Part shown: piece after piece, positions 1 to 47,256 of the stretch
Position numbering within the stretch: position 1 is the stretch's first letter
Layout of the letters: every line of letters starts with the position of its first letter
From: Lachnospiraceae bacterium
GTDB lineage: Bacteria > Bacillota > Clostridia > Lachnospirales > Lachnospiraceae
Direction of reading: 5' to 3'
NCBI GenBank assembly: GCA_017520425.1
Contig: JAFXFO010000010.1
Coordinates: 1 to 47,256, forward strand
DNA length: 47,256 bases
Notes under the pieces: generated by a model
Seen by the model: the letters and a program-made list of their open reading frames with translations, nothing else
The model's database searches: none
Told to the model about the DNA's origin: nothing
Program-made: the position numbers and the translations under genes

Positions 1-108
1 AAATTAGAATATACAGATAAACCAAGAGCAGAGTTTAAACTTGCGGATGGAGAAGAATTTGTGGCAGCCTATGAGTACTGCAATTTACATGGGTTATGGA
101 AGAAATAA
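1..108 (+). CDS. Desulfoferrodoxin / superoxide reductase, C-terminal fragment (5' end outside window)
   Basis: Only the last 35 codons are present, read in frame 1 to a TAA at 106-108. The fragment contains the YCNLHGLWK motif that closes desulfoferrodoxin and neelaredoxin proteins; its Cys and His are ligands of the catalytic Fe(His)4Cys centre (centre II). The upstream part, AEFKLADGEEFVAAYEY, also matches the family's last strands. The enzyme reduces superoxide to hydrogen peroxide in the cytoplasm of anaerobes. Whether the N-terminal rubredoxin-like FeCys4 domain exists cannot be seen. Family assignment rests on the short but distinctive motif. Confidence 0.8.
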   Translation, partial: KLEYTDKPRAEFKLADGEEFVAAYEYCNLHGLWKK

Positions 109-121
109 GATATAGCAAATA

Positions 122-201
122 GAGGTACAAATTTCAGTTTTTACCTTTGCCTACCATAGTCCTGGAGAGCCCTGGGCAGCTCCCCGTAAGACACAGGTAG
201 G
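122..201 (+). ncRNA. Possible structured RNA or 3'-UTR element after the desulfoferrodoxin gene
   Basis: Between the stop at 108 and the terminator at 206 the DNA can fold compactly. CCTACC (150-155) pairs with GGTAGG (196-201), enclosing a GGAG/CTCC hairpin with inner GCC/GGC pairs around 164-184. A further AGGTA/TACCT pairing is possible at about 123-127 with 142-146. It is GC-richer than the surrounding intergenic DNA and is followed directly by a strong terminator. I do not recognise it as a known riboswitch or sRNA class, and no ORF is convincing here. It could be only a 3'-UTR. Confidence 0.3.
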
Positions 202-205
202 TAAC

Positions 206-248
206 AAAAGACACCTCGAAAATCCGAAGGATTTTCGAGGTGTCTTTT
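206..248. terminator. Strong bidirectional intrinsic terminator
   Basis: A perfect 20-bp stem (206-225 with 229-248) surrounds a GAA loop. It begins with an A-run and ends with TTTT, so it can terminate in both directions: the rightward desulfoferrodoxin transcript and the leftward deacetylase gene whose stop lies at 265. Confidence 0.9.
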
Positions 249-264
249 GTCTTCGCAGGAATCC

Positions 265-1716
265 TTACTCCCCCCTATAATACACTTCTCCGGCCTCAAT
301 CACATCTCCTCTCTGGTCCAACAGCTCCGACACAGTTACCAGCTGATATCCCCTTGCAATCAACTCCGGAATCACCCTCTCCATGGCATCCACAGTACTG
401 CCATGCAAATCATGACAGAGGATGATATCCCCATCTTGTACCTCATCCAGGATGGTATGGTACAATCGATCTGCGTCTTTATACTTCCAATCCAAAGTAT
501 CCAGTGACCAATTCACCATGACAATTCCCATATCCTTACACGTATTTTGCACCTGACTGTTATAGGAGCCGTAGGGAGGTCTGAGAAGCGTAGTATCCGC
601 ACCGGTAAGCTCATAGATTTTAGTGCGGGTGCTTACCAGCTGATTGCTCAAATCGGATGCATTCAACTTAGTCAGCTGACGGTGATCCCAGCTATGACCG
701 CCGATTTCATGCCCCTCATTTACCATACGATTCAGGACTTCGCTACGGTTTTCCAAGATATTTCCTATAACAAAAAAGGTTCCTTTTCCGCCATGTGCGG
801 CGAAGATGTCCAAAAGCCGGGAAGTATGCTTACCGGGACCGTCGTCGAAGGTCAGGGCGATCATGGGCTTGGTTGGATCAATGATTTGTGTTTGAGGCGT
901 TGGTGATACCTTGGGCGGGGTGACTGTGGGGACGGGAGAAGGCTCCTGCTCGGTCATAGATTCGCCGGAAAAGGATAAAATACCTTTCAACTCGGCATAA
1001 GGATAGAAAAGGACCTTGGTGCCTTCCGACATGGAAAGATAAGCGCCCCGTGGTAATGTGATTTCCAAGCCTTCGGAGGTTAATACCCAGTGATCCAGGA
1101 AATGTTCGTCTATCAATGCTACTTCTACTCCGGCATCGGTAGCAACCATGGTTTCCAAGACAGCGTGGCCTGAAGACATCAGTAAATCGTCCAGCTGTAT
1201 GGATTGCCCTGTTGAAAGGTCCCCGTGAAAGGAACCTATAATATCGATGGGATGCGCCAAATAAGGCTTATCAAATATACCGGTGATTTGGATACTAATC
1301 CACCTGTTGTCGGTCAAATAGCTTTCATACTCAGCAGTTAATTCACCGCAGTCTTCGTCTGTTTGATATCCAAGACATTCTGCCTGATATTCTGTAACAG
1401 TTTCGTTTACCCAATGGCTGATCTCATCGTCCAATGCGGAAAGTTTTGTTTCCGGATACAGAATACGAACTACCAAATCCTCACCCATTTGCATGAAGGC
1501 AGTGCTTTCTCCGTATTCTCTTGTAGGAGTGTTCAATTGAGACCCGGTTGACGGAGGAATGGATGTCAAGGCGGGTGAGGCGGAAACGGAAGGTTCAGTG
1601 GCTACATCCGGGGAAGTCGTAGGAGTCGGAGGCTGGGGGGCAGGTTCTGTGGAACCATTGCACCCACTGAGGAACAGGGATAGTAATAATAGAATAGTAA
1701 GTAATTTTGTTTTCAT
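265..1716 (-). CDS. Polysaccharide (peptidoglycan) deacetylase lipoprotein, PdaC-like
   Basis: This 483-aa secreted lipoprotein has a signal peptide with lipobox FLSGC (Cys19), then a Pro/Thr/Ser-rich linker. Residues ~65-250 resemble the DUF4163/DUF3298 region found before NodB domains in PdaC-type proteins. A proline-rich spacer leads to a C-terminal NodB deacetylase domain (~280-475). Visible catalytic motifs are TFDDGP (289-294, catalytic base and metal Asp), HSWDH (341-345, the HxxxH zinc ligands), RPPYGSYN and a late DIILCHD. The likely reaction is zinc-dependent N-deacetylation of GlcNAc or MurNAc in the cell wall, changing lysozyme or autolysin sensitivity. An AAAGGAGTG ribosome site precedes the start. 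The gene is monocistronic, on the opposite strand to its neighbours, and ends at a shared terminator. The exact substrate is not determinable. Confidence 0.9.
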   Translation of the reverse strand: MKTKLLTILLLLSLFLSGCNGSTEPAPQPPTPTTSPDVATEPSVSASPALTSIPPSTGSQLNTPTREYGESTAFMQMGEDLVVRILYPETKLSALDDEISHWVNETVTEYQAECLGYQTDEDCGELTAEYESYLTDNRWISIQITGIFDKPYLAHPIDIIGSFHGDLSTGQSIQLDDLLMSSGHAVLETMVATDAGVEVALIDEHFLDHWVLTSEGLEITLPRGAYLSMSEGTKVLFYPYAELKGILSFSGESMTEQEPSPVPTVTPPKVSPTPQTQIIDPTKPMIALTFDDGPGKHTSRLLDIFAAHGGKGTFFVIGNILENRSEVLNRMVNEGHEIGGHSWDHRQLTKLNASDLSNQLVSTRTKIYELTGADTTLLRPPYGSYNSQVQNTCKDMGIVMVNWSLDTLDWKYKDADRLYHTILDEVQDGDIILCHDLHGSTVDAMERVIPELIARGYQLVTVSELLDQRGDVIEAGEVYYRGE

Positions 1717-1914
1717 AATCCACTCCTTTTACCGCTAACAGAAGATGCGGCATTTATTATTTTTATTGTATTCACAGCATACTGACTATAGTATGTGAAG
1801 ATTACTATTGATTATATTTCGGAAAGATGAAATTTTGTAAAAGGGTAAGAAAGTTGCGAAATCGAAAACATTATGCTACACTTGTTAAGAGTAAGAAAAG
1901 AGATGAGGAACTTT

Positions 1915-3522
1915 ATGAAAAATACATATCATAGAATCAAGCAAATAAGCGGAATATTGGTTTTGTTGTTATTGATACTCTATTTAGGGATATTTGCTTT
2001 TTTGAATATTACGGGATATGAGCAACATGTGGACTCGGATATTGCCGCAGAGGCATTACTAACCAGAGAGATATGGGAGCAAAAAACTTTGACACCGGAT
2101 GATTGGATTTCCAGTACAGAACGGCGTATTTTGTCCATGCCCATGATGGCGGCGCCTATTTATGGCATGACAGGAAGCATGCAGACGGCAGTGGGTATTG
2201 CCTGTGTCCTTTTGGGTGGTTTGTTTTTTTGGTGCTTTTACTTCTTTTTACGTAAATGCGGTATTACGAAACAAGGAGCACTAATCGGATTGCTGATGAT
2301 AAGTGCATTGCCCATTAACGGAATTCGAAATGAAGGGCAGATGGTACCCTTTGTAACCTTGCTTCTTTATTTGTTTGCTGAATATTATGTATTTCATTGT
2401 ATTTTGCTGTTCGCCAGTATTCTGTTTTATCTCTATTTAAAGAAGCCGAGGGTAGAACAAAGGAAAAACAGGTTGTTTACATGGGGCATGTGGTTCGTGC
2501 TATTTGGCTTTACTGCAGTGCTTTCTCTTGGCGGTCAAAGATGCTTTCAAATGGTGATTATCCCCTTGTTCGTCTATGAAAGTATTTCTTTGTTTATAGA
2601 ATCCGATGGCTTTAAGAATGCCCTAAAAAAAGAACGATATATGGCTACAGCTTTTGTGGGAACAAGTATTTTGGCAGGAATGCTATCACTTTTGTATGAT
2701 AGAGATGCCAATTATGCCATGTATTTATTGTCGCCGTCAGATGTAGTAAATAAGCTGTTTTTAGTAATACCCTCAGCTGTTTTGGAAGGCTTTGGTATAT
2801 CCGGCAATGTAAAATTGGGAGGTTTTGCTTCCCTGATGCAGCTGTTGGTATGGGCTTTCCTAATATTGACAGTGTACTCAATGATATTTATACTCAGAAG
2901 CAAGGAGTCCATAGGGAAGGAACAAAAAGAAAGTCTTTTGTTGCTTGTAGTATCCTTTGGAGTGACCGCATTTATTATTGCGATTACCACCGCAGAGGCA
3001 GCTCACAATTACCTGATGGTAGTATGGTTCGTAGCCATACTGGCAGTAGTGATGGTATATGACCGATTGACAGAGGATAAGTCCTGGTTTGCGCATATCA
3101 TTTTGGCGGCAATCTGTGTATTTGCTGTTATGAATCTGAAATATACCTGGTGGCCGGCAGTGAGTACCAAGGATAATTTGACAGAAGATAAGCAAGTGGC
3201 TGAGTTTTTGCAGGATGAAAACTTGGAATACGGTTACGCAGAGTTTTGGGATGCATCCAGAATCAGCCTTCTTACGGATGGTGAGGTAACCATGGGACAT
3301 TCCTATCGAATGGAAGAATTGGGAATGTACTGGTGGCTTACATCCACATCATGGTATCCGCCCAATCTGCCCACGGATATGAAAACCGCATATGTGGTAA
3401 GGCAGGAGAAAAAGGAAGCGTTTGAAAGGCAGTTCGCGCAGGATGTACAGATGGTGTTATCCTATGAAAACAGCAAGTATGCAGTATATATTAGTAATAA
3501 GAATTTCGTAAATATACCATAA
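1915..3522 (+). CDS. Polytopic membrane protein, possible GT-C-type glycosyltransferase
   Basis: This 535-aa protein has about ten predicted transmembrane segments. After the first segment there is an extracytoplasmic DSD (residues ~40-42); an acidic motif in the first loop is typical of GT-C lipid-linked-sugar transferases (PMT/ArnT-like). A soluble C-terminal tail (~430-535) is rich in Trp and Tyr. I chose the ATG at 1915 because GAGGAA lies five bases upstream. The in-frame ATG at 1873 would add 14 residues, has no ribosome site and sits in a TATGCT sequence. The following small membrane-protein gene begins 26 bp later. The GT-C assignment is an inference from topology and one motif; an unrelated conserved membrane protein is possible. 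Confidence 0.65.
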   Translation: MKNTYHRIKQISGILVLLLLILYLGIFAFLNITGYEQHVDSDIAAEALLTREIWEQKTLTPDDWISSTERRILSMPMMAAPIYGMTGSMQTAVGIACVLLGGLFFWCFYFFLRKCGITKQGALIGLLMISALPINGIRNEGQMVPFVTLLLYLFAEYYVFHCILLFASILFYLYLKKPRVEQRKNRLFTWGMWFVLFGFTAVLSLGGQRCFQMVIIPLFVYESISLFIESDGFKNALKKERYMATAFVGTSILAGMLSLLYDRDANYAMYLLSPSDVVNKLFLVIPSAVLEGFGISGNVKLGGFASLMQLLVWAFLILTVYSMIFILRSKESIGKEQKESLLLLVVSFGVTAFIIAITTAEAAHNYLMVVWFVAILAVVMVYDRLTEDKSWFAHIILAAICVFAVMNLKYTWWPAVSTKDNLTEDKQVAEFLQDENLEYGYAEFWDASRISLLTDGEVTMGHSYRMEELGMYWWLTSTSWYPPNLPTDMKTAYVVRQEKKEAFERQFAQDVQMVLSYENSKYAVYISNKNFVNIP

Positions 3523-3548
3523 TTGTAGGAACTATGAGGAGATAAAGA

Positions 3549-3926
3549 ATGAACGAGCAGAACAATAAAAAAGCAAATATTCTATGCTGGATATCTTTGG
3601 TATGTGCATTTGGCCCCTGGGTACTGTGGATGGTGACTGACAAATTAAAGGATGTTGCTGCGGAGAATTTGATAGGGGAGGCTTTGGGTATTATATGCAA
3701 TGTTGCCGATGCCTTGTCACTGTTTGGTTGGCTGGCAGCACTTGTTCTGATGATTTATGTACGTATTAAGTATCCCCGGAATGTATTTGGAAAGATACTC
3801 ATGGTACTATATATTATTGTCATTATCCTGGTTATTCTGTTTATCGTATTTATGTACATTATGTGTAGTACATTTGTGAGTGGTTGTGAAAGCTGTATTG
3901 TTGAATTGCGGGGATGTGACAGTTGA
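3549..3926 (+). CDS. Small membrane protein of unknown function with Cys-rich tail
   Basis: This 125-aa protein has a short polar N-terminus and about three hydrophobic segments (residues ~12-30, ~50-75, ~82-105). It ends in an unusual tail with four cysteines (CSTFVSGCESC...C) that would lie outside if the topology is N-in. A GAGGAGA ribosome site precedes the ATG. Its TGA overlaps the next gene's ATG by one base, so the two are probably translationally coupled. I do not recognise the family. It lies between a possible GT-C protein and an Lgt-like protein, which suggests an envelope-related role by context only. Confidence 0.65.
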   Translation: MNEQNNKKANILCWISLVCAFGPWVLWMVTDKLKDVAAENLIGEALGIICNVADALSLFGWLAALVLMIYVRIKYPRNVFGKILMVLYIIVIILVILFIVFMYIMCSTFVSGCESCIVELRGCDS

Positions 3927-4618
3927 TGAATGCAATATCACCTTATTCCGTTACCTTTGTTAGTGCTTTTATAGTCAGTTTTGCAGTGGTTTTTCTGCTT
4001 TTAAAGAAACGGGGCGTACCCACGAATTACATTGGGTATTCTATATTACTGAATGTAGTGCTGATTCTGTATGGGGGCAAAATGTTTACTGTCGTAACAA
4101 GAGGCTTTCAAATCAGCATCTTTACAGCAGGATTTTCCGGTCTTGGTGGGGCTATAGGACTGTTGATGGGGATTTGGATATTTGGGAAAATATATCCGAA
4201 AGGGAGAACATCCCTGTGGGAGACATATGTTACCGTATTGCCTCTGCTGTATGGAATCTCCAAATTCGGTTGCTACCTGGTGGGCTGTTGTCACGGAATC
4301 CCTTATGAAGGACCTATGGCAGTTTGCTATAATAGTCAATACATGAAGGGTGGTCCCTATTTTCCGGTACAGTTGATGGAAAGCATAGCATTCCTTGGTA
4401 TCTTTCTGGCGAGTATTCTGATATATCTTCGGGGGAACAGAAGAAATTTGGTGCCGGTTATTATGATTTTGTGTGCCATTGCTAAGTTTTCCTTAGATTA
4501 TCTGAGGGAAGAACATCTGGGCAAGATTTTATCAGCCAATCAGCTGGTATGCATAGAGTTTTTCCTTTGGGGTATCATTACATTGAGGAAGAATAGAAAT
4601 AAAATCCACGAGGCATAG
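3926..4618 (+). CDS. Prolipoprotein diacylglyceryl transferase (Lgt)-like membrane protein
   Basis: This ~230-aa polytopic protein resembles the Lgt family: SKFGCYLVGCCHGIPYEG corresponds to the R-x-G-C/N...GCCYG segment, FPVQLMES to the FPTQLYES segment, and the end contains DYLREEHLGKILSANQ, like the family's EFLR...LSxxQ. Lgt moves diacylglycerol from phosphatidylglycerol to the lipobox Cys of prolipoproteins. The protein is divergent and shorter than housekeeping Lgt (~260-300 aa), so it may be a paralogue with a different acceptor. It starts at the ATG overlapping the previous stop; a TTG three bases upstream is an alternative. The last codons lie within a terminator stem. Confidence 0.75.
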   Translation: MNAISPYSVTFVSAFIVSFAVVFLLLKKRGVPTNYIGYSILLNVVLILYGGKMFTVVTRGFQISIFTAGFSGLGGAIGLLMGIWIFGKIYPKGRTSLWETYVTVLPLLYGISKFGCYLVGCCHGIPYEGPMAVCYNSQYMKGGPYFPVQLMESIAFLGIFLASILIYLRGNRRNLVPVIMILCAIAKFSLDYLREEHLGKILSANQLVCIEFFLWGIITLRKNRNKIHEA

Positions 4619-4643
4619 AATGAATGTCTGCGTGGATTTTTTT
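4601..4643 (+). terminator. Intrinsic terminator overlapping the Lgt-like gene's 3' end
   Basis: AAAATCCACG (4601-4610) pairs with CGTGGATTTT (4631-4640). The stem is continued inside by AGGCAT with ATGTCT and is followed by Ts. The 5' arm lies in the last codons of the preceding gene. Confidence 0.85.
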
Positions 4644-4662
4644 AGATAATATAAAATAAATT

Positions 4663-4688
4663 AACCGATGGCGCACTTTCGGTACTAT
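4663..4688 (+). promoter_or_regulatory. Putative ECF-sigma promoter of the first sigma gene
   Basis: AACCG (4663-4667) is separated by exactly 16 bp from ACTAT (4684-4688), followed by CTATATGAAAG. The same layout, AACCG-N16-ACTAT then ATAAATGAAGG, occurs before the neighbouring paralogous sigma gene (6330-6366). An AAC-containing -35 element is typical of ECF sigma factors. Autoregulation or cross-regulation is inferred. Confidence 0.6.
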
Positions 4689-4757
4689 CTATATGAAAGC
4701 TTTCAAATACAATAAATGTCCGGCTTGGGTTTATATATGCCGGCAACGGAGAGATCT

Positions 4758-6320
4758 ATGGAACAGGAAAAGATTGTAGTCTTCTTAGAGGAAAACATCA
4801 AAACAATTTACGCATACGCACTTTCAAGGATGACTAAAAAGGAAGATGCAGAGGAACTGGCGGGTGATATTATGTTGGCTATTTTGCAGTACGGGCACAG
4901 AGTGGAGAGGGAAGAAGCCTTTTTCGGCTATGTGTGGAGTATTGCGGCCAATACCTATAAAAAGTACCTGCGCAGACAAAGCCGGGCTGTTATGGCTGAG
5001 CTGGAGGCTGCAGACGCGGAAACAGAGGATTTTTCGGAGTCGGTGATAATGAACCTTTGGCAGCAGGAGCAGACTTCAAAGCTTCGAAGGGAGCTGGCAC
5101 TTCTTTCCAAGGAATATCGGGAGTGTACGGTGGCCTATTATTTTGATGAATTGTCCTGTAAAGAGGTGGCTGAAAAGTTTCATATCTCTCTGGAAATGGT
5201 GAAATATTACTTGTTCAAAACACGAAAGCTGTTAAAGGAGGGCATCGAAATGGAAAGAGAATTTGGAGAAAAGAGCTATAAACCGGGCACCTTTGAATTG
5301 GTGACCATATTTGATAAGAATTATAATGCGGAATATGTAAATTTGTTTGGTCGTAAGCTGCCGGGTAATATCCTGCTGAGTGCCTACTATACTCCTATGA
5401 CCATCCGGGAATTGTCCATTGAAATGGGCGTTTCCACGGTGTATATGGAGGATGAGGTGGTATTGTTGGAGAAGTATGGGCTGATAAAGGCCTTGCCGGG
5501 GGGAAAGTATCAGACCAATCTGGCCATTATCACGGAGGAATATACCAAGGAGTTTTATCGTACCGTAAAGGGAGAGTGTCAGAGAAGGCTGTCAGAGGTT
5601 TTTGCGGCAGTCCGGGGAAAACTGGAAGATATAAGAAGGGTAGGCTTTGTAGGTAATCAACTGGAGGAGAACCGTCTGCTTTGGGGGCTTTTGTACATGA
5701 TGATGCATCACGGCTATGAGGCTTTTGAAGCAAAGAAGCAGACCTTGGGAACCATAAAGCTTTACGGTGAGGCTACCGGTATCTGTTACGGTGTAAACTT
5801 TGAAGAAAGCGCCACGGAAGAATACGGCAGCGGTTATTTTGCCGGCTTTTCCGGGCTGGATGAAGGATATGCGGCAGCCTTTGCAGACTTCGGAATTTTG
5901 CCTGTGGAGAATCACTATACCTTGCAGTATGAAAACGTGCGTGAGAAGCTTTACGAAGCCTTGGAAGAGCCCGCTAAGGCACCATTCATGATATTGACAA
6001 CTGCAGAGTATGGGAAGTTGAGAGAGATTTTACAGGAAGAAATCTTATGTATAAAGGAACTGTATGAGTATCTGACAAAGCAGGGAACGGAGCTTATGAA
6101 GGTACATGCCCCTGCCCATATGGCAGAAGTGATTCCATGGGTGATAGCACGAACCATTTATTTCCGTACTGTAGGTCTGGTGGGTGGCTGTGCCTTGCAG
6201 TCCGGTTGCGTAGCACTTCCGAAGGAGCCGGGACCGGTGGCATTGTATGTTTATGCGATTACAGAAGAGAATAAGCTGGATTATACTCTGGATGTAACAG
6301 AAAAAGATGTAAAATATTAA
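4758..6320 (+). CDS. ECF-type RNA polymerase sigma factor with long C-terminal extension (paralogue 1)
   Basis: This 520-aa protein begins with sigma region 2 (residues ~5-75, with KKEDAEELAGDIMLAI) and region 4 (~115-165, HTH with YFDELSCKEVAEKFHI). An ordinary ECF factor would end here. It continues for ~340 residues, starting with a probable winged-helix segment (LSAYYTPMTIRELSIEMGVS, ~215-265) and then an uncharacterised region. I chose the ATG at 4758 because GGAGAG precedes it; the upstream in-frame ATG at 4716 lacks a ribosome site. A similar protein is encoded directly downstream, 92 bp after the stop. No anti-sigma gene is adjacent, so the extension may carry the regulatory or ligand-sensing role. 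That function is inferred. Confidence 0.8.
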   Translation: MEQEKIVVFLEENIKTIYAYALSRMTKKEDAEELAGDIMLAILQYGHRVEREEAFFGYVWSIAANTYKKYLRRQSRAVMAELEAADAETEDFSESVIMNLWQQEQTSKLRRELALLSKEYRECTVAYYFDELSCKEVAEKFHISLEMVKYYLFKTRKLLKEGIEMEREFGEKSYKPGTFELVTIFDKNYNAEYVNLFGRKLPGNILLSAYYTPMTIRELSIEMGVSTVYMEDEVVLLEKYGLIKALPGGKYQTNLAIITEEYTKEFYRTVKGECQRRLSEVFAAVRGKLEDIRRVGFVGNQLEENRLLWGLLYMMMHHGYEAFEAKKQTLGTIKLYGEATGICYGVNFEESATEEYGSGYFAGFSGLDEGYAAAFADFGILPVENHYTLQYENVREKLYEALEEPAKAPFMILTTAEYGKLREILQEEILCIKELYEYLTKQGTELMKVHAPAHMAEVIPWVIARTIYFRTVGLVGGCALQSGCVALPKEPGPVALYVYAITEENKLDYTLDVTEKDVKY

Positions 6321-6329
6321 AATTTTTAA

Positions 6330-6355
6330 AACCGTTTTTCCATTCCCCGCACTAT
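6330..6355 (+). promoter_or_regulatory. Putative ECF-sigma promoter of the second sigma gene
   Basis: AACCG (6330-6334), 16 bp, then ACTAT (6351-6355), followed by ATAAATGAAGG. Spacing and sequence match the element before the first sigma gene, while the 16-bp spacers differ, as expected for a selected bipartite promoter. Confidence 0.6.
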
Positions 6356-6412
6356 ATAAATGAAGGGATAGAAAGAGGGCAGGTAAGGAGCCTGCCCTGT
6401 AAAGGAAATGTC

Positions 6413-8035
6413 ATGACAAGAGAAGAATATTTTTGCAAAGAATTTGTGGAGAAAATTTATTATTTTTGCCTGAAGAAAACCGGTAATGTGCAGGAGGCAG
6501 AGGATCTAAGCAGTGAAATCGCTGTGGAGATACTGACTGCATTAGGAAAGGGAACCATTCCCGAGCATTTTGAAGGATGGGTCTGGACTATCGCACGGAA
6601 CCGTTATGCAAGATGGGCAGATAAAAAGCGCAGAAGAAGTGAAAATGAAAATGATGAGGAAGAGGCCATGTTGCAGATTCCTTCCAAAGATAACCCGGAA
6701 GAAGATTTTGTGAAGGAAGAGCAACTGCAGGAGCTTCGAAGGGAACTTACGCTGATTTCCAAGGAATATCGTCAGATTCTTGTGGCTTTTTATGTGGAAG
6801 ATGAAAAGGTATCCACCATTGCAAAACGACTTTCTATCCCGGAAGGAACAGTAAAAACAAAGCTGTCGAAAGGACGGCAGAAGCTGAAGGAGGGAATGAA
6901 TATGGCAAGGACCTTTGGAAAATTAAGTTATGCACCGGAGGAGATAGAAATACATCAAAGCGGTGGCAAAAGCAGAAATAATGACCCGGATCGTTTTTTG
7001 TGGGATGAGTTAAACAGTAAGATTTGTAAGAATATATTACTGGAGGCGTACCGGAATCCGTCCACCATGCAGGAATTGTCCCTGGCATTGGGTATTGCAA
7101 TGCCTTATTTGGAGGATTATGTGGAGGAAATGGTGGAGGCTACGTTGATGCTTAAGCAGGGAGATAAGCCGGAAACAGCCACCTATGAGACCAATTTCGT
7201 AATTATCAGTGCTGAAAGTATGCGAAAGATGAACGATAAGCTGGCAAAGATTCAGAAGCCTTTTGTAGCAGCTGCAAAGGAATATTTGGAGAAGGCAAGA
7301 GAGTTGCAGTTGGCAGCAGGTATCCATATTTTAGGACAGTATCAGGATTACGAGGAGCAGAAATGGACATTGGCTTTGCGACTGGCAGATGATATCCAGT
7401 GGTCTGTTTATACCAAGAGGAATCTGGAATTTCACTATGATACGGTACGACCCAATGGCGGTTCCTGGGATGTGATGGGAAGCCAGTATTATGAAGGCCC
7501 TGAATTTATGTGGGTAGGACATTCTTCGGATGGAATCGGCGTAATGAATGCTTTTCTGACGCAGAAGGAAGTGGATGAGGAACAGTATAAGGATGCTTTT
7601 GTTCGTCAGGAGCATGTAGAAATATTCCAGAATATAGTAGCGGGAGTACAGGATAACATATCTGAAAGGGAAGTTGAAAATCTGGAGGGTGCGATCCGAA
7701 AAAACGCAGAAGGAAAGTATGAGATTACTTTCGGGGTATCAAGCAAGGCTCATAATGCCGATGGATTGCGCTATGGTATACCGGTAGATGTGTACAATCG
7801 GGAGTTGTTACCACTTTGGAATAGCATGCAGGAGTTGGCAGAAGTATATCTGGCTGACTGTGAAGAGATAATGCGCAAGGAAGTGCCTGAAAAGCTGATG
7901 AGTCAGTTCAACTTCTGTATGCATTCCGTACCGTTCTTAAGAGGCATGGTAACAGAAGGGCTGTTAGAGAAGGGATTCTTAAAGCCTGAAGAGGAAGTGT
8001 CCAAGTTAAAAGGGATATTTATGATAGTGGACTAA
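6413..8035 (+). CDS. ECF-type RNA polymerase sigma factor with long C-terminal extension (paralogue 2)
   Basis: This 540-aa paralogue of the preceding gene has region 2 at ~5-75 (GNVQEAEDLSSEIAVEIL, then GWVWTIARNRYARW) and region 4 at ~115-165 (VEDEKVSTIAKRLSIPEGTV). The extension again starts with a helix-turn-helix-like block (LLEAYRNPSTMQELSLALGI). The core LRREL.LISKEYR is shared with paralogue 1. The C-terminal ~340 residues are of unknown function and include a Trp/Tyr-rich middle. AAGGAA precedes the ATG. The gene is followed by a terminator and has no linked anti-sigma factor. The pair probably arose by tandem duplication. Confidence 0.8.
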   Translation: MTREEYFCKEFVEKIYYFCLKKTGNVQEAEDLSSEIAVEILTALGKGTIPEHFEGWVWTIARNRYARWADKKRRRSENENDEEEAMLQIPSKDNPEEDFVKEEQLQELRRELTLISKEYRQILVAFYVEDEKVSTIAKRLSIPEGTVKTKLSKGRQKLKEGMNMARTFGKLSYAPEEIEIHQSGGKSRNNDPDRFLWDELNSKICKNILLEAYRNPSTMQELSLALGIAMPYLEDYVEEMVEATLMLKQGDKPETATYETNFVIISAESMRKMNDKLAKIQKPFVAAAKEYLEKARELQLAAGIHILGQYQDYEEQKWTLALRLADDIQWSVYTKRNLEFHYDTVRPNGGSWDVMGSQYYEGPEFMWVGHSSDGIGVMNAFLTQKEVDEEQYKDAFVRQEHVEIFQNIVAGVQDNISEREVENLEGAIRKNAEGKYEITFGVSSKAHNADGLRYGIPVDVYNRELLPLWNSMQELAEVYLADCEEIMRKEVPEKLMSQFNFCMHSVPFLRGMVTEGLLEKGFLKPEEEVSKLKGIFMIVD

Positions 8036-8050
8036 TTGCAGAATGGATAG

Positions 8051-8092
8051 AAACAGCCTAAAAGGAGCGAGAGGGCACCTTTTAGGCTGTTT
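8051..8092 (+). terminator. Intrinsic terminator after the second sigma gene
   Basis: AAACAGCCTAAAAGG (8051-8065) pairs perfectly with 8078-8092 around a 12-nt loop; the U-run is only three residues plus mixed bases. Confidence 0.8.
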
Positions 8093-8119
8093 GTGGTATA
8101 TGGCATGTGAGTACTTATA

Positions 8120-8171
8120 CAAAATGCATAAAAATTAAAAACAATATACTTATATATTTACCAAAATGCAT
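8120..8171 (+). repeat. Two direct repeats upstream of the LacI-type promoter
   Basis: CAAAATGCAT occurs at 8120-8129 and at 8162-8171, 42 bp apart, i.e. about four helical turns. Both lie upstream of the -35 at 8191. They could be an activator site pair. The intervening DNA is AT-rich and shows no gene. Confidence 0.4.
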
Positions 8172-8190
8172 GGAGGAGAATAAAATAATC

Positions 8191-8219
8191 TTGACGATTC
8201 TTTATTGATGCGCTATAAT
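8191..8219 (+). promoter_or_regulatory. Sigma-A promoter for a short transcript upstream of the ABC operon
   Basis: TTGACG (8191-8196), a 17-bp spacer and TATAAT (8214-8219) form a near-consensus promoter. The LacI-type operator starts four bases after the -10, so repression by steric block is expected. Confidence 0.8.
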
Positions 8220-8222
8220 AAA

Positions 8223-8259
8223 GTAAATCGTTTTACTAAAACGATTTACCAAAACGCTT
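8223..8259 (+). promoter_or_regulatory. LacI-family operator array (three CG-centred sites)
   Basis: GTAAATCGTTTT (8223-8234) is an exact inverted repeat of AAAACGATTTAC (8238-8249), followed by AAAACGCTT. CG centres lie at 8229, 8242 and 8255, exactly 13 bp apart. A near-identical 22-bp copy of 8238-8259 recurs at 8658-8679. CG-centred A/T-flanked palindromes are typical LacI/GalR sites, and a LacI gene lies at the end of this locus. Confidence 0.7.
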
Positions 8260-8497
8260 GTGAGGAGGGGAGCTTATTTCCCGAAACAGCCCAATATTCG
8301 GTGTGCACATAAGGAAGAAGACGAAGTCTTCATAGGGAGTTCCTTCTGTATATATTGATAAGTCGGTTGTTTTTCCCATTATCTTTTTTAGATACCTCCT
8401 TTGATAGATAATACGCTCCCCCTTTCTCAACAATTTACCTGTTATAAAACAATATTTTGTGATATCCGGATTGCTGATGCATATCTGGATATTTTTG
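8226..8497 (+). ncRNA. Candidate LacI-controlled small RNA (~270 nt)
   Basis: A strong promoter with an overlapping operator (8191-8259) and an intrinsic terminator (8462-8496) define a short transcript with no convincing ORF: no ATG follows the purine-rich GAGGAGGGGAGC at ~8262 within a usable distance. The RNA has a CCGAA/TTCGG hairpin (8281-8301) and a tight GAAGAC-GAA-GTCTTC hairpin (8317-8331). It also carries two pyrimidine-rich stretches, ACCTCCTTT (~8395) and CTCCCCCTTTCTC (~8415), complementary to Shine-Dalgarno sequences. That suggests a trans-acting sRNA that is induced with the sugar importer; the function is inference. A 65-codon minus-strand ORF overlaps it but is judged unlikely. 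Confidence 0.45.
8462..8496 (+). terminator. Intrinsic terminator of the short transcript
   Basis: ATATCCGGAT (8462-8471) pairs with ATCTGGATAT (8483-8492, one G-U pair) and is followed by TTTT. Confidence 0.7.
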
Positions 8498-8616
8498 CTT
8501 AATGCTTTCGTAGTAATGACTTAAAATTCAGAAAAGTCAATATGTAAAATTGTACAAAATCCACATATTAAATATTTATAAAAGTACCAAAATATCAATA
8601 ATAGCCAAATCCGTGA

Positions 8617-8645
8617 TTGACTAGTGCATAGGATTGGAGTATAAA
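8617..8645 (+). promoter_or_regulatory. Sigma-A promoter of the carbohydrate ABC operon
   Basis: TTGACT (8617-8622), a 17-bp spacer and TATAAA (8640-8645). The operator at 8655-8683 covers the expected start site. Confidence 0.75.
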
Positions 8646-8654
8646 TATATATGA

Positions 8655-8683
8655 GGTAAAACGATTTACAAAAACGTTTTACC
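8655..8683 (+). promoter_or_regulatory. LacI-family operator of the ABC operon
   Basis: GGTAAAACG (8655-8663) is the inverted repeat of CGTTTTACC (8675-8683). CG centres at 8662 and 8675 are 13 bp apart, the same period as in the upstream array. The inner sequence AAAACGATTTAC repeats 8238-8249. Confidence 0.75.
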
Positions 8684-8718
8684 TGTTGCTTCAAGAATGG
8701 TTGAAGGGAGTGTAGCAG

Positions 8719-9663
8719 ATGGCTGAAGAAAAGAAAGTAAAACCGGCAAAAGTGAAAATAAAGGTAAAAACAAAAAAATCATATAGAGAGTTTTTCTATA
8801 TCTTACCGTTTATTATATTGGTGGCTATTTTTGCTTATTATCCCCTTTATGGTTGGGTATATGCTTTTTTTGATTATAAACCACCGTTCCCTCTTTCTTG
8901 GGATAAGTTCGTAGGGCTAAAGTGGTTTAAGAGCATGGTAGAGAATGAGGTAAAGATTGCAAAGCTGTTGGAAGTTTTGCGTAATACCTTTGCCATGAGT
9001 GGCTTGAGTTTGTTGTTCTCATGGTTCCCCATGTTTTTTGCGATTTTCCTTAATGAAATCAAGTGTAAGCCTTTCCGAAAGTTTGTACAGACAGTTACTA
9101 CTTTACCAAACTTCATCAGCTGGGTTTTGGTATATGCGATTGCATTCTGTATCTTTAACAGTACAGGTCCCGTAAATTCAGTTTTGATGAACATGGGATT
9201 GATTGAATCCCCGCAGTTGTTCCTGCAGTCCAGTGATCATGTATGGTTTGAGATGTGGCTGTGGCTTACCTGGAAGAATGCAGGATGGTCTGCAATCATG
9301 TACATAGCAGCCATTACCAGTATTGACGAAGAACTGATTGAGGCGGCAAAGGTAGATGGCGCAACCCGTATGCAGGTCATCAGACATATTACCATCCCAA
9401 GTATTTTACCGACCTACTTTGTATTGGTAATGCTGAATCTGGCAAACTTCCTGACCAATGGTATGGAACAGTACTATGTGTTTGAAAACTCTTTCAATAC
9501 AAATTATATACAGGTTCTTGACTTATACGTATATAATCTGGCAATGCAGGGTGGATATTCCTTATCCGTTGCAATCAGTATTTTGAAGAGTATCGTAAGT
9601 ATTTCTCTGCTGTTTGTAACCAATTTAATTTCCAAGCTGACCAGAGGCGAAGGATTTATTTAA
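8719..9663 (+). CDS. Carbohydrate ABC transporter permease (LplB-like)
   Basis: This 314-aa protein is a binding-protein-dependent sugar transport inner-membrane component with a Lys-rich cytoplasmic N-terminus and six predicted membrane helices. The EAA loop EAAKVDGATRMQVIRHITIP (~212-231) contacts the ATPase. It pairs with the next gene to form the heterodimeric channel. GGGAGTG is the ribosome site. Spacing to the next permease is 16 bp. No ATPase gene is in the locus, as is usual for these Firmicute systems, which share an MsmK-type ATPase encoded elsewhere. The substrate is not shown by sequence; complex oligosaccharides are likely for the LplABC/YtcPQ group. Confidence 0.9.
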   Translation: MAEEKKVKPAKVKIKVKTKKSYREFFYILPFIILVAIFAYYPLYGWVYAFFDYKPPFPLSWDKFVGLKWFKSMVENEVKIAKLLEVLRNTFAMSGLSLLFSWFPMFFAIFLNEIKCKPFRKFVQTVTTLPNFISWVLVYAIAFCIFNSTGPVNSVLMNMGLIESPQLFLQSSDHVWFEMWLWLTWKNAGWSAIMYIAAITSIDEELIEAAKVDGATRMQVIRHITIPSILPTYFVLVMLNLANFLTNGMEQYYVFENSFNTNYIQVLDLYVYNLAMQGGYSLSVAISILKSIVSISLLFVTNLISKLTRGEGFI

Positions 9664-9679
9664 GCAGGGAGGTGTTAGG

Positions 9680-10600
9680 ATGAAAGCGAAGACAAAAAAC
9701 AAAATCAAGATGAGTTTAACAGACAAAATCATCAGTGTGATTATTTATATTGTGTACGCTGCATTTGCTTTTGTATGTGCTTATCCGTTTTATTACATAT
9801 TCATTAATACAATCAGCTCCAATGACCTCAGTAAACGAGGCAAAGTCTTGTTTTGGCCCATGGAGGTGCATTGGACCAACTACGAGCAGGTATTCCAGCT
9901 TCCGGATTTGTTTGATGCATTGCAGGTTTCCATTGCCAGAACAGTGATAGGAACCACATTGACTGTAGTAATATCTGCATTCCTTGGATATATGTTCACC
10001 AGGGAAACCCTTTGGGGCAGAAAGTTCTGGTATCGTTTTGTGGCAATTACCATGTACTTCAATGCAGGTATTATCCCTTGGTTCATAACCATGAGTAATC
10101 TGGGACTCAGAAATAACTTCTGGGCATACATTTTACCCATGGCAGTAGTTCCGTTTAATGTGATATTGTGTAAGACCTTTGTGGAATCCTTACCAAAAGA
10201 GTTGCAGGAAGCGGCAGTTATTGACGGTGCAGGTACCTTAAAGATATTCTTTAAGATTATTGTTCCGGTTATCAAACCTATCGTGGCTACCGTGGCAATC
10301 TTCTCAGCGGTAAACCAGTGGAATGCTTTCCAGGATACCCTGCTTTTGGTGACAGATAAGAAGCTTTATACTTTACAGTATTTGTTGTACAACTACATCA
10401 ATCAGGCAAGCTCACTGGCTGGTCTGGTAAACAGTACATCTTCTTCTGCAAGTATGGCAGCCAGTCTGGCACATGCACAGACAGCTACTTCCATCCGTAT
10501 GACGGTTACCATTATCGTAGTAACACCGATTATGTTGGTATATCCGTTCTTCCAGAAGTATTTCACCAAGGGTATTATGATTGGTGCAGTAAAGGGATAA
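9680..10600 (+). CDS. Carbohydrate ABC transporter permease (LplC/YtcP-like)
   Basis: This 306-aa, six-helix permease is the MalG-side partner of the preceding gene. The EAA motif is EAAVIDGAGTLKIFFKIIVP (~173-192). It ends in the typical FFQKYFTKGIMIGAVKG tail. AGGGAGGTG precedes the ATG. It lies in the middle of the LacI-regulated operon. Confidence 0.92.
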   Translation: MKAKTKNKIKMSLTDKIISVIIYIVYAAFAFVCAYPFYYIFINTISSNDLSKRGKVLFWPMEVHWTNYEQVFQLPDLFDALQVSIARTVIGTTLTVVISAFLGYMFTRETLWGRKFWYRFVAITMYFNAGIIPWFITMSNLGLRNNFWAYILPMAVVPFNVILCKTFVESLPKELQEAAVIDGAGTLKIFFKIIVPVIKPIVATVAIFSAVNQWNAFQDTLLLVTDKKLYTLQYLLYNYINQASSLAGLVNSTSSSASMAASLAHAQTATSIRMTVTIIVVTPIMLVYPFFQKYFTKGIMIGAVKG

Positions 10601-10603
10601 TAA

Positions 10604-10649
10604 GTACTCAGAGAGAGTACATATTATATAATTCTATTTTCATTATATA
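10604..10649 (+). other. Two intercistronic hairpins before the solute-binding protein gene
   Basis: GTACTC (10604-10609) pairs with GAGTAC (10615-10620), and TATATAAT (10625-10632) pairs with ATTATATA (10642-10649), just before the ribosome site. Such structures often stabilise or separately process the binding-protein mRNA so that it exceeds permease levels; that role is inferred. Confidence 0.5.
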
Positions 10650-10663
10650 GGGAGGAAAAAGAC

Positions 10664-12346
10664 ATGAGAATGAAAAAGTTAGTCGCTTCATTGTTAATCG
10701 GTGCTATGGCTGTTGCTTCTCTTGCCGGATGTGGTAAGAAAGACTCAGGCGATACCATGGTTATCGAAGTTTATGACGTGGCAGCAAACTATCAGGGTAC
10801 TCAGACCGGTTGGTTTGGCCAGGTAGTGAAAGAAAAGTTTGGTTTGGAATTAAACATCATCGCACCTCAGGTCGCGGGTGAAGCGGTGTTCCAGACAAGA
10901 GCAAGTGAAGGTAATCTTGGTGATTTGTTGATTTTGGAAGCAGGTGATTTCGCAGACTGTGTAGAAGCCGGCTTAGTAAAGGATATCACTAAGGAAATCA
11001 AAGATTGTTCAAACTTAATGACTTACAAAGATCCTATTGATACCTTTAACAACGGTTTAGCAGGTAACGAAAGTGGCGCAATTTACGGTATTCCTACAGA
11101 AATGACCGGTACTTCACCTACCTCTTATTCACAGGATGTTATTTACTCAAGCCCTCTTCTTCGTTGGGATTTATATTCTGAGTTAGGATGTCCTGACATT
11201 AAGGATTTAGACGGACTTTTGGATGTATTGGCAGATATGATGGAGAAGCATCCTACCAATGCAAGCGGTGACAAGGCATATCCTTTCTCACTTTGGAAGG
11301 ATTGGGACGGCGGTGACGGTATGTTAGGTATCGCAAACGTTGTTCAGCTGACAACCTGGTATGGTGAAAAGATTAAGGGTTCTGTTATCTTAAAGCCCGA
11401 TGAGACCTTTACCACCATTACCGATAAGAAGGCTTCTTACTATAAGATTTTGAAGTTCTTAAATGATGCTTATCAGCGTGGTTTAGTTGACCCCGATTCC
11501 GGTACTCAGGACTGGAATGCAGCATGTGCAAAGATGTCTGCAGGTCAGGTATACTTAATGTGGTACAGCTGGCAGGTAGGTTTCTGGAATACTCAGGACA
11601 GATTAAGTGACGGTTCTGCATTTATCTTTATCCCTGTAGAAGATCAGAAGTACTATGCTGATTCAGACAGCTACTATGGTAGTGGTCGTGTATTTGCAGT
11701 TGGTTCTAAGGTTGATGATGCTAAGTATAAGAAGATCATGGAATTCTTAGATTGGTACGCTTCTCCTGAAGGATGTGTATATCAGCATTCAGGTATCAAG
11801 GACTTCAACTACACTGTAGGCGATGACGGCAAGTTCACCTTGAAGAATGATAATGCACTTATGGATAACCTTCCTGTTCCTGAAGAGTACGGCGGTGGCG
11901 GATACTCAGATGGTAACAATGCTATCAACCAGTGGATCGTTTCTTCTTACAGCATTAACCCGAACACCGGCGAATCTTATGCAAGCCAGTACTGGAGCTC
12001 ATACAAGGAAGCTACCATGACTCAGATGAAGAAGGATTGGGCAGCTAAGTTTGGCGCAGCTGAACCTGTAGATTGGATGAAGGCTAACAACAAGCTGGTA
12101 GTAAGCCCTAACGTAAGCGTTTCACTTCCTACCGATAGCGCAGACATCGCAGTTGTTCGTAACCAGTGTAACACCACTATCTGTGATTACTCTTGGAGAA
12201 TGATCTTCGCAGCAGATGATGCAGAGTTTGATAAGATTTGGGATGAAATGACTGTTCAGTTGGATGGTTTCGGTTATGATGATTTGGTTAAGTTTGATAC
12301 CGAAAAGCATACTATCGAATTAAAGGCTAAGCAGGCAGCAAAATAA
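10664..12346 (+). CDS. Carbohydrate ABC transporter substrate-binding lipoprotein (LplA-like)
   Basis: This 560-aa extracellular solute-binding protein has a signal peptide and lipobox SLAGC (Cys ~23), so it is lipid-anchored outside the membrane. Its size and pattern fit the large LplA/YtcQ subgroup of family 1 binding proteins. Many Trp, Tyr and Asp residues suit a sugar cleft. GGGAGG precedes the ATG by about eight bases; a second in-frame ATG lies two codons later. Codon use is biased, as in abundantly expressed genes. The gene ends in a strong terminator. Ligand unknown; the LacI-type control and glycosidases elsewhere in the window make a plant oligosaccharide plausible. Confidence 0.92.
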   Translation: MRMKKLVASLLIGAMAVASLAGCGKKDSGDTMVIEVYDVAANYQGTQTGWFGQVVKEKFGLELNIIAPQVAGEAVFQTRASEGNLGDLLILEAGDFADCVEAGLVKDITKEIKDCSNLMTYKDPIDTFNNGLAGNESGAIYGIPTEMTGTSPTSYSQDVIYSSPLLRWDLYSELGCPDIKDLDGLLDVLADMMEKHPTNASGDKAYPFSLWKDWDGGDGMLGIANVVQLTTWYGEKIKGSVILKPDETFTTITDKKASYYKILKFLNDAYQRGLVDPDSGTQDWNAACAKMSAGQVYLMWYSWQVGFWNTQDRLSDGSAFIFIPVEDQKYYADSDSYYGSGRVFAVGSKVDDAKYKKIMEFLDWYASPEGCVYQHSGIKDFNYTVGDDGKFTLKNDNALMDNLPVPEEYGGGGYSDGNNAINQWIVSSYSINPNTGESYASQYWSSYKEATMTQMKKDWAAKFGAAEPVDWMKANNKLVVSPNVSVSLPTDSADIAVVRNQCNTTICDYSWRMIFAADDAEFDKIWDEMTVQLDGFGYDDLVKFDTEKHTIELKAKQAAK

Positions 12347-12358
12347 TGAATGAATAGG

Positions 12359-12394
12359 TTGTCCGGAGAATCTGGAATTCTCCGGACAATTTTT
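12359..12394 (+). terminator. Intrinsic terminator of the ABC operon
   Basis: TTGTCCGGAGAAT (12359-12371) pairs perfectly with 12377-12389, loop CTGGA, followed by TTTTT. Confidence 0.92.
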
Positions 12395-12399
12395 ATAAC

Positions 12400-12418
12400 T
12401 TATGGTAAAAAACCATAA
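12400..12418. repeat. Perfect palindromic site upstream of the lacI-type gene
   Basis: TTATGGT (12400-12406) and ACCATAA (12412-12418) are perfect inverted arms around AAAAA. The site differs from the CG-centred operators, so another regulator may act here, or it is a small hairpin. Confidence 0.4.
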
Positions 12419-12522
12419 TCAAATTGTGAGATTCTATTTTTGTGAAGGGGAATGCTATACTTTTGTATGAAAATATGGTATCTTTAATAAGACGAAAAGT
12501 CAGGGAAAAGGAGTAAGGACGC

Positions 12523-13563
12523 ATGATAACAGTAAAAGAGATCGCTCAAATATGTAATGTTTCAGCCAGTACGGTTTCCAATATATTGAATGGAAAGCCG
12601 AATGTGGGCGAGGATACAAGAAGAAGAGTGCTTGAGGTGGTTGCGCAGACCGGCTATCAGCCCAACTATTTTGCGCAAAGTATGCGTAAGCAGAGTAATC
12701 GAATGATTAGTATCGTCGTAGAAGATTTGGACGAATTCAGTACCGCTCCTATTGTAGAATCAGCTATGGCTTACTGTGATGATATGGGCTATCGTACAAT
12801 CCTGATGAATTTACGTTTATATGATAAATGGAAGGCAACCTGGTATGATGATGACGAGAAGGTAAAGCAGGTATTGAAGCCGGCGATACAGGAATTGCAG
12901 TCTATCCGAGTGGATGGTTTGATATATATTGCAGGTCATTGTCGTTACATCGACTATTTCCCGGAGGATTTTAAGGTTCCTACAGTACTTGCATACGGCT
13001 TGTCCAAGGATGCAAAATACCCATCCGTGGTCATTGATGATGAAAAGGGCGGATATGACATCGGAAAGTATCTGCTTTCCATGGGACACAAGGCAATTGG
13101 TGTAATAGCCGGTGCGGATGACAATCTGCATACCCAGGCCAGATTGAATGGTTTCAAGAGAGCACTTGCAGAGGCAGAACTACCTTTTGATAAAGATAAT
13201 CTCCGTTACGGGGAATGGAACCGTGAGTCCGGCTACAGAGAGGCGCCTTATCTGCTGGAGAAGGATATTACGGCTATCTTCTGTATGAATGACTCCATGG
13301 CAGCCGGCGTATATGATTTTATGTATGAGAGAGGAATGGCAGTTGGAGAGGATTTTTCTGTGGTGGGTTATGACAACAAGGATTTGTCGGATTATTTGCG
13401 CCCCAGACTGACCACCAATGAATTGCCTTTAAAGAAAATCGGAAGAGAAGCGGCAGAGATATTGCTGGGCTTTTTGGGTGAAGAGGACAGACAGCTACAA
13501 GGGAATGACGTTATTAAGATACCTTGTGAAATGATATATCGTGAATCTGTATTAAAAGTATAA
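12523..13563 (+). CDS. LacI/GalR-family transcriptional regulator
   Basis: This 346-aa repressor begins with the family HTH and hinge (VKEIAQICNVSASTVSNILN, residues 3-22, then NGKPNVGEDTRRRV). A periplasmic-binding-protein-like effector domain (~60-340) follows, with the NDSMAAGVYDF and VGYDNKDLSDYLRPRLTT signatures. AAGGAG precedes the ATG. It probably binds the CG-centred operators at 8223-8259 and 8655-8683 and releases them on sugar binding. That link is inferred from position and site type. It is transcribed separately, after the ABC terminator. Confidence 0.92.
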   Translation: MITVKEIAQICNVSASTVSNILNGKPNVGEDTRRRVLEVVAQTGYQPNYFAQSMRKQSNRMISIVVEDLDEFSTAPIVESAMAYCDDMGYRTILMNLRLYDKWKATWYDDDEKVKQVLKPAIQELQSIRVDGLIYIAGHCRYIDYFPEDFKVPTVLAYGLSKDAKYPSVVIDDEKGGYDIGKYLLSMGHKAIGVIAGADDNLHTQARLNGFKRALAEAELPFDKDNLRYGEWNRESGYREAPYLLEKDITAIFCMNDSMAAGVYDFMYERGMAVGEDFSVVGYDNKDLSDYLRPRLTTNELPLKKIGREAAEILLGFLGEEDRQLQGNDVIKIPCEMIYRESVLKV

Positions 13564-13589
13564 ATTGTTTATAAAATTCGAACTTTGAA

Positions 13590-13647
13590 CCACAACATAT
13601 TGTACGAAAAACTTAAAAATACACTATACAAACACAAGATTTAGTGG
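13590..13647 (+). promoter_or_regulatory. Possible pair of NrdR boxes upstream of nrdD
   Basis: ACACAAGATTTAGTGG (13632-13647) matches the NrdR box consensus ACACTATATATAGTGT at 12 of 16 positions. CCACAACATATTGTAC (13590-13605) matches at 10 of 16. They are 42 bp apart, an integral number of helical turns as for tandem NrdR sites. The matches are imperfect, so this is tentative. Confidence 0.4.
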
Positions 13648-13685
13648 TACAATAAGCATGTAGTTTTTCGATAAGGAGATGCGAT

Positions 13686-15842
13686 ATGAAGGTTATTAAA
13701 AGAAATGGTTCAGAGGTAGAATTTGATCTTGAAAAAATTATTAACGCGATTACCAAAGCGAATAAGGCAGCAATCCGTCAGGAGTTAACCCCTGCCCAGA
13801 TTGAGGAAATCGCAGAGTATATCAATTTTAAATGCATGAAAATGAATCGTGCCATATCCGTAGAAGAGATGCAGGATATGGTAGAGAATCAGATTATGGC
13901 ACAGGGTGCGTTTAACGTAGCAAGATGCTATGTAAAGTATCGTTATACCCGTTTCCTGATTCGTAAGAGCAATACTACAGATGACCGTATTCTCTCTTTG
14001 ATAGAGTGCAATAACGAAGAAGTGATGCAGGAGAATTCCAACAAGGATCCCATTATCAACAGTGTACAGCGTGATTATATGGCCGGTGAGGTAAGTCGTG
14101 ACCTGACCAGACGTATTTTGCTTCCCGAGGATGTGGTGAAGGCAGATAAGGAAGGTATTATCCATTTCCACGATTCGGATTATTTTGCGCAGCATATGCA
14201 CAACTGTGATTTGGTCAATCTGGAGGATATGCTGCAGAACGGTACCGTAATCAGCGAAACCTACATTGATACTCCTCACAGCTTCTCTACCGCATGTAAT
14301 ATTGCCACACAGATTATCGCTCAGGTGGCAAGTAACCAATACGGTGGACAGAGTATCAGCTTGGCACATTTGGCACCTTTTATCCAGGTGTCCAGAGAGA
14401 AAATCCGTAAGGAAGTACTGGATGATGCGGAAATGATGGGCTATACTCCTTCGGAGGAAGTGATTACCCAAATCGTTGAAAAGCGTTTGAAGAAGGAAAT
14501 CGAGAAGGGTGTACAAACCATTCAGTATCAGGTGATTACTCTCATGACCACCAATGGTCAGGCACCGTTTTTAACCGTATTTATGTATCTGAACGAAGCC
14601 AAGAATGAGCAGGAAAAGGAAGACTTGGCGCTGATTATAGAAGAAATGCTTCATCAGCGTATCCAAGGCGTAAAGAATGAAGAGGGTATCTGGATTACTC
14701 CCGCATTCCCTAAGCTGATTTACGTATTGGAAGAGGACAATATTTTCGAGGATACCAAGTATTACTATCTGACAGAGCTGGCAGCAAGATGTACTGCCAA
14801 GAGAATGGTTCCTGATTATATTTCCGAAAAGAAGATGAAGGAATTAAAGGAAGGAAATTGTTTCCCTGTTATGGGTTGTCGTAGTGCCTTGACTCCTTGG
14901 AAGGACGAGGATGGCAATTACAAGTTCTACGGCAGATTTAATCAGGGTGTGGTAACCATCAATCTGGTGGATGTGGCACTCTCTTCCGGCGGTGATTTTG
15001 ATAAATTCTGGAAAATATTCGATGAAAGACTGGCACTTTGCTTTAAGGCGTTGATGATTCGTCATAATCGTTTGAAGGGTACTCTTTCCGACGCGGCACC
15101 GATTTTATGGCAGTATGGTGCATTGGCGAGACTGAAGAAGGGTGAGCCCATAGATAAATTATTATATGGCGGATATTCCACCATTTCCCTGGGATATGCA
15201 GGACTTTGCGAATGCGTGAAGTATATGACAGGCAAGTCCCATACAGACCCCACTGCAAAGCCTTTTGCTTTGGAGGTAATGCAGCATATGAACGATGTCT
15301 GCAATATCTGGAAAGAAGAGACAACCATCGGTTTCGGTATTTACGGTTCTCCCATTGAAAGTACCACCTACAAGTTTGCAAAATGCTTACAGCAGCGTTT
15401 TGGTATCATTGAAGGTGTGACGGACAAGGGATATATTACCAACAGCTACCATGTGAATGTGACCGAGCCCATCGATGCATTTACCAAGCTGAAATTTGAG
15501 TCTGAATTCCAGTCACTTTCCACCGGTGGTGCCATCAGCTATGTGGAAGTACCTAATATGCAGGATAATATTCCGGCGGTTATCAGTGTGATGCAGTTCA
15601 TATATGATAATATCATGTATGCGGAGTTAAATACCAAGAGCGACTATTGCCAGGTGTGCGGATACGATGGAGAAATCCAGATTATTGAAGAGGATGGCAA
15701 GCTGATTTGGGAATGTCCTCATTGTCATAATCGGGACCAGAATACCTTAAATGTAGCCCGCAGAACCTGCGGTTACATCGGTACCCAGTTCTGGAATCAG
15801 GGCAGAACCCAGGAAATCAAGGAAAGGGTGTTACATCTGTAA
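13686..15842 (+). CDS. nrdD: Anaerobic ribonucleoside-triphosphate reductase, class III
   Basis: This 718-aa glycyl-radical enzyme makes deoxynucleotides from NTPs under anoxia. Domains: an N-terminal ATP-cone (~1-90) for allosteric control; the ten-stranded barrel with PVMGCRSAL; a C-terminal zinc site (CQVCGYDG ... CPHCH, two CxxC pairs ~655 and ~678); and the glycyl-radical loop RRTCGYIGTQFWNQGRTQEI near the end. Length is normal for NrdD. AAGGAG precedes the ATG. The activase gene follows with no gap. NrdR-like boxes upstream suggest ATP/dATP-responsive control. Confidence 0.97.
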   Translation: MKVIKRNGSEVEFDLEKIINAITKANKAAIRQELTPAQIEEIAEYINFKCMKMNRAISVEEMQDMVENQIMAQGAFNVARCYVKYRYTRFLIRKSNTTDDRILSLIECNNEEVMQENSNKDPIINSVQRDYMAGEVSRDLTRRILLPEDVVKADKEGIIHFHDSDYFAQHMHNCDLVNLEDMLQNGTVISETYIDTPHSFSTACNIATQIIAQVASNQYGGQSISLAHLAPFIQVSREKIRKEVLDDAEMMGYTPSEEVITQIVEKRLKKEIEKGVQTIQYQVITLMTTNGQAPFLTVFMYLNEAKNEQEKEDLALIIEEMLHQRIQGVKNEEGIWITPAFPKLIYVLEEDNIFEDTKYYYLTELAARCTAKRMVPDYISEKKMKELKEGNCFPVMGCRSALTPWKDEDGNYKFYGRFNQGVVTINLVDVALSSGGDFDKFWKIFDERLALCFKALMIRHNRLKGTLSDAAPILWQYGALARLKKGEPIDKLLYGGYSTISLGYAGLCECVKYMTGKSHTDPTAKPFALEVMQHMNDVCNIWKEETTIGFGIYGSPIESTTYKFAKCLQQRFGIIEGVTDKGYITNSYHVNVTEPIDAFTKLKFESEFQSLSTGGAISYVEVPNMQDNIPAVISVMQFIYDNIMYAELNTKSDYCQVCGYDGEIQIIEEDGKLIWECPHCHNRDQNTLNVARRTCGYIGTQFWNQGRTQEIKERVLHL

Positions 15843-16367
15843 ATGAATTATGCAGAGATAAAAACATGTGATATAGCAAATGGGGAAGGCGTAAGGACTT
15901 CCCTTTTTGTGTCCGGTTGTACCCACCGTTGTAAAGGGTGCTTCAATGAAATCGCCTGGGATTTTGAGTACGGAAAGGTATTTGATGAGCAGGTGGAGGA
16001 ATATATATTAAAGGAGCTGGCACAGGCTTACATCGCCGGACTGACTCTTTTAGGGGGGGAGCCTTTTGAACCTTGTAACCAAAGAGGGTTACTTCCTTTT
16101 TTGGAGAAGATGAAAGAGCAGTTCCCCAATAAGAATATTTGGTGCTATACGGGGTATCTTTATGATAAGGATTTGTGCCAAGGGGGCAGAGCTTACTGCG
16201 AGTGTACGGACCGGATGCTGGAGTTGATAGATATATTGGTGGATGGTCCATTTGTGGAGGCGCAGAAGGATATCAGACTCAAGTTCAGAGGGTCTGCCAA
16301 CCAAAGGATTATCGATTTGAACAAAACACGACAGGAAGGTGACATTTGCCTTCATGAAATACGATAA
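15843..16367 (+). CDS. nrdG: Anaerobic ribonucleotide reductase-activating protein (radical SAM)
   Basis: This 174-aa radical-SAM protein carries CTHRCKGC (Cys26, Cys30, Cys33; CX3CX2C), which binds the 4Fe-4S cluster, and the GGEPF motif. It generates the glycyl radical on NrdD using SAM and an electron donor. The ATG follows the nrdD stop directly (TAAATG) with only a weak purine stretch upstream, so translational coupling is likely. Confidence 0.96.
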   Translation: MNYAEIKTCDIANGEGVRTSLFVSGCTHRCKGCFNEIAWDFEYGKVFDEQVEEYILKELAQAYIAGLTLLGGEPFEPCNQRGLLPFLEKMKEQFPNKNIWCYTGYLYDKDLCQGGRAYCECTDRMLELIDILVDGPFVEAQKDIRLKFRGSANQRIIDLNKTRQEGDICLHEIR

Positions 16368-16415
16368 GAACTTTGTATGAGAGGTGGGGGGCTAATCTTA
16401 ACAAGGAGTTTTCGT

Positions 16416-17186
16416 ATGTGGAGAAAACTTATTAAGACAGACATGGTAAAGCGATACAGCTTTAAGCTGTTTATTCGTGTTGCCATATTTTTGTTTGTGT
16501 TTGCAATTTATATCATAAACAAGGAATGGATAAAGGAAATTCTGACCATGGAGTTTTCCTTCGGTATCATAAATTACGGAATCACGCCCATGCATGCAAT
16601 CTGGTTGGTTTTTATGGTAATGATGATTACCCATCTGTTCCCAAGTGATAAGCTGTCCATGGCCCTGTTGAAGAATAAAAAGAAAACCTATGTGGAGGTG
16701 CCGGGATACAATCAACTGGAGCTGATGAAATTTGTGCAGCAACAAAATATAAAGGCTTGGAGTATTATGTTGCTGTGGCTTTGTTTTAATGCTATCTGGG
16801 GTATGCTATATTTGTTTGGAATTATGGATGGTGCGGATTTGTTTATGCTCACCGTGTTTTATTTTTTGTGTGATTATATTTGCATTTTGTTTTTCTGTCC
16901 CTTTCAAAATTTCATTATGAAAAACAAATGCTGTGTCAATTGCAGAATTTATGATTGGGGACATTTTATGATGTTTACCCCCATGCTGTTCATTAAGAAT
17001 TTTTACTGTTGGAGTCTGTTTTTTACGGCATTGGTGGTGTTAATACGGTGGGAAATCGTATATGCCATGTATCCGGAGCGTTTCTGGTCCGGTTCCAATC
17101 AGACCTTGCAATGTGCCAGCTGCAAGGATAAAACCTGTCAGTGGAAGAAGGCGGGAAGTGGGGCGAAGCAGAAAGAGAAAGGTTGA
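16416..17186 (+). CDS. Membrane protein of unknown function with cysteine clusters
   Basis: This 256-aa protein has about six hydrophobic segments. Between them and at the end lie Cys-rich motifs: CCVNC in the middle (~172-176) and CASCKDKTCQWKK near the C-terminus. These are compatible with metal or Fe-S binding on the cytoplasmic side. I chose the ATG at 16416 because AAGGAG lies eight bases upstream; an in-frame ATG at 16377 has no good ribosome site. It follows nrdG by 48 bp and may share the nrdDG transcript, which hints at a redox or metal role. I do not recognise the family. Confidence 0.65.
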   Translation: MWRKLIKTDMVKRYSFKLFIRVAIFLFVFAIYIINKEWIKEILTMEFSFGIINYGITPMHAIWLVFMVMMITHLFPSDKLSMALLKNKKKTYVEVPGYNQLELMKFVQQQNIKAWSIMLLWLCFNAIWGMLYLFGIMDGADLFMLTVFYFLCDYICILFFCPFQNFIMKNKCCVNCRIYDWGHFMMFTPMLFIKNFYCWSLFFTALVVLIRWEIVYAMYPERFWSGSNQTLQCASCKDKTCQWKKAGSGAKQKEKG

Positions 17187-17211
17187 CAAAAGCAAACCTG
17201 CAAGATAAAAT
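17183..17211 (+). promoter_or_regulatory. Sigma-A promoter of the YARHG lipoprotein gene
   Basis: TTGACA (17183-17188), a 17-bp spacer and TAAAAT (17206-17211). The -35 overlaps the preceding gene's stop codon. Confidence 0.75.
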
Positions 17212-17252
17212 AGACATGAATATTGATTTACTTATAAGGAGAGGAAAAGAAT

Positions 17253-18167
17253 ATGAAAAAATGGTTAGTGATTTTAACAGTGGCCCTTCTGTTGACCGGT
17301 TGCGACAAGAAGCAGGAGACGGATGCAAAGGAGGAAAGTCCGAAGCAGACAAGCGCGGAAAGTGTAGAGGAAGCAACGGAGGAAATTGAAGAGACGGAAG
17401 CGTCCGAAGAAAGTGTCACCCAGACTGAGGAAAGTGCCGAATCGGTGGAGACGAGCACGGAAGCTACGGAATACACTGAAGTCACAGAAGAGGTAGAGAC
17501 GGAAGATGCTCCGGTTAGTCAACCGGAAGACATATTCCCAAACAGTAGTGAGGAGGAAATACCGGATGCACTTTTAGAAGGGCTGTCCGCTGATAATCTT
17601 AGTGCAGCCAGATATGAAATCTTCAAAAGGCATGGACGTTATTTTGATGAAAGTGTATTAAACTCTATAGAAATCAAGAACATAGAAAAAATCAAAGCAG
17701 TTGAAGGAAGAGTTCGTTTGGAGGAAGATGTACTCACAAAAGAACTTGTATCATTGCATTGCTATACCAGTAGGGATTTGATGCAGGTATTTTATGCTTA
17801 CATTCAGGATGGAGATTTGTACTACTATTATGACGAGACCGCATATTTTATTGCAGATTGCTATGTTGGGCAGATGAGAAAATATTCCGGATTAAATAAT
17901 ATCAAACGAATGATAACTCTTAATAATGGGAGTGGTGTGGATCCGGTTCCTTGTTTGATTACGGAAGATGGGGAAGTCTATTGGTTTCAATATTCCTATA
18001 GCGAATCGGGTGAAGGAGATGAAGGAATAATTCTTGGGAGAGATTTATTGCTGGAAGAGTATCAGGTAGAAGATATCTTGTATTATAGTGGTGATTGGCA
18101 GGAGAAGGTGGAAGTGTTATTAAAGGATGGTAGTATCATTTATTTGGAAAGTGAGCCTTGGGGCTAA
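17253..18167 (+). CDS. YARHG-domain lipoprotein
   Basis: This 304-aa protein has a signal peptide with lipobox LLTGC (Cys17). A very acidic, low-complexity Glu/Ser/Thr linker (~20-95) resembles a cell-wall-spanning stalk. A YARHG domain follows (~108-150; ARYEIFKRHGRYF is the hallmark), then a C-terminal domain of unknown type (~155-304). YARHG domains are extracellular and often accompany peptidoglycan enzymes, but their function is not established. The gene has its own promoter (17183) and terminator (18187). Confidence 0.85.
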   Translation: MKKWLVILTVALLLTGCDKKQETDAKEESPKQTSAESVEEATEEIEETEASEESVTQTEESAESVETSTEATEYTEVTEEVETEDAPVSQPEDIFPNSSEEEIPDALLEGLSADNLSAARYEIFKRHGRYFDESVLNSIEIKNIEKIKAVEGRVRLEEDVLTKELVSLHCYTSRDLMQVFYAYIQDGDLYYYYDETAYFIADCYVGQMRKYSGLNNIKRMITLNNGSGVDPVPCLITEDGEVYWFQYSYSESGEGDEGIILGRDLLLEEYQVEDILYYSGDWQEKVEVLLKDGSIIYLESEPWG

Positions 18168-18186
18168 ATAAAACAGAGTATGGGGC

Positions 18187-18221
18187 ACCCCGCAGGTAAG
18201 GAATTGCCTGTGGGGTATTTT
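18187..18221 (+). terminator. Intrinsic terminator after the YARHG lipoprotein gene
   Basis: ACCCCGCAGGTAA (18187-18199) pairs with 18204-18216 with G-U pairs allowed, loop GGAA, followed by ATTTTT. Confidence 0.85.
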
Positions 18222-18289
18222 TGTGGTACAGTAAAGAAAAGAAGAGATAGTAGATTCCGTAGAGATTATACGGAGTTTGGAGGAGTAAG

Positions 18290-19576
18290 ATGAATAGAGC
18301 AAATAGAATTATTTGCCTGATGGCAATGTGCATACTGGCAGGGATGTTGACAGCCTGCGGAAAAAGCAGTGGTGAGACCAATGTGCCGGAAACGGTAGAA
18401 GTATTAGGTGAGCCCATGGGTACACCGGAACCAACACCTCAGCCTACAGCCACCCCGGAGCCGACTCCTACTCCTTTTCCCGAGTATGATATTAACCTGA
18501 TGATGGTGGGCGACAATCTGATGCACATGGGTATCGTAACCACCGGGCGGCAGGAGGTAGGTAGCTACAATTATGATTTTCTGTTTGATGGTATCGAGGA
18601 CTTTCTGGCAGAAGCGGAAGTGAAGATGATTAACCAGGAAACCATCCTGGGAGGAAATCAGCTGGGCTTTTCCGGCTATCCCCACTTTAACAGTCCCACA
18701 GAGGTGGGAGATGCCATCGTGGATGCGGGTTTTAATGTGGTGCTGCATTCTTCAAACCATACAGCGGATAAAGGGTTAAAGGGTATATTAAACTGTGCGG
18801 ATTACTGGCAGCAGTATCCGGAAGTGCTGGTGGCAGGAATTGACGGAGACGGTGTGGAAGACGAAATACATATACTGGAAATAGAGGGTGTTACCTTTGC
18901 CATCTTAAATTATGCCTATGCCCCCAATATGGGTAGCTTCCCGTCAGAATATGAAGGGCATATGGACATGTTATGCGACTATAATGAGAAGACCAGATTG
19001 ATTGATTTTACAACCATAAGAGAAGAGGTTTTAACAGAAATCGCAGAGGCGGACAAGCTGGCAGATTTCGTGGTGGTTTGCCCACACTGGGGCACAGAAT
19101 ATACTACCAAGCCTTCCAGCTATCAGGAGAAATTTGCCCGCCAGATGACAGAGGCAGGAGCGGATATCATCATCGGTACCCATCCCCATGTGGTACAACC
19201 CATGGAATGGGTGGAAGCAGAGAATGGTAATAAGTCTCTTTGTTATTATTCTCTGGGCAATTATGTATCTACTCAGAAGCAGGCCCTTTGTATGCTGGAA
19301 GCTATGGCCTGGGTGACCATTCATGTGGACGAGAACGGTCCGTTCATCGATACGGAGCAGACCGGTGTATTACCTCTTGTGTGCCATTACAATGCCATGC
19401 CGGTGCGAATGGAGAGTGTATACCTGTTGGAAGAATACACGGAGACGCAGGCTGCTTCCCACGGTATTAAGGCCTATGGTGGTGTGAATTTGTATTTGCA
19501 GGATTTGTTGGATTGGACAGAGGAAGTGTTTGGAGAGAATGTGCTTAGCAGAGAGCAGATTTTGCAGGCAGAATAG
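18290..19576 (+). CDS. CapA-family lipoprotein (PGA_cap metallophosphatase-like fold)
   Basis: This 428-aa protein has a signal peptide with lipobox LTAC (Cys ~23), a proline/threonine-rich spacer (PTPEPTP repeats, ~45-66) and a CapA domain (~68-330). Conserved family motifs are visible: MMVGDNLMHMG, INQETILGG, SSNHTADKG, CPHWGTEY and GTHPHVVQP. CapA proteins were first linked to poly-gamma-glutamate capsule export, but no capBC is here, so the role is more likely another envelope polymer or an unknown phosphoesterase-like activity. GGAGGA precedes the ATG. Confidence 0.88.
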   Translation: MNRANRIICLMAMCILAGMLTACGKSSGETNVPETVEVLGEPMGTPEPTPQPTATPEPTPTPFPEYDINLMMVGDNLMHMGIVTTGRQEVGSYNYDFLFDGIEDFLAEAEVKMINQETILGGNQLGFSGYPHFNSPTEVGDAIVDAGFNVVLHSSNHTADKGLKGILNCADYWQQYPEVLVAGIDGDGVEDEIHILEIEGVTFAILNYAYAPNMGSFPSEYEGHMDMLCDYNEKTRLIDFTTIREEVLTEIAEADKLADFVVVCPHWGTEYTTKPSSYQEKFARQMTEAGADIIIGTHPHVVQPMEWVEAENGNKSLCYYSLGNYVSTQKQALCMLEAMAWVTIHVDENGPFIDTEQTGVLPLVCHYNAMPVRMESVYLLEEYTETQAASHGIKAYGGVNLYLQDLLDWTEEVFGENVLSREQILQAE

Positions 19577-19634
19577 TAGTTTTAAGAGGGTGGCTTGATG
19601 GAAAGCCACAGGCTTTTGAAAGGTGGTATGAGGT

Positions 19635-19964
19635 ATGGAGAAGAGATTGCTACAGTATTTGCAATGCATGGGAGAGATAAAGGCAGATGAAATGTCTGTA
19701 GAAGAACGCCGAGAACTGGCTGCGAAAATGCTGATACAGATTCAGTTTTTTCAACATGAAAGATTGATTCATTTGATTGTGACGGTGACTTTTGCGATTC
19801 TTACAGTATTGTCCATTTTTGCCTTTTTAGCACTGGAGCAAATCGGGATTCTGGCACTTTGCATTTTACTTCTTGTACTTTTGGTACCCTACATTAGGCA
19901 CTATTATATATTGGAGAATGGTGTGCAGAAGCTGTATACCTATTACGATAGCTTGACGGAATAG
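19635..19964 (+). CDS. Small two-TM membrane protein of unknown function
   Basis: This 109-aa protein has an amphipathic, charged N-terminal ~45 residues, two hydrophobic helices (~47-70 and ~74-92) and a short Tyr-rich tail. TGAGG precedes the ATG. It lies 58 bp after the CapA-like gene, past a GTGGCTT/AAGCCAC hairpin (19589-19608), and ends before a terminator. No family recognised. Confidence 0.6.
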   Translation: MEKRLLQYLQCMGEIKADEMSVEERRELAAKMLIQIQFFQHERLIHLIVTVTFAILTVLSIFAFLALEQIGILALCILLLVLLVPYIRHYYILENGVQKLYTYYDSLTE

Positions 19965-19991
19965 GTTGCATGTGTTTAAAACAGAACGGAA

Positions 19992-20028
19992 ATGTCGGGA
20001 TTTGCGGAAGCAAGTGCCGGCATTTTTT
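19992..20028 (+). terminator. Intrinsic terminator closing the CapA-region transcript
   Basis: ATGTCGG (19992-19998) pairs with CCGGCAT (20017-20023, one G-U), with an inner TTGC-GGAA-GCAA hairpin, followed by TTTTT. Confidence 0.85.
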
Positions 20029-20098
20029 GTCTATGTGAAATTACGCAAGTATAACAGCGGGGATTAAGAAGAATTAGAAAACAATTTTTGTTTAGTCA

Positions 20099-20376
20099 TT
20101 ATACCTTTGGGTATATAGAGAAGAATAGGTTTGAAATACCTAATTTTGTCACAAGAATAATTCTTTTATGTACTATTTGGACATTATAGGGTGAAGGATT
20201 TTCTATATGCAGAAAAACTTACTCGCTATACCTAAAAAAGGAAGAAAAATTAGGTATAGGAAGGCAGTTATTTTCTATATAGAAAACGAGCAGTAAAGAA
20301 GGCGGATTTTCTAGAAAAATAGCAAGAAATTAATTGAATTTAGGTATAGCCACATAATAATTCTGTATATACCTAA
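20099..20376. repeat. Repeat-dense intergenic region with two interleaved palindrome families
   Basis: Within the gene-free 19965-20527 gap, TATACCTAA or its complement occurs exactly at 20227, 20250, 20340 and 20368, with a partial copy at 20135. The 20227/20250 pair forms a 9-bp inverted repeat. A second family, TTTTCT...AGAAAA, occurs at 20199-20216, 20271-20286 (perfect 16-bp palindrome) and 20307-20318 (perfect 12-bp palindrome). TTTGGGTATATA (20106) resembles sites before trxB. No ORF is supported. The region could be a multi-site regulatory region or a cluster of small repeats. Confidence 0.65.
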
Positions 20377-20527
20377 TTGGTATGGGAAGGTAATTTGAGG
20401 ATAGAAGTGTCCTATTATTGTAGCGAATCGCAATTGTTAAAATTCTATAAATATGTTAAAATGGAGGTACAGAAATAGTTGGTTTTAGTCGAAAAGGTAA
20501 ATGACGAACCATGAAAGGAGGAGCTGT

Positions 20528-20992
20528 ATGAGAATCGGTGACAATTGGTCGGTGGCCATGAACCCTCAGATGCCCGGTGTGACGGGAGTGGCAGGAATCG
20601 GTGACGAGAAGACTGCCGGTAAGGTGCAGGGAGTGCAAAAAGGCGAATGCCAGACCTGTAAGGAGCGCAAGTATCAGGACGGCTCCGACGAGATGGTGAG
20701 TTTCAAAGCGGCAGCGCATATTTCACCGGAGGCTTCGGCAGCTACGGTGCGTTCCCATGAACAGGAGCATGTATCCAATGCCTATAAAAAGGCGGCTTTA
20801 GGTGACGGTAAGGTTTTGCAGGCCAGTGTGCGGTTGCAGACAGCCATCTGTCCGGAATGCGGCAGAAGCTATGTGGCAGGCGGTACCACCACTACTAAGA
20901 TAAAGTATAATGAGGATACGCCTTACGGAAAGGAACGAAAGGCTGCGCAGGCAGAAGCGGCTAAGGGGAATCATGTAGATGCTGCGTGTTAA
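20528..20992 (+). CDS. SprA-related putative metalloprotease-like protein
   Basis: This 154-aa protein resembles the SprA-related family (CJM1_0395-type). Visible signatures are CQTCKERKYQDGSDE (Cys41, Cys44), SFKAAAHISPEASA, HEQEH (77-81, an HExxH-type zinc motif) and CPECGRSYVAGG (Cys108, Cys111). The four cysteines probably form a zinc site. I chose the ATG at 20528 for its ideal AAAGGAGG site; an upstream ATG at 20501 is weaker. Biochemical activity of the family is not established. A stator-like gene follows 50 bp later, so it may belong to the same transcript. Confidence 0.8.
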   Translation: MRIGDNWSVAMNPQMPGVTGVAGIGDEKTAGKVQGVQKGECQTCKERKYQDGSDEMVSFKAAAHISPEASAATVRSHEQEHVSNAYKKAALGDGKVLQASVRLQTAICPECGRSYVAGGTTTTKIKYNEDTPYGKERKAAQAEAAKGNHVDAAC

Positions 20993-21042
20993 TACAGGGG
21001 AGAGGTGCCGGTAGGGCGCCTGTTGTAATGAGGAGGAATGTT

Positions 21043-22194
21043 ATGAAAAACAGGATGTACTATTTTTTGTTTCTGTGCTACATCGCCATGGTATTTGTGA
21101 TATTGTATATCAATGGTGTATTTACAGGCGAGATGACAGATACAGCCAATCTGGTGATTAATGTAGGTTTTTTAGTAATCATCGGTATTTTGTTTTTGGT
21201 TTCAACCGCAAGCTTTATACGATTGAATCGCTGTACGGATGCCTTGGTGAAGGTGACTGACAAGGTTTATAAGGCATATGACGGAGGCAATCACAAGCTT
21301 TGGGAAGAATATGCCAAGAAGAAACAGCCCTTTGGGGATATGGTATTGGACGATGCTTTTTTTCGTTATCAGAAGAGAATGAGAATCTATCAGACCAAGA
21401 GAGGTTTAATAGGGGCTGCAGATATAGAAGATTATATCAATGAGGATGTAATCAACAGAGTAGGAAAAACTTACTTTAACTCAGCTATCTCAGGAACCAT
21501 GACCGGTCTTGGTATTTTGGGTACCTTTATCGGTTTGTCCATGGGCTTGGGCTCTTTTAACGGTAATGATATTTATACCATATCAGAGAATATAGGACCT
21601 TTATTAGAGGGTATGAAGGTGGCTTTTCATACCTCCGTGTACGGTATTTTCTTCTCCCTGATTTTTACCTTTGTGTACAGGGGGATTATGTCCGATGCTT
21701 ATGAAAAGCTGGAGGAGTTTTTAGATTGCTTCAGAGAGTGCGTGGAGCCGGTGGTGATTACTGCGGATGAAAACAGTAAGGCCATGCTGATTTATCAGGC
21801 CAACATTGCCAATTCCATCAAGCATATGACCGAGCTTTTGCAGGGCAATGCCATGGAGCAGACCAAGAGTCTGGAAGTCATCGTAAATCAGTTTATGAAG
21901 CAGATGGAGCAGAGCATGGGAAGCTGCTTTGCACGTATGGGGGATTCTCTTTCACAGGCTTGTGAAGCACAGCAGATTTATGCGGAGAATTATAAGAGCA
22001 TGGAGGATACCACCAGACAGCTTCTGGGTGCCAGTCTGACCTTACAGCAGACTTTGGAAGCCACTATGGCCAATCAGGAGGCACTGGCAAGAGAATTGAA
22101 GGCACAGCAGGAGAAGATTGAACAAACCTGCGATACCATAAATGACGAAATCAGCAGTCAGTTGTATACCTTTGGTTTACTGAAGGACATGTAG
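21043..22194 (+). CDS. MotA/TolQ/ExbB-type proton channel subunit with coiled tail (ZorA-like)
   Basis: This 383-aa protein has four membrane helices (~5-25, ~37-58, ~147-170, ~193-214). The MotA/TolQ/ExbB signature GTMTGLGILGTFIGLSMGLG sits in helix 3 and AFHTSVYGIFFSLIF in helix 4. A ~165-residue C-terminal helical, Gln/Glu-rich tail follows. Two N-terminal helices plus a long cytoplasmic tail are more like ZorA or a MotA variant than a short ExbB. AGGAGG lies six bases before the ATG at 21043. The partner OmpA/MotB-like gene follows after 36 bp. No flagellar genes or ZorC/D/E are nearby. It is predicted to use the ion gradient to rotate or pull its partner. Confidence 0.82.
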   Translation: MKNRMYYFLFLCYIAMVFVILYINGVFTGEMTDTANLVINVGFLVIIGILFLVSTASFIRLNRCTDALVKVTDKVYKAYDGGNHKLWEEYAKKKQPFGDMVLDDAFFRYQKRMRIYQTKRGLIGAADIEDYINEDVINRVGKTYFNSAISGTMTGLGILGTFIGLSMGLGSFNGNDIYTISENIGPLLEGMKVAFHTSVYGIFFSLIFTFVYRGIMSDAYEKLEEFLDCFRECVEPVVITADENSKAMLIYQANIANSIKHMTELLQGNAMEQTKSLEVIVNQFMKQMEQSMGSCFARMGDSLSQACEAQQIYAENYKSMEDTTRQLLGASLTLQQTLEATMANQEALARELKAQQEKIEQTCDTINDEISSQLYTFGLLKDM

Positions 22195-22230
22195 TAGTGG
22201 TTGCACATTTGCAGCAGATTGAGAGGTTTT

Positions 22231-23157
22231 ATGAGCAAAAACAGAAGAAATAAGGCCGCTTACGGAGAAGAAAGCTATTGGCAGTCTTATTCCGATATGA
22301 TGGCGGCGTTGTTATTGATTTTTATATTGATTATCGCCATCACTTTGGCGATTTACAAGCAGAAGACCAATACTCTGGAGCTGACCCAGACAGAGCTGGA
22401 TAAGGCTTCCATCGCCTTAAAAGAGGCTTCGGATGAGTTGGAACTGGCGAAGCTGGATTTGGAAAGCTATCGTTTGGAGATTGATGCCTCCAAGACGGAG
22501 CTGGAGAATTCCCTGATAAAGCTTCAGGATGCCTATCAGGAGGCCCAGTTGACCAAGGAAGAACTGGATGCAGCGTATTTGGAGATTGATAACGCGAAAG
22601 CAGAGCTTTCCTATACCAAGACCGAACTGAAGAATATCGTAGGCATCCGTACGGATATTATCGGCGAGCTCCAGAGCAAGTTCAACAATTCCAGTATGAG
22701 AGTGGACCCGGTGAATGGTTCCATTACCTTTTCATCAGATGTATTGTTTGACTACGGTAAGTCCACCCTGACAGATAGCAGTAAGGATGCGTTAAAGGAG
22801 ATTATTCCTATTTATCTGAACGTCCTTCTGCAGGATGCGTATAAGGACTATATTGCGGAGATTATCATCGAAGGACATACGGATACTTCCGGTACCTACA
22901 AGACCAATATGGAGCTTTCAACAGAGCGTGCCATGGCGGTTGCGCAGTTTTGTCTGGATAAAAAGAACGGTTTGAATGAGAAGCAGATTAGTCGTCTGCA
23001 GACCATGCTGACAGTGAATGGACGTTCCTTCAGTTCACCGGTATACAAGGCAAATTCGCAAGTGATTGATATGGAAGCTTCCAGACGAGTGGAGATTAAG
23101 TTCCGCTTAAAGGAAGATGAAATGATAGAAAAAATAGCAGAAATCTTAGGACAGTAA
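22231..23157 (+). CDS. MotB/OmpA-family stator partner with coiled coil (ZorB-like)
   Basis: This 308-aa protein has one N-terminal membrane helix with an acidic residue at its start (SYSDMMAALLLIFILI, Asp22), the expected proton-binding Asp of MotB/ZorB/ExbD proteins. A ~100-residue coiled coil of repeating ELxxA blocks (~42-140) precedes a C-terminal OmpA-like peptidoglycan-binding domain (~161-308; LFDYGKSTL and GHTDTSG). GAGAGG precedes the ATG at 22231; an in-frame TTG at 22201 is less likely. The host is probably monoderm, so binding would be to the cell wall. It forms a pair with the preceding gene. Confidence 0.85.
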   Translation: MSKNRRNKAAYGEESYWQSYSDMMAALLLIFILIIAITLAIYKQKTNTLELTQTELDKASIALKEASDELELAKLDLESYRLEIDASKTELENSLIKLQDAYQEAQLTKEELDAAYLEIDNAKAELSYTKTELKNIVGIRTDIIGELQSKFNNSSMRVDPVNGSITFSSDVLFDYGKSTLTDSSKDALKEIIPIYLNVLLQDAYKDYIAEIIIEGHTDTSGTYKTNMELSTERAMAVAQFCLDKKNGLNEKQISRLQTMLTVNGRSFSSPVYKANSQVIDMEASRRVEIKFRLKEDEMIEKIAEILGQ

Positions 23158-23171
23158 AGGAGCTTACACAA

Positions 23172-23810
23172 ATGGACCAGAACAAGGCAAAGCGCAACAA
23201 GTTATTGGCAGAAAAGGTGATTAAAGGTCTGCAGTCACGTAATATGGAAGGATATTATGTGAAGAACAAGGAGGAGGCTTTAAAGAAAGTATTCTCCCTA
23301 ATCCCCAGAGGCAGCAGTATCGGATGGGGAGGCTCCGCATCCGTGGATGAAATCGGTTTTAAGGTGGTAGCAAAGACCGGTGAATATGTGGTGTTTGACA
23401 GAGATAAGGGAAAGAATCCGATTGAGAAGAAGCAGATTGAAATCCAGACCTTTGGTTGTGATTATTATTTGTGCAGTTCCAATGCTATTACAGAGGATGG
23501 TATTCTGGTAAATATTGATGGTAATTCGAATCGTGTGGCAGCCATTGCATACGGACCTACCCATGTGATTATGGTGGTGGGTATGAATAAGGTGGCAAAG
23601 GATTTGGATGCGGCTATCTGTCGTGCCAGAAACGAAGCAGCACCTATCAATGCACAGAGATTTGAGCTGGATACACCTTGTAGGAAGAACGGTTCCTGTG
23701 CCAACTGTATGTCCAAGGACACCATCTGTTGTCAGTTTCTGGTAACACGTTTCTCCCGCCATGAAGGCAGAATTAAGGTGATTCTGGTAGGAGAGGATTT
23801 AGGCTTCTAA
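23172..23810 (+). CDS. LUD-domain protein (LutC/YkgG-like)
   Basis: This 212-aa protein carries an LUD (lactate utilisation) domain, with GSSIGWGGSASVDEIG and SSNAITEDGILVNIDGNSNRVAAI as signatures. A Cys-containing C-terminal part follows (CRKNGSCANCMSKDTICC, ~177-196). Family members act with Fe-S partners in lactate oxidation, but no LutA/LutB genes are adjacent and many clostridial members stand alone, so a specific reaction is not claimed. AAAGGAG precedes the ATG. It starts 14 bp after the ZorB-like gene and is probably cotranscribed. Confidence 0.88.
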   Translation: MDQNKAKRNKLLAEKVIKGLQSRNMEGYYVKNKEEALKKVFSLIPRGSSIGWGGSASVDEIGFKVVAKTGEYVVFDRDKGKNPIEKKQIEIQTFGCDYYLCSSNAITEDGILVNIDGNSNRVAAIAYGPTHVIMVVGMNKVAKDLDAAICRARNEAAPINAQRFELDTPCRKNGSCANCMSKDTICCQFLVTRFSRHEGRIKVILVGEDLGF

Positions 23811-23821
23811 GAAGAAAGAGA

Positions 23822-23855
23822 TACCCAAGACTTTGGATGACCGGAGTCTTGGGTA
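23822..23855 (+). other. Hairpin in the leader of the Tet-like GTPase gene
   Basis: TACCCAAGACT (23822-23832) pairs perfectly with AGTCTTGGGTA (23845-23855) around a 12-nt loop. No U-run follows, so it is not a classic terminator. It lies between the LUD stop and the GTPase start, where tet(M)-type genes are controlled by attenuation; an attenuator or mRNA-stability role is inferred. Confidence 0.5.
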
Positions 23856-23878
23856 AGTTATGTATAGACGAGGGCATC

Positions 23879-26530
23879 ATGAGCAGAAAGTCTGAAAAAT
23901 TGGTGATGGGGATTTTGGCCCATGTAGATGCCGGCAAGACAACGCTGGCAGAGCAAATATTGTATGTATCGGGAGGCATCCGTAAACTGGGACGAGTGGA
24001 CCATGGGGATGCTTTTTTGGATTCCCATGAATTGGAGAGAAGTAGGGGTATCACCATTTTCTCCAAGCAGGCTGAGGTGCTTCTGAAAACAGAGAGCGGA
24101 GAACGACAAATCACATTGCTGGACACACCGGGACATGTGGACTTTTCTGCAGAAACGGAGCGTACTCTGCAGGTACTGGATGCAGCAATATTGGTCATCA
24201 GTGGGGCAGATGGTGTACAGGGGCATGTTGAGACTCTATGGAAGCTGTTAAAAAGATATGAAATACCGGTATTTATATTTGTTAATAAAATGGACCAGGC
24301 AGGTACGGACCGGGAAGCATTGCTGGCAGAACTGAAGACGAAGCTACATGAGAACTGTGTGAATTTCGAACAGCTGGAGACAGGGGATTCAGATATCATG
24401 GAGGCCGCAGCCATGTGCTCAGAGCAGCTGATGGAGCAATATCTGGAACAAGGCGAATTTGCGCCGGAAAGCCTGAAGGAGGCTATCGCAACCAGGAAAA
24501 TATTTCCCTGTTTTTTCGGTTCTGCACTGAAGGGTGTAGGAGTGGAAGAATTTTTGGAAGGACTGGTGAAGTATACCACACTGCCTGTGTATCAGGATGC
24601 CTTTGCGGCAAGAGTGTATAAAATCAGCCGGGATAATAATGGGAACCGCCTGACACATTTGAAGGTACTGGGCGGAGCCTTAAAAGTAAAGCAGATGATT
24701 GGTGAAGAGAAGGCAGACCAGCTGCGTATTTACAATGGTACTTCCTTCCGGCTGGCGGATGTGGTCAATGCCGGAGGAATCTGTGCAGTCACCGGCCTGT
24801 CGGATACCTTCTGCGGACAGGGACTGGGAGTAGCAGGGGAAGGCGAAGCACCGGTATTGGTTCCGGTATTGAATTATAAATTGGAGTTGCCGGAAGGCTG
24901 TGATGTGCATAAGATGCTGAAGAACCTGTATCTCTTGGAGGAAGAAATACCGGAGCTTCATATAGTATGGAGAGAACAGAGCAACGAAATCCATGCCCAG
25001 GTTATGGGAGAGGTGCAGGTAGAGATATTAAAGAATATTATTGAGAAACGTTTCGGGATAACCGTAGAGTTTGGCAATGGCAGTATTGTGTATAAGGAGA
25101 CCATCTTGGAGCCTGTGGAAGGCATCGGACATTTTGAACCCCTGCGTCATTATGCAGAGGTGCATTTGTTACTGGAACCCTTGGAGCCGGGAAGCGGTTT
25201 GGTGTTTGCTACGGATTGTTGTGAAGATGATTTGGATAAGAACTGGCAGAGACTGATACTTACCCATTTGGAGGAAAAGGCCCATGTGGGAGTGCTGACC
25301 GGGTCAGAGATTACGGATATGAAGATTACCCTCATTGCAGGAAGGGCACATCTGAAGCATACGGAAGGCGGTGACTTCCGTCAGGCCACTTACCGGGCAG
25401 TACGCCACGGATTAAAGCGGGGAAAGTGCCGGCTGTTGGAACCGATTTATGAGTTTAGTCTGGAAATCCCTACGGAATGTTTAGGTCGTGCCATGAACGA
25501 TATACAGCGAATGAAGGGAAGTTTTGAGGATCCCCAGACCTTTGGAGAGATGTCTTTACTTACCGGTGCAGCACCGGTAGTAAATATGAACGGTTATCCT
25601 TCGGAGGTAATTTCCTATAGCCGGGGAAGAGGAAGGCTTAGCTGTCGTTTCAAGGGTTACGAGCCCTGTCATAATGAGGAAGAAATTATAGCAGCCTATG
25701 GCTATGATTCGGAGCATGATTTGGAGAATCCTACAGGTTCTGTCTTTTGTGCACACGGTGCAGGGTTTTATGTGGACTGGCAGCAGGTGGCAGAGTATGC
25801 CCATGTGGACAGTGGTTGGAGCGGTCCTGTAGAAGCACAGGAGGATACCGACGACCCGGAACAGGTGCTTACCAATACATCCTCCTATGATGATCGATTC
25901 ATCAGTCAGGAAGAAATAGAGGAAATTTATGAACGAACCTTTGGTCACCGTGCCAAGGACAAAAATCCATGGAATCGTCCGGTGAGCCGTACCGTCACCG
26001 CACCACCTAAGGAAGTGGTTTACAACCTGAAAAAGCAGGAGAAGTTGAAGGAATATCTCCTAGTGGATGGTTACAATATTATCTTCGCCTGGGAGGACTT
26101 GAAGGAGCTTTCAAAGACCAATGTAGAGTCTGCCCGAAGTAAGCTTCTGGATATCCTGTGCAACTATCAGGGTTATATGAAAAATACTTTAATCGTGGTA
26201 TTCGATGCCTACAAAGTCAAGGGCAATCCGGGCAGTGTATCCAAATACCACAACATCTATGTAGTGTATACCAAGGAGGCCGAAACGGCTGACCAATATA
26301 TCGAAAAGACAGTTCATGAAATCGGTCGTAAATACCATGTGACGGTAGCCACTTCCGATGCCTTAGAGCAAATGATTATCTGGGGACAGGGTGCTACCAG
26401 ACTTTCTGCCCAGGGACTCCGGGAGGAAATAGAGTCTGTGGGAAGGCAGCGGCAGGAGGACTGGAAGGCCGACAACCCGGGAGAACGCTACTTCCCCTTT
26501 GAAGCCCTGCTGAAGAAGGAAGATGAGTAG
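23879..26530 (+). CDS. Tet(M)/EF-G-like ribosomal GTPase fused to a C-terminal YacP/Rae1-type NYN nuclease domain
   Basis: This 883-aa protein has an EF-G/Tet(M)-class GTPase part with AHVDAGKTT (14-22), RGITI (56-60), DTPGH (82-86) and NKMD (136-139). Domains II-V follow to ~640, including GRAMNDIQRMKGSF and a GYDSEHDLENPTGSVFCAHG block typical of Tet-like factors. A linker leads to an NYN/PIN-like domain (~724-883): LLVDGYNIIFAW (Asp730), VVFDAYK, ETADQYIE and VATSDALEQ supply the acidic residues of YacP-family RNases. B. subtilis YacP (Rae1) is a ribosome-A-site mRNA endonuclease, and Tet(M) binds the same region, so a ribosome-targeted mRNA-cleaving GTPase is inferred. I chose the ATG at 23879 after GAGGG; an in-frame ATG at 23837 lies in a hairpin loop. 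Tetracycline resistance is possible but not shown. Confidence 0.88.
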   Translation: MSRKSEKLVMGILAHVDAGKTTLAEQILYVSGGIRKLGRVDHGDAFLDSHELERSRGITIFSKQAEVLLKTESGERQITLLDTPGHVDFSAETERTLQVLDAAILVISGADGVQGHVETLWKLLKRYEIPVFIFVNKMDQAGTDREALLAELKTKLHENCVNFEQLETGDSDIMEAAAMCSEQLMEQYLEQGEFAPESLKEAIATRKIFPCFFGSALKGVGVEEFLEGLVKYTTLPVYQDAFAARVYKISRDNNGNRLTHLKVLGGALKVKQMIGEEKADQLRIYNGTSFRLADVVNAGGICAVTGLSDTFCGQGLGVAGEGEAPVLVPVLNYKLELPEGCDVHKMLKNLYLLEEEIPELHIVWREQSNEIHAQVMGEVQVEILKNIIEKRFGITVEFGNGSIVYKETILEPVEGIGHFEPLRHYAEVHLLLEPLEPGSGLVFATDCCEDDLDKNWQRLILTHLEEKAHVGVLTGSEITDMKITLIAGRAHLKHTEGGDFRQATYRAVRHGLKRGKCRLLEPIYEFSLEIPTECLGRAMNDIQRMKGSFEDPQTFGEMSLLTGAAPVVNMNGYPSEVISYSRGRGRLSCRFKGYEPCHNEEEIIAAYGYDSEHDLENPTGSVFCAHGAGFYVDWQQVAEYAHVDSGWSGPVEAQEDTDDPEQVLTNTSSYDDRFISQEEIEEIYERTFGHRAKDKNPWNRPVSRTVTAPPKEVVYNLKKQEKLKEYLLVDGYNIIFAWEDLKELSKTNVESARSKLLDILCNYQGYMKNTLIVVFDAYKVKGNPGSVSKYHNIYVVYTKEAETADQYIEKTVHEIGRKYHVTVATSDALEQMIIWGQGATRLSAQGLREEIESVGRQRQEDWKADNPGERYFPFEALLKKEDE

Positions 26531-26548
26531 GACTCACCCACGAAACCC

Positions 26549-26774
26549 AATGGGGCTGCATATACTCTGCGATTGTTGCTTGCGAGGATATATGAATTTC
26601 TTAGTGTTTTGCTCGATATTCAGCCATTTCCGAACACGATGTTCGGAAAAGACACATCCAGTCCATGGACGGACTGTATGTGTCGGTGGCGGGAGTTAGA
26701 TGCGATGATATCAAAACACTTAGAAATACTTATGTCCGAGTGCGCAACATATGCAGAGTATATGCAGCCCCATT
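26549..26774. repeat. 226-bp long inverted-repeat element between convergent genes (MITE-like or structured RNA)
   Basis: A 63-nt arm (26549-26611) is the inverted complement of 26712-26774 without gaps. The outer 22 bp are perfect and the inner 41 match at about 29 positions. The 100-nt centre holds two further hairpins: TTTCCGAAC/GTTCGGAAA (26627-26649) and a 14-bp stem with one mismatch (26651-26664 with 26671-26684). Pairing may extend outward (CTCAC near 26532, GTGAG near 26780). It fills the gap between the GTPase stop (26530) and the minus-strand gerA stop (26792). No clear target-site duplication or transposase is seen. Confidence 0.75.
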
Positions 26775-26791
26775 TGGTTAGTGAGAAGTCC

Positions 26792-28222
26792 CTACCGCTT
26801 CCACACCTTGCTGGGCTGGGCTTTGAAGGTGGGATAGCGGAAGAGTAAGGATTTCAGGGCCTTCCAATGGAAGGGAATCAATGGCCACAGGTAGCCGGCT
26901 TTGCCGAAGGTGGGGGTGGTGACCATGGATAGGAGTACCAGGAAGGTGGCTCCTAAGAAGCCCCAAAGACCGAAGATGGTAGTGGCAACCAGAATAAATA
27001 GGCGGTATAGGCGCAGAGCCTCACCTAATTCCAAACTGGCAAGGGACAAGGTGGTCAGCATGGTAATGGCCGCATAAAAGAGGATTTCCTCCGTGGCCCA
27101 TTGGAGGTTCACGGCGATATCCCCGATAATTAGACCACCAACGATGGAAAGGGAACCGGAGAACCGGGAGGAACTGTGGGAGGAAGAGTACTTAAACAAA
27201 TCCAGCAAAAATTCTGCGGCGTAAATGAAGATGGTTAATTCCAGCCAACTGACTTCCTTGGAAAGGAGCCGGTATTGCAGAGCGGTTTCCGGATAATAGG
27301 CAGCCACCAGATAAAAGGCGGGCAGCAAAAGCAGGCTGACCGGAATACACAGGAAACGGATAAATCGGAAATAGCAACCGGTTAAAGGGGCATTGTAGTA
27401 ATCCGCCGGACTCTGGGTAAACTGGAAAATGGAGCAGGGAAGGATGAGTACAGAAGGAGAATTGTCTACGATGATTAATACATGTCCTTCTGCCAGGTAG
27501 CTGCCTGCCACATCGGGGCGCTCCGTGCTGTGAAAGCTGGGCATAGGGTGGAACCAGGATTTCCGCACCAGCAGTTCTTCCAGACTTTTAGAACCCATGG
27601 TCAGGGAGGTGATCTTCAGCTTTTGCAGGGCATTACGGATTTGATCCACATAATCCGCGGGCACCAGATTGTCCAGATAGGCGATGGAGATATCCGTTTG
27701 ACTGTCTTTGCCCACAGAAAGCAGTTCGAAGGTCAGCCGTGGCGAACGGATGCGCCGGCGTATCAGATTGGTATTAAACAACATGGTCTCCACAAAGCCG
27801 TCCCGGGCGCCTTTTGTCACATGTTCCGTGTCTGGTTCTTCTACGCTGCGGGTCTGATAGCTGCGTACGTCCATGATGACAGCCTGGGCAAAGCCATCCA
27901 CAAACAGTATGGAAGGACCGCTGAGCAGTTGTTTGAGAATCTTGTTCATATCATTGCTCAGCTCCACCTGGGGATAACCGATTTTGGAGGCCATGTATTT
28001 TTGAATGTTCTCTATGTTGGAATCTGCAGTATAACCGGAATCTTGCAGGTCGGCAAAAATCATCTGCAAAACCTCTGTATTACACATACCGTTTATGGTA
28101 AGAAAATAAGCCCGTGTGCTACCTAAATAAAGCTCTCTGGTCACAATATCAAAGCTCTTTCCGATGGGAAGGAGCTTTTTCAGTTGGGCGATATTGTCAG
28201 ATAAACGAGTGGAAAGAAGCAT
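26792..28222 (-). CDS. GerA-family spore germination protein (SpoVAF/GerA subunit A type)
   Basis: This 476-aa protein has a soluble N-terminal ~280 residues with GerA signatures (GPSILFVDGFAQAVIMDVRSY, ETMLFNTNLIRRRIRSP, SIAYLDNL) and a membrane-embedded C-terminal half with about four to five helices (SVLILPCSIFQFTQSPADYY onwards). In sporeformers such subunits sit in the spore inner membrane and act in germinant sensing or ion/DPA release. No GerB, GerC or spoVA genes are adjacent; a lone gerA-type gene fits SpoVAF-like or orphan subunits. I chose the ATG at 28222 with GAGGT upstream; the longer form to 28294 lacks support. It is divergent from the blaI-type gene. Confidence 0.88.
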   Translation of the reverse strand: MLLSTRLSDNIAQLKKLLPIGKSFDIVTRELYLGSTRAYFLTINGMCNTEVLQMIFADLQDSGYTADSNIENIQKYMASKIGYPQVELSNDMNKILKQLLSGPSILFVDGFAQAVIMDVRSYQTRSVEEPDTEHVTKGARDGFVETMLFNTNLIRRRIRSPRLTFELLSVGKDSQTDISIAYLDNLVPADYVDQIRNALQKLKITSLTMGSKSLEELLVRKSWFHPMPSFHSTERPDVAGSYLAEGHVLIIVDNSPSVLILPCSIFQFTQSPADYYNAPLTGCYFRFIRFLCIPVSLLLLPAFYLVAAYYPETALQYRLLSKEVSWLELTIFIYAAEFLLDLFKYSSSHSSSRFSGSLSIVGGLIIGDIAVNLQWATEEILFYAAITMLTTLSLASLELGEALRLYRLFILVATTIFGLWGFLGATFLVLLSMVTTPTFGKAGYLWPLIPFHWKALKSLLFRYPTFKAQPSKVWKR

Positions 28223-28287
28223 AGGATACCTCACTAATGTTTTAGAAGTAGTGTGTGTGAAAGGTTGGAGGAATATACATCGGGAGG

Positions 28288-28316
28288 TTGACAAAAATGT
28301 CTACTGGTAGTAGACT
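28288..28316 (+). promoter_or_regulatory. Sigma-A promoter of the BlaI/M56 operon
   Basis: TTGACA (28288-28293), a 17-bp spacer and TAGACT (28311-28316). The spacer and -10 are covered by the first dyad operator. Confidence 0.8.
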
Positions 28317-28343
28317 AAAAGAAAAAGACTACAACAAGTAGAC
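28299..28343 (+). promoter_or_regulatory. Two BlaI-type dyad operators
   Basis: GTCTACTGGTAGTAGAC (28299-28315) and GACTACAACAAGTAGAC (28327-28343) are inverted repeats built on the TACT/AGTA core seen in Bla/Mec operators, with centres 28 bp apart. They flank the start site, so autorepression by the downstream BlaI-like protein is expected. Confidence 0.75.
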
Positions 28344-28358
28344 AAAAGAGGGTTAAGT

Positions 28359-28718
28359 ATGAACGAAATAAAATTAGGAGCCATAGAATCCAGATTTGCA
28401 GATATCATCTGGAACAATGAGCCGCTGCGTCCCAAGGAGCTGGAAGCCTTGGCTGAGGCGGAGCTGGGCTGGAAAAGAACCACCACTCTGACCATATTAA
28501 AAAGACTGTGTGAGAGAGGGATTTTTCAAAATAAAGAGCGGATTATTACTTCTCTGATCAGTCGGGAGGAGTTTTATGCCTTGCAGAGCGAGAAGTTTGT
28601 GAATGATACCTTTGAAGGGTCGCTTCCGGCTTTTCTGGCGGCCTTTGGTTCCAGGAAGAAGTTGACAAGCGAGGAAGTGGAGGAACTGAAAAAGGTCATC
28701 GATAAGATGAGGGGGTAG
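28359..28718 (+). CDS. BlaI/MecI/CopY-family transcriptional repressor
   Basis: This 119-aa protein has a winged-helix domain (~5-75; IESRFADIIWNNEPLRPKELE, then WKRTTTLTILKRLCERG) and a C-terminal dimerisation helix. In the family, cleavage of the dimer domain triggered by a membrane M56 protease relieves repression. The M56 gene follows 6 bp later and dyads lie in the promoter. AGAGGG precedes the ATG. Confidence 0.93.
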   Translation: MNEIKLGAIESRFADIIWNNEPLRPKELEALAEAELGWKRTTTLTILKRLCERGIFQNKERIITSLISREEFYALQSEKFVNDTFEGSLPAFLAAFGSRKKLTSEEVEELKKVIDKMRG

Positions 28719-28724
28719 AAAAGT

Positions 28725-31583
28725 ATGTGGTATGAGATTTTACCAAGAATATTGAATATGAGTCTTACGGCAGCGGTGATTATTCTATTTGTGTGTATTT
28801 GCAGACTGCTTTTGAAAAAGGCACCCAAGATATATTCATATGCTTTGTGGAGTGTGGTTTTATTCCGTCTGCTTTGCCCTGTATCCTTGTCGGCACCTGT
28901 GTCTCTTTTGGGCATGTTTCATACGCCGGTAGCGGAGGTGGCCACGCAAGATGCTTCTGTGACTTCGGAGGGAGAACATGTTTCCGCCGGTACCGCCAGT
29001 GCAGTAGAATATATTCCTTTTCAGATTGTGCATGAGGCGAAACCGGAGATTTCGCTACCCGTTGGGGGAAGTGAAGGTGTGGTAGCGGAAACCATCAATC
29101 AGGCACTGCCTCAGGGAGAAGAACAGTTGGGTGCGGATCCGCTGGAGGCACCGGTCAGCCTGTTTACTTATTTGTGGTTACTTGGCATCCTGGTGATGAT
29201 AGGAAGGGGCGTGGTGTCCTATATCAGATTACGTCATCAGCTGACAGGAGCCCTGCTTTTGAAGGAGAATATTTATCTGGCAGACCATATCCCCGGTCCT
29301 TTTGTGATGGGGATTATAAAGCCGAAGATTTATCTGCCCTCGGATTTGCAGGAAAAGGAATACTCCTACATTATCCTGCATGAGAAGCATCATATCCGCA
29401 GGGGGGACCATATTTTCAAGGTGTTAGGATATCTGGCGCTGAGTATCCATTGGTTCAATCCCTTAGTATGGATTGCTTTCCGACTTTTTGTGAAGGATAT
29501 GGAAATGAGCTGTGACGAAGCTGTACTTCGTAAGTTGGGAGAAGAAATTCTTGCAGATTATTCTGCATCTTTGCTACAGTTTGCGGCAGGACAGAAGGCT
29601 GTGTACGGTACCCCGCTTGCCTTTGGAGAAGGGGAAACCAAAGGGCGTATCCGTAACCTTTCGGCATGGAAGAAGCCCGGGAGAATTATTTCCGTGGTTG
29701 CCATTGTTTTATGTGTGATAGCTATATTATTTTGCTTCTTTAATCCCACTTTGGTGAAGGAAGTGTTGCATATAAATGGTCCGGGAGTTCATTTGCCTAC
29801 ACTTACGCAGGAGAAGCTGGAAGCCCTGTATCAGCAGGAGTTTGACAGATACAATGATAAGCTTCCCGGTGATGTAATGTTCGGTTTTGAATCCTTGTCC
29901 TATAACGGAAAGATTTACACGAAGGGGCGCGATGAAGCCATTAATATCGTATATCCGGCGGATGTTCCTTCCACACCATGGGACGGATCTTTAGCAGATT
30001 ATCCTTTGGAGAAAATTTGTGATGTATATGGGGAAGTGTTTGTCAAGCCGGTATACGGGGATTTGAATGCAGACGGTCGCTATAGCGATGTGTACGCTTG
30101 GTATGATGATGCAAGCAAGGTGGAAGGGGAGTGTGTACAGGGTACCATTTGGAAGTTTGGAGAATATGATACGGAAAACCTGATTGTACTTACTTCGCCG
30201 GAAGAAGATTCCATGGGAAAAACAGTGTACAGAGTCAATATTTTCTATCATTTGAATGATATAAGCCTTGAAACCGGAAAGGATTTGCTGGATAGGATAC
30301 TGAATCCTCTGAATGCGGATCAGTATGGCGTGAAGAAACAGCCTGAAACATTACGCAGACTTATGGGTGATAATCCGGAAGAGATTTATTTTCTGGGAGA
30401 TGTTTATAAAGGCACCGTGGTTACAGAGAAGGAGGTCAAGGACCCTAATAAGTATGCGGGGATTACGATTCACGAGCAAGAACCATATGACAGAAGCGTT
30501 TACTTTAGGGATTATGGGGACGGAATCATCGGATTTGCTACTCCGGAAGGAAATGTGATTTATATAAAGACTAATTTCAAATCAGAGGGAACGCCGGAAG
30601 TGCAGGGGTATGAGAAAAACAAGGCTGAGGAAATCTATGCCCGGGTGCTGGAGGATTATAAAGAGCTAAGCAGAGTGATATATGGATCGTCTTTGAAGGC
30701 GGATACAGAAGAACTTATGGATGATAATGGTATGATTTACTTTCGGGTGTTGGAAGAGAAGTATCAAAGTATAGAGGATATCGAAAAACTGATGACATCC
30801 GTATTGACTGAAGAATATATCCGCGACCATATGAGCTGGGTGCTGGATGTAGAAAGTCCTCTTTTCAAGGAGTTGGACGGGGAACTTTGTATCGCTATGA
30901 AGGATGCCATAGGTATCGGAATTCCAACCGGGATTCAGACCATTTATCTGTTTGATGAAACACATATGCAATTCCTGGGATATAATGAGGACCATTCCTA
31001 CTTTGTTTCCTTGGTGAAGCAGGGGGACAGATGGTTGATAAATGAATTGGGTATTGCAGGTAACGAGCCAACAAATTATGGAAGAGCCCCGGGAACGGTA
31101 CAGGCATATTTGAGTATGTTCCCGCAGGAACTGGAGGAGATTCTGGCAGAAGGTAAGGCAGTTTATATGGGGCACAATGAATTTGCCAACATAGCTGAAT
31201 GGGAGCGTTTTTTGGAATGTATAAAAAGGGGAGAAGCATCTTCCGTGGTGGTCATGCAGAATACGGACGAAGGAGACCCGATTTTATACTATATCCACTA
31301 TGATGGTATTGATTTTCAGGTGGTAAGGGATACTCACAGGGACCATTTCGGTACGCCTACCTATATTTGGGAGAAGTACCCTTATATGTCTGAAATACGA
31401 CCGGAGGGAACTATCGGATATAGGGTGGTCTTTGCAAAAGAAAAGTTTACAACCGTGGAGGAAGCGGATGCCTATTGGGAGAAGGTCTATGCACTATACC
31501 AGGAAGGCAAGATAGACCCCGATGCAGAGCAGGAATACCAGCCCTTTCCTTTGACCATAAGTACGGTGCGGGAAGAAAAGTAA
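28725..31583 (+). CDS. BlaR1/MecR1-like M56 membrane metalloprotease with a large extracellular C-terminal region
   Basis: This 952-aa protein has an N-terminal M56 protease with flanking membrane helices. Zinc motif HEKHH (~219-223) and the downstream EMSCDEAVL (third ligand Glu) are visible, and a fourth helix lies at ~325-345 (IISVVAIVLCVIAILFCFF). The ~600-residue extracellular part is not the penicillin-binding sensor of BlaR1, as I see no SxxK...KTG pattern. Part of it (~655-770, with YQSIEDIEKLMTSVLTEEYI) resembles IseA-type endopeptidase-inhibitor domains. It probably senses an envelope signal and inactivates the BlaI-like repressor; the ligand is unknown. A hairpin terminator follows. 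Confidence 0.88.
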   Translation: MWYEILPRILNMSLTAAVIILFVCICRLLLKKAPKIYSYALWSVVLFRLLCPVSLSAPVSLLGMFHTPVAEVATQDASVTSEGEHVSAGTASAVEYIPFQIVHEAKPEISLPVGGSEGVVAETINQALPQGEEQLGADPLEAPVSLFTYLWLLGILVMIGRGVVSYIRLRHQLTGALLLKENIYLADHIPGPFVMGIIKPKIYLPSDLQEKEYSYIILHEKHHIRRGDHIFKVLGYLALSIHWFNPLVWIAFRLFVKDMEMSCDEAVLRKLGEEILADYSASLLQFAAGQKAVYGTPLAFGEGETKGRIRNLSAWKKPGRIISVVAIVLCVIAILFCFFNPTLVKEVLHINGPGVHLPTLTQEKLEALYQQEFDRYNDKLPGDVMFGFESLSYNGKIYTKGRDEAINIVYPADVPSTPWDGSLADYPLEKICDVYGEVFVKPVYGDLNADGRYSDVYAWYDDASKVEGECVQGTIWKFGEYDTENLIVLTSPEEDSMGKTVYRVNIFYHLNDISLETGKDLLDRILNPLNADQYGVKKQPETLRRLMGDNPEEIYFLGDVYKGTVVTEKEVKDPNKYAGITIHEQEPYDRSVYFRDYGDGIIGFATPEGNVIYIKTNFKSEGTPEVQGYEKNKAEEIYARVLEDYKELSRVIYGSSLKADTEELMDDNGMIYFRVLEEKYQSIEDIEKLMTSVLTEEYIRDHMSWVLDVESPLFKELDGELCIAMKDAIGIGIPTGIQTIYLFDETHMQFLGYNEDHSYFVSLVKQGDRWLINELGIAGNEPTNYGRAPGTVQAYLSMFPQELEEILAEGKAVYMGHNEFANIAEWERFLECIKRGEASSVVVMQNTDEGDPILYYIHYDGIDFQVVRDTHRDHFGTPTYIWEKYPYMSEIRPEGTIGYRVVFAKEKFTTVEEADAYWEKVYALYQEGKIDPDAEQEYQPFPLTISTVREEK

Positions 31584-31592
31584 TGTAAAACA

Positions 31593-31635
31593 GAATGGGC
31601 GAAAATCAGTTTCCGGAAATTGATTTTCGCCATTC
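31593..31635 (+). terminator. Hairpin terminator after the M56 gene
   Basis: 31593-31614 pairs with 31615-31635, roughly 19 bp with bulges (CGAAAATCA with TGATTTTCG). The U-run is short. Confidence 0.65.
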
Positions 31636-31721
31636 TTGTAAGTGGTGAAAATATGCAAAAATGATGCCGGTAGAGAGGTTGTACAATGGGGCGGATACAG
31701 ATATAATGTTAATAGATAGGT

Positions 31722-31760
31722 TTTGGACATATGTAGCAGATTATTTTGTATATGTCCAAA
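31722..31760. repeat. Inverted repeat upstream of the MFS-like gene
   Basis: TTTGGACATAT (31722-31732) and ATATGTCCAAA (31750-31760) are perfect 11-bp inverted arms with a 17-bp spacer, 49 bp before the next ATG. They resemble TTGGGCATATAC sites before trxB and could be a regulator site or a hairpin. Confidence 0.55.
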
Positions 31761-31808
31761 GAGAAGTGTTGAGGCCGAAATATTTAGTGGTCAAAATGGA
31801 GGTAATCT

Positions 31809-32837
31809 ATGACAGCGCCATATGCGATATTACATTTTCTGGTAGATGGCCTGTGTGCCTTTGCTATGTTTGGGACCTTTTCTGTCAGGGAGAACTGGTA
31901 CCTGAATGTATTGCTTTATAATTTCTGTGCCTTTGCGTTGCAGATGCCCTTGGGCGTGGTTTTGGATAGCTTAAACCGGCGCAAGTGTCTGCGAAAATGC
32001 GAGCCCGCCTTTGGGTTTGCTCTAGTGGGGGTGCTGCTTACCTTTTTGGGAACCGTAACACATCCGGTGATACTGGGGATTGGAAATGCCCTGTTTCACC
32101 TGGGAGGTGGCGTAGGAACCATCCATGAGGATGAGAAAAAGGGCTGGCATGGCAGAGGCTTGGGTGTGTTTGTGGCACCGGGTGCCTTAGGACTGTACCT
32201 GGGGACTCTGTTGGCAAAGGGGGAAGGAATCCCCATGCCTGCCCTATTAATCATCATTGGGCTGGTGGGAGTAGGCTGCCTGGGATGGTGTGGTCAACGG
32301 ATACGGTCAGAAATAAAAAAGCCAGCCGTAGCGGCAGAGAATAGCCCGAAAAAAGAAGGATTTTTCCTTTTGATTGGTTGTCTTGCGGTAGTAATCCTGC
32401 GTTCTTACATAGGTATGGCAGTGGGCTTTTCCTGGAAGAGTACGATTTTTGCAGGTACAGTAGCGGTATTGGCGGTGGTGCTTGGCAAAGTGGCAGGAGG
32501 TTTTGCAGCAGCCGGGATAGGAATACGCAGAACAGTAGTGTCATCCCTTTTGCTTTCGGCTGTATGCTTTTTACTATCAGAGAATATAGTGGCAGGAGTG
32601 CTGGCCTTGTTCTTGTTCAACATGACCATGCCGATTACCTTATATATGCTGGTGCGAAGGTTAAAAGGGCTTACGGGCTTTGCCTTTGGCTTGTTGACTT
32701 TCGGCTTGTTTCTTGGCTTTTTGCCCACGTATCTGGGGATGGAGCTTCCGGTGGACGATAGAGCATTAGGAGCTTTGGGAAGCCTTTTGTCGCTGGTGAT
32801 TTTGTGGCTTTGTGTGAGGCATTATGATAAAGAGTAA
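31809..32837 (+). CDS. Polytopic membrane protein, MFS-like
   Basis: This 342-aa protein has about ten hydrophobic segments with a central charged loop (~165-185). An MFS-like motif-A remnant (PLGVVLDSLNRRKCLR) follows helix 2. It is shorter than typical 12-helix MFS carriers, so it may be a reduced or divergent member. GGAGG precedes the ATG. Three closely spaced genes follow (gaps of 13 bp, a 4-bp overlap and 18 bp), so it probably belongs to a four-gene operon with them. Substrate unknown. Confidence 0.7.
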   Translation: MTAPYAILHFLVDGLCAFAMFGTFSVRENWYLNVLLYNFCAFALQMPLGVVLDSLNRRKCLRKCEPAFGFALVGVLLTFLGTVTHPVILGIGNALFHLGGGVGTIHEDEKKGWHGRGLGVFVAPGALGLYLGTLLAKGEGIPMPALLIIIGLVGVGCLGWCGQRIRSEIKKPAVAAENSPKKEGFFLLIGCLAVVILRSYIGMAVGFSWKSTIFAGTVAVLAVVLGKVAGGFAAAGIGIRRTVVSSLLLSAVCFLLSENIVAGVLALFLFNMTMPITLYMLVRRLKGLTGFAFGLLTFGLFLGFLPTYLGMELPVDDRALGALGSLLSLVILWLCVRHYDKE

Positions 32838-32850
32838 ATGGTAAACGGGT

Positions 32851-33198
32851 ATGATTATTTATTTGTTGCGGATGTTTGGGATTTCCTTATCTGTAACCCT
32901 CCTGATAGAAGGGCTAATAGCCTTTTTGTGGGGACTTAGAGGGAAGAAAAGTTTTTTGCTGGTTCTGCTGGTAAATGTATTGACAAATCCCTTGGCAGTG
33001 CTGGTATATTGGTTATATCAGGTATATGCAGGGGCCCATTCCCTGCCGGTGCAGGTCATAATTGAGCTGGCAGTGGTAATAGTGGAAGCATATATATACA
33101 AGAGTTTTGCTGAGGATGATAGGTTTCAGATACCAAGACCCATAGGATTGGCCATCGTAGCCAATGTATTGTCTTGGGGAATAGGGAGGTTAATGTGA
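32851..33198 (+). CDS. Small conserved-type membrane protein of unknown function
   Basis: This 115-aa protein has four hydrophobic segments; the third contains IIELAVVIVEAYIYK with two Glu residues within the membrane, an unusual feature. The last codon and stop (ATGTGA) overlap the next gene's GTG start. It lies in the four-gene operon. No named family is recognised. Confidence 0.65.
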   Translation: MIIYLLRMFGISLSVTLLIEGLIAFLWGLRGKKSFLLVLLVNVLTNPLAVLVYWLYQVYAGAHSLPVQVIIELAVVIVEAYIYKSFAEDDRFQIPRPIGLAIVANVLSWGIGRLM

Positions 33199-34043
33199 AA
33201 AAGGCGATGCGTATTTTAACGGTTATATTATGTTGGATGATATTTGTGCTTCCGGTGAGTGCGGATGTGATTTGGGAGCCTTATAATGATGATTTTTATG
33301 ACAAATACCGGGAAAGCTGTCAGCTGGTGAATCGAAACTATACGGCGGACGGGCCGGAGGACAAGGTAATCGTGTATAAGAGCCCGGAGAATCCTTCCGT
33401 GGTGACCACCTGGGAAAACGGACATGTGGCAAATATTTATTACACATGGACGGATGAAATGGGTATTGTTTGGGGAATGAATAATAATTGGGAAACCAAT
33501 GAAACCGGCTGGGTACCTATGGAATATATGGATGTGGTGTATGATTACATTTGCTTTGAAGAGGAGTTTGGCGAGAGCATTGTGGAAGAAACGGCAACCA
33601 TTCCCGAAGACTATGTTGGCACCGGTGTTTATTTTTGGGATTATCCGGGAGCGGAAACCTATATGGAAGTGCCCATGCCGGAAACGGTAGCAGATATGCC
33701 CCAGTGTGGCAAAACCTTTGTGGATGAAGGGGGGCATAAATGGGGCTATATCGGCTATTACCGTGGTATCAGAAATAAGTGGGTATGCCTGGATGAACCT
33801 GTCGCAGATTATAGTGCCCTGTATCCTGAGGAGGCGCCGGTAAGGACACCCCAGGCGGTTACAGAAGAATCTAATTCGGAGGCGGAATCTGTTTCGGAAG
33901 AAGCAACTGCTGTGGAGGAAGAGCGGATTGTACCATCTGCAGACAGTGGCACCGTGGGATTAATCATATGCCTGGTGTTGGGTGTATGCGGCGCCACCGG
34001 AGGAGCTTTATTTGGAATGAAGAAGAAAAAGGATAAGAAATAA
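33195..34043 (+). CDS. Membrane-anchored extracellular protein, SH3-like repeats
   Basis: This 282-aa protein has a signal peptide (to ~26), an ectodomain (~27-215) with two Trp/Tyr/Gly-rich segments resembling bacterial SH3 modules (VWGMNNNWETNETGWVPMEYM and KWGYIGYYRGIRNKWVCLDE), an acidic Ser/Glu stalk and a C-terminal anchor helix followed by KKKKDKK. I chose the GTG at 33195, which overlaps the previous stop and lies five bases after GGGAGG; an in-frame ATG at 33174 lies inside the preceding gene. Wall binding or envelope sensing is inferred. Confidence 0.7.
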   Translation: MKKAMRILTVILCWMIFVLPVSADVIWEPYNDDFYDKYRESCQLVNRNYTADGPEDKVIVYKSPENPSVVTTWENGHVANIYYTWTDEMGIVWGMNNNWETNETGWVPMEYMDVVYDYICFEEEFGESIVEETATIPEDYVGTGVYFWDYPGAETYMEVPMPETVADMPQCGKTFVDEGGHKWGYIGYYRGIRNKWVCLDEPVADYSALYPEEAPVRTPQAVTEESNSEAESVSEEATAVEEERIVPSADSGTVGLIICLVLGVCGATGGALFGMKKKKDKK

Positions 34044-34061
34044 GTTTGCAGGAGAATATAA

Positions 34062-36479
34062 ATGGACAATCTGACAGAACAAATTGACAGATTATTTGCA
34101 GAAAATAAGGGCGCGGAGGCGGAAAAGCTTTTGGAGCAGGCCTTGGCGGAGGCATACGAAAAACAGTATTTTTTGGACGCAGTGCCTATTTTAAACGAGC
34201 TTATCGGGTATTGCAGGGAGACCAGCCAGGTGGAGCGGTCCTACCGGTATGCGGAGGAAGTGCAGGAAATCCTGCAAAACTTAGGTTTGGAAGGTACTTT
34301 GCACCATGGAACCACAGTCTTAAATATCGCCAATGCATACAGAGCAGGCGGGCGCTTGGAGGATTCTTTGGAAAAGTACGGTCAAGTGGCGACGATTTAT
34401 GAGGAGTTGCTACAGGAAGATGACATGCTTTGGGCCAGCCTGCATAATAATATCAGCTTGTTGTACCAGGAGATGGGACGGTTTGATTTGGCCAAGGAAG
34501 CTTTGCTTAAGGCTTTGGAAATCGTGGTAAAAAAGAAGGATACCATCTTCGAACAGGCGGTAACCTATACCAATCTGGCCAATACCTGTCTGCAGCTTAA
34601 GCAGGATGAGGAAGCGAAGCAATATTTTACGGGTGCCATTCTGCTGTTTGAGAAGTATGATATCAAGGATACTCATTACTGCGCGGCACTTTCTTCTTTG
34701 GGGACCTATTATTTCCAAAAGAAGGAGTATGAAAAGGCAGAAGAGTATTTCATAAAGGCCATGGAGGGCATCGAGGCGCACCTGGGCAGGAACGAGTATT
34801 ATTATCGGATGCAGGAGAATGCAGGGCTGTGCAGAGAGCTACATGCTTTGCAAAGTGGAACACAGGATTTTGCCGACGCTCCGGCAGCAGGTATGGCGGA
34901 GGAACAGGCGCCAAAAGAAGACTTTATCAGTGGTCTGACCCTTTCCAAGGAGTATTACGAAACCTACGGAAAGCCCATGATAGAAGAAAACTTCCCGCAG
35001 TACGCAGACAAAATCGCAGTGGGACTGGTAGGAGAGGGCTCCGATTGCTTCGGCTTTGATGATGCTTTTTCTGTGGACCACGATTGGGGACCAGGCTTTT
35101 GTATGTGGGTCAGTGATGAGACTTATGCAAAAATCGGGGAAGCATTGCAGGAAGCTTATGAGGCTCTGCCCAAGGAGTATAAGGGATACGCATACAAAGA
35201 ATCCCTGCAGGGACAGGGCAGACGGGGCGTGCTACGGATTTCGGAATTTTATGAAGGACTACTGGGTAAGGAAAACTGTCCCGAGGAGTGGAACTCTTGG
35301 GGTGGAGTCGACAGGGAGAATACGGTTATCAGTGCGGAACTGAAAGATTTCGCTTGGGCTGAGATCCCCAAGCATCGGCTGGCAGCAGCGGTAAACGGTC
35401 AGGTGTTTCGGGATGAGGAAGGTACCTTTACCGCCATCCGAAATAGGTTACAGACCGGTTATCCGGAAAGGCTTCGTTATTTGGAACTGGCAGAGACGGT
35501 GGCCAGATTTTCCCAGCACTTACAGTACAATTACGGACGGATGTTAAAACGGGGAGACAGAGCTACGGCCCGGATGATTTTGGCAGAGGGTGTGAAGGAA
35601 GCTTTGAAGCTTTTGTACCTGGCGGCCGGTGAATATGCGCCCCACGATAAGTGGCTGTGGGCAGGACTTCGAAAGAAGCCTGCATATAGTGAAATTCTGG
35701 CACTTTTAGAGAAAATGTTGCTGGAGCCCGACACCAACAAGGAAGCTCGGATAGAAAATATAGGCGAAAAAACAGCCTACTTGCTATACGGTTTGGATAT
35801 CATCAGCGATGTAAATCCCTTCCTACAGGAGCATGTGGGAGAATTGCTTTACAAGGCAGGAATCGTAGAGAAGACTAAAGAGGAGCTGGCGGAGCTGATA
35901 GCAAGGAAGGAATTTGAGGCATTTGATAAGGTGAAGAATCAGGGTGGTCGTGCGGACTGTCAGGATGATTGGTTTACCTTTTCCATCATGCGAAAGAGTC
36001 AGTATCTGACCTGGAACCGGACTATGCTGCTACAGTATGCCTATGATTTTGATAGGGAGCTTTCCAAGGGGCACAACCTCATAGAGGAAAAGTACGGCAG
36101 GATGATGGAAAGTACGGCACCCTCTGAGTATGAGAAGATAAAGGAGCACTTCCCGCTGATTTCACCACAGAAGAAGCAGATTATCGAGGAAGTGGTGGCT
36201 TTGCAGGTACAGTGGATGGAGGCGTTTGCAGCAGAGTATCCCAAACTTGCCGGCAATGCCCGTAGCATTCACACCTACGAGGATCATCTGTGGAATACCT
36301 CCTATGAAACCTATTTGCGTGGGGAGCTTAGTACCTATTCGGACAAGATGCTGGAGCTGTATGCGAAATACATCGTGGAGTATGCAAGAGCCGGTAAGAA
36401 TGTGGCAAGAGATATTATGGAAGAGTCCGTATGGATGTACGGTTATGAAGGATTAGATGAAGCAGAGGCTGGACTTTAG
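34062..36479 (+). CDS. TPR-DUF4037-DUF4125 fusion protein
   Basis: This 805-aa cytoplasmic protein has N-terminal tetratricopeptide repeats (~1-260; AKEALLKALEI and AEEYFIKAMEG units). A nucleotidyltransferase-like DUF4037 domain follows (~290-580; GEGSDCFGFDD at 324-334 and SVDHDWG at 337-343, the acidic metal site). A C-terminal DUF4125 domain (~610-805) carries QGGRADCQDDWFTF, MRKSQY and SYETYLRGELSTYS. Both DUFs lack a defined function. The combination suggests a regulated nucleotidyl or ligand-transfer protein scaffolded by TPRs. AGGAG precedes the ATG. Its TAG overlaps the convergent SDR gene's stop by four bases. Confidence 0.85.
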   Translation: MDNLTEQIDRLFAENKGAEAEKLLEQALAEAYEKQYFLDAVPILNELIGYCRETSQVERSYRYAEEVQEILQNLGLEGTLHHGTTVLNIANAYRAGGRLEDSLEKYGQVATIYEELLQEDDMLWASLHNNISLLYQEMGRFDLAKEALLKALEIVVKKKDTIFEQAVTYTNLANTCLQLKQDEEAKQYFTGAILLFEKYDIKDTHYCAALSSLGTYYFQKKEYEKAEEYFIKAMEGIEAHLGRNEYYYRMQENAGLCRELHALQSGTQDFADAPAAGMAEEQAPKEDFISGLTLSKEYYETYGKPMIEENFPQYADKIAVGLVGEGSDCFGFDDAFSVDHDWGPGFCMWVSDETYAKIGEALQEAYEALPKEYKGYAYKESLQGQGRRGVLRISEFYEGLLGKENCPEEWNSWGGVDRENTVISAELKDFAWAEIPKHRLAAAVNGQVFRDEEGTFTAIRNRLQTGYPERLRYLELAETVARFSQHLQYNYGRMLKRGDRATARMILAEGVKEALKLLYLAAGEYAPHDKWLWAGLRKKPAYSEILALLEKMLLEPDTNKEARIENIGEKTAYLLYGLDIISDVNPFLQEHVGELLYKAGIVEKTKEELAELIARKEFEAFDKVKNQGGRADCQDDWFTFSIMRKSQYLTWNRTMLLQYAYDFDRELSKGHNLIEEKYGRMMESTAPSEYEKIKEHFPLISPQKKQIIEEVVALQVQWMEAFAAEYPKLAGNARSIHTYEDHLWNTSYETYLRGELSTYSDKMLELYAKYIVEYARAGKNVARDIMEESVWMYGYEGLDEAEAGL

Positions 36480-36489
36480 GTCCAGCCTC
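36465..36489. terminator. Hairpin spanning two overlapping convergent stop codons
   Basis: GAGGCTGGAC (36465-36474) pairs perfectly with GTCCAGCCTC (36480-36489); the loop TTTAG contains both stop codons. It has no U-run but can stabilise both 3' ends. Confidence 0.55.
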
Positions 36490-37195
36490 CGTCTATTGTT
36501 ATGATTTGTCCGGTCAGATAAGTAGGGGCAGTAGCCAGTTGGTACGCGAACTTGGCGATTTCTTCAGGACTGCCCATGCGGTCCGCAGGGATTTCCGCAG
36601 TCACTGTTTCTAAATCTTCGGGGGAAAAGCATTTATTCATATCCGTGTCGATCAGGCCGCAGGCTATTGAGTTGACCTGGATGTTACTGGGAGCCAGCTC
36701 CTTGGCCAAAGCTTTGGTGAAAGTGTTCACACCCCCCTTGGAAGCAGAGTAAGCTACCTCCATGGAAGCACCTACATTGCCCCAGACGGAGCTGATGTTG
36801 ATGATGCGTCCGCTATGGTTTTGAAGCATCAGGGGGATGGCCAGCTTAGCGGTATAAAAGCAGGCATCCAGATTGGTGTGCATGACCTTGTGCCACTCTT
36901 CGGGTGTCATATCGGACAGAAGACCCACGAAGGAAATGCCGGCGTTGTTTACCAGTACGTCCAGTGCAGAAATCTGTTCATAAACCTTTACCACTTCTTC
37001 GTAGCAACCCATGTCAGCTTGAAGGGCAAGACAGTGTATGCCGTAAGTCTGTTCCAGCTCTAAAGCATATTCTTTTAAGGCCTCTATGGATGAAATACAG
37101 GTCAGATACAAATCATATCCCTGTGCGGCAAATTCTTTTGCAATTGCCTTGCCGATGCCGCGGGAGGCACCGGTAATCAGTGCGGTCTTGTTCAT
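36476..37195 (-). CDS. Short-chain dehydrogenase/reductase (FabG-like SDR)
   Basis: This 239-aa protein has the Rossmann motif TGASRGIG (8-15), NNAG (~88-91), ISSVWG (catalytic Ser), YSASK (catalytic Tyr and Lys) and an FabG-like end (YLTGQIITIDGGWT). It is likely an NAD(P)H-dependent oxidoreductase. It is isolated from fatty-acid genes, so whether it reduces 3-oxoacyl-ACP or another carbonyl is open. GAGGTACTCCC precedes the ATG on the minus strand. Its stop overlaps the DUF4125 gene. Confidence 0.92.
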   Translation of the reverse strand: MNKTALITGASRGIGKAIAKEFAAQGYDLYLTCISSIEALKEYALELEQTYGIHCLALQADMGCYEEVVKVYEQISALDVLVNNAGISFVGLLSDMTPEEWHKVMHTNLDACFYTAKLAIPLMLQNHSGRIINISSVWGNVGASMEVAYSASKGGVNTFTKALAKELAPSNIQVNSIACGLIDTDMNKCFSPEDLETVTAEIPADRMGSPEEIAKFAYQLATAPTYLTGQIITIDGGWT

Positions 37196-37284
37196 GGGAG
37201 TACCTCTTTCTGATGAATCTAAATTTTAATATTTTTCAGAAAAGTGTAGGGATTCCTTTGAAACGGGTCACATCGATGAAGGAA

Positions 37285-37454
37285 TTGGGCATATACAGAA
37301 TTTTTTACTTAAAATGCCCAAAAATCAAAGGATTTTTCGCTATTTAGGGTCAAATTAGAGGCTTTTTGGGTATATACGAAAAAATTGGTGCTGTATGCCC
37401 ACATTTTAGCTGTTTTTGTGGGCATTTTGGACTAAAAAATTAGTATATGCCCAA
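37285..37454. repeat. TGCCCA/TGGGCA repeat cluster between the SDR gene and trxB
   Basis: The 37196-37710 gap holds no supported gene but several related sites. TTGGGCATATAC (37285-37296) recurs exactly inverted at 37443-37454 and as TTGGGTATATAC at 37366-37377. ATGCCCACA (37395-37403) forms a hairpin with TGTGGGCAT (37417-37425), and AAAATGCCCAAAA lies at ~37311. They may be regulator sites for trxB or an uncharacterised repeat. Confidence 0.6.
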
Positions 37455-37636
37455 AATGGGTTTTGGAACCGAAAACAGAATACGCACAGCTCTGAAAATA
37501 TCACTTAAACCATAGCATATAAAGATATGACTTGTAAATAGAAGATGAAAAAGGAAACGATTCTTGATTGAGAAAGTTTATAATGCTTTAGAGTGGAGAA
37601 ACAAAGGAGAATAGGAAATGAAAGCATGGTGAACCC

Positions 37637-37665
37637 TTGAATAGGAAGGACAAAACTGTTACAAT
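37637..37665 (+). promoter_or_regulatory. Probable promoter of trxB
   Basis: TTGAAT (37637-37642), a 17-bp spacer and TACAAT (37660-37665), 45 bp before the ATG. Confidence 0.6.
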
Positions 37666-37710
37666 ATAATAACAAAAGTGGGTAACTAAAAACCCGGAAA
37701 GAGGTACATT

Positions 37711-38634
37711 ATGGTTTATGACTTAATCATTATCGGTTCCGGTCCAGCGGGACTTTCGGCAGCGGTATATGCGAAGAGAGCAGGCTTGGAAACCTTGGTA
37801 ATAGAGAAGAATTATATGAGCGGCGGACAGGTGTTGAATACTTACGAGGTGGACAATTATCTGGGGCTTCCGGGGATTAACGGCTTTGATATGGGCATGC
37901 AGTTTCGGGCCCATGCGGACAAGCTGGAAGTGACCTTTGCGGAAGGCGAAGTGACCGGACTTACGGATGGCGAGGTGAAAACCGTGCATACGACTTCCGG
38001 AAAATATGAAGCCCATGCCGTGATTATGGCTATGGGTGCAGAGCATGCCAAGCTGGGAGTGCCCGGAGAAGAGAAGCTTTCCGGCAGAGGGGTATCCTAC
38101 TGTGCTACCTGCGATGGAGCTTTCTTTAAAGGAAAGGTCGTAGCCGTGGTGGGCGGCGGTGATGTGGCATTGGAGGACGCGGCCTTTCTGGCAAGATATT
38201 GCGATAAGGTGTATGTGATTCACCGGAGGGATGAATTTAGGGGAGCAATGATTTTACAGAAGCAGCTGAAGTCCTTGGAGAATGTGGAGATTCTTTATTC
38301 TCATATCCTGGAGGAAATCTGCGGCGAAGAGCAGGTGCAGGAGTTGGTGCTTTGGGATAAGAAGGCTGGTGCCAAGAAGCATATACCGGTGGCAGGGGTA
38401 TTTATTGCAGTGGGTATGAATCCTAATACCGGGTGGGTGCCGGATTTTGTGGAGAAGGATGAAAGAGGCTATATCAAAGCCGGCGAAGAAGGTATTTCAA
38501 ATATACCCGGTATCTTCGTGGCGGGAGATGCCCGGACCAAGCATTTGCGTCAGATTATTACAGCGGTTTCCGACGGAGCGAATGCGGCTATCAGTGCAGC
38601 AACCTATGTGGGGCAGCTGAAATTAAAATATTAA
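37711..38634 (+). CDS. trxB: Thioredoxin reductase
   Basis: This 307-aa flavoprotein has the FAD site GSGPAGLSAAVYA (9-21), the redox disulfide CATC (Cys131, Cys134), the NADPH-binding GGGDVALEDA with HRRDEFR, and the C-terminal GIFVAGDARTKHLRQIITAVSDG FAD motif. It reduces thioredoxin with NADPH in the cytoplasm. Length is normal. The usual GGGDSA is GGGDVA here, a minor change; a ferredoxin- or NADH-linked variant cannot be excluded. AGAGGT precedes the ATG; a terminator follows. Confidence 0.93.
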   Translation: MVYDLIIIGSGPAGLSAAVYAKRAGLETLVIEKNYMSGGQVLNTYEVDNYLGLPGINGFDMGMQFRAHADKLEVTFAEGEVTGLTDGEVKTVHTTSGKYEAHAVIMAMGAEHAKLGVPGEEKLSGRGVSYCATCDGAFFKGKVVAVVGGGDVALEDAAFLARYCDKVYVIHRRDEFRGAMILQKQLKSLENVEILYSHILEEICGEEQVQELVLWDKKAGAKKHIPVAGVFIAVGMNPNTGWVPDFVEKDERGYIKAGEEGISNIPGIFVAGDARTKHLRQIITAVSDGANAAISAATYVGQLKLKY

Positions 38635-38661
38635 CAAAATATTAATGGATTGTAAAATGTC

Positions 38662-38701
38662 AAAAGAGTGCGTAAAAACGTGGGTTTTGCCACTCTTTTT
38701 T
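38662..38701 (+). terminator. Intrinsic terminator after trxB
   Basis: AAAAGAGTG (38662-38670) pairs with CACTCTTTT (38691-38699), with inner AAAAC/GTTTT pairing, followed by a T-rich run. Confidence 0.85.
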
Positions 38702-38713
38702 CTTTTGCGAAAC

Positions 38714-38742
38714 TTGACAAAAACGCTTTCAGATGATATAGT
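38714..38742 (+). promoter_or_regulatory. Sigma-A promoter of the NlpC/P60 gene
   Basis: TTGACA (38714-38719), a 17-bp spacer and TATAGT (38737-38742). Confidence 0.8.
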
Positions 38743-38784
38743 ATTGCTTAAGTTGTAACAAAATTGTAATAAATTGGAGGCGTT

Positions 38785-39897
38785 ATGCTGAAAAGATTCA
38801 CTAAAGGCTTGGCAATTACATTATCTTTGATTCTTTGTTTCGGTTCATTTGAAATGCAGACACAGGCGGCAGGAATCTCTTCTATATTCCCCGGCAGCGG
38901 TATCAGTGTGGTATTGTCGGAAGGTGTGGAAAAGAGTGGTGTGGAGCAGGTGGTTTCCCCGAAGGTGGCAGAACAGGAGAAAATCGAAGAATCTGAAGAA
39001 GAGGAAAATCCGGAGAATCTGGTAATTTCCATAGCCAAGGATTACATAAATGTAAGAGAAACAGCTGCACAGAAGGGCAAGGTTGTGGGCAAGTTTTATA
39101 AAAATGCGGCCGGTACGATTTTGTCTGAACAGGACGGTTGGTATGAAATTGAATCCGGTAATGTGACCGGTTTTGTAAAAGCTGATTTGTGTGCGACGGG
39201 AGAGGAAGCCTTAGCTCTTGCCGAGGAAGTAGGAACCCGTATGGCGAAGGTGAAATCCGAGAGACTGTTGGTTCGTGAAGAAGCGGACTCGGAAGCTGCC
39301 GTAATCGGTATGGTGGCCGGTGAGGATGAACTGATGGTTCTGGAAGAGACCGATGAATGGGTGAAGGTGGATATTGAAGAAGGCTACGGCTGGGTATCCC
39401 GTGAATTTGTGAAGGTATATACAGATTTTATTCGTGCGGAGACCAAGGAGGAAGAAAAGGACCGATTGGCGAAGGAACGTCAGGAGAGAGAAGAAGCAAG
39501 AACCCGTGCAGCACTTAAGATTATTGATACGGTAGAAGTAACCGATGAAAACGAGATGGGTATTGCTGTAGCGGAATATGCAGTACAGTTTATCGGCAAT
39601 CCTTATGTGTGGGGTGGAACAAGCCTTACAAAGGGTGTGGATTGTTCCGGCTTTGTCATGAAGGTATATGAAGAGTTCGGTGTAAGCCTGCCTCATTCGT
39701 CTGCAGCGGACAGAAAGCAGGGATACGCAGTGAATGGTCTTGAAAATGCATTGCCCGGTGATTTAATTTGTTATTCCGGACACGTGGCAATTTATATCGG
39801 AGACGGAATGATTGTGCATGCGTCCAATGAAAAGGATGGTATCAAGGTTTCCAAGGCTGCATATCGTAAGATATTGGCAATCAGAAGAATATTTTAA
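38785..39897 (+). CDS. Secreted SH3-SH3-NlpC/P60 peptidoglycan endopeptidase
   Basis: This 370-aa protein has a signal peptide (cleavage near TQAA, ~30), two bacterial SH3 modules (~73-135 with DYINVRETA; ~155-215 with ERLLVREEA), a charged coiled linker (~218-250) and a C-terminal NlpC/P60 domain. The catalytic Cys287 lies in DCSGF, and the His lies in GHVAIYIGDGMIVHAS. It cleaves peptide stems of peptidoglycan during wall turnover. It has its own strong promoter and terminator. GGAGG precedes the ATG. Confidence 0.94.
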   Translation: MLKRFTKGLAITLSLILCFGSFEMQTQAAGISSIFPGSGISVVLSEGVEKSGVEQVVSPKVAEQEKIEESEEEENPENLVISIAKDYINVRETAAQKGKVVGKFYKNAAGTILSEQDGWYEIESGNVTGFVKADLCATGEEALALAEEVGTRMAKVKSERLLVREEADSEAAVIGMVAGEDELMVLEETDEWVKVDIEEGYGWVSREFVKVYTDFIRAETKEEEKDRLAKERQEREEARTRAALKIIDTVEVTDENEMGIAVAEYAVQFIGNPYVWGGTSLTKGVDCSGFVMKVYEEFGVSLPHSSAADRKQGYAVNGLENALPGDLICYSGHVAIYIGDGMIVHASNEKDGIKVSKAAYRKILAIRRIF

Positions 39898-39904
39898 GAG
39901 GCGT

Positions 39905-39935
39905 AAGAGGACAATTTGAAGAAAATTGTCCTCTT
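39905..39935 (+). terminator. Intrinsic terminator after the NlpC/P60 gene
   Basis: AAGAGGACAATTT (39905-39917) pairs perfectly with 39923-39935; only a short T-run (CTCTTGTTG) follows. Confidence 0.8.
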
Positions 39936-40018
39936 GTTGATTGTGTCGTAAATTGTCTAAAATCTTTTTTGGACCATTTTTACTATTGACAAATTGTGCC
40001 TTGTGCATTTTCAACAAA

Positions 40019-40036
40019 TGCGAAAACGTTTACGCA
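40019..40036. promoter_or_regulatory. LacI/CcpA-like CG-centred palindrome upstream of hpf
   Basis: TGCGAAAACGTTTACGCA is palindromic at all but one base pair and has a CG centre at 40027. A further AAAACGT follows with its centre 14 bp later, resembling the operators of the ABC operon. It lies far (~270 bp) from the hpf promoter, so the target is uncertain. Confidence 0.4.
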
Positions 40037-40072
40037 AAAACGTAAGTTTTGTTGATGTTTATAAGTAGATAG

Positions 40073-40143
40073 TTATCCACATGCAAAACAACCAAAATTC
40101 GATAAAAAATGATTTATACACGAAGTTATACACATTATCCACA
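40073..40143 (+). promoter_or_regulatory. DnaA-box cluster
   Basis: Perfect DnaA boxes TTATCCACA occur at 40073-40081 and 40135-40143, with one-mismatch copies TTATACACA (40126-40134) directly adjacent and TTATACACG (40114-40122). All are in the same orientation within 71 bp of AT-rich DNA in the gene-free 39898-40358 gap. No dnaA, dnaN or rpmH is near, so this is probably not oriC but a DnaA-titrating or DnaA-regulated site. Confidence 0.6.
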
Positions 40144-40294
40144 GCTTTTTTATGTAAATCGGGCAGAATTATTATGGTAACCTTTTGAACGTCTGTTTTG
40201 TACAGTTCTCATAAATTTAAGAAATATGCGAAAAAAAACAAAAAATCTGTTGACATTTTTGAAGTCAAAAACATATAAAAAATTACTTAAATTG

Positions 40295-40323
40295 TTGCAA
40301 AATGAAATAAAAAATGCTATAAT
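40295..40323 (+). promoter_or_regulatory. Promoter of hpf
   Basis: TTGCAA (40295-40300), a 17-bp spacer and TATAAT (40318-40323). A second possible promoter, TTGACA (40250-40255) with ATATAA, lies upstream. Confidence 0.75.
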
Positions 40324-40358
40324 GAATCTACAATAAAAGACGGAAAGGGATGATTTGC

Positions 40359-40886
40359 ATGAAATTTATTATTGTAGGAAAAAATATCGAATTAACACCC
40401 GGTTTAAAGGGCGCAGTTGAGGACAAGCTGAGTAAGCTTGACAAGTATTTTAATCCCGACACAGAAGTACATGTAACATTAAGCGTAGAAAAGGAGAGAC
40501 AAAAGATAGAGGTAACCATACCTGTAAAGGGTAGCATTATTCGTTCTGAGCAGGTGAGCAATGATATGTATGTATCCATTGACCTGGTAGAGGAAGTGAT
40601 TGAAAGACAGCTGAAGAAGTATCGCAAGAAAATCGTAGATAAGAAGCAGAGTGCAGCTTCTTTCAGTCAGGCTTTCATCGAGATAGCGGAAGAACAGGAT
40701 GATGAAATCAAGATTGTTCGTACCAAGAAGTTTGATATCAAGCCTATGTATCCTGAAGATGCATGTATCCAGATGGAACTTTTGGGACACAGCTTCTATG
40801 TATTCTGTAATGCAGAAACAGATCAGGTAAATGTAGTATACAAGAGAAAAGGCGATACCTATGGTTTGATTGAACCGGAAGAATAA
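40359..40886 (+). CDS. hpf: Long-form ribosome hibernation-promoting factor
   Basis: This 175-aa protein has an N-terminal S30AE/YfiA domain (~1-100; MKFIIVGKNIELTPGLKGAV) that occupies the decoding centre and a C-terminal dimerisation domain (~118-170; KKFDIKPMYPEDACIQMELL, then GHSFYVF) that joins two 70S ribosomes into 100S particles in stationary phase. I chose the ATG at 40359, as it gives the family N-terminus and lies at proper distance from AAAGGGA. A DnaA-box cluster and two promoters precede it; a strong terminator follows. Confidence 0.95.
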   Translation: MKFIIVGKNIELTPGLKGAVEDKLSKLDKYFNPDTEVHVTLSVEKERQKIEVTIPVKGSIIRSEQVSNDMYVSIDLVEEVIERQLKKYRKKIVDKKQSAASFSQAFIEIAEEQDDEIKIVRTKKFDIKPMYPEDACIQMELLGHSFYVFCNAETDQVNVVYKRKGDTYGLIEPEE

Positions 40887-40898
40887 AGTGTGATGAAG

Positions 40899-40928
40899 AC
40901 CCGCACACGTTTCGTGTGCGGGTTTTTT
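40899..40928 (+). terminator. Strong intrinsic terminator after hpf
   Basis: ACCCGCACACG (40899-40909) pairs perfectly with CGTGTGCGGGT (40913-40923), loop TTT, followed by TTTTT. Confidence 0.95.
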
Positions 40929-40948
40929 GACGGTAGGAGTATTGAGCT

Positions 40949-42493
40949 ATGAATCAATATACAAAAACAGTTGAGAAATGGAATGTTTTCGAGATTCGTA
41001 CCCAGGGGCGAACCGATGGCAATCCATTTGCGGATTACGAAGTCTGGGCTACCTTTACGGGATCCAATGAGCAAAAGACCGTTCGGGGCTTTTATGACGG
41101 AGATGGTGAATATGTGGTACGTTTCATGCCCTCCTATGAAGGGACCTATACCTTTGAGATTAGCGGAAGCTATGCAGATAAGAAGCTTGCGGGAGAGTTC
41201 CTGGTGACGGCACCCACCGGCAACAATCACGGACCGGTGCATGTGGAAAACACCTATCATTTGAAATATGCGGACGGAAGTTCCTATTATTCCTTGGGAA
41301 CCACCTGTTATGCATGGGTACATCAGACCAATGAAATGCAGGAGCAGACATTGCAGACATTGGATGAGAATGCATTTAATAAAATCAGATTCTGCATGTT
41401 CCCCAAGCATTATGATTACAATTATGAAGACCCAATTACCTTTCCCTATGTAGGAACACCCTGTGATAACAGCAGGCTGAACCGTAGCACCATGTTTGAG
41501 TATATGGAGGATAAATCTTCCAATCACTGGGACTTCAAAGTATTTAATCCGGAGCATTTCAAGCGCTTTGATAAGCGGATTGAACAGTTAATGGAGCGAA
41601 ATATCCAGGCGGATTTGATATTATTCCACCCATACGACCGTTGGGGCTTTGACGGCATGGGCGCAGAATATGATGACTTCTACGTAAGCTATGTGGTGGC
41701 CCGTTACGGTGCCTATCGTAATATATGGTGGTCCCTGGCCAATGAATATGATTACGTAAAGACCAAGACCATAGAAGACTGGGACAGAATCGGAGAATTA
41801 ATACATAAAGAGGACCCTTATAAAAGAATGTGTTCCGTACATAACGGCCCTGCCTTTTATGATTTTAGCCGGGAATGGATTACCCATTGCAGCTGTCAGG
41901 GAACAGACCGTTACAAAGCCACGGAGTTGACCGCAGAGATTCGTCAGAAGTACGGAAAACCGGTGGTTTGGGACGAGATTCTTTACGAAGGCAATATTGA
42001 TTTGGGCTGGGGCAATATAGGCCCGGAAGAGATGACCAGACGTTTCTGGGAAGCTACCATGCGAGGCGGCTACGCAGGACATGGAGAGACCTATTTGTTT
42101 GCGGCAGATGAAACCATGGATTATGCCAAGCTTTGGTGGTCCCACGGTGGAGTGCTTTATGGGGAGAGCCCTAAGCGTATTGCTTTCCTGTATGACATAT
42201 TAAAGGACATTCCAGGGGGACAGGGATTACGTTTCCTGCCACAGTACTGGGATGCAGTGGCTGCTACCACAGAGGACGAGAGCAAAGAGTTTTATCTGTT
42301 TTATTTTACATATTTGAGACCTTTGTACAGGGATATGTATTTTGATGATACCACAGAATATGAAGTGGATGTGATAGATACCTGGAATATGGAGATAGTA
42401 CCCCGGGGAACCTTTAAAGGAAAATTCAGGATTCTGGTAGGAGGCAAGCCCTATATGGCTATCAGAGTCAGAAAAAGGAGGATAAATAAGTGA
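40949..42493 (+). CDS. Intracellular glycoside hydrolase-like protein (DUF5060 + clan-A barrel, DUF4038/DUF5605-like)
   Basis: This 514-aa protein has an N-terminal beta-sandwich of DUF5060 type (~1-90), then a TIM-barrel glycosidase (~100-430) and a C-terminal beta domain (~435-510). Likely catalytic glutamates are Glu266 in WSLANEYD (acid/base) and Glu343 in VVWDE (nucleophile), the strand-4/7 pattern of clan GH-A. There is no signal peptide, so it acts on imported oligosaccharides. GTAGGAG lies upstream of the ATG. Its TGA overlaps the GTG of the GH10 fusion gene, so both are translated together. It begins 20 bp after the hpf terminator with no clear promoter of its own. Substrate unknown; xylan side chains are plausible. 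Confidence 0.8.
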   Translation: MNQYTKTVEKWNVFEIRTQGRTDGNPFADYEVWATFTGSNEQKTVRGFYDGDGEYVVRFMPSYEGTYTFEISGSYADKKLAGEFLVTAPTGNNHGPVHVENTYHLKYADGSSYYSLGTTCYAWVHQTNEMQEQTLQTLDENAFNKIRFCMFPKHYDYNYEDPITFPYVGTPCDNSRLNRSTMFEYMEDKSSNHWDFKVFNPEHFKRFDKRIEQLMERNIQADLILFHPYDRWGFDGMGAEYDDFYVSYVVARYGAYRNIWWSLANEYDYVKTKTIEDWDRIGELIHKEDPYKRMCSVHNGPAFYDFSREWITHCSCQGTDRYKATELTAEIRQKYGKPVVWDEILYEGNIDLGWGNIGPEEMTRRFWEATMRGGYAGHGETYLFAADETMDYAKLWWSHGGVLYGESPKRIAFLYDILKDIPGGQGLRFLPQYWDAVAATTEDESKEFYLFYFTYLRPLYRDMYFDDTTEYEVDVIDTWNMEIVPRGTFKGKFRILVGGKPYMAIRVRKRRINK

Positions 42494-45486
42494 GCTTAAA
42501 GAAAGTGTATGAACCGTATTTTACAATAGGAACTTCGGTTTCCTTCCGCAATATCACTTCAGCAAAAGCAAAGCAGGAATTGAGAAAGCATTACAGCAGC
42601 TTCACCGCTGAAAACGATATGAAGCCCATGTATTTTCTGGATGAAAAGGAAAATACTGAGAATCCGGAAAAGTATAATCTTTGTCCGGCACTGACCTTTG
42701 ACCGGGCCAGACCCTATTTGGAATTTGCCAAGGAGAGCGGTATCGGCTTGAGAGGCCATACACTTGTATGGCATAACCAGACCCCCTTCTGGTTTTTTAA
42801 GAAGGATTACAGTAAGGATATGAGTGCTCCCTTTGCAGATAAGGAAACCATGCTGGCACGTATGGAAGCCTATATCAAGGGCGTGCTTACCTTTGTACAG
42901 ACTGAGTATCCCGGTGTGATTTACGCCTGGGACGTGGTAAATGAAGCCATGGAGGAAAATGAGCCGGATTGCTGGAGAAAGCGTTCCCCCTGGTACCAGA
43001 CCGTAGGACCGGAGTTTATAGAGTATGCTTTCCGCTTTGCCAGAAAGTATGCGGACCGGGATGTAAAGCTCTTCTATAATGATTACAATACCTTTATGCC
43101 TTTTAAGTGCGAACATATCTGCAAGTTGATTTTGGAGCCCTTGAAGAAGGAAGGCTTAATCGACGGTATGGGCATGCAGACCCATCTGGTACAGAAGGAC
43201 TTCAATATGTGGGAGTATGAGAAGGCACTGCATACCTACGGCGCTTTGGGCTTGGAAGTGCATCTGACAGAGCTGGATATTCATGCCACAGACCCTTCCG
43301 CAGACGGTATGAAGAGTCTGGCATTTGCCTATGCCAATTTGTTCCGCATGCTGGTAAAGGCAAAGAGGGAAGGAAAAGCCAATATTACCAATGTTACCCT
43401 GTGGGGTATGAAGGACGACGAAAGCTGGCTGACAGGCTTCCGTAGAGAGAAGAGCTATCCTCTGTTATTCGGAGAAGGCTACAAGAAGAAAGAGTCTTAT
43501 TATGCAGTGGTTCGTATTCCCGGTCAGATGGAGAGGGATACGGCTGAGAGATTACCCGAGGGTGACCGATTTGACTTCTGGGAGAAAGAAACCGTCTATA
43601 CGAAGGAGTACCATGTAAATCCTTCCGCACCGGGAGCATCTGATGCCGGTGAAGGTAGTGCCGAGCATCCCTTTGCCACCATTCAGGCAGCTGCGAATGT
43701 GGCGAAGGCCGGAGAAAGAGTGTGGATTCACGGCGGTGTATACAGGGAATGTGTAAAACCTGCCTTTGGAGGAGAAGCACCGGACCAGATGGTAAGCTAT
43801 GAAGCTTACGGCGATGGCGAAGTAGTCATCAAGGCTTCCGAAGTGGTGGATAAATTCAGTCCCAGTGAGGGTTGGAATCTGGGCTGGGGAGTGCCGAAGG
43901 AGTCTTTGAGCGGCTTGAAGATTTGGGAAGTGAAGCTGGATCCTGAGATGTTTAAGGGATACAATCCTTTCTGTGCTGTTAATATTTTGCATGACAGATT
44001 GTTTATAGAGTACGATAAGACGGATATGACTACCTACTTAAACCGCAGAGGTATGGTTTTCTGCGACGGCAAGCCCTTAAAGCAGGTGGCATTGTACAAC
44101 CAGATGGCAGGAATGCCCGGTTCCTACTGGGTAGAGGCCAATGGCCAGATTGTACATTTCCGACTGGAAGGCGATGCAGACCCGGCAGACCATGTGATTG
44201 AGCTGACCGTAAGAGAGCAGTGCTTTGCACCGGACAAGCCATTCCTTTCCTACATCAAGGTAAAGGGACTGACCTGTGCACATGCCGCTACAGGAGCGCC
44301 GGTACCTCAGAGAGGAGCCATTTCCTGCTACAGAGGACATCACTGGATCATCGAAAACTGTAAGATAGACTGGTCCAACGGAGTGGGTATTGATATCGGT
44401 AATGAATGCTGGCACCATACCTTTGACCCGTCCATACCATTGGGATATACCGTGATTCGAGGTTGTGAGATTCGTGATGTGGGTGTATGCGGTATTGCGG
44501 GTATGTTTGCCACCCATTTATTGATAGAGGACAATCTGATTAGCGGTACCGGTTGGCAGAAGATGGAGCTGTCCTGGGAGGCAGGTGCCATTAAGACCCA
44601 TAATACGGTGGATAGTCTGATTCGTCGTAATATCTTTGAAAAGACCTTTAGAGCAGATCATTTGTGGCTGGATTGCGGCAATGAAAATAATCGTATTACA
44701 AGCAATCTGTTCTTAGACGGTATCGAGCAGAGAGAAGCTGTCTTTATCGAATGCAGCAGGGATGGCATCAATCTGATTGACAACAATATTTTCTGGAATA
44801 TTGAAGGTCGCTTTGACCCGAAGCAGGTACCTGTAGAGCCCGGTTCTTCCGGCTGGTACAAGATGGAAGAGCATAATGTGGTGAATGGTTACGCTGTATA
44901 CGGAGAGGGTACGGACCGCTTACATATTGTAAACAACCTGATCGGTAATTGTCGCAGTGCAGGATATTTTGCAAAGCCTGTGGCCTTCAGAATTGACAGG
45001 GATAAGCGTGGAGGTACTTCCAGAGAAGCCCGCATTTACAATAATATTTTCTATGATTGTAAGGAAGCGGCCATTAAGTTCCCTACTAAGGAAAATGATG
45101 CCCAGGGTAATCTGTATGTAAAGATGCCGGGAGGATTCTTGAGAGTCATGTATCCCGCACCGGAGGCACTTATGGATTTGCAGGGCTGGCAGGAATTCTA
45201 CGGATTTGATACGGAGGGACAGCAGGGCTGGTTTGACATCCAAGTGGATACCAAGGAATATACGGTAAGCTTTGGCAAAGCATCTGACAGTCTGAACTTC
45301 AGAAGCTTTGTGGGAGAAGAAAATGGTTATCTGGAAGAACCGACAGCAGTAGGCTTTGTGGGATGTCAGGATGGGGTAGAAACCGACTTCTACGGAGTAC
45401 CTGCCATGATGTTCCGTGTGCCCGGACCGTTCTTGAGTCTGGAGGAAGGCAAAGTGTACAAGATTGACCCGAGAAAAAAGTCATAA
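42490..45486 (+). CDS. GH10 xylanase-GH120-like beta-xylosidase fusion, intracellular
   Basis: This 998-aa protein has an N-terminal GH10 catalytic domain (~1-345): TVWHNQTP-type segment HTLVWHNQTP, WDVVNE with acid/base Glu152, and TELDIH with nucleophile Glu261. Residues ~372-998 form a right-handed beta-helix region like the GH120 beta-xylosidase XylC (EYHV start, PFATIQAAANVAKAGE, HGGVYRECVKP). Asp728 in LWLD and Glu754 in VFIE align with the reported XylC nucleophile and acid/base. There is no signal peptide, so it probably trims imported xylo-oligosaccharides to xylose. The GTG start overlaps the previous stop and follows AGGAGG. The fusion joins endo- and exo-type activities in one chain. 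Confidence 0.85.
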   Translation: MSLKKVYEPYFTIGTSVSFRNITSAKAKQELRKHYSSFTAENDMKPMYFLDEKENTENPEKYNLCPALTFDRARPYLEFAKESGIGLRGHTLVWHNQTPFWFFKKDYSKDMSAPFADKETMLARMEAYIKGVLTFVQTEYPGVIYAWDVVNEAMEENEPDCWRKRSPWYQTVGPEFIEYAFRFARKYADRDVKLFYNDYNTFMPFKCEHICKLILEPLKKEGLIDGMGMQTHLVQKDFNMWEYEKALHTYGALGLEVHLTELDIHATDPSADGMKSLAFAYANLFRMLVKAKREGKANITNVTLWGMKDDESWLTGFRREKSYPLLFGEGYKKKESYYAVVRIPGQMERDTAERLPEGDRFDFWEKETVYTKEYHVNPSAPGASDAGEGSAEHPFATIQAAANVAKAGERVWIHGGVYRECVKPAFGGEAPDQMVSYEAYGDGEVVIKASEVVDKFSPSEGWNLGWGVPKESLSGLKIWEVKLDPEMFKGYNPFCAVNILHDRLFIEYDKTDMTTYLNRRGMVFCDGKPLKQVALYNQMAGMPGSYWVEANGQIVHFRLEGDADPADHVIELTVREQCFAPDKPFLSYIKVKGLTCAHAATGAPVPQRGAISCYRGHHWIIENCKIDWSNGVGIDIGNECWHHTFDPSIPLGYTVIRGCEIRDVGVCGIAGMFATHLLIEDNLISGTGWQKMELSWEAGAIKTHNTVDSLIRRNIFEKTFRADHLWLDCGNENNRITSNLFLDGIEQREAVFIECSRDGINLIDNNIFWNIEGRFDPKQVPVEPGSSGWYKMEEHNVVNGYAVYGEGTDRLHIVNNLIGNCRSAGYFAKPVAFRIDRDKRGGTSREARIYNNIFYDCKEAAIKFPTKENDAQGNLYVKMPGGFLRVMYPAPEALMDLQGWQEFYGFDTEGQQGWFDIQVDTKEYTVSFGKASDSLNFRSFVGEENGYLEEPTAVGFVGCQDGVETDFYGVPAMMFRVPGPFLSLEEGKVYKIDPRKKS

Positions 45487-45574
45487 AAGTGTGTGATTTG
45501 GGTTAATTTACTTTGTTTTTTTGTCGATATGTGGTATACTTAAGTTAAGTAAAAGTTGTGTAGGAGGAAGCGCG

Positions 45575-46405
45575 ATGGATATTTCAAATGAAAGCATGGT
45601 TTTGCAGCATTTTATAGAAATGGCACCGTACATACCCATGTTTATAGAGGAGCCGGTGTCGGTAGCTATCACCAACAGAGAAGCATTTATTTACAACCAA
45701 CCTTGTCCGGAATTACCTGTGAAGTGTGAGTTGGGAATTCCTTTTCCGGATGGTAATACGCCTTCTATGGTTATGAAGTCCGGTGAAAAGATAGTACGTG
45801 AGGTTTCTGAGAAGGTTTACGGTATCCCCTTTAAGTCCTATGCGATTCCTTTGAAGGAGAATGGCAGAGTCGTGGGATGTCTGATGATTGCGAAGAGTAT
45901 CACGGTTATTAAAAATTCCAAGGAAGCCATCACCAATCTGTCCGAGGAGATCGATCAGGTGACTGCAGCAGTGAATGAGATTGCAGAAGGTGTACAGAAG
46001 TCTTCTGAGAATAATCATGAGGTATACCGCCTGATGGGAGCACTTTTGGAAGAGACCCAGAAGATGAACCATATCCTGACAGCCATCAACAAGCTGAGCA
46101 ACTCTACCAAGATTTTAGGTTTGAATGCTTCTATCGAGTCCGCAAGAGCGGGCGCAGCAGGACGCGGTTTCTCTGTAGTTGCGAAGGAAATAGAAAGATT
46201 GTCCTCCAGTACCACCCAGTCCGCAAAGGAAATCGGAGAGATGCTGGGCAGTATCGAGATTCAGCTGAACAATATCAGCGAGCGATCTAAGGAAACCACG
46301 GATACCTTTATGCAGCAGGCAGCTTCGTTGGAAGAAATCGCAGCTACCATGGAGAACCTGAACACCAATGTGAAGGTTATCGATGATTATGTACAGCAGC
46401 TGTAA
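45575..46405 (+). CDS. Soluble methyl-accepting chemotaxis-type protein
   Basis: This 276-aa protein lacks membrane helices. An N-terminal sensory region (~1-110, PAS/GAF-like pattern but not recognised) is followed by a methyl-accepting signalling helical hairpin (~120-270) with the tip LGLNASIESARAGAAGRGFSVVAKEI. The signalling part is short compared with full MCPs. It may signal through CheA/CheW or another cytoplasmic target; no che genes are in the window. I chose the ATG at 45575 for AGGAGG seven bases upstream; an in-frame start at 45521 has none. Confidence 0.85.
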   Translation: MDISNESMVLQHFIEMAPYIPMFIEEPVSVAITNREAFIYNQPCPELPVKCELGIPFPDGNTPSMVMKSGEKIVREVSEKVYGIPFKSYAIPLKENGRVVGCLMIAKSITVIKNSKEAITNLSEEIDQVTAAVNEIAEGVQKSSENNHEVYRLMGALLEETQKMNHILTAINKLSNSTKILGLNASIESARAGAAGRGFSVVAKEIERLSSSTTQSAKEIGEMLGSIEIQLNNISERSKETTDTFMQQAASLEEIAATMENLNTNVKVIDDYVQQL

Positions 46406-46437
46406 GGTGATTTTACAATAAAGTGAATGATTTTTAG

Positions 46438-46472
46438 AGTCCTCGTCTGTGATTTGCAGACGGGGATTTCTT
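46438..46472 (+). terminator. Hairpin terminator after the chemoreceptor gene
   Basis: AGTCCTCGTCTG (46438-46449) pairs with CAGACGGGGATT (46457-46468) with G-U pairs, followed by a short T/C run. Confidence 0.7.
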
Positions 46473-46509
46473 ACTCTGTTATTTTTTTGTCAAATTTCCG
46501 CAAAAGTCG

Positions 46510-46538
46510 TTGCAAAAGATTTCAGCCTATGTTAAAAT
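46510..46538 (+). promoter_or_regulatory. Promoter of the thiolase gene
   Basis: TTGCAA (46510-46515), a 17-bp spacer and TAAAAT (46533-46538). A GTTAAAATAAC palindrome overlaps the -10 and an ATGCAAATGAT/ATCATTGCAT inverted repeat (46547-46579) lies in the leader; a redox regulator such as Rex is possible but not shown. Confidence 0.65.
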
Positions 46539-46658
46539 AACTTCAAATGCAAATGATAAAAAAATAACAATCATTGCATAACATGATTTGTAACACTGTA
46601 ATTTAGTGTGAAGATACATGTCACTAATTTATTCATTTAAAGGTTGGAGGAAACGAAA

Positions 46659-47256
46659 ATGGCAAAGAAAGTAGTTTTAGCAGGTGCTTGCCGTACCGCA
46701 ATCGGAACCATGGGTGGTTCTCTTAGCGCAGTTCCAGCAGCAGAGTTGGGCGCTATCGTAATTAAGGAAGCTTTAAACAGAGCAGGTGTTGCACCTGAGC
46801 AGGTTGACCAGGTTTACATGGGTTGTGTAATCCAGGCTGGTCAGGGTCAGAACGTAGCTCGTCAGGCATCTATCAAGGCTGGTCTTCCTATCGAAGTACC
46901 CGCAGTTACCATGAACGTTGTATGTGGTTCTGGTCTTAACTGTGTAAACCAGGCTGCACAGATGATCATGGCCGGTGATGCTGATATCGTAGTAGCAGGT
47001 GGTATGGAGAACATGTCTATGGCTCCTTACGCTATGCCTCAGGCTCGTTTTGGTTATAGAATGAACAATGGTACTTTAGTAGATACCATGGTAAATGATG
47101 CACTTTGGGATGCATTCAACAACTATCATATGATTCAGACAGCAGACAATATCTGTGACGAATGGGGCATTACCCGTGAAGAATTGGATGCTTTCGCATT
47201 AAAGAGTCAGCAGAAGGCAGAAGCTGCTCAGGCTAGCGGTGCTTTCGATGCAGAAA
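46659..47256 (+). CDS. Acetyl-CoA acetyltransferase (thiolase), N-terminal part (runs off window)
   Basis: The first 199 codons are present; the frame is open to the window end. Thiolase motifs are clear: [13 protein letters not shown] near the start, [10 protein letters not shown], and NVVCGSGL with catalytic Cys89, then [11 protein letters not shown]. The enzyme condenses two acetyl-CoA to acetoacetyl-CoA, the first step of butyrate formation in many Lachnospiraceae. GGAGG lies eight bases before the ATG. Codon use is strongly biased, fitting high expression. Downstream butyrate genes cannot be seen here. Confidence 0.95.

Follow-up and report, generated by a model that had tools for sequence, protein, structure and literature searches.

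Tet-like translational GTPases carrying a C-terminal YacP NYN domain were reported in ten Clostridiales in 2015, and the available text of that account suggests a resistance mechanism for these clostridial Tet plus YacP-like NYN proteins (Atkinson 2015, PMC4342817). The literature searched yielded no functional test of a Tet-like GTPase-NYN fusion. The 883-aa protein analyzed here, encoded in a 47,256-nucleotide stretch of Lachnospiraceae DNA (the window), has the same architecture and host group and, going by the available text, is a member of that set, the architecture itself being known. Compared with that text, our data indicate that Rae1 was replaced, that the domain IV tip is different and that the distribution extends far beyond ten species; mutual exclusion with yacP, an empty or decayed yacP slot, a favored single origin and an invariant NYN core are likewise new.

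Bacillus subtilis Rae1/YacP (PDB 5mq8, 5mq9) has its Pfam family and active-site residues in common with the NYN half, which differs in being fused to a GTPase, in having mostly lost the C-terminal RR tail and in being encoded outside the rlmB-yacP-sigH cluster. Tet(M) and Tet(O) are likewise EF-G-like GTPases of about 640 residues, with about 27-30% identity to the fusion, but their tip loop (the fusion has K for Pro509) and C-terminal module are different and the fusion's family score lies below the cut-off. The fold and G motifs are common with EF-G (the best Foldseek matches), as is the tip histidine, with H491 aligned to EF-G's His, whereas the fusion falls under the EF-G equivalog threshold (303.6 bits, cut-off 659.4) and the genome carries a separate EF-G/Tet-class gene (G000:C28) that is presumably EF-G itself. 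SmrB and MutS2, collision factors that are nucleases brought to troubled ribosomes, are similar in working only; the proteins are unrelated, and no homology is claimed.

Gene and domain layout of the fusion

The original prediction placed the gene at 23879..26530, and these coordinates proved right, with ATG 23879 as start, a stop codon at 26528-26530 and a product of 883 aa (Table 1). The same reading frame is already open at ATG 23837 (897 aa), but ATG 23879 is the preferred start because the earlier ATG sits within a 15-pair hairpin and GAGGG lies 4 nt 5' of ATG 23879. The hairpin is probably the terminator of the LUD gene that lies upstream. In the 100 nt upstream of relatives, hairpins with 8 or more pairs occurred in 13 of 77 cases versus 68 of 800 random stretches, so that the upstream hairpin is not conserved; a conserved attenuator of the tet(M) kind was rejected on these counts.

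Table 1. Features of the fusion gene and its upstream region, in window coordinates
Feature	Position	Strand	Description or basis
15-pair hairpin	23822..23855	+	pattern scan; between upstream LUD gene stop (23810) and fusion start codon
Fusion gene, 883 aa	23879..26530	+	EF-G/Tet-like GTPase, linker and YacP/Rae1 NYN nuclease
G domain, residues 9-233	23903..24577	+	Pfam GTP_EFTU, 1.1e-50
EF-G domain IV (EFG_IV), residues 402-515	25082..25423	+	Pfam
Domain IV tip loop GRAHLKHTEGGDFR, residues 488-501	25340..25381	+	alignments; Tet(M) counterpart GLYYSPVSTPADFR
EF-G domain V (EFG_C), residues 518-600	25430..25678	+	Pfam
Small folded C-terminal module of GTPase, residues 600-642 (SVFCAHGAGF...W...H)	25676..25804	+	alignment, pLDDT, conservation
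Variable linker, residues 643-725	25805..26053	+	
Conserved short linker helix, residues 677-688	25907..25942	+	consensus ELxxIFxRTYG
NYN_YacP (Rae1-type) nuclease domain, residues 726-868	26054..26482	+	Pfam; active-site residues intact
C-terminal end, residues 869-883	26483..26527	+	without LEKxRR tail of standalone YacP

Fusion of a complete Tet/EF-G-like factor with a C-terminal NYN domain was confirmed by Pfam (GTP_EFTU, EFG_III, EFG_IV, EFG_C and NYN_YacP), with a complete GTPase in residues 1-642 and the YacP/Rae1 NYN domain joined to it by the linker; the EFG_III match (residues 329-399) reached 28.1 bits against a cut-off of 27. Features of the translational GTPase superfamily are present, including the GTPase motifs with the switch II histidine and domains III-V, and the G-domain residues K20, T59, D82, H86, K137 and D139 are kept in all 69 fused proteins (N136 in 67/69). 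Six of the nine unfused relatives shown terminate, in the alignment, within a few residues of the end of the 600-642 module. AlphaFold2, run on a 69-row alignment (mean pLDDT 85.5, pTM 0.68), predicted residues 1-650 and NYN residues 725-868 as folded and 654-720 at low confidence, with a single linker helix at 677-688 (block pLDDT about 63). The architecture is not a chance one, since 149 of the 430 genomes sampled have it.

The NYN half and the fate of the separate yacP gene

The NYN half matches Pfam NYN_YacP (PF05991) over residues 727-867 at 5.1e-49 (166.9 bits, curated cut-off 24.6) and the YacP structures 5mq8/5mq9 at 4.5e-29. The dN/dS values of 0.03-0.15 in 9 of 10 hand-picked pairs (those computable) indicate that the domain is under purifying selection. 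D730, N733, D776, D805, E809 and D827 are identical in 69/69 aligned fused proteins, while position 802 has E in 63 of them and Q in the other 6; these are the residues expected to be catalytic in NYN/PIN domains, and the earlier claim that all expected acidic motifs are present holds on these counts. Degeneracy of the NYN part in orthologues, a point raised by the original prediction, was found in the C-terminal tail, while the catalytic core stayed intact. The LEKxRR tail is absent from the 883-aa protein, and its first arginine is R in 42/42 standalone YacP proteins versus 2/64 fused ones; its counterpart in the alignment is residue 165 of the B. subtilis YacP chain, and R166P is listed, in the available text of PMC6613710, among suppressors that its authors take as loss of rae1 function. 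Loss of this arginine in fused proteins is consistent with the GTPase having taken over targeting. Counting against a plain Rae1-replacement reading, E81 and R120 are invariant in the 42 standalone proteins but vary among the 64 fused ones (Q replaces E81 in 23, and L replaces R120 in 23).

The fusion and standalone yacP are mutually exclusive across 196 genomes of the window's order and 245 of its class (union 430), the counts being of related genomes and not of independent events. The order sample gave 163 positives (66 fused, 98 standalone YacP, 1 with both) and the class sample 161 (91 fused, 70 standalone YacP, 0 with both); in the union, 149 genomes carry the fusion, 166 standalone YacP and one both. 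In the window's own genome, which is about 90% complete, no PF05991 gene other than the fusion was found. Apparent second YacP copies were rejected: those in G327, G389 and G428 are sub-cut-off 21-bit matches, that in G114 is a 17-residue piece (23 bits), those in G050 and G021 are relics in the old slot, and those in G159 and G192 are adjoining pieces of a single gene. Ten stretches with short or split frames were read from 8 genomes: G410 and G369 hold fusions truncated at contig ends, in G402 and G329 the contig itself starts within the fusion, and G039, G164, G245 and G408 have broken frames, with the NYN kept and the GTPase frame broken in G039 and G164 (possibly an assembly error). In G174 and G084 the fusion-type GTPase is cut off where the contig ends, and neither genome yielded an NYN elsewhere.

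Examination of the old gene position further shows that yacP was lost or decayed there in fused genomes. The ancestral order cysS-mrnC-rlmB-yacP-sigH is seen in G056, where mrnC is assigned by size and place only. Both rlmB and a SigH-like gene were readable in 29 of 37 fused genomes (14/18 and 15/19), and none of these 29 slots holds an intact yacP. Clear decayed relics lie in three slots (G050, G220 and G021) and a weak one in G304, and in the window's own genome the rlmB-sigH gap is about 21 nt (L328). Within one genus, the slot of G253 still holds an intact yacP and the genome has no match to the family GTPase; in the congeners G220, G327, G389 and G428 the fusion is present and an intact yacP is absent. 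The fusion thus appears to have replaced a separate Rae1 gene in many related bacteria. For this reason it probably serves the cell itself as a ribosome-quality nuclease and is probably not a drug-resistance protein, which supports the earlier proposal of a translation-quality factor over a classical resistance protein. We consider it likely, with appreciable doubt remaining, that the fusion is the genome's Rae1/YacP riding on an EF-G-like translational GTPase as its ribosome-targeting part, joined once and replacing yacP.

Origin of the fusion and the role of the linker

A single origin is favored by the phylogenies, in which trees that keep all fused rows together reach the higher likelihood. 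An unfused protein from Ligilactobacillus salivarius (plasmid pMP118, 48.7% identical) was nested inside the fused clade in the first quick tree, and the idea that it had lost its NYN part was dropped because the tree with all fused rows together has the higher likelihood (p-AU 0.921). One origin would mean that GTPase and nuclease were joined once and not repeatedly, an observation counted against the main reading. Tet(M), Tet(W) and Tet(Q) fall outside the family clade, though long branches meet at the root.

These trees bear on an alternative that we regard as unlikely, in which the fusion ensures co-expression only, GTPase and NYN acting independently and the long variable linker merely joining two ribosome-associated proteins. 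The linker is indeed disordered and varies from 63 to 147 aa (median 83, 69 proteins), with a mean pairwise identity of 0.20 against 0.58 for the GTPase part and 0.56 for the NYN part. Each half also occurs without the other: standalone YacP is present with no family GTPase at E <= 1e-90 in 74 order-sample and 60 class-sample genomes, so YacP does not need the GTPase, and an unfused family GTPase with no YacP found occurs in G012 (order) and in G223, G228, G255, G271, G371 and G394 (class), which argues that this GTPase has work of its own. Both observations also weigh against the main reading. Against co-expression alone, the linker contains a conserved helix (E679 in 65/69, I683 in 67/69, R686 in 57/69 and T687 in 59/69), the standalone tail is lost, and NYN loss within the fused clade has no secure case, as L. 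salivarius, the sole unfused full-length row placed inside, exits the clade in the higher-likelihood tree.

Proposed function and rival readings

If the fusion is the genome's Rae1, it would have spread through Clostridia and assumed the job of the separate yacP in the rlmB-yacP-sigH cluster, after which yacP would have decayed. More tentatively, and short of calling it probable, we propose a GTP-gated ribosome-clearing nuclease, in which the GTPase recognizes the A site when a ribosome has stalled (or collided), opens it and, upon GTP hydrolysis, passes it to the tethered nuclease. The GTP-bound GTPase half would dock at the factor site of the stalled ribosome with its HxKHTEGGDF tip in the decoding center, GTP hydrolysis would loosen this half, and the NYN domain, held by a tether of roughly 80 residues, would enter the vacated A site and cut the mRNA, leaving a ribosome rescuable by tmRNA, which is present in the genome. 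Since domain IV and the nuclease cannot share the A site, the steps would be sequential or take place on two ribosomes. We infer nuclease activity, ribosome binding, the step order and the hand-over to tmRNA, as well as the GTP-gated delivery of the tethered nuclease to the A site. If true, the GTPase would have taken over ribosome recognition from the C-terminal arginine tail of the nuclease, and standalone Rae1 may act together with the unfused family GTPase where both occur.

The reading suggested in 2015, a tetracycline ribosomal protection protein with an added nuclease as an extra mode of resistance, is quite improbable here. The five-domain EF-G/Tet fold agrees with it overall, tet_protect is the best NCBIfam match, and some records are annotated as TetM, TetW, TetO or TetS family. 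That match, however, scores 404.4 bits where the cut-off for tetracycline-protection proteins is 775, and K493 occupies the column of Tet(M) Pro509, a residue placed in the tetracycline site in the available texts of PMC8161019 and PMC7456112; the column is Lys in 62/64 fused and 21/24 unfused relatives and Pro in 0/88. The original description as Tet(M)-like is therefore not supported beyond the overall fold, and judged by its sequence the fusion is not a classical Tet protein. Moreover, the fusion substitutes for a housekeeping gene, and among 1,243 plasmid records that match at all, 2 reach 80% coverage of the query, so that, unlike tet genes, it is not commonly mobile. That the nuclease half cuts rRNA or tRNA in ribosome turnover or maturation, and not mRNA, is very improbable: NYN domains were first proposed as rRNA/tRNA maturation enzymes (cited in the available text of PMC4342817), but this NYN is a PF05991 domain with Rae1 residues, and Rae1 is described, in the source text available, as an A-site mRNA nuclease.

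The preferred reading, a Rae1 carried by a translational GTPase, bears on how stalled ribosomes are located in cells and the mRNA within them is cleaved, and on Rae1's route to the A site. Here a ribosome-type GTPase is covalently linked to Rae1, whose old gene is lost or decayed, with relics readable in several genomes; a direct test is therefore possible, with two separable active sites in one protein and natural genomes of each arrangement. It is also probable that some genes carrying a TetM/TetW-family tetracycline resistance annotation do not confer resistance, which affects resistome counts.

Phage spread of the fusion was rejected, as none of 49 related viral loci matches past query residue 649 and hence none matches the NYN part. 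The TwoAYGGAY RNA, considered as a part of the system, was present at 0 of 10 related loci examined. A conserved operon or mobile element was likewise rejected, with no widely conserved neighbor across 80 named loci and the window; the commonest neighbor, at 13 of 81 loci, is an RNase H1-like gene whose identity is guessed from sequence.

Architecture of the fusion and its GTPase half

The original prediction, a Tet(M)-like GTPase fused to a YacP/Rae1-type NYN nuclease, was borne out: the gene forms a single open frame, its product carries the Pfam domains GTP_EFTU (residues 9-233), EFG_III, EFG_IV, EFG_C (ending at residue 600) and NYN_YacP (727-867), all above cut-off (EFG_III barely, 28.1 vs 27 bits), and the NYN half matches the solved B. 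subtilis YacP structures 5mq8 and 5mq9 (4.5e-29). An AlphaFold2 model built from 69 sequences (mean pLDDT 85.5, pTM 0.68) shows residues 1-650 folded, a low-confidence stretch at 654-720 with a single helix (677-688), and a folded NYN domain; its best 50 solved Foldseek matches are EF-G and close kin, a ranking driven by the GTPase part. Mean pairwise identity among fused proteins is 0.58 in the GTPase, 0.56 in the NYN domain and 0.20 in the linker, where helix residues E679 (65/69 fused proteins) and I683 (67/69) are kept and the conserved helix may act as a latch or ribosome contact. The same architecture was noted in ten clostridiales species, with an untested resistance idea, in PMC4342817. 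The literature searched, with subscription papers mostly outside its reach, yielded no functional study of the fusion; within the reach of these searches, no published account covers the replacement of yacP, the decay of its slot, the loss of the tail or the distinct tip loop.

Features of the window around the fusion gene
Feature	Positions	Strand
MotA/ExbB-like protein then OmpA-domain protein (MotAB-type pair), upstream of a LUD-domain gene	20986-23157	
Fusion gene, 883 aa	23879-26530	+
TwoAYGGAY RNA (RF01731, 105.9 bits)	26579-26744	+
BlaI-like repressor (Penicillinase_R) and BlaR1-type M56 peptidase pair, beside the region	28359-31583	

Judged by its sequence, the GTPase half does not belong to the classical Tet proteins. 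Its best family match, tet_protect, reaches 404 bits, far below the 775-bit cut-off, and its EF-G score of 303.6 bits falls short of 659.4. The GTPase keeps its motifs (K20, T59, D82, H86, K137 and D139 in 69/69 fused proteins, N136 in 67/69). The domain IV tip of Tet(M) is GLYYSPVSTPADFR and contains Pro509, which sits in the tetracycline site according to PMC8161019 and PMC7456112, whereas the fusion has GRAHLKHTEGGDFR at that position; the Pro509 column holds Lys in 62/64 fused proteins and 21/24 unfused relatives, and Pro in none. After domain V follows a small conserved module (residues 600-642), unlike the short C-terminal end of Tet(M). Because six of the nine unfused relatives in the alignment end within a few residues of this module's end, the fusion appears to consist of a complete GTPase joined through a linker to YacP; the exceptions have a shortened module (G170, G163) or a different end (G014).

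Unfused family GTPases of about 650 aa occur in 22 cases in the order sample (21 with standalone YacP; one, the 77% complete G012, without) and in 13 cases in the class sample (seven with, six without), the calls in G357, G024 and G194 being based on partial matches. That of G014 (39% identical, matched to residue 606) is placed by the tree outside the family clade. Since unfused copies exist in genomes where no YacP was found (G223, G371, G255, G228, G394 and G271 in the class sample; L154-L158, L149), the family GTPase must serve some function independent of this nuclease. Proteins of G097, G149, G337, G243 and G308, only 34-38% identical, were taken for other Tet/EF-G-like proteins and excluded. 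One unfused family GTPase lies on the L. salivarius megaplasmid pMP118 (L032:3977-5911), adjoining an rpsN gene; viral contigs hold three more unfused relatives (L270, L271, L299).

Mutual exclusion with yacP and the old slot

The search for PF05991 genes in the window's genome (about 90% complete) found the fusion and no other. With fused and standalone genes assigned by open-frame length, PF05991 occurs in 163 of the 196 genomes of the order sample (66 fused, 98 standalone, one both) and in 161 of the 245 of the class sample (91, 70 and none); in the union of these samples, which overlap by 11 genomes and make 430, there are 149 fused and 166 standalone, and both occur in G171 only, a genome with 5% listed contamination in which a contig end truncates the fusion. 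In at least 13 of the 149 fused genomes the gene is split, cut or broken in frame (G039, G148, G159, G164, G171, G245, G263, G274, G329, G369, G402, G408, G410; 8 of the 13 re-read). Three genomes whose genes run off contig ends (G174, G084, G322) were counted in neither class, and the rest of G174 and G084 yielded no NYN. In two genomes of one genus (G039, G164; L399, L400) the NYN is readable and the GTPase frame broken, through decay or assembly error, and G324 holds two different full fusion genes (L181, L182).

The cluster of G056, a genome with both an unfused GTPase and a standalone yacP, runs cysS-mrnC-rlmB-yacP-sigH; cysS, RlmB and SigH were identified by NCBIfam, and mrnC, whose search was empty, solely by its size and position. 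sigH adjoins yacP in all 7 neighbour-tested standalone loci (12 loci with context); in G193 yacP is located elsewhere. Slots of fused genomes were read downstream of rlmB in 18 genomes and then 19 more, with G056 SigH as the reference for the far end and with G432, G551 and G581 counted as fused by frame length alone; no rlmB was found in fused G411 of the second set, drawn from 26 genomes. Both rlmB and a SigH-aligned gene were readable in 29 of the 37, and in all 29 the interval lacked an intact yacP; in the window's genome (L328) 21 nt separate the two alignments. Clear yacP relics, broken and partly deleted, remain in the slots of three genomes of different genera, G050 (three pieces, best 6e-20), G220 (two pieces, 8e-13) and G021 (two pieces, 2e-11), with a weak relic in G304 (2e-4) and a marginal one at the rlmB end in G345 (0.024). 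Within one genus, G253 has an intact yacP in the slot and no family GTPase match, whereas G220, G327, G389 and G428 all carry the fusion and lack an intact yacP. G171 carries the fusion and an intact yacP adjoining sigH, 0.8 kb from rlmB, and its congener G050 the fusion and a relic. Such a pattern would be expected of a replacement still under way, and is the chief ground for believing that the fusion does YacP's job.

Nuclease half and proposed mode of action

Residues D730, N733, D776, D805, E809 and D827 are invariant in 69/69 fused proteins, and E802 is replaced by Gln in 6 of the 69. In a second set (64 fused, 42 standalone), the Glu at the E802 position is Gln in 23/64 fused and Glu in 42/42 standalone proteins, and the column 120 arginine, invariant in standalone YacP (n=42), is Leu in 23/64 fused; the NYN core is thus kept, yet not every standalone-invariant residue. 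Among ten hand-picked pairs of relatives (G083/G005 saturated, dS >1 in several), NYN dN/dS was 0.03-0.15 in the 9 computable pairs, near the GTPase's 0.05-0.14, with linker values above both in most pairs. A conserved LEKxRR tail closes standalone YacP; its first arginine is R in 42/42 standalone and 2/64 fused proteins (fused also 38 gap, 8 Lys) and corresponds in the alignment to residue 165 of the B. subtilis YacP chain. PMC6613710 lists R166P among suppressors that its authors read as loss of rae1 or yacO function. Tail loss may reflect a changed way of bringing the nuclease to the ribosome.

Rae1 is described as a translation-dependent ribosomal A-site endonuclease. The binding sites of EF-G and Tet-type proteins overlap on the ribosome and Tet(M) domain IV reaches the A site, according to PMC8161019 and PMC7456112. 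Because both halves could not share the A site at once, the GTPase would dock first and the NYN act later: after docking, GTP hydrolysis would let the tethered NYN occupy the A site and cut there, with tmRNA, present in the window's genome, completing rescue. The genomes show the replacement of yacP at the genetic level; the docking-hydrolysis-cleavage cycle is inferred.

Origin and spread

Trees of the GTPase (93 rows) and of the NYN part (106 rows) both group the fused sequences strongly, with 2 changes per tree vs 24 (GTPase) and 33 (NYN) in shuffles. Constraining all 64 fused sequences together gave a higher likelihood in both trees (p-AU 0.899 for NYN, 0.921 for the GTPase with 91 rows), so a single origin is favoured, though not proven. 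Among the best 80 of 591 relatives, a list biased to fused proteins by the fused query, hosts include Robinsoniella, Butyrivibrio, Agathobacter, Intestinimonas butyriciproducens, Ruminococcus flavefaciens, Anaerovorax odorimutans and Fusibacter. In the phylum sample 20/249 genomes match at E <= 1e-90, 16 in fused-length frames (857-917 aa). The patchy host distribution and the relics suggest later horizontal spread. Only 2 of the 1,243 plasmid records with any match reached 80% query coverage, and none of 49 related viral loci matched the NYN part.

The TwoAYGGAY RNA begins 49 nt past the fusion stop, in a convergent gap ahead of a GerA germination gene, and was absent from the 10 related loci examined. 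An RNase H1-like gene (identity read from sequence) lies <5 kb from the fusion in 13/81 loci (e.g. L192, L190), with 7 copies <300 nt away.
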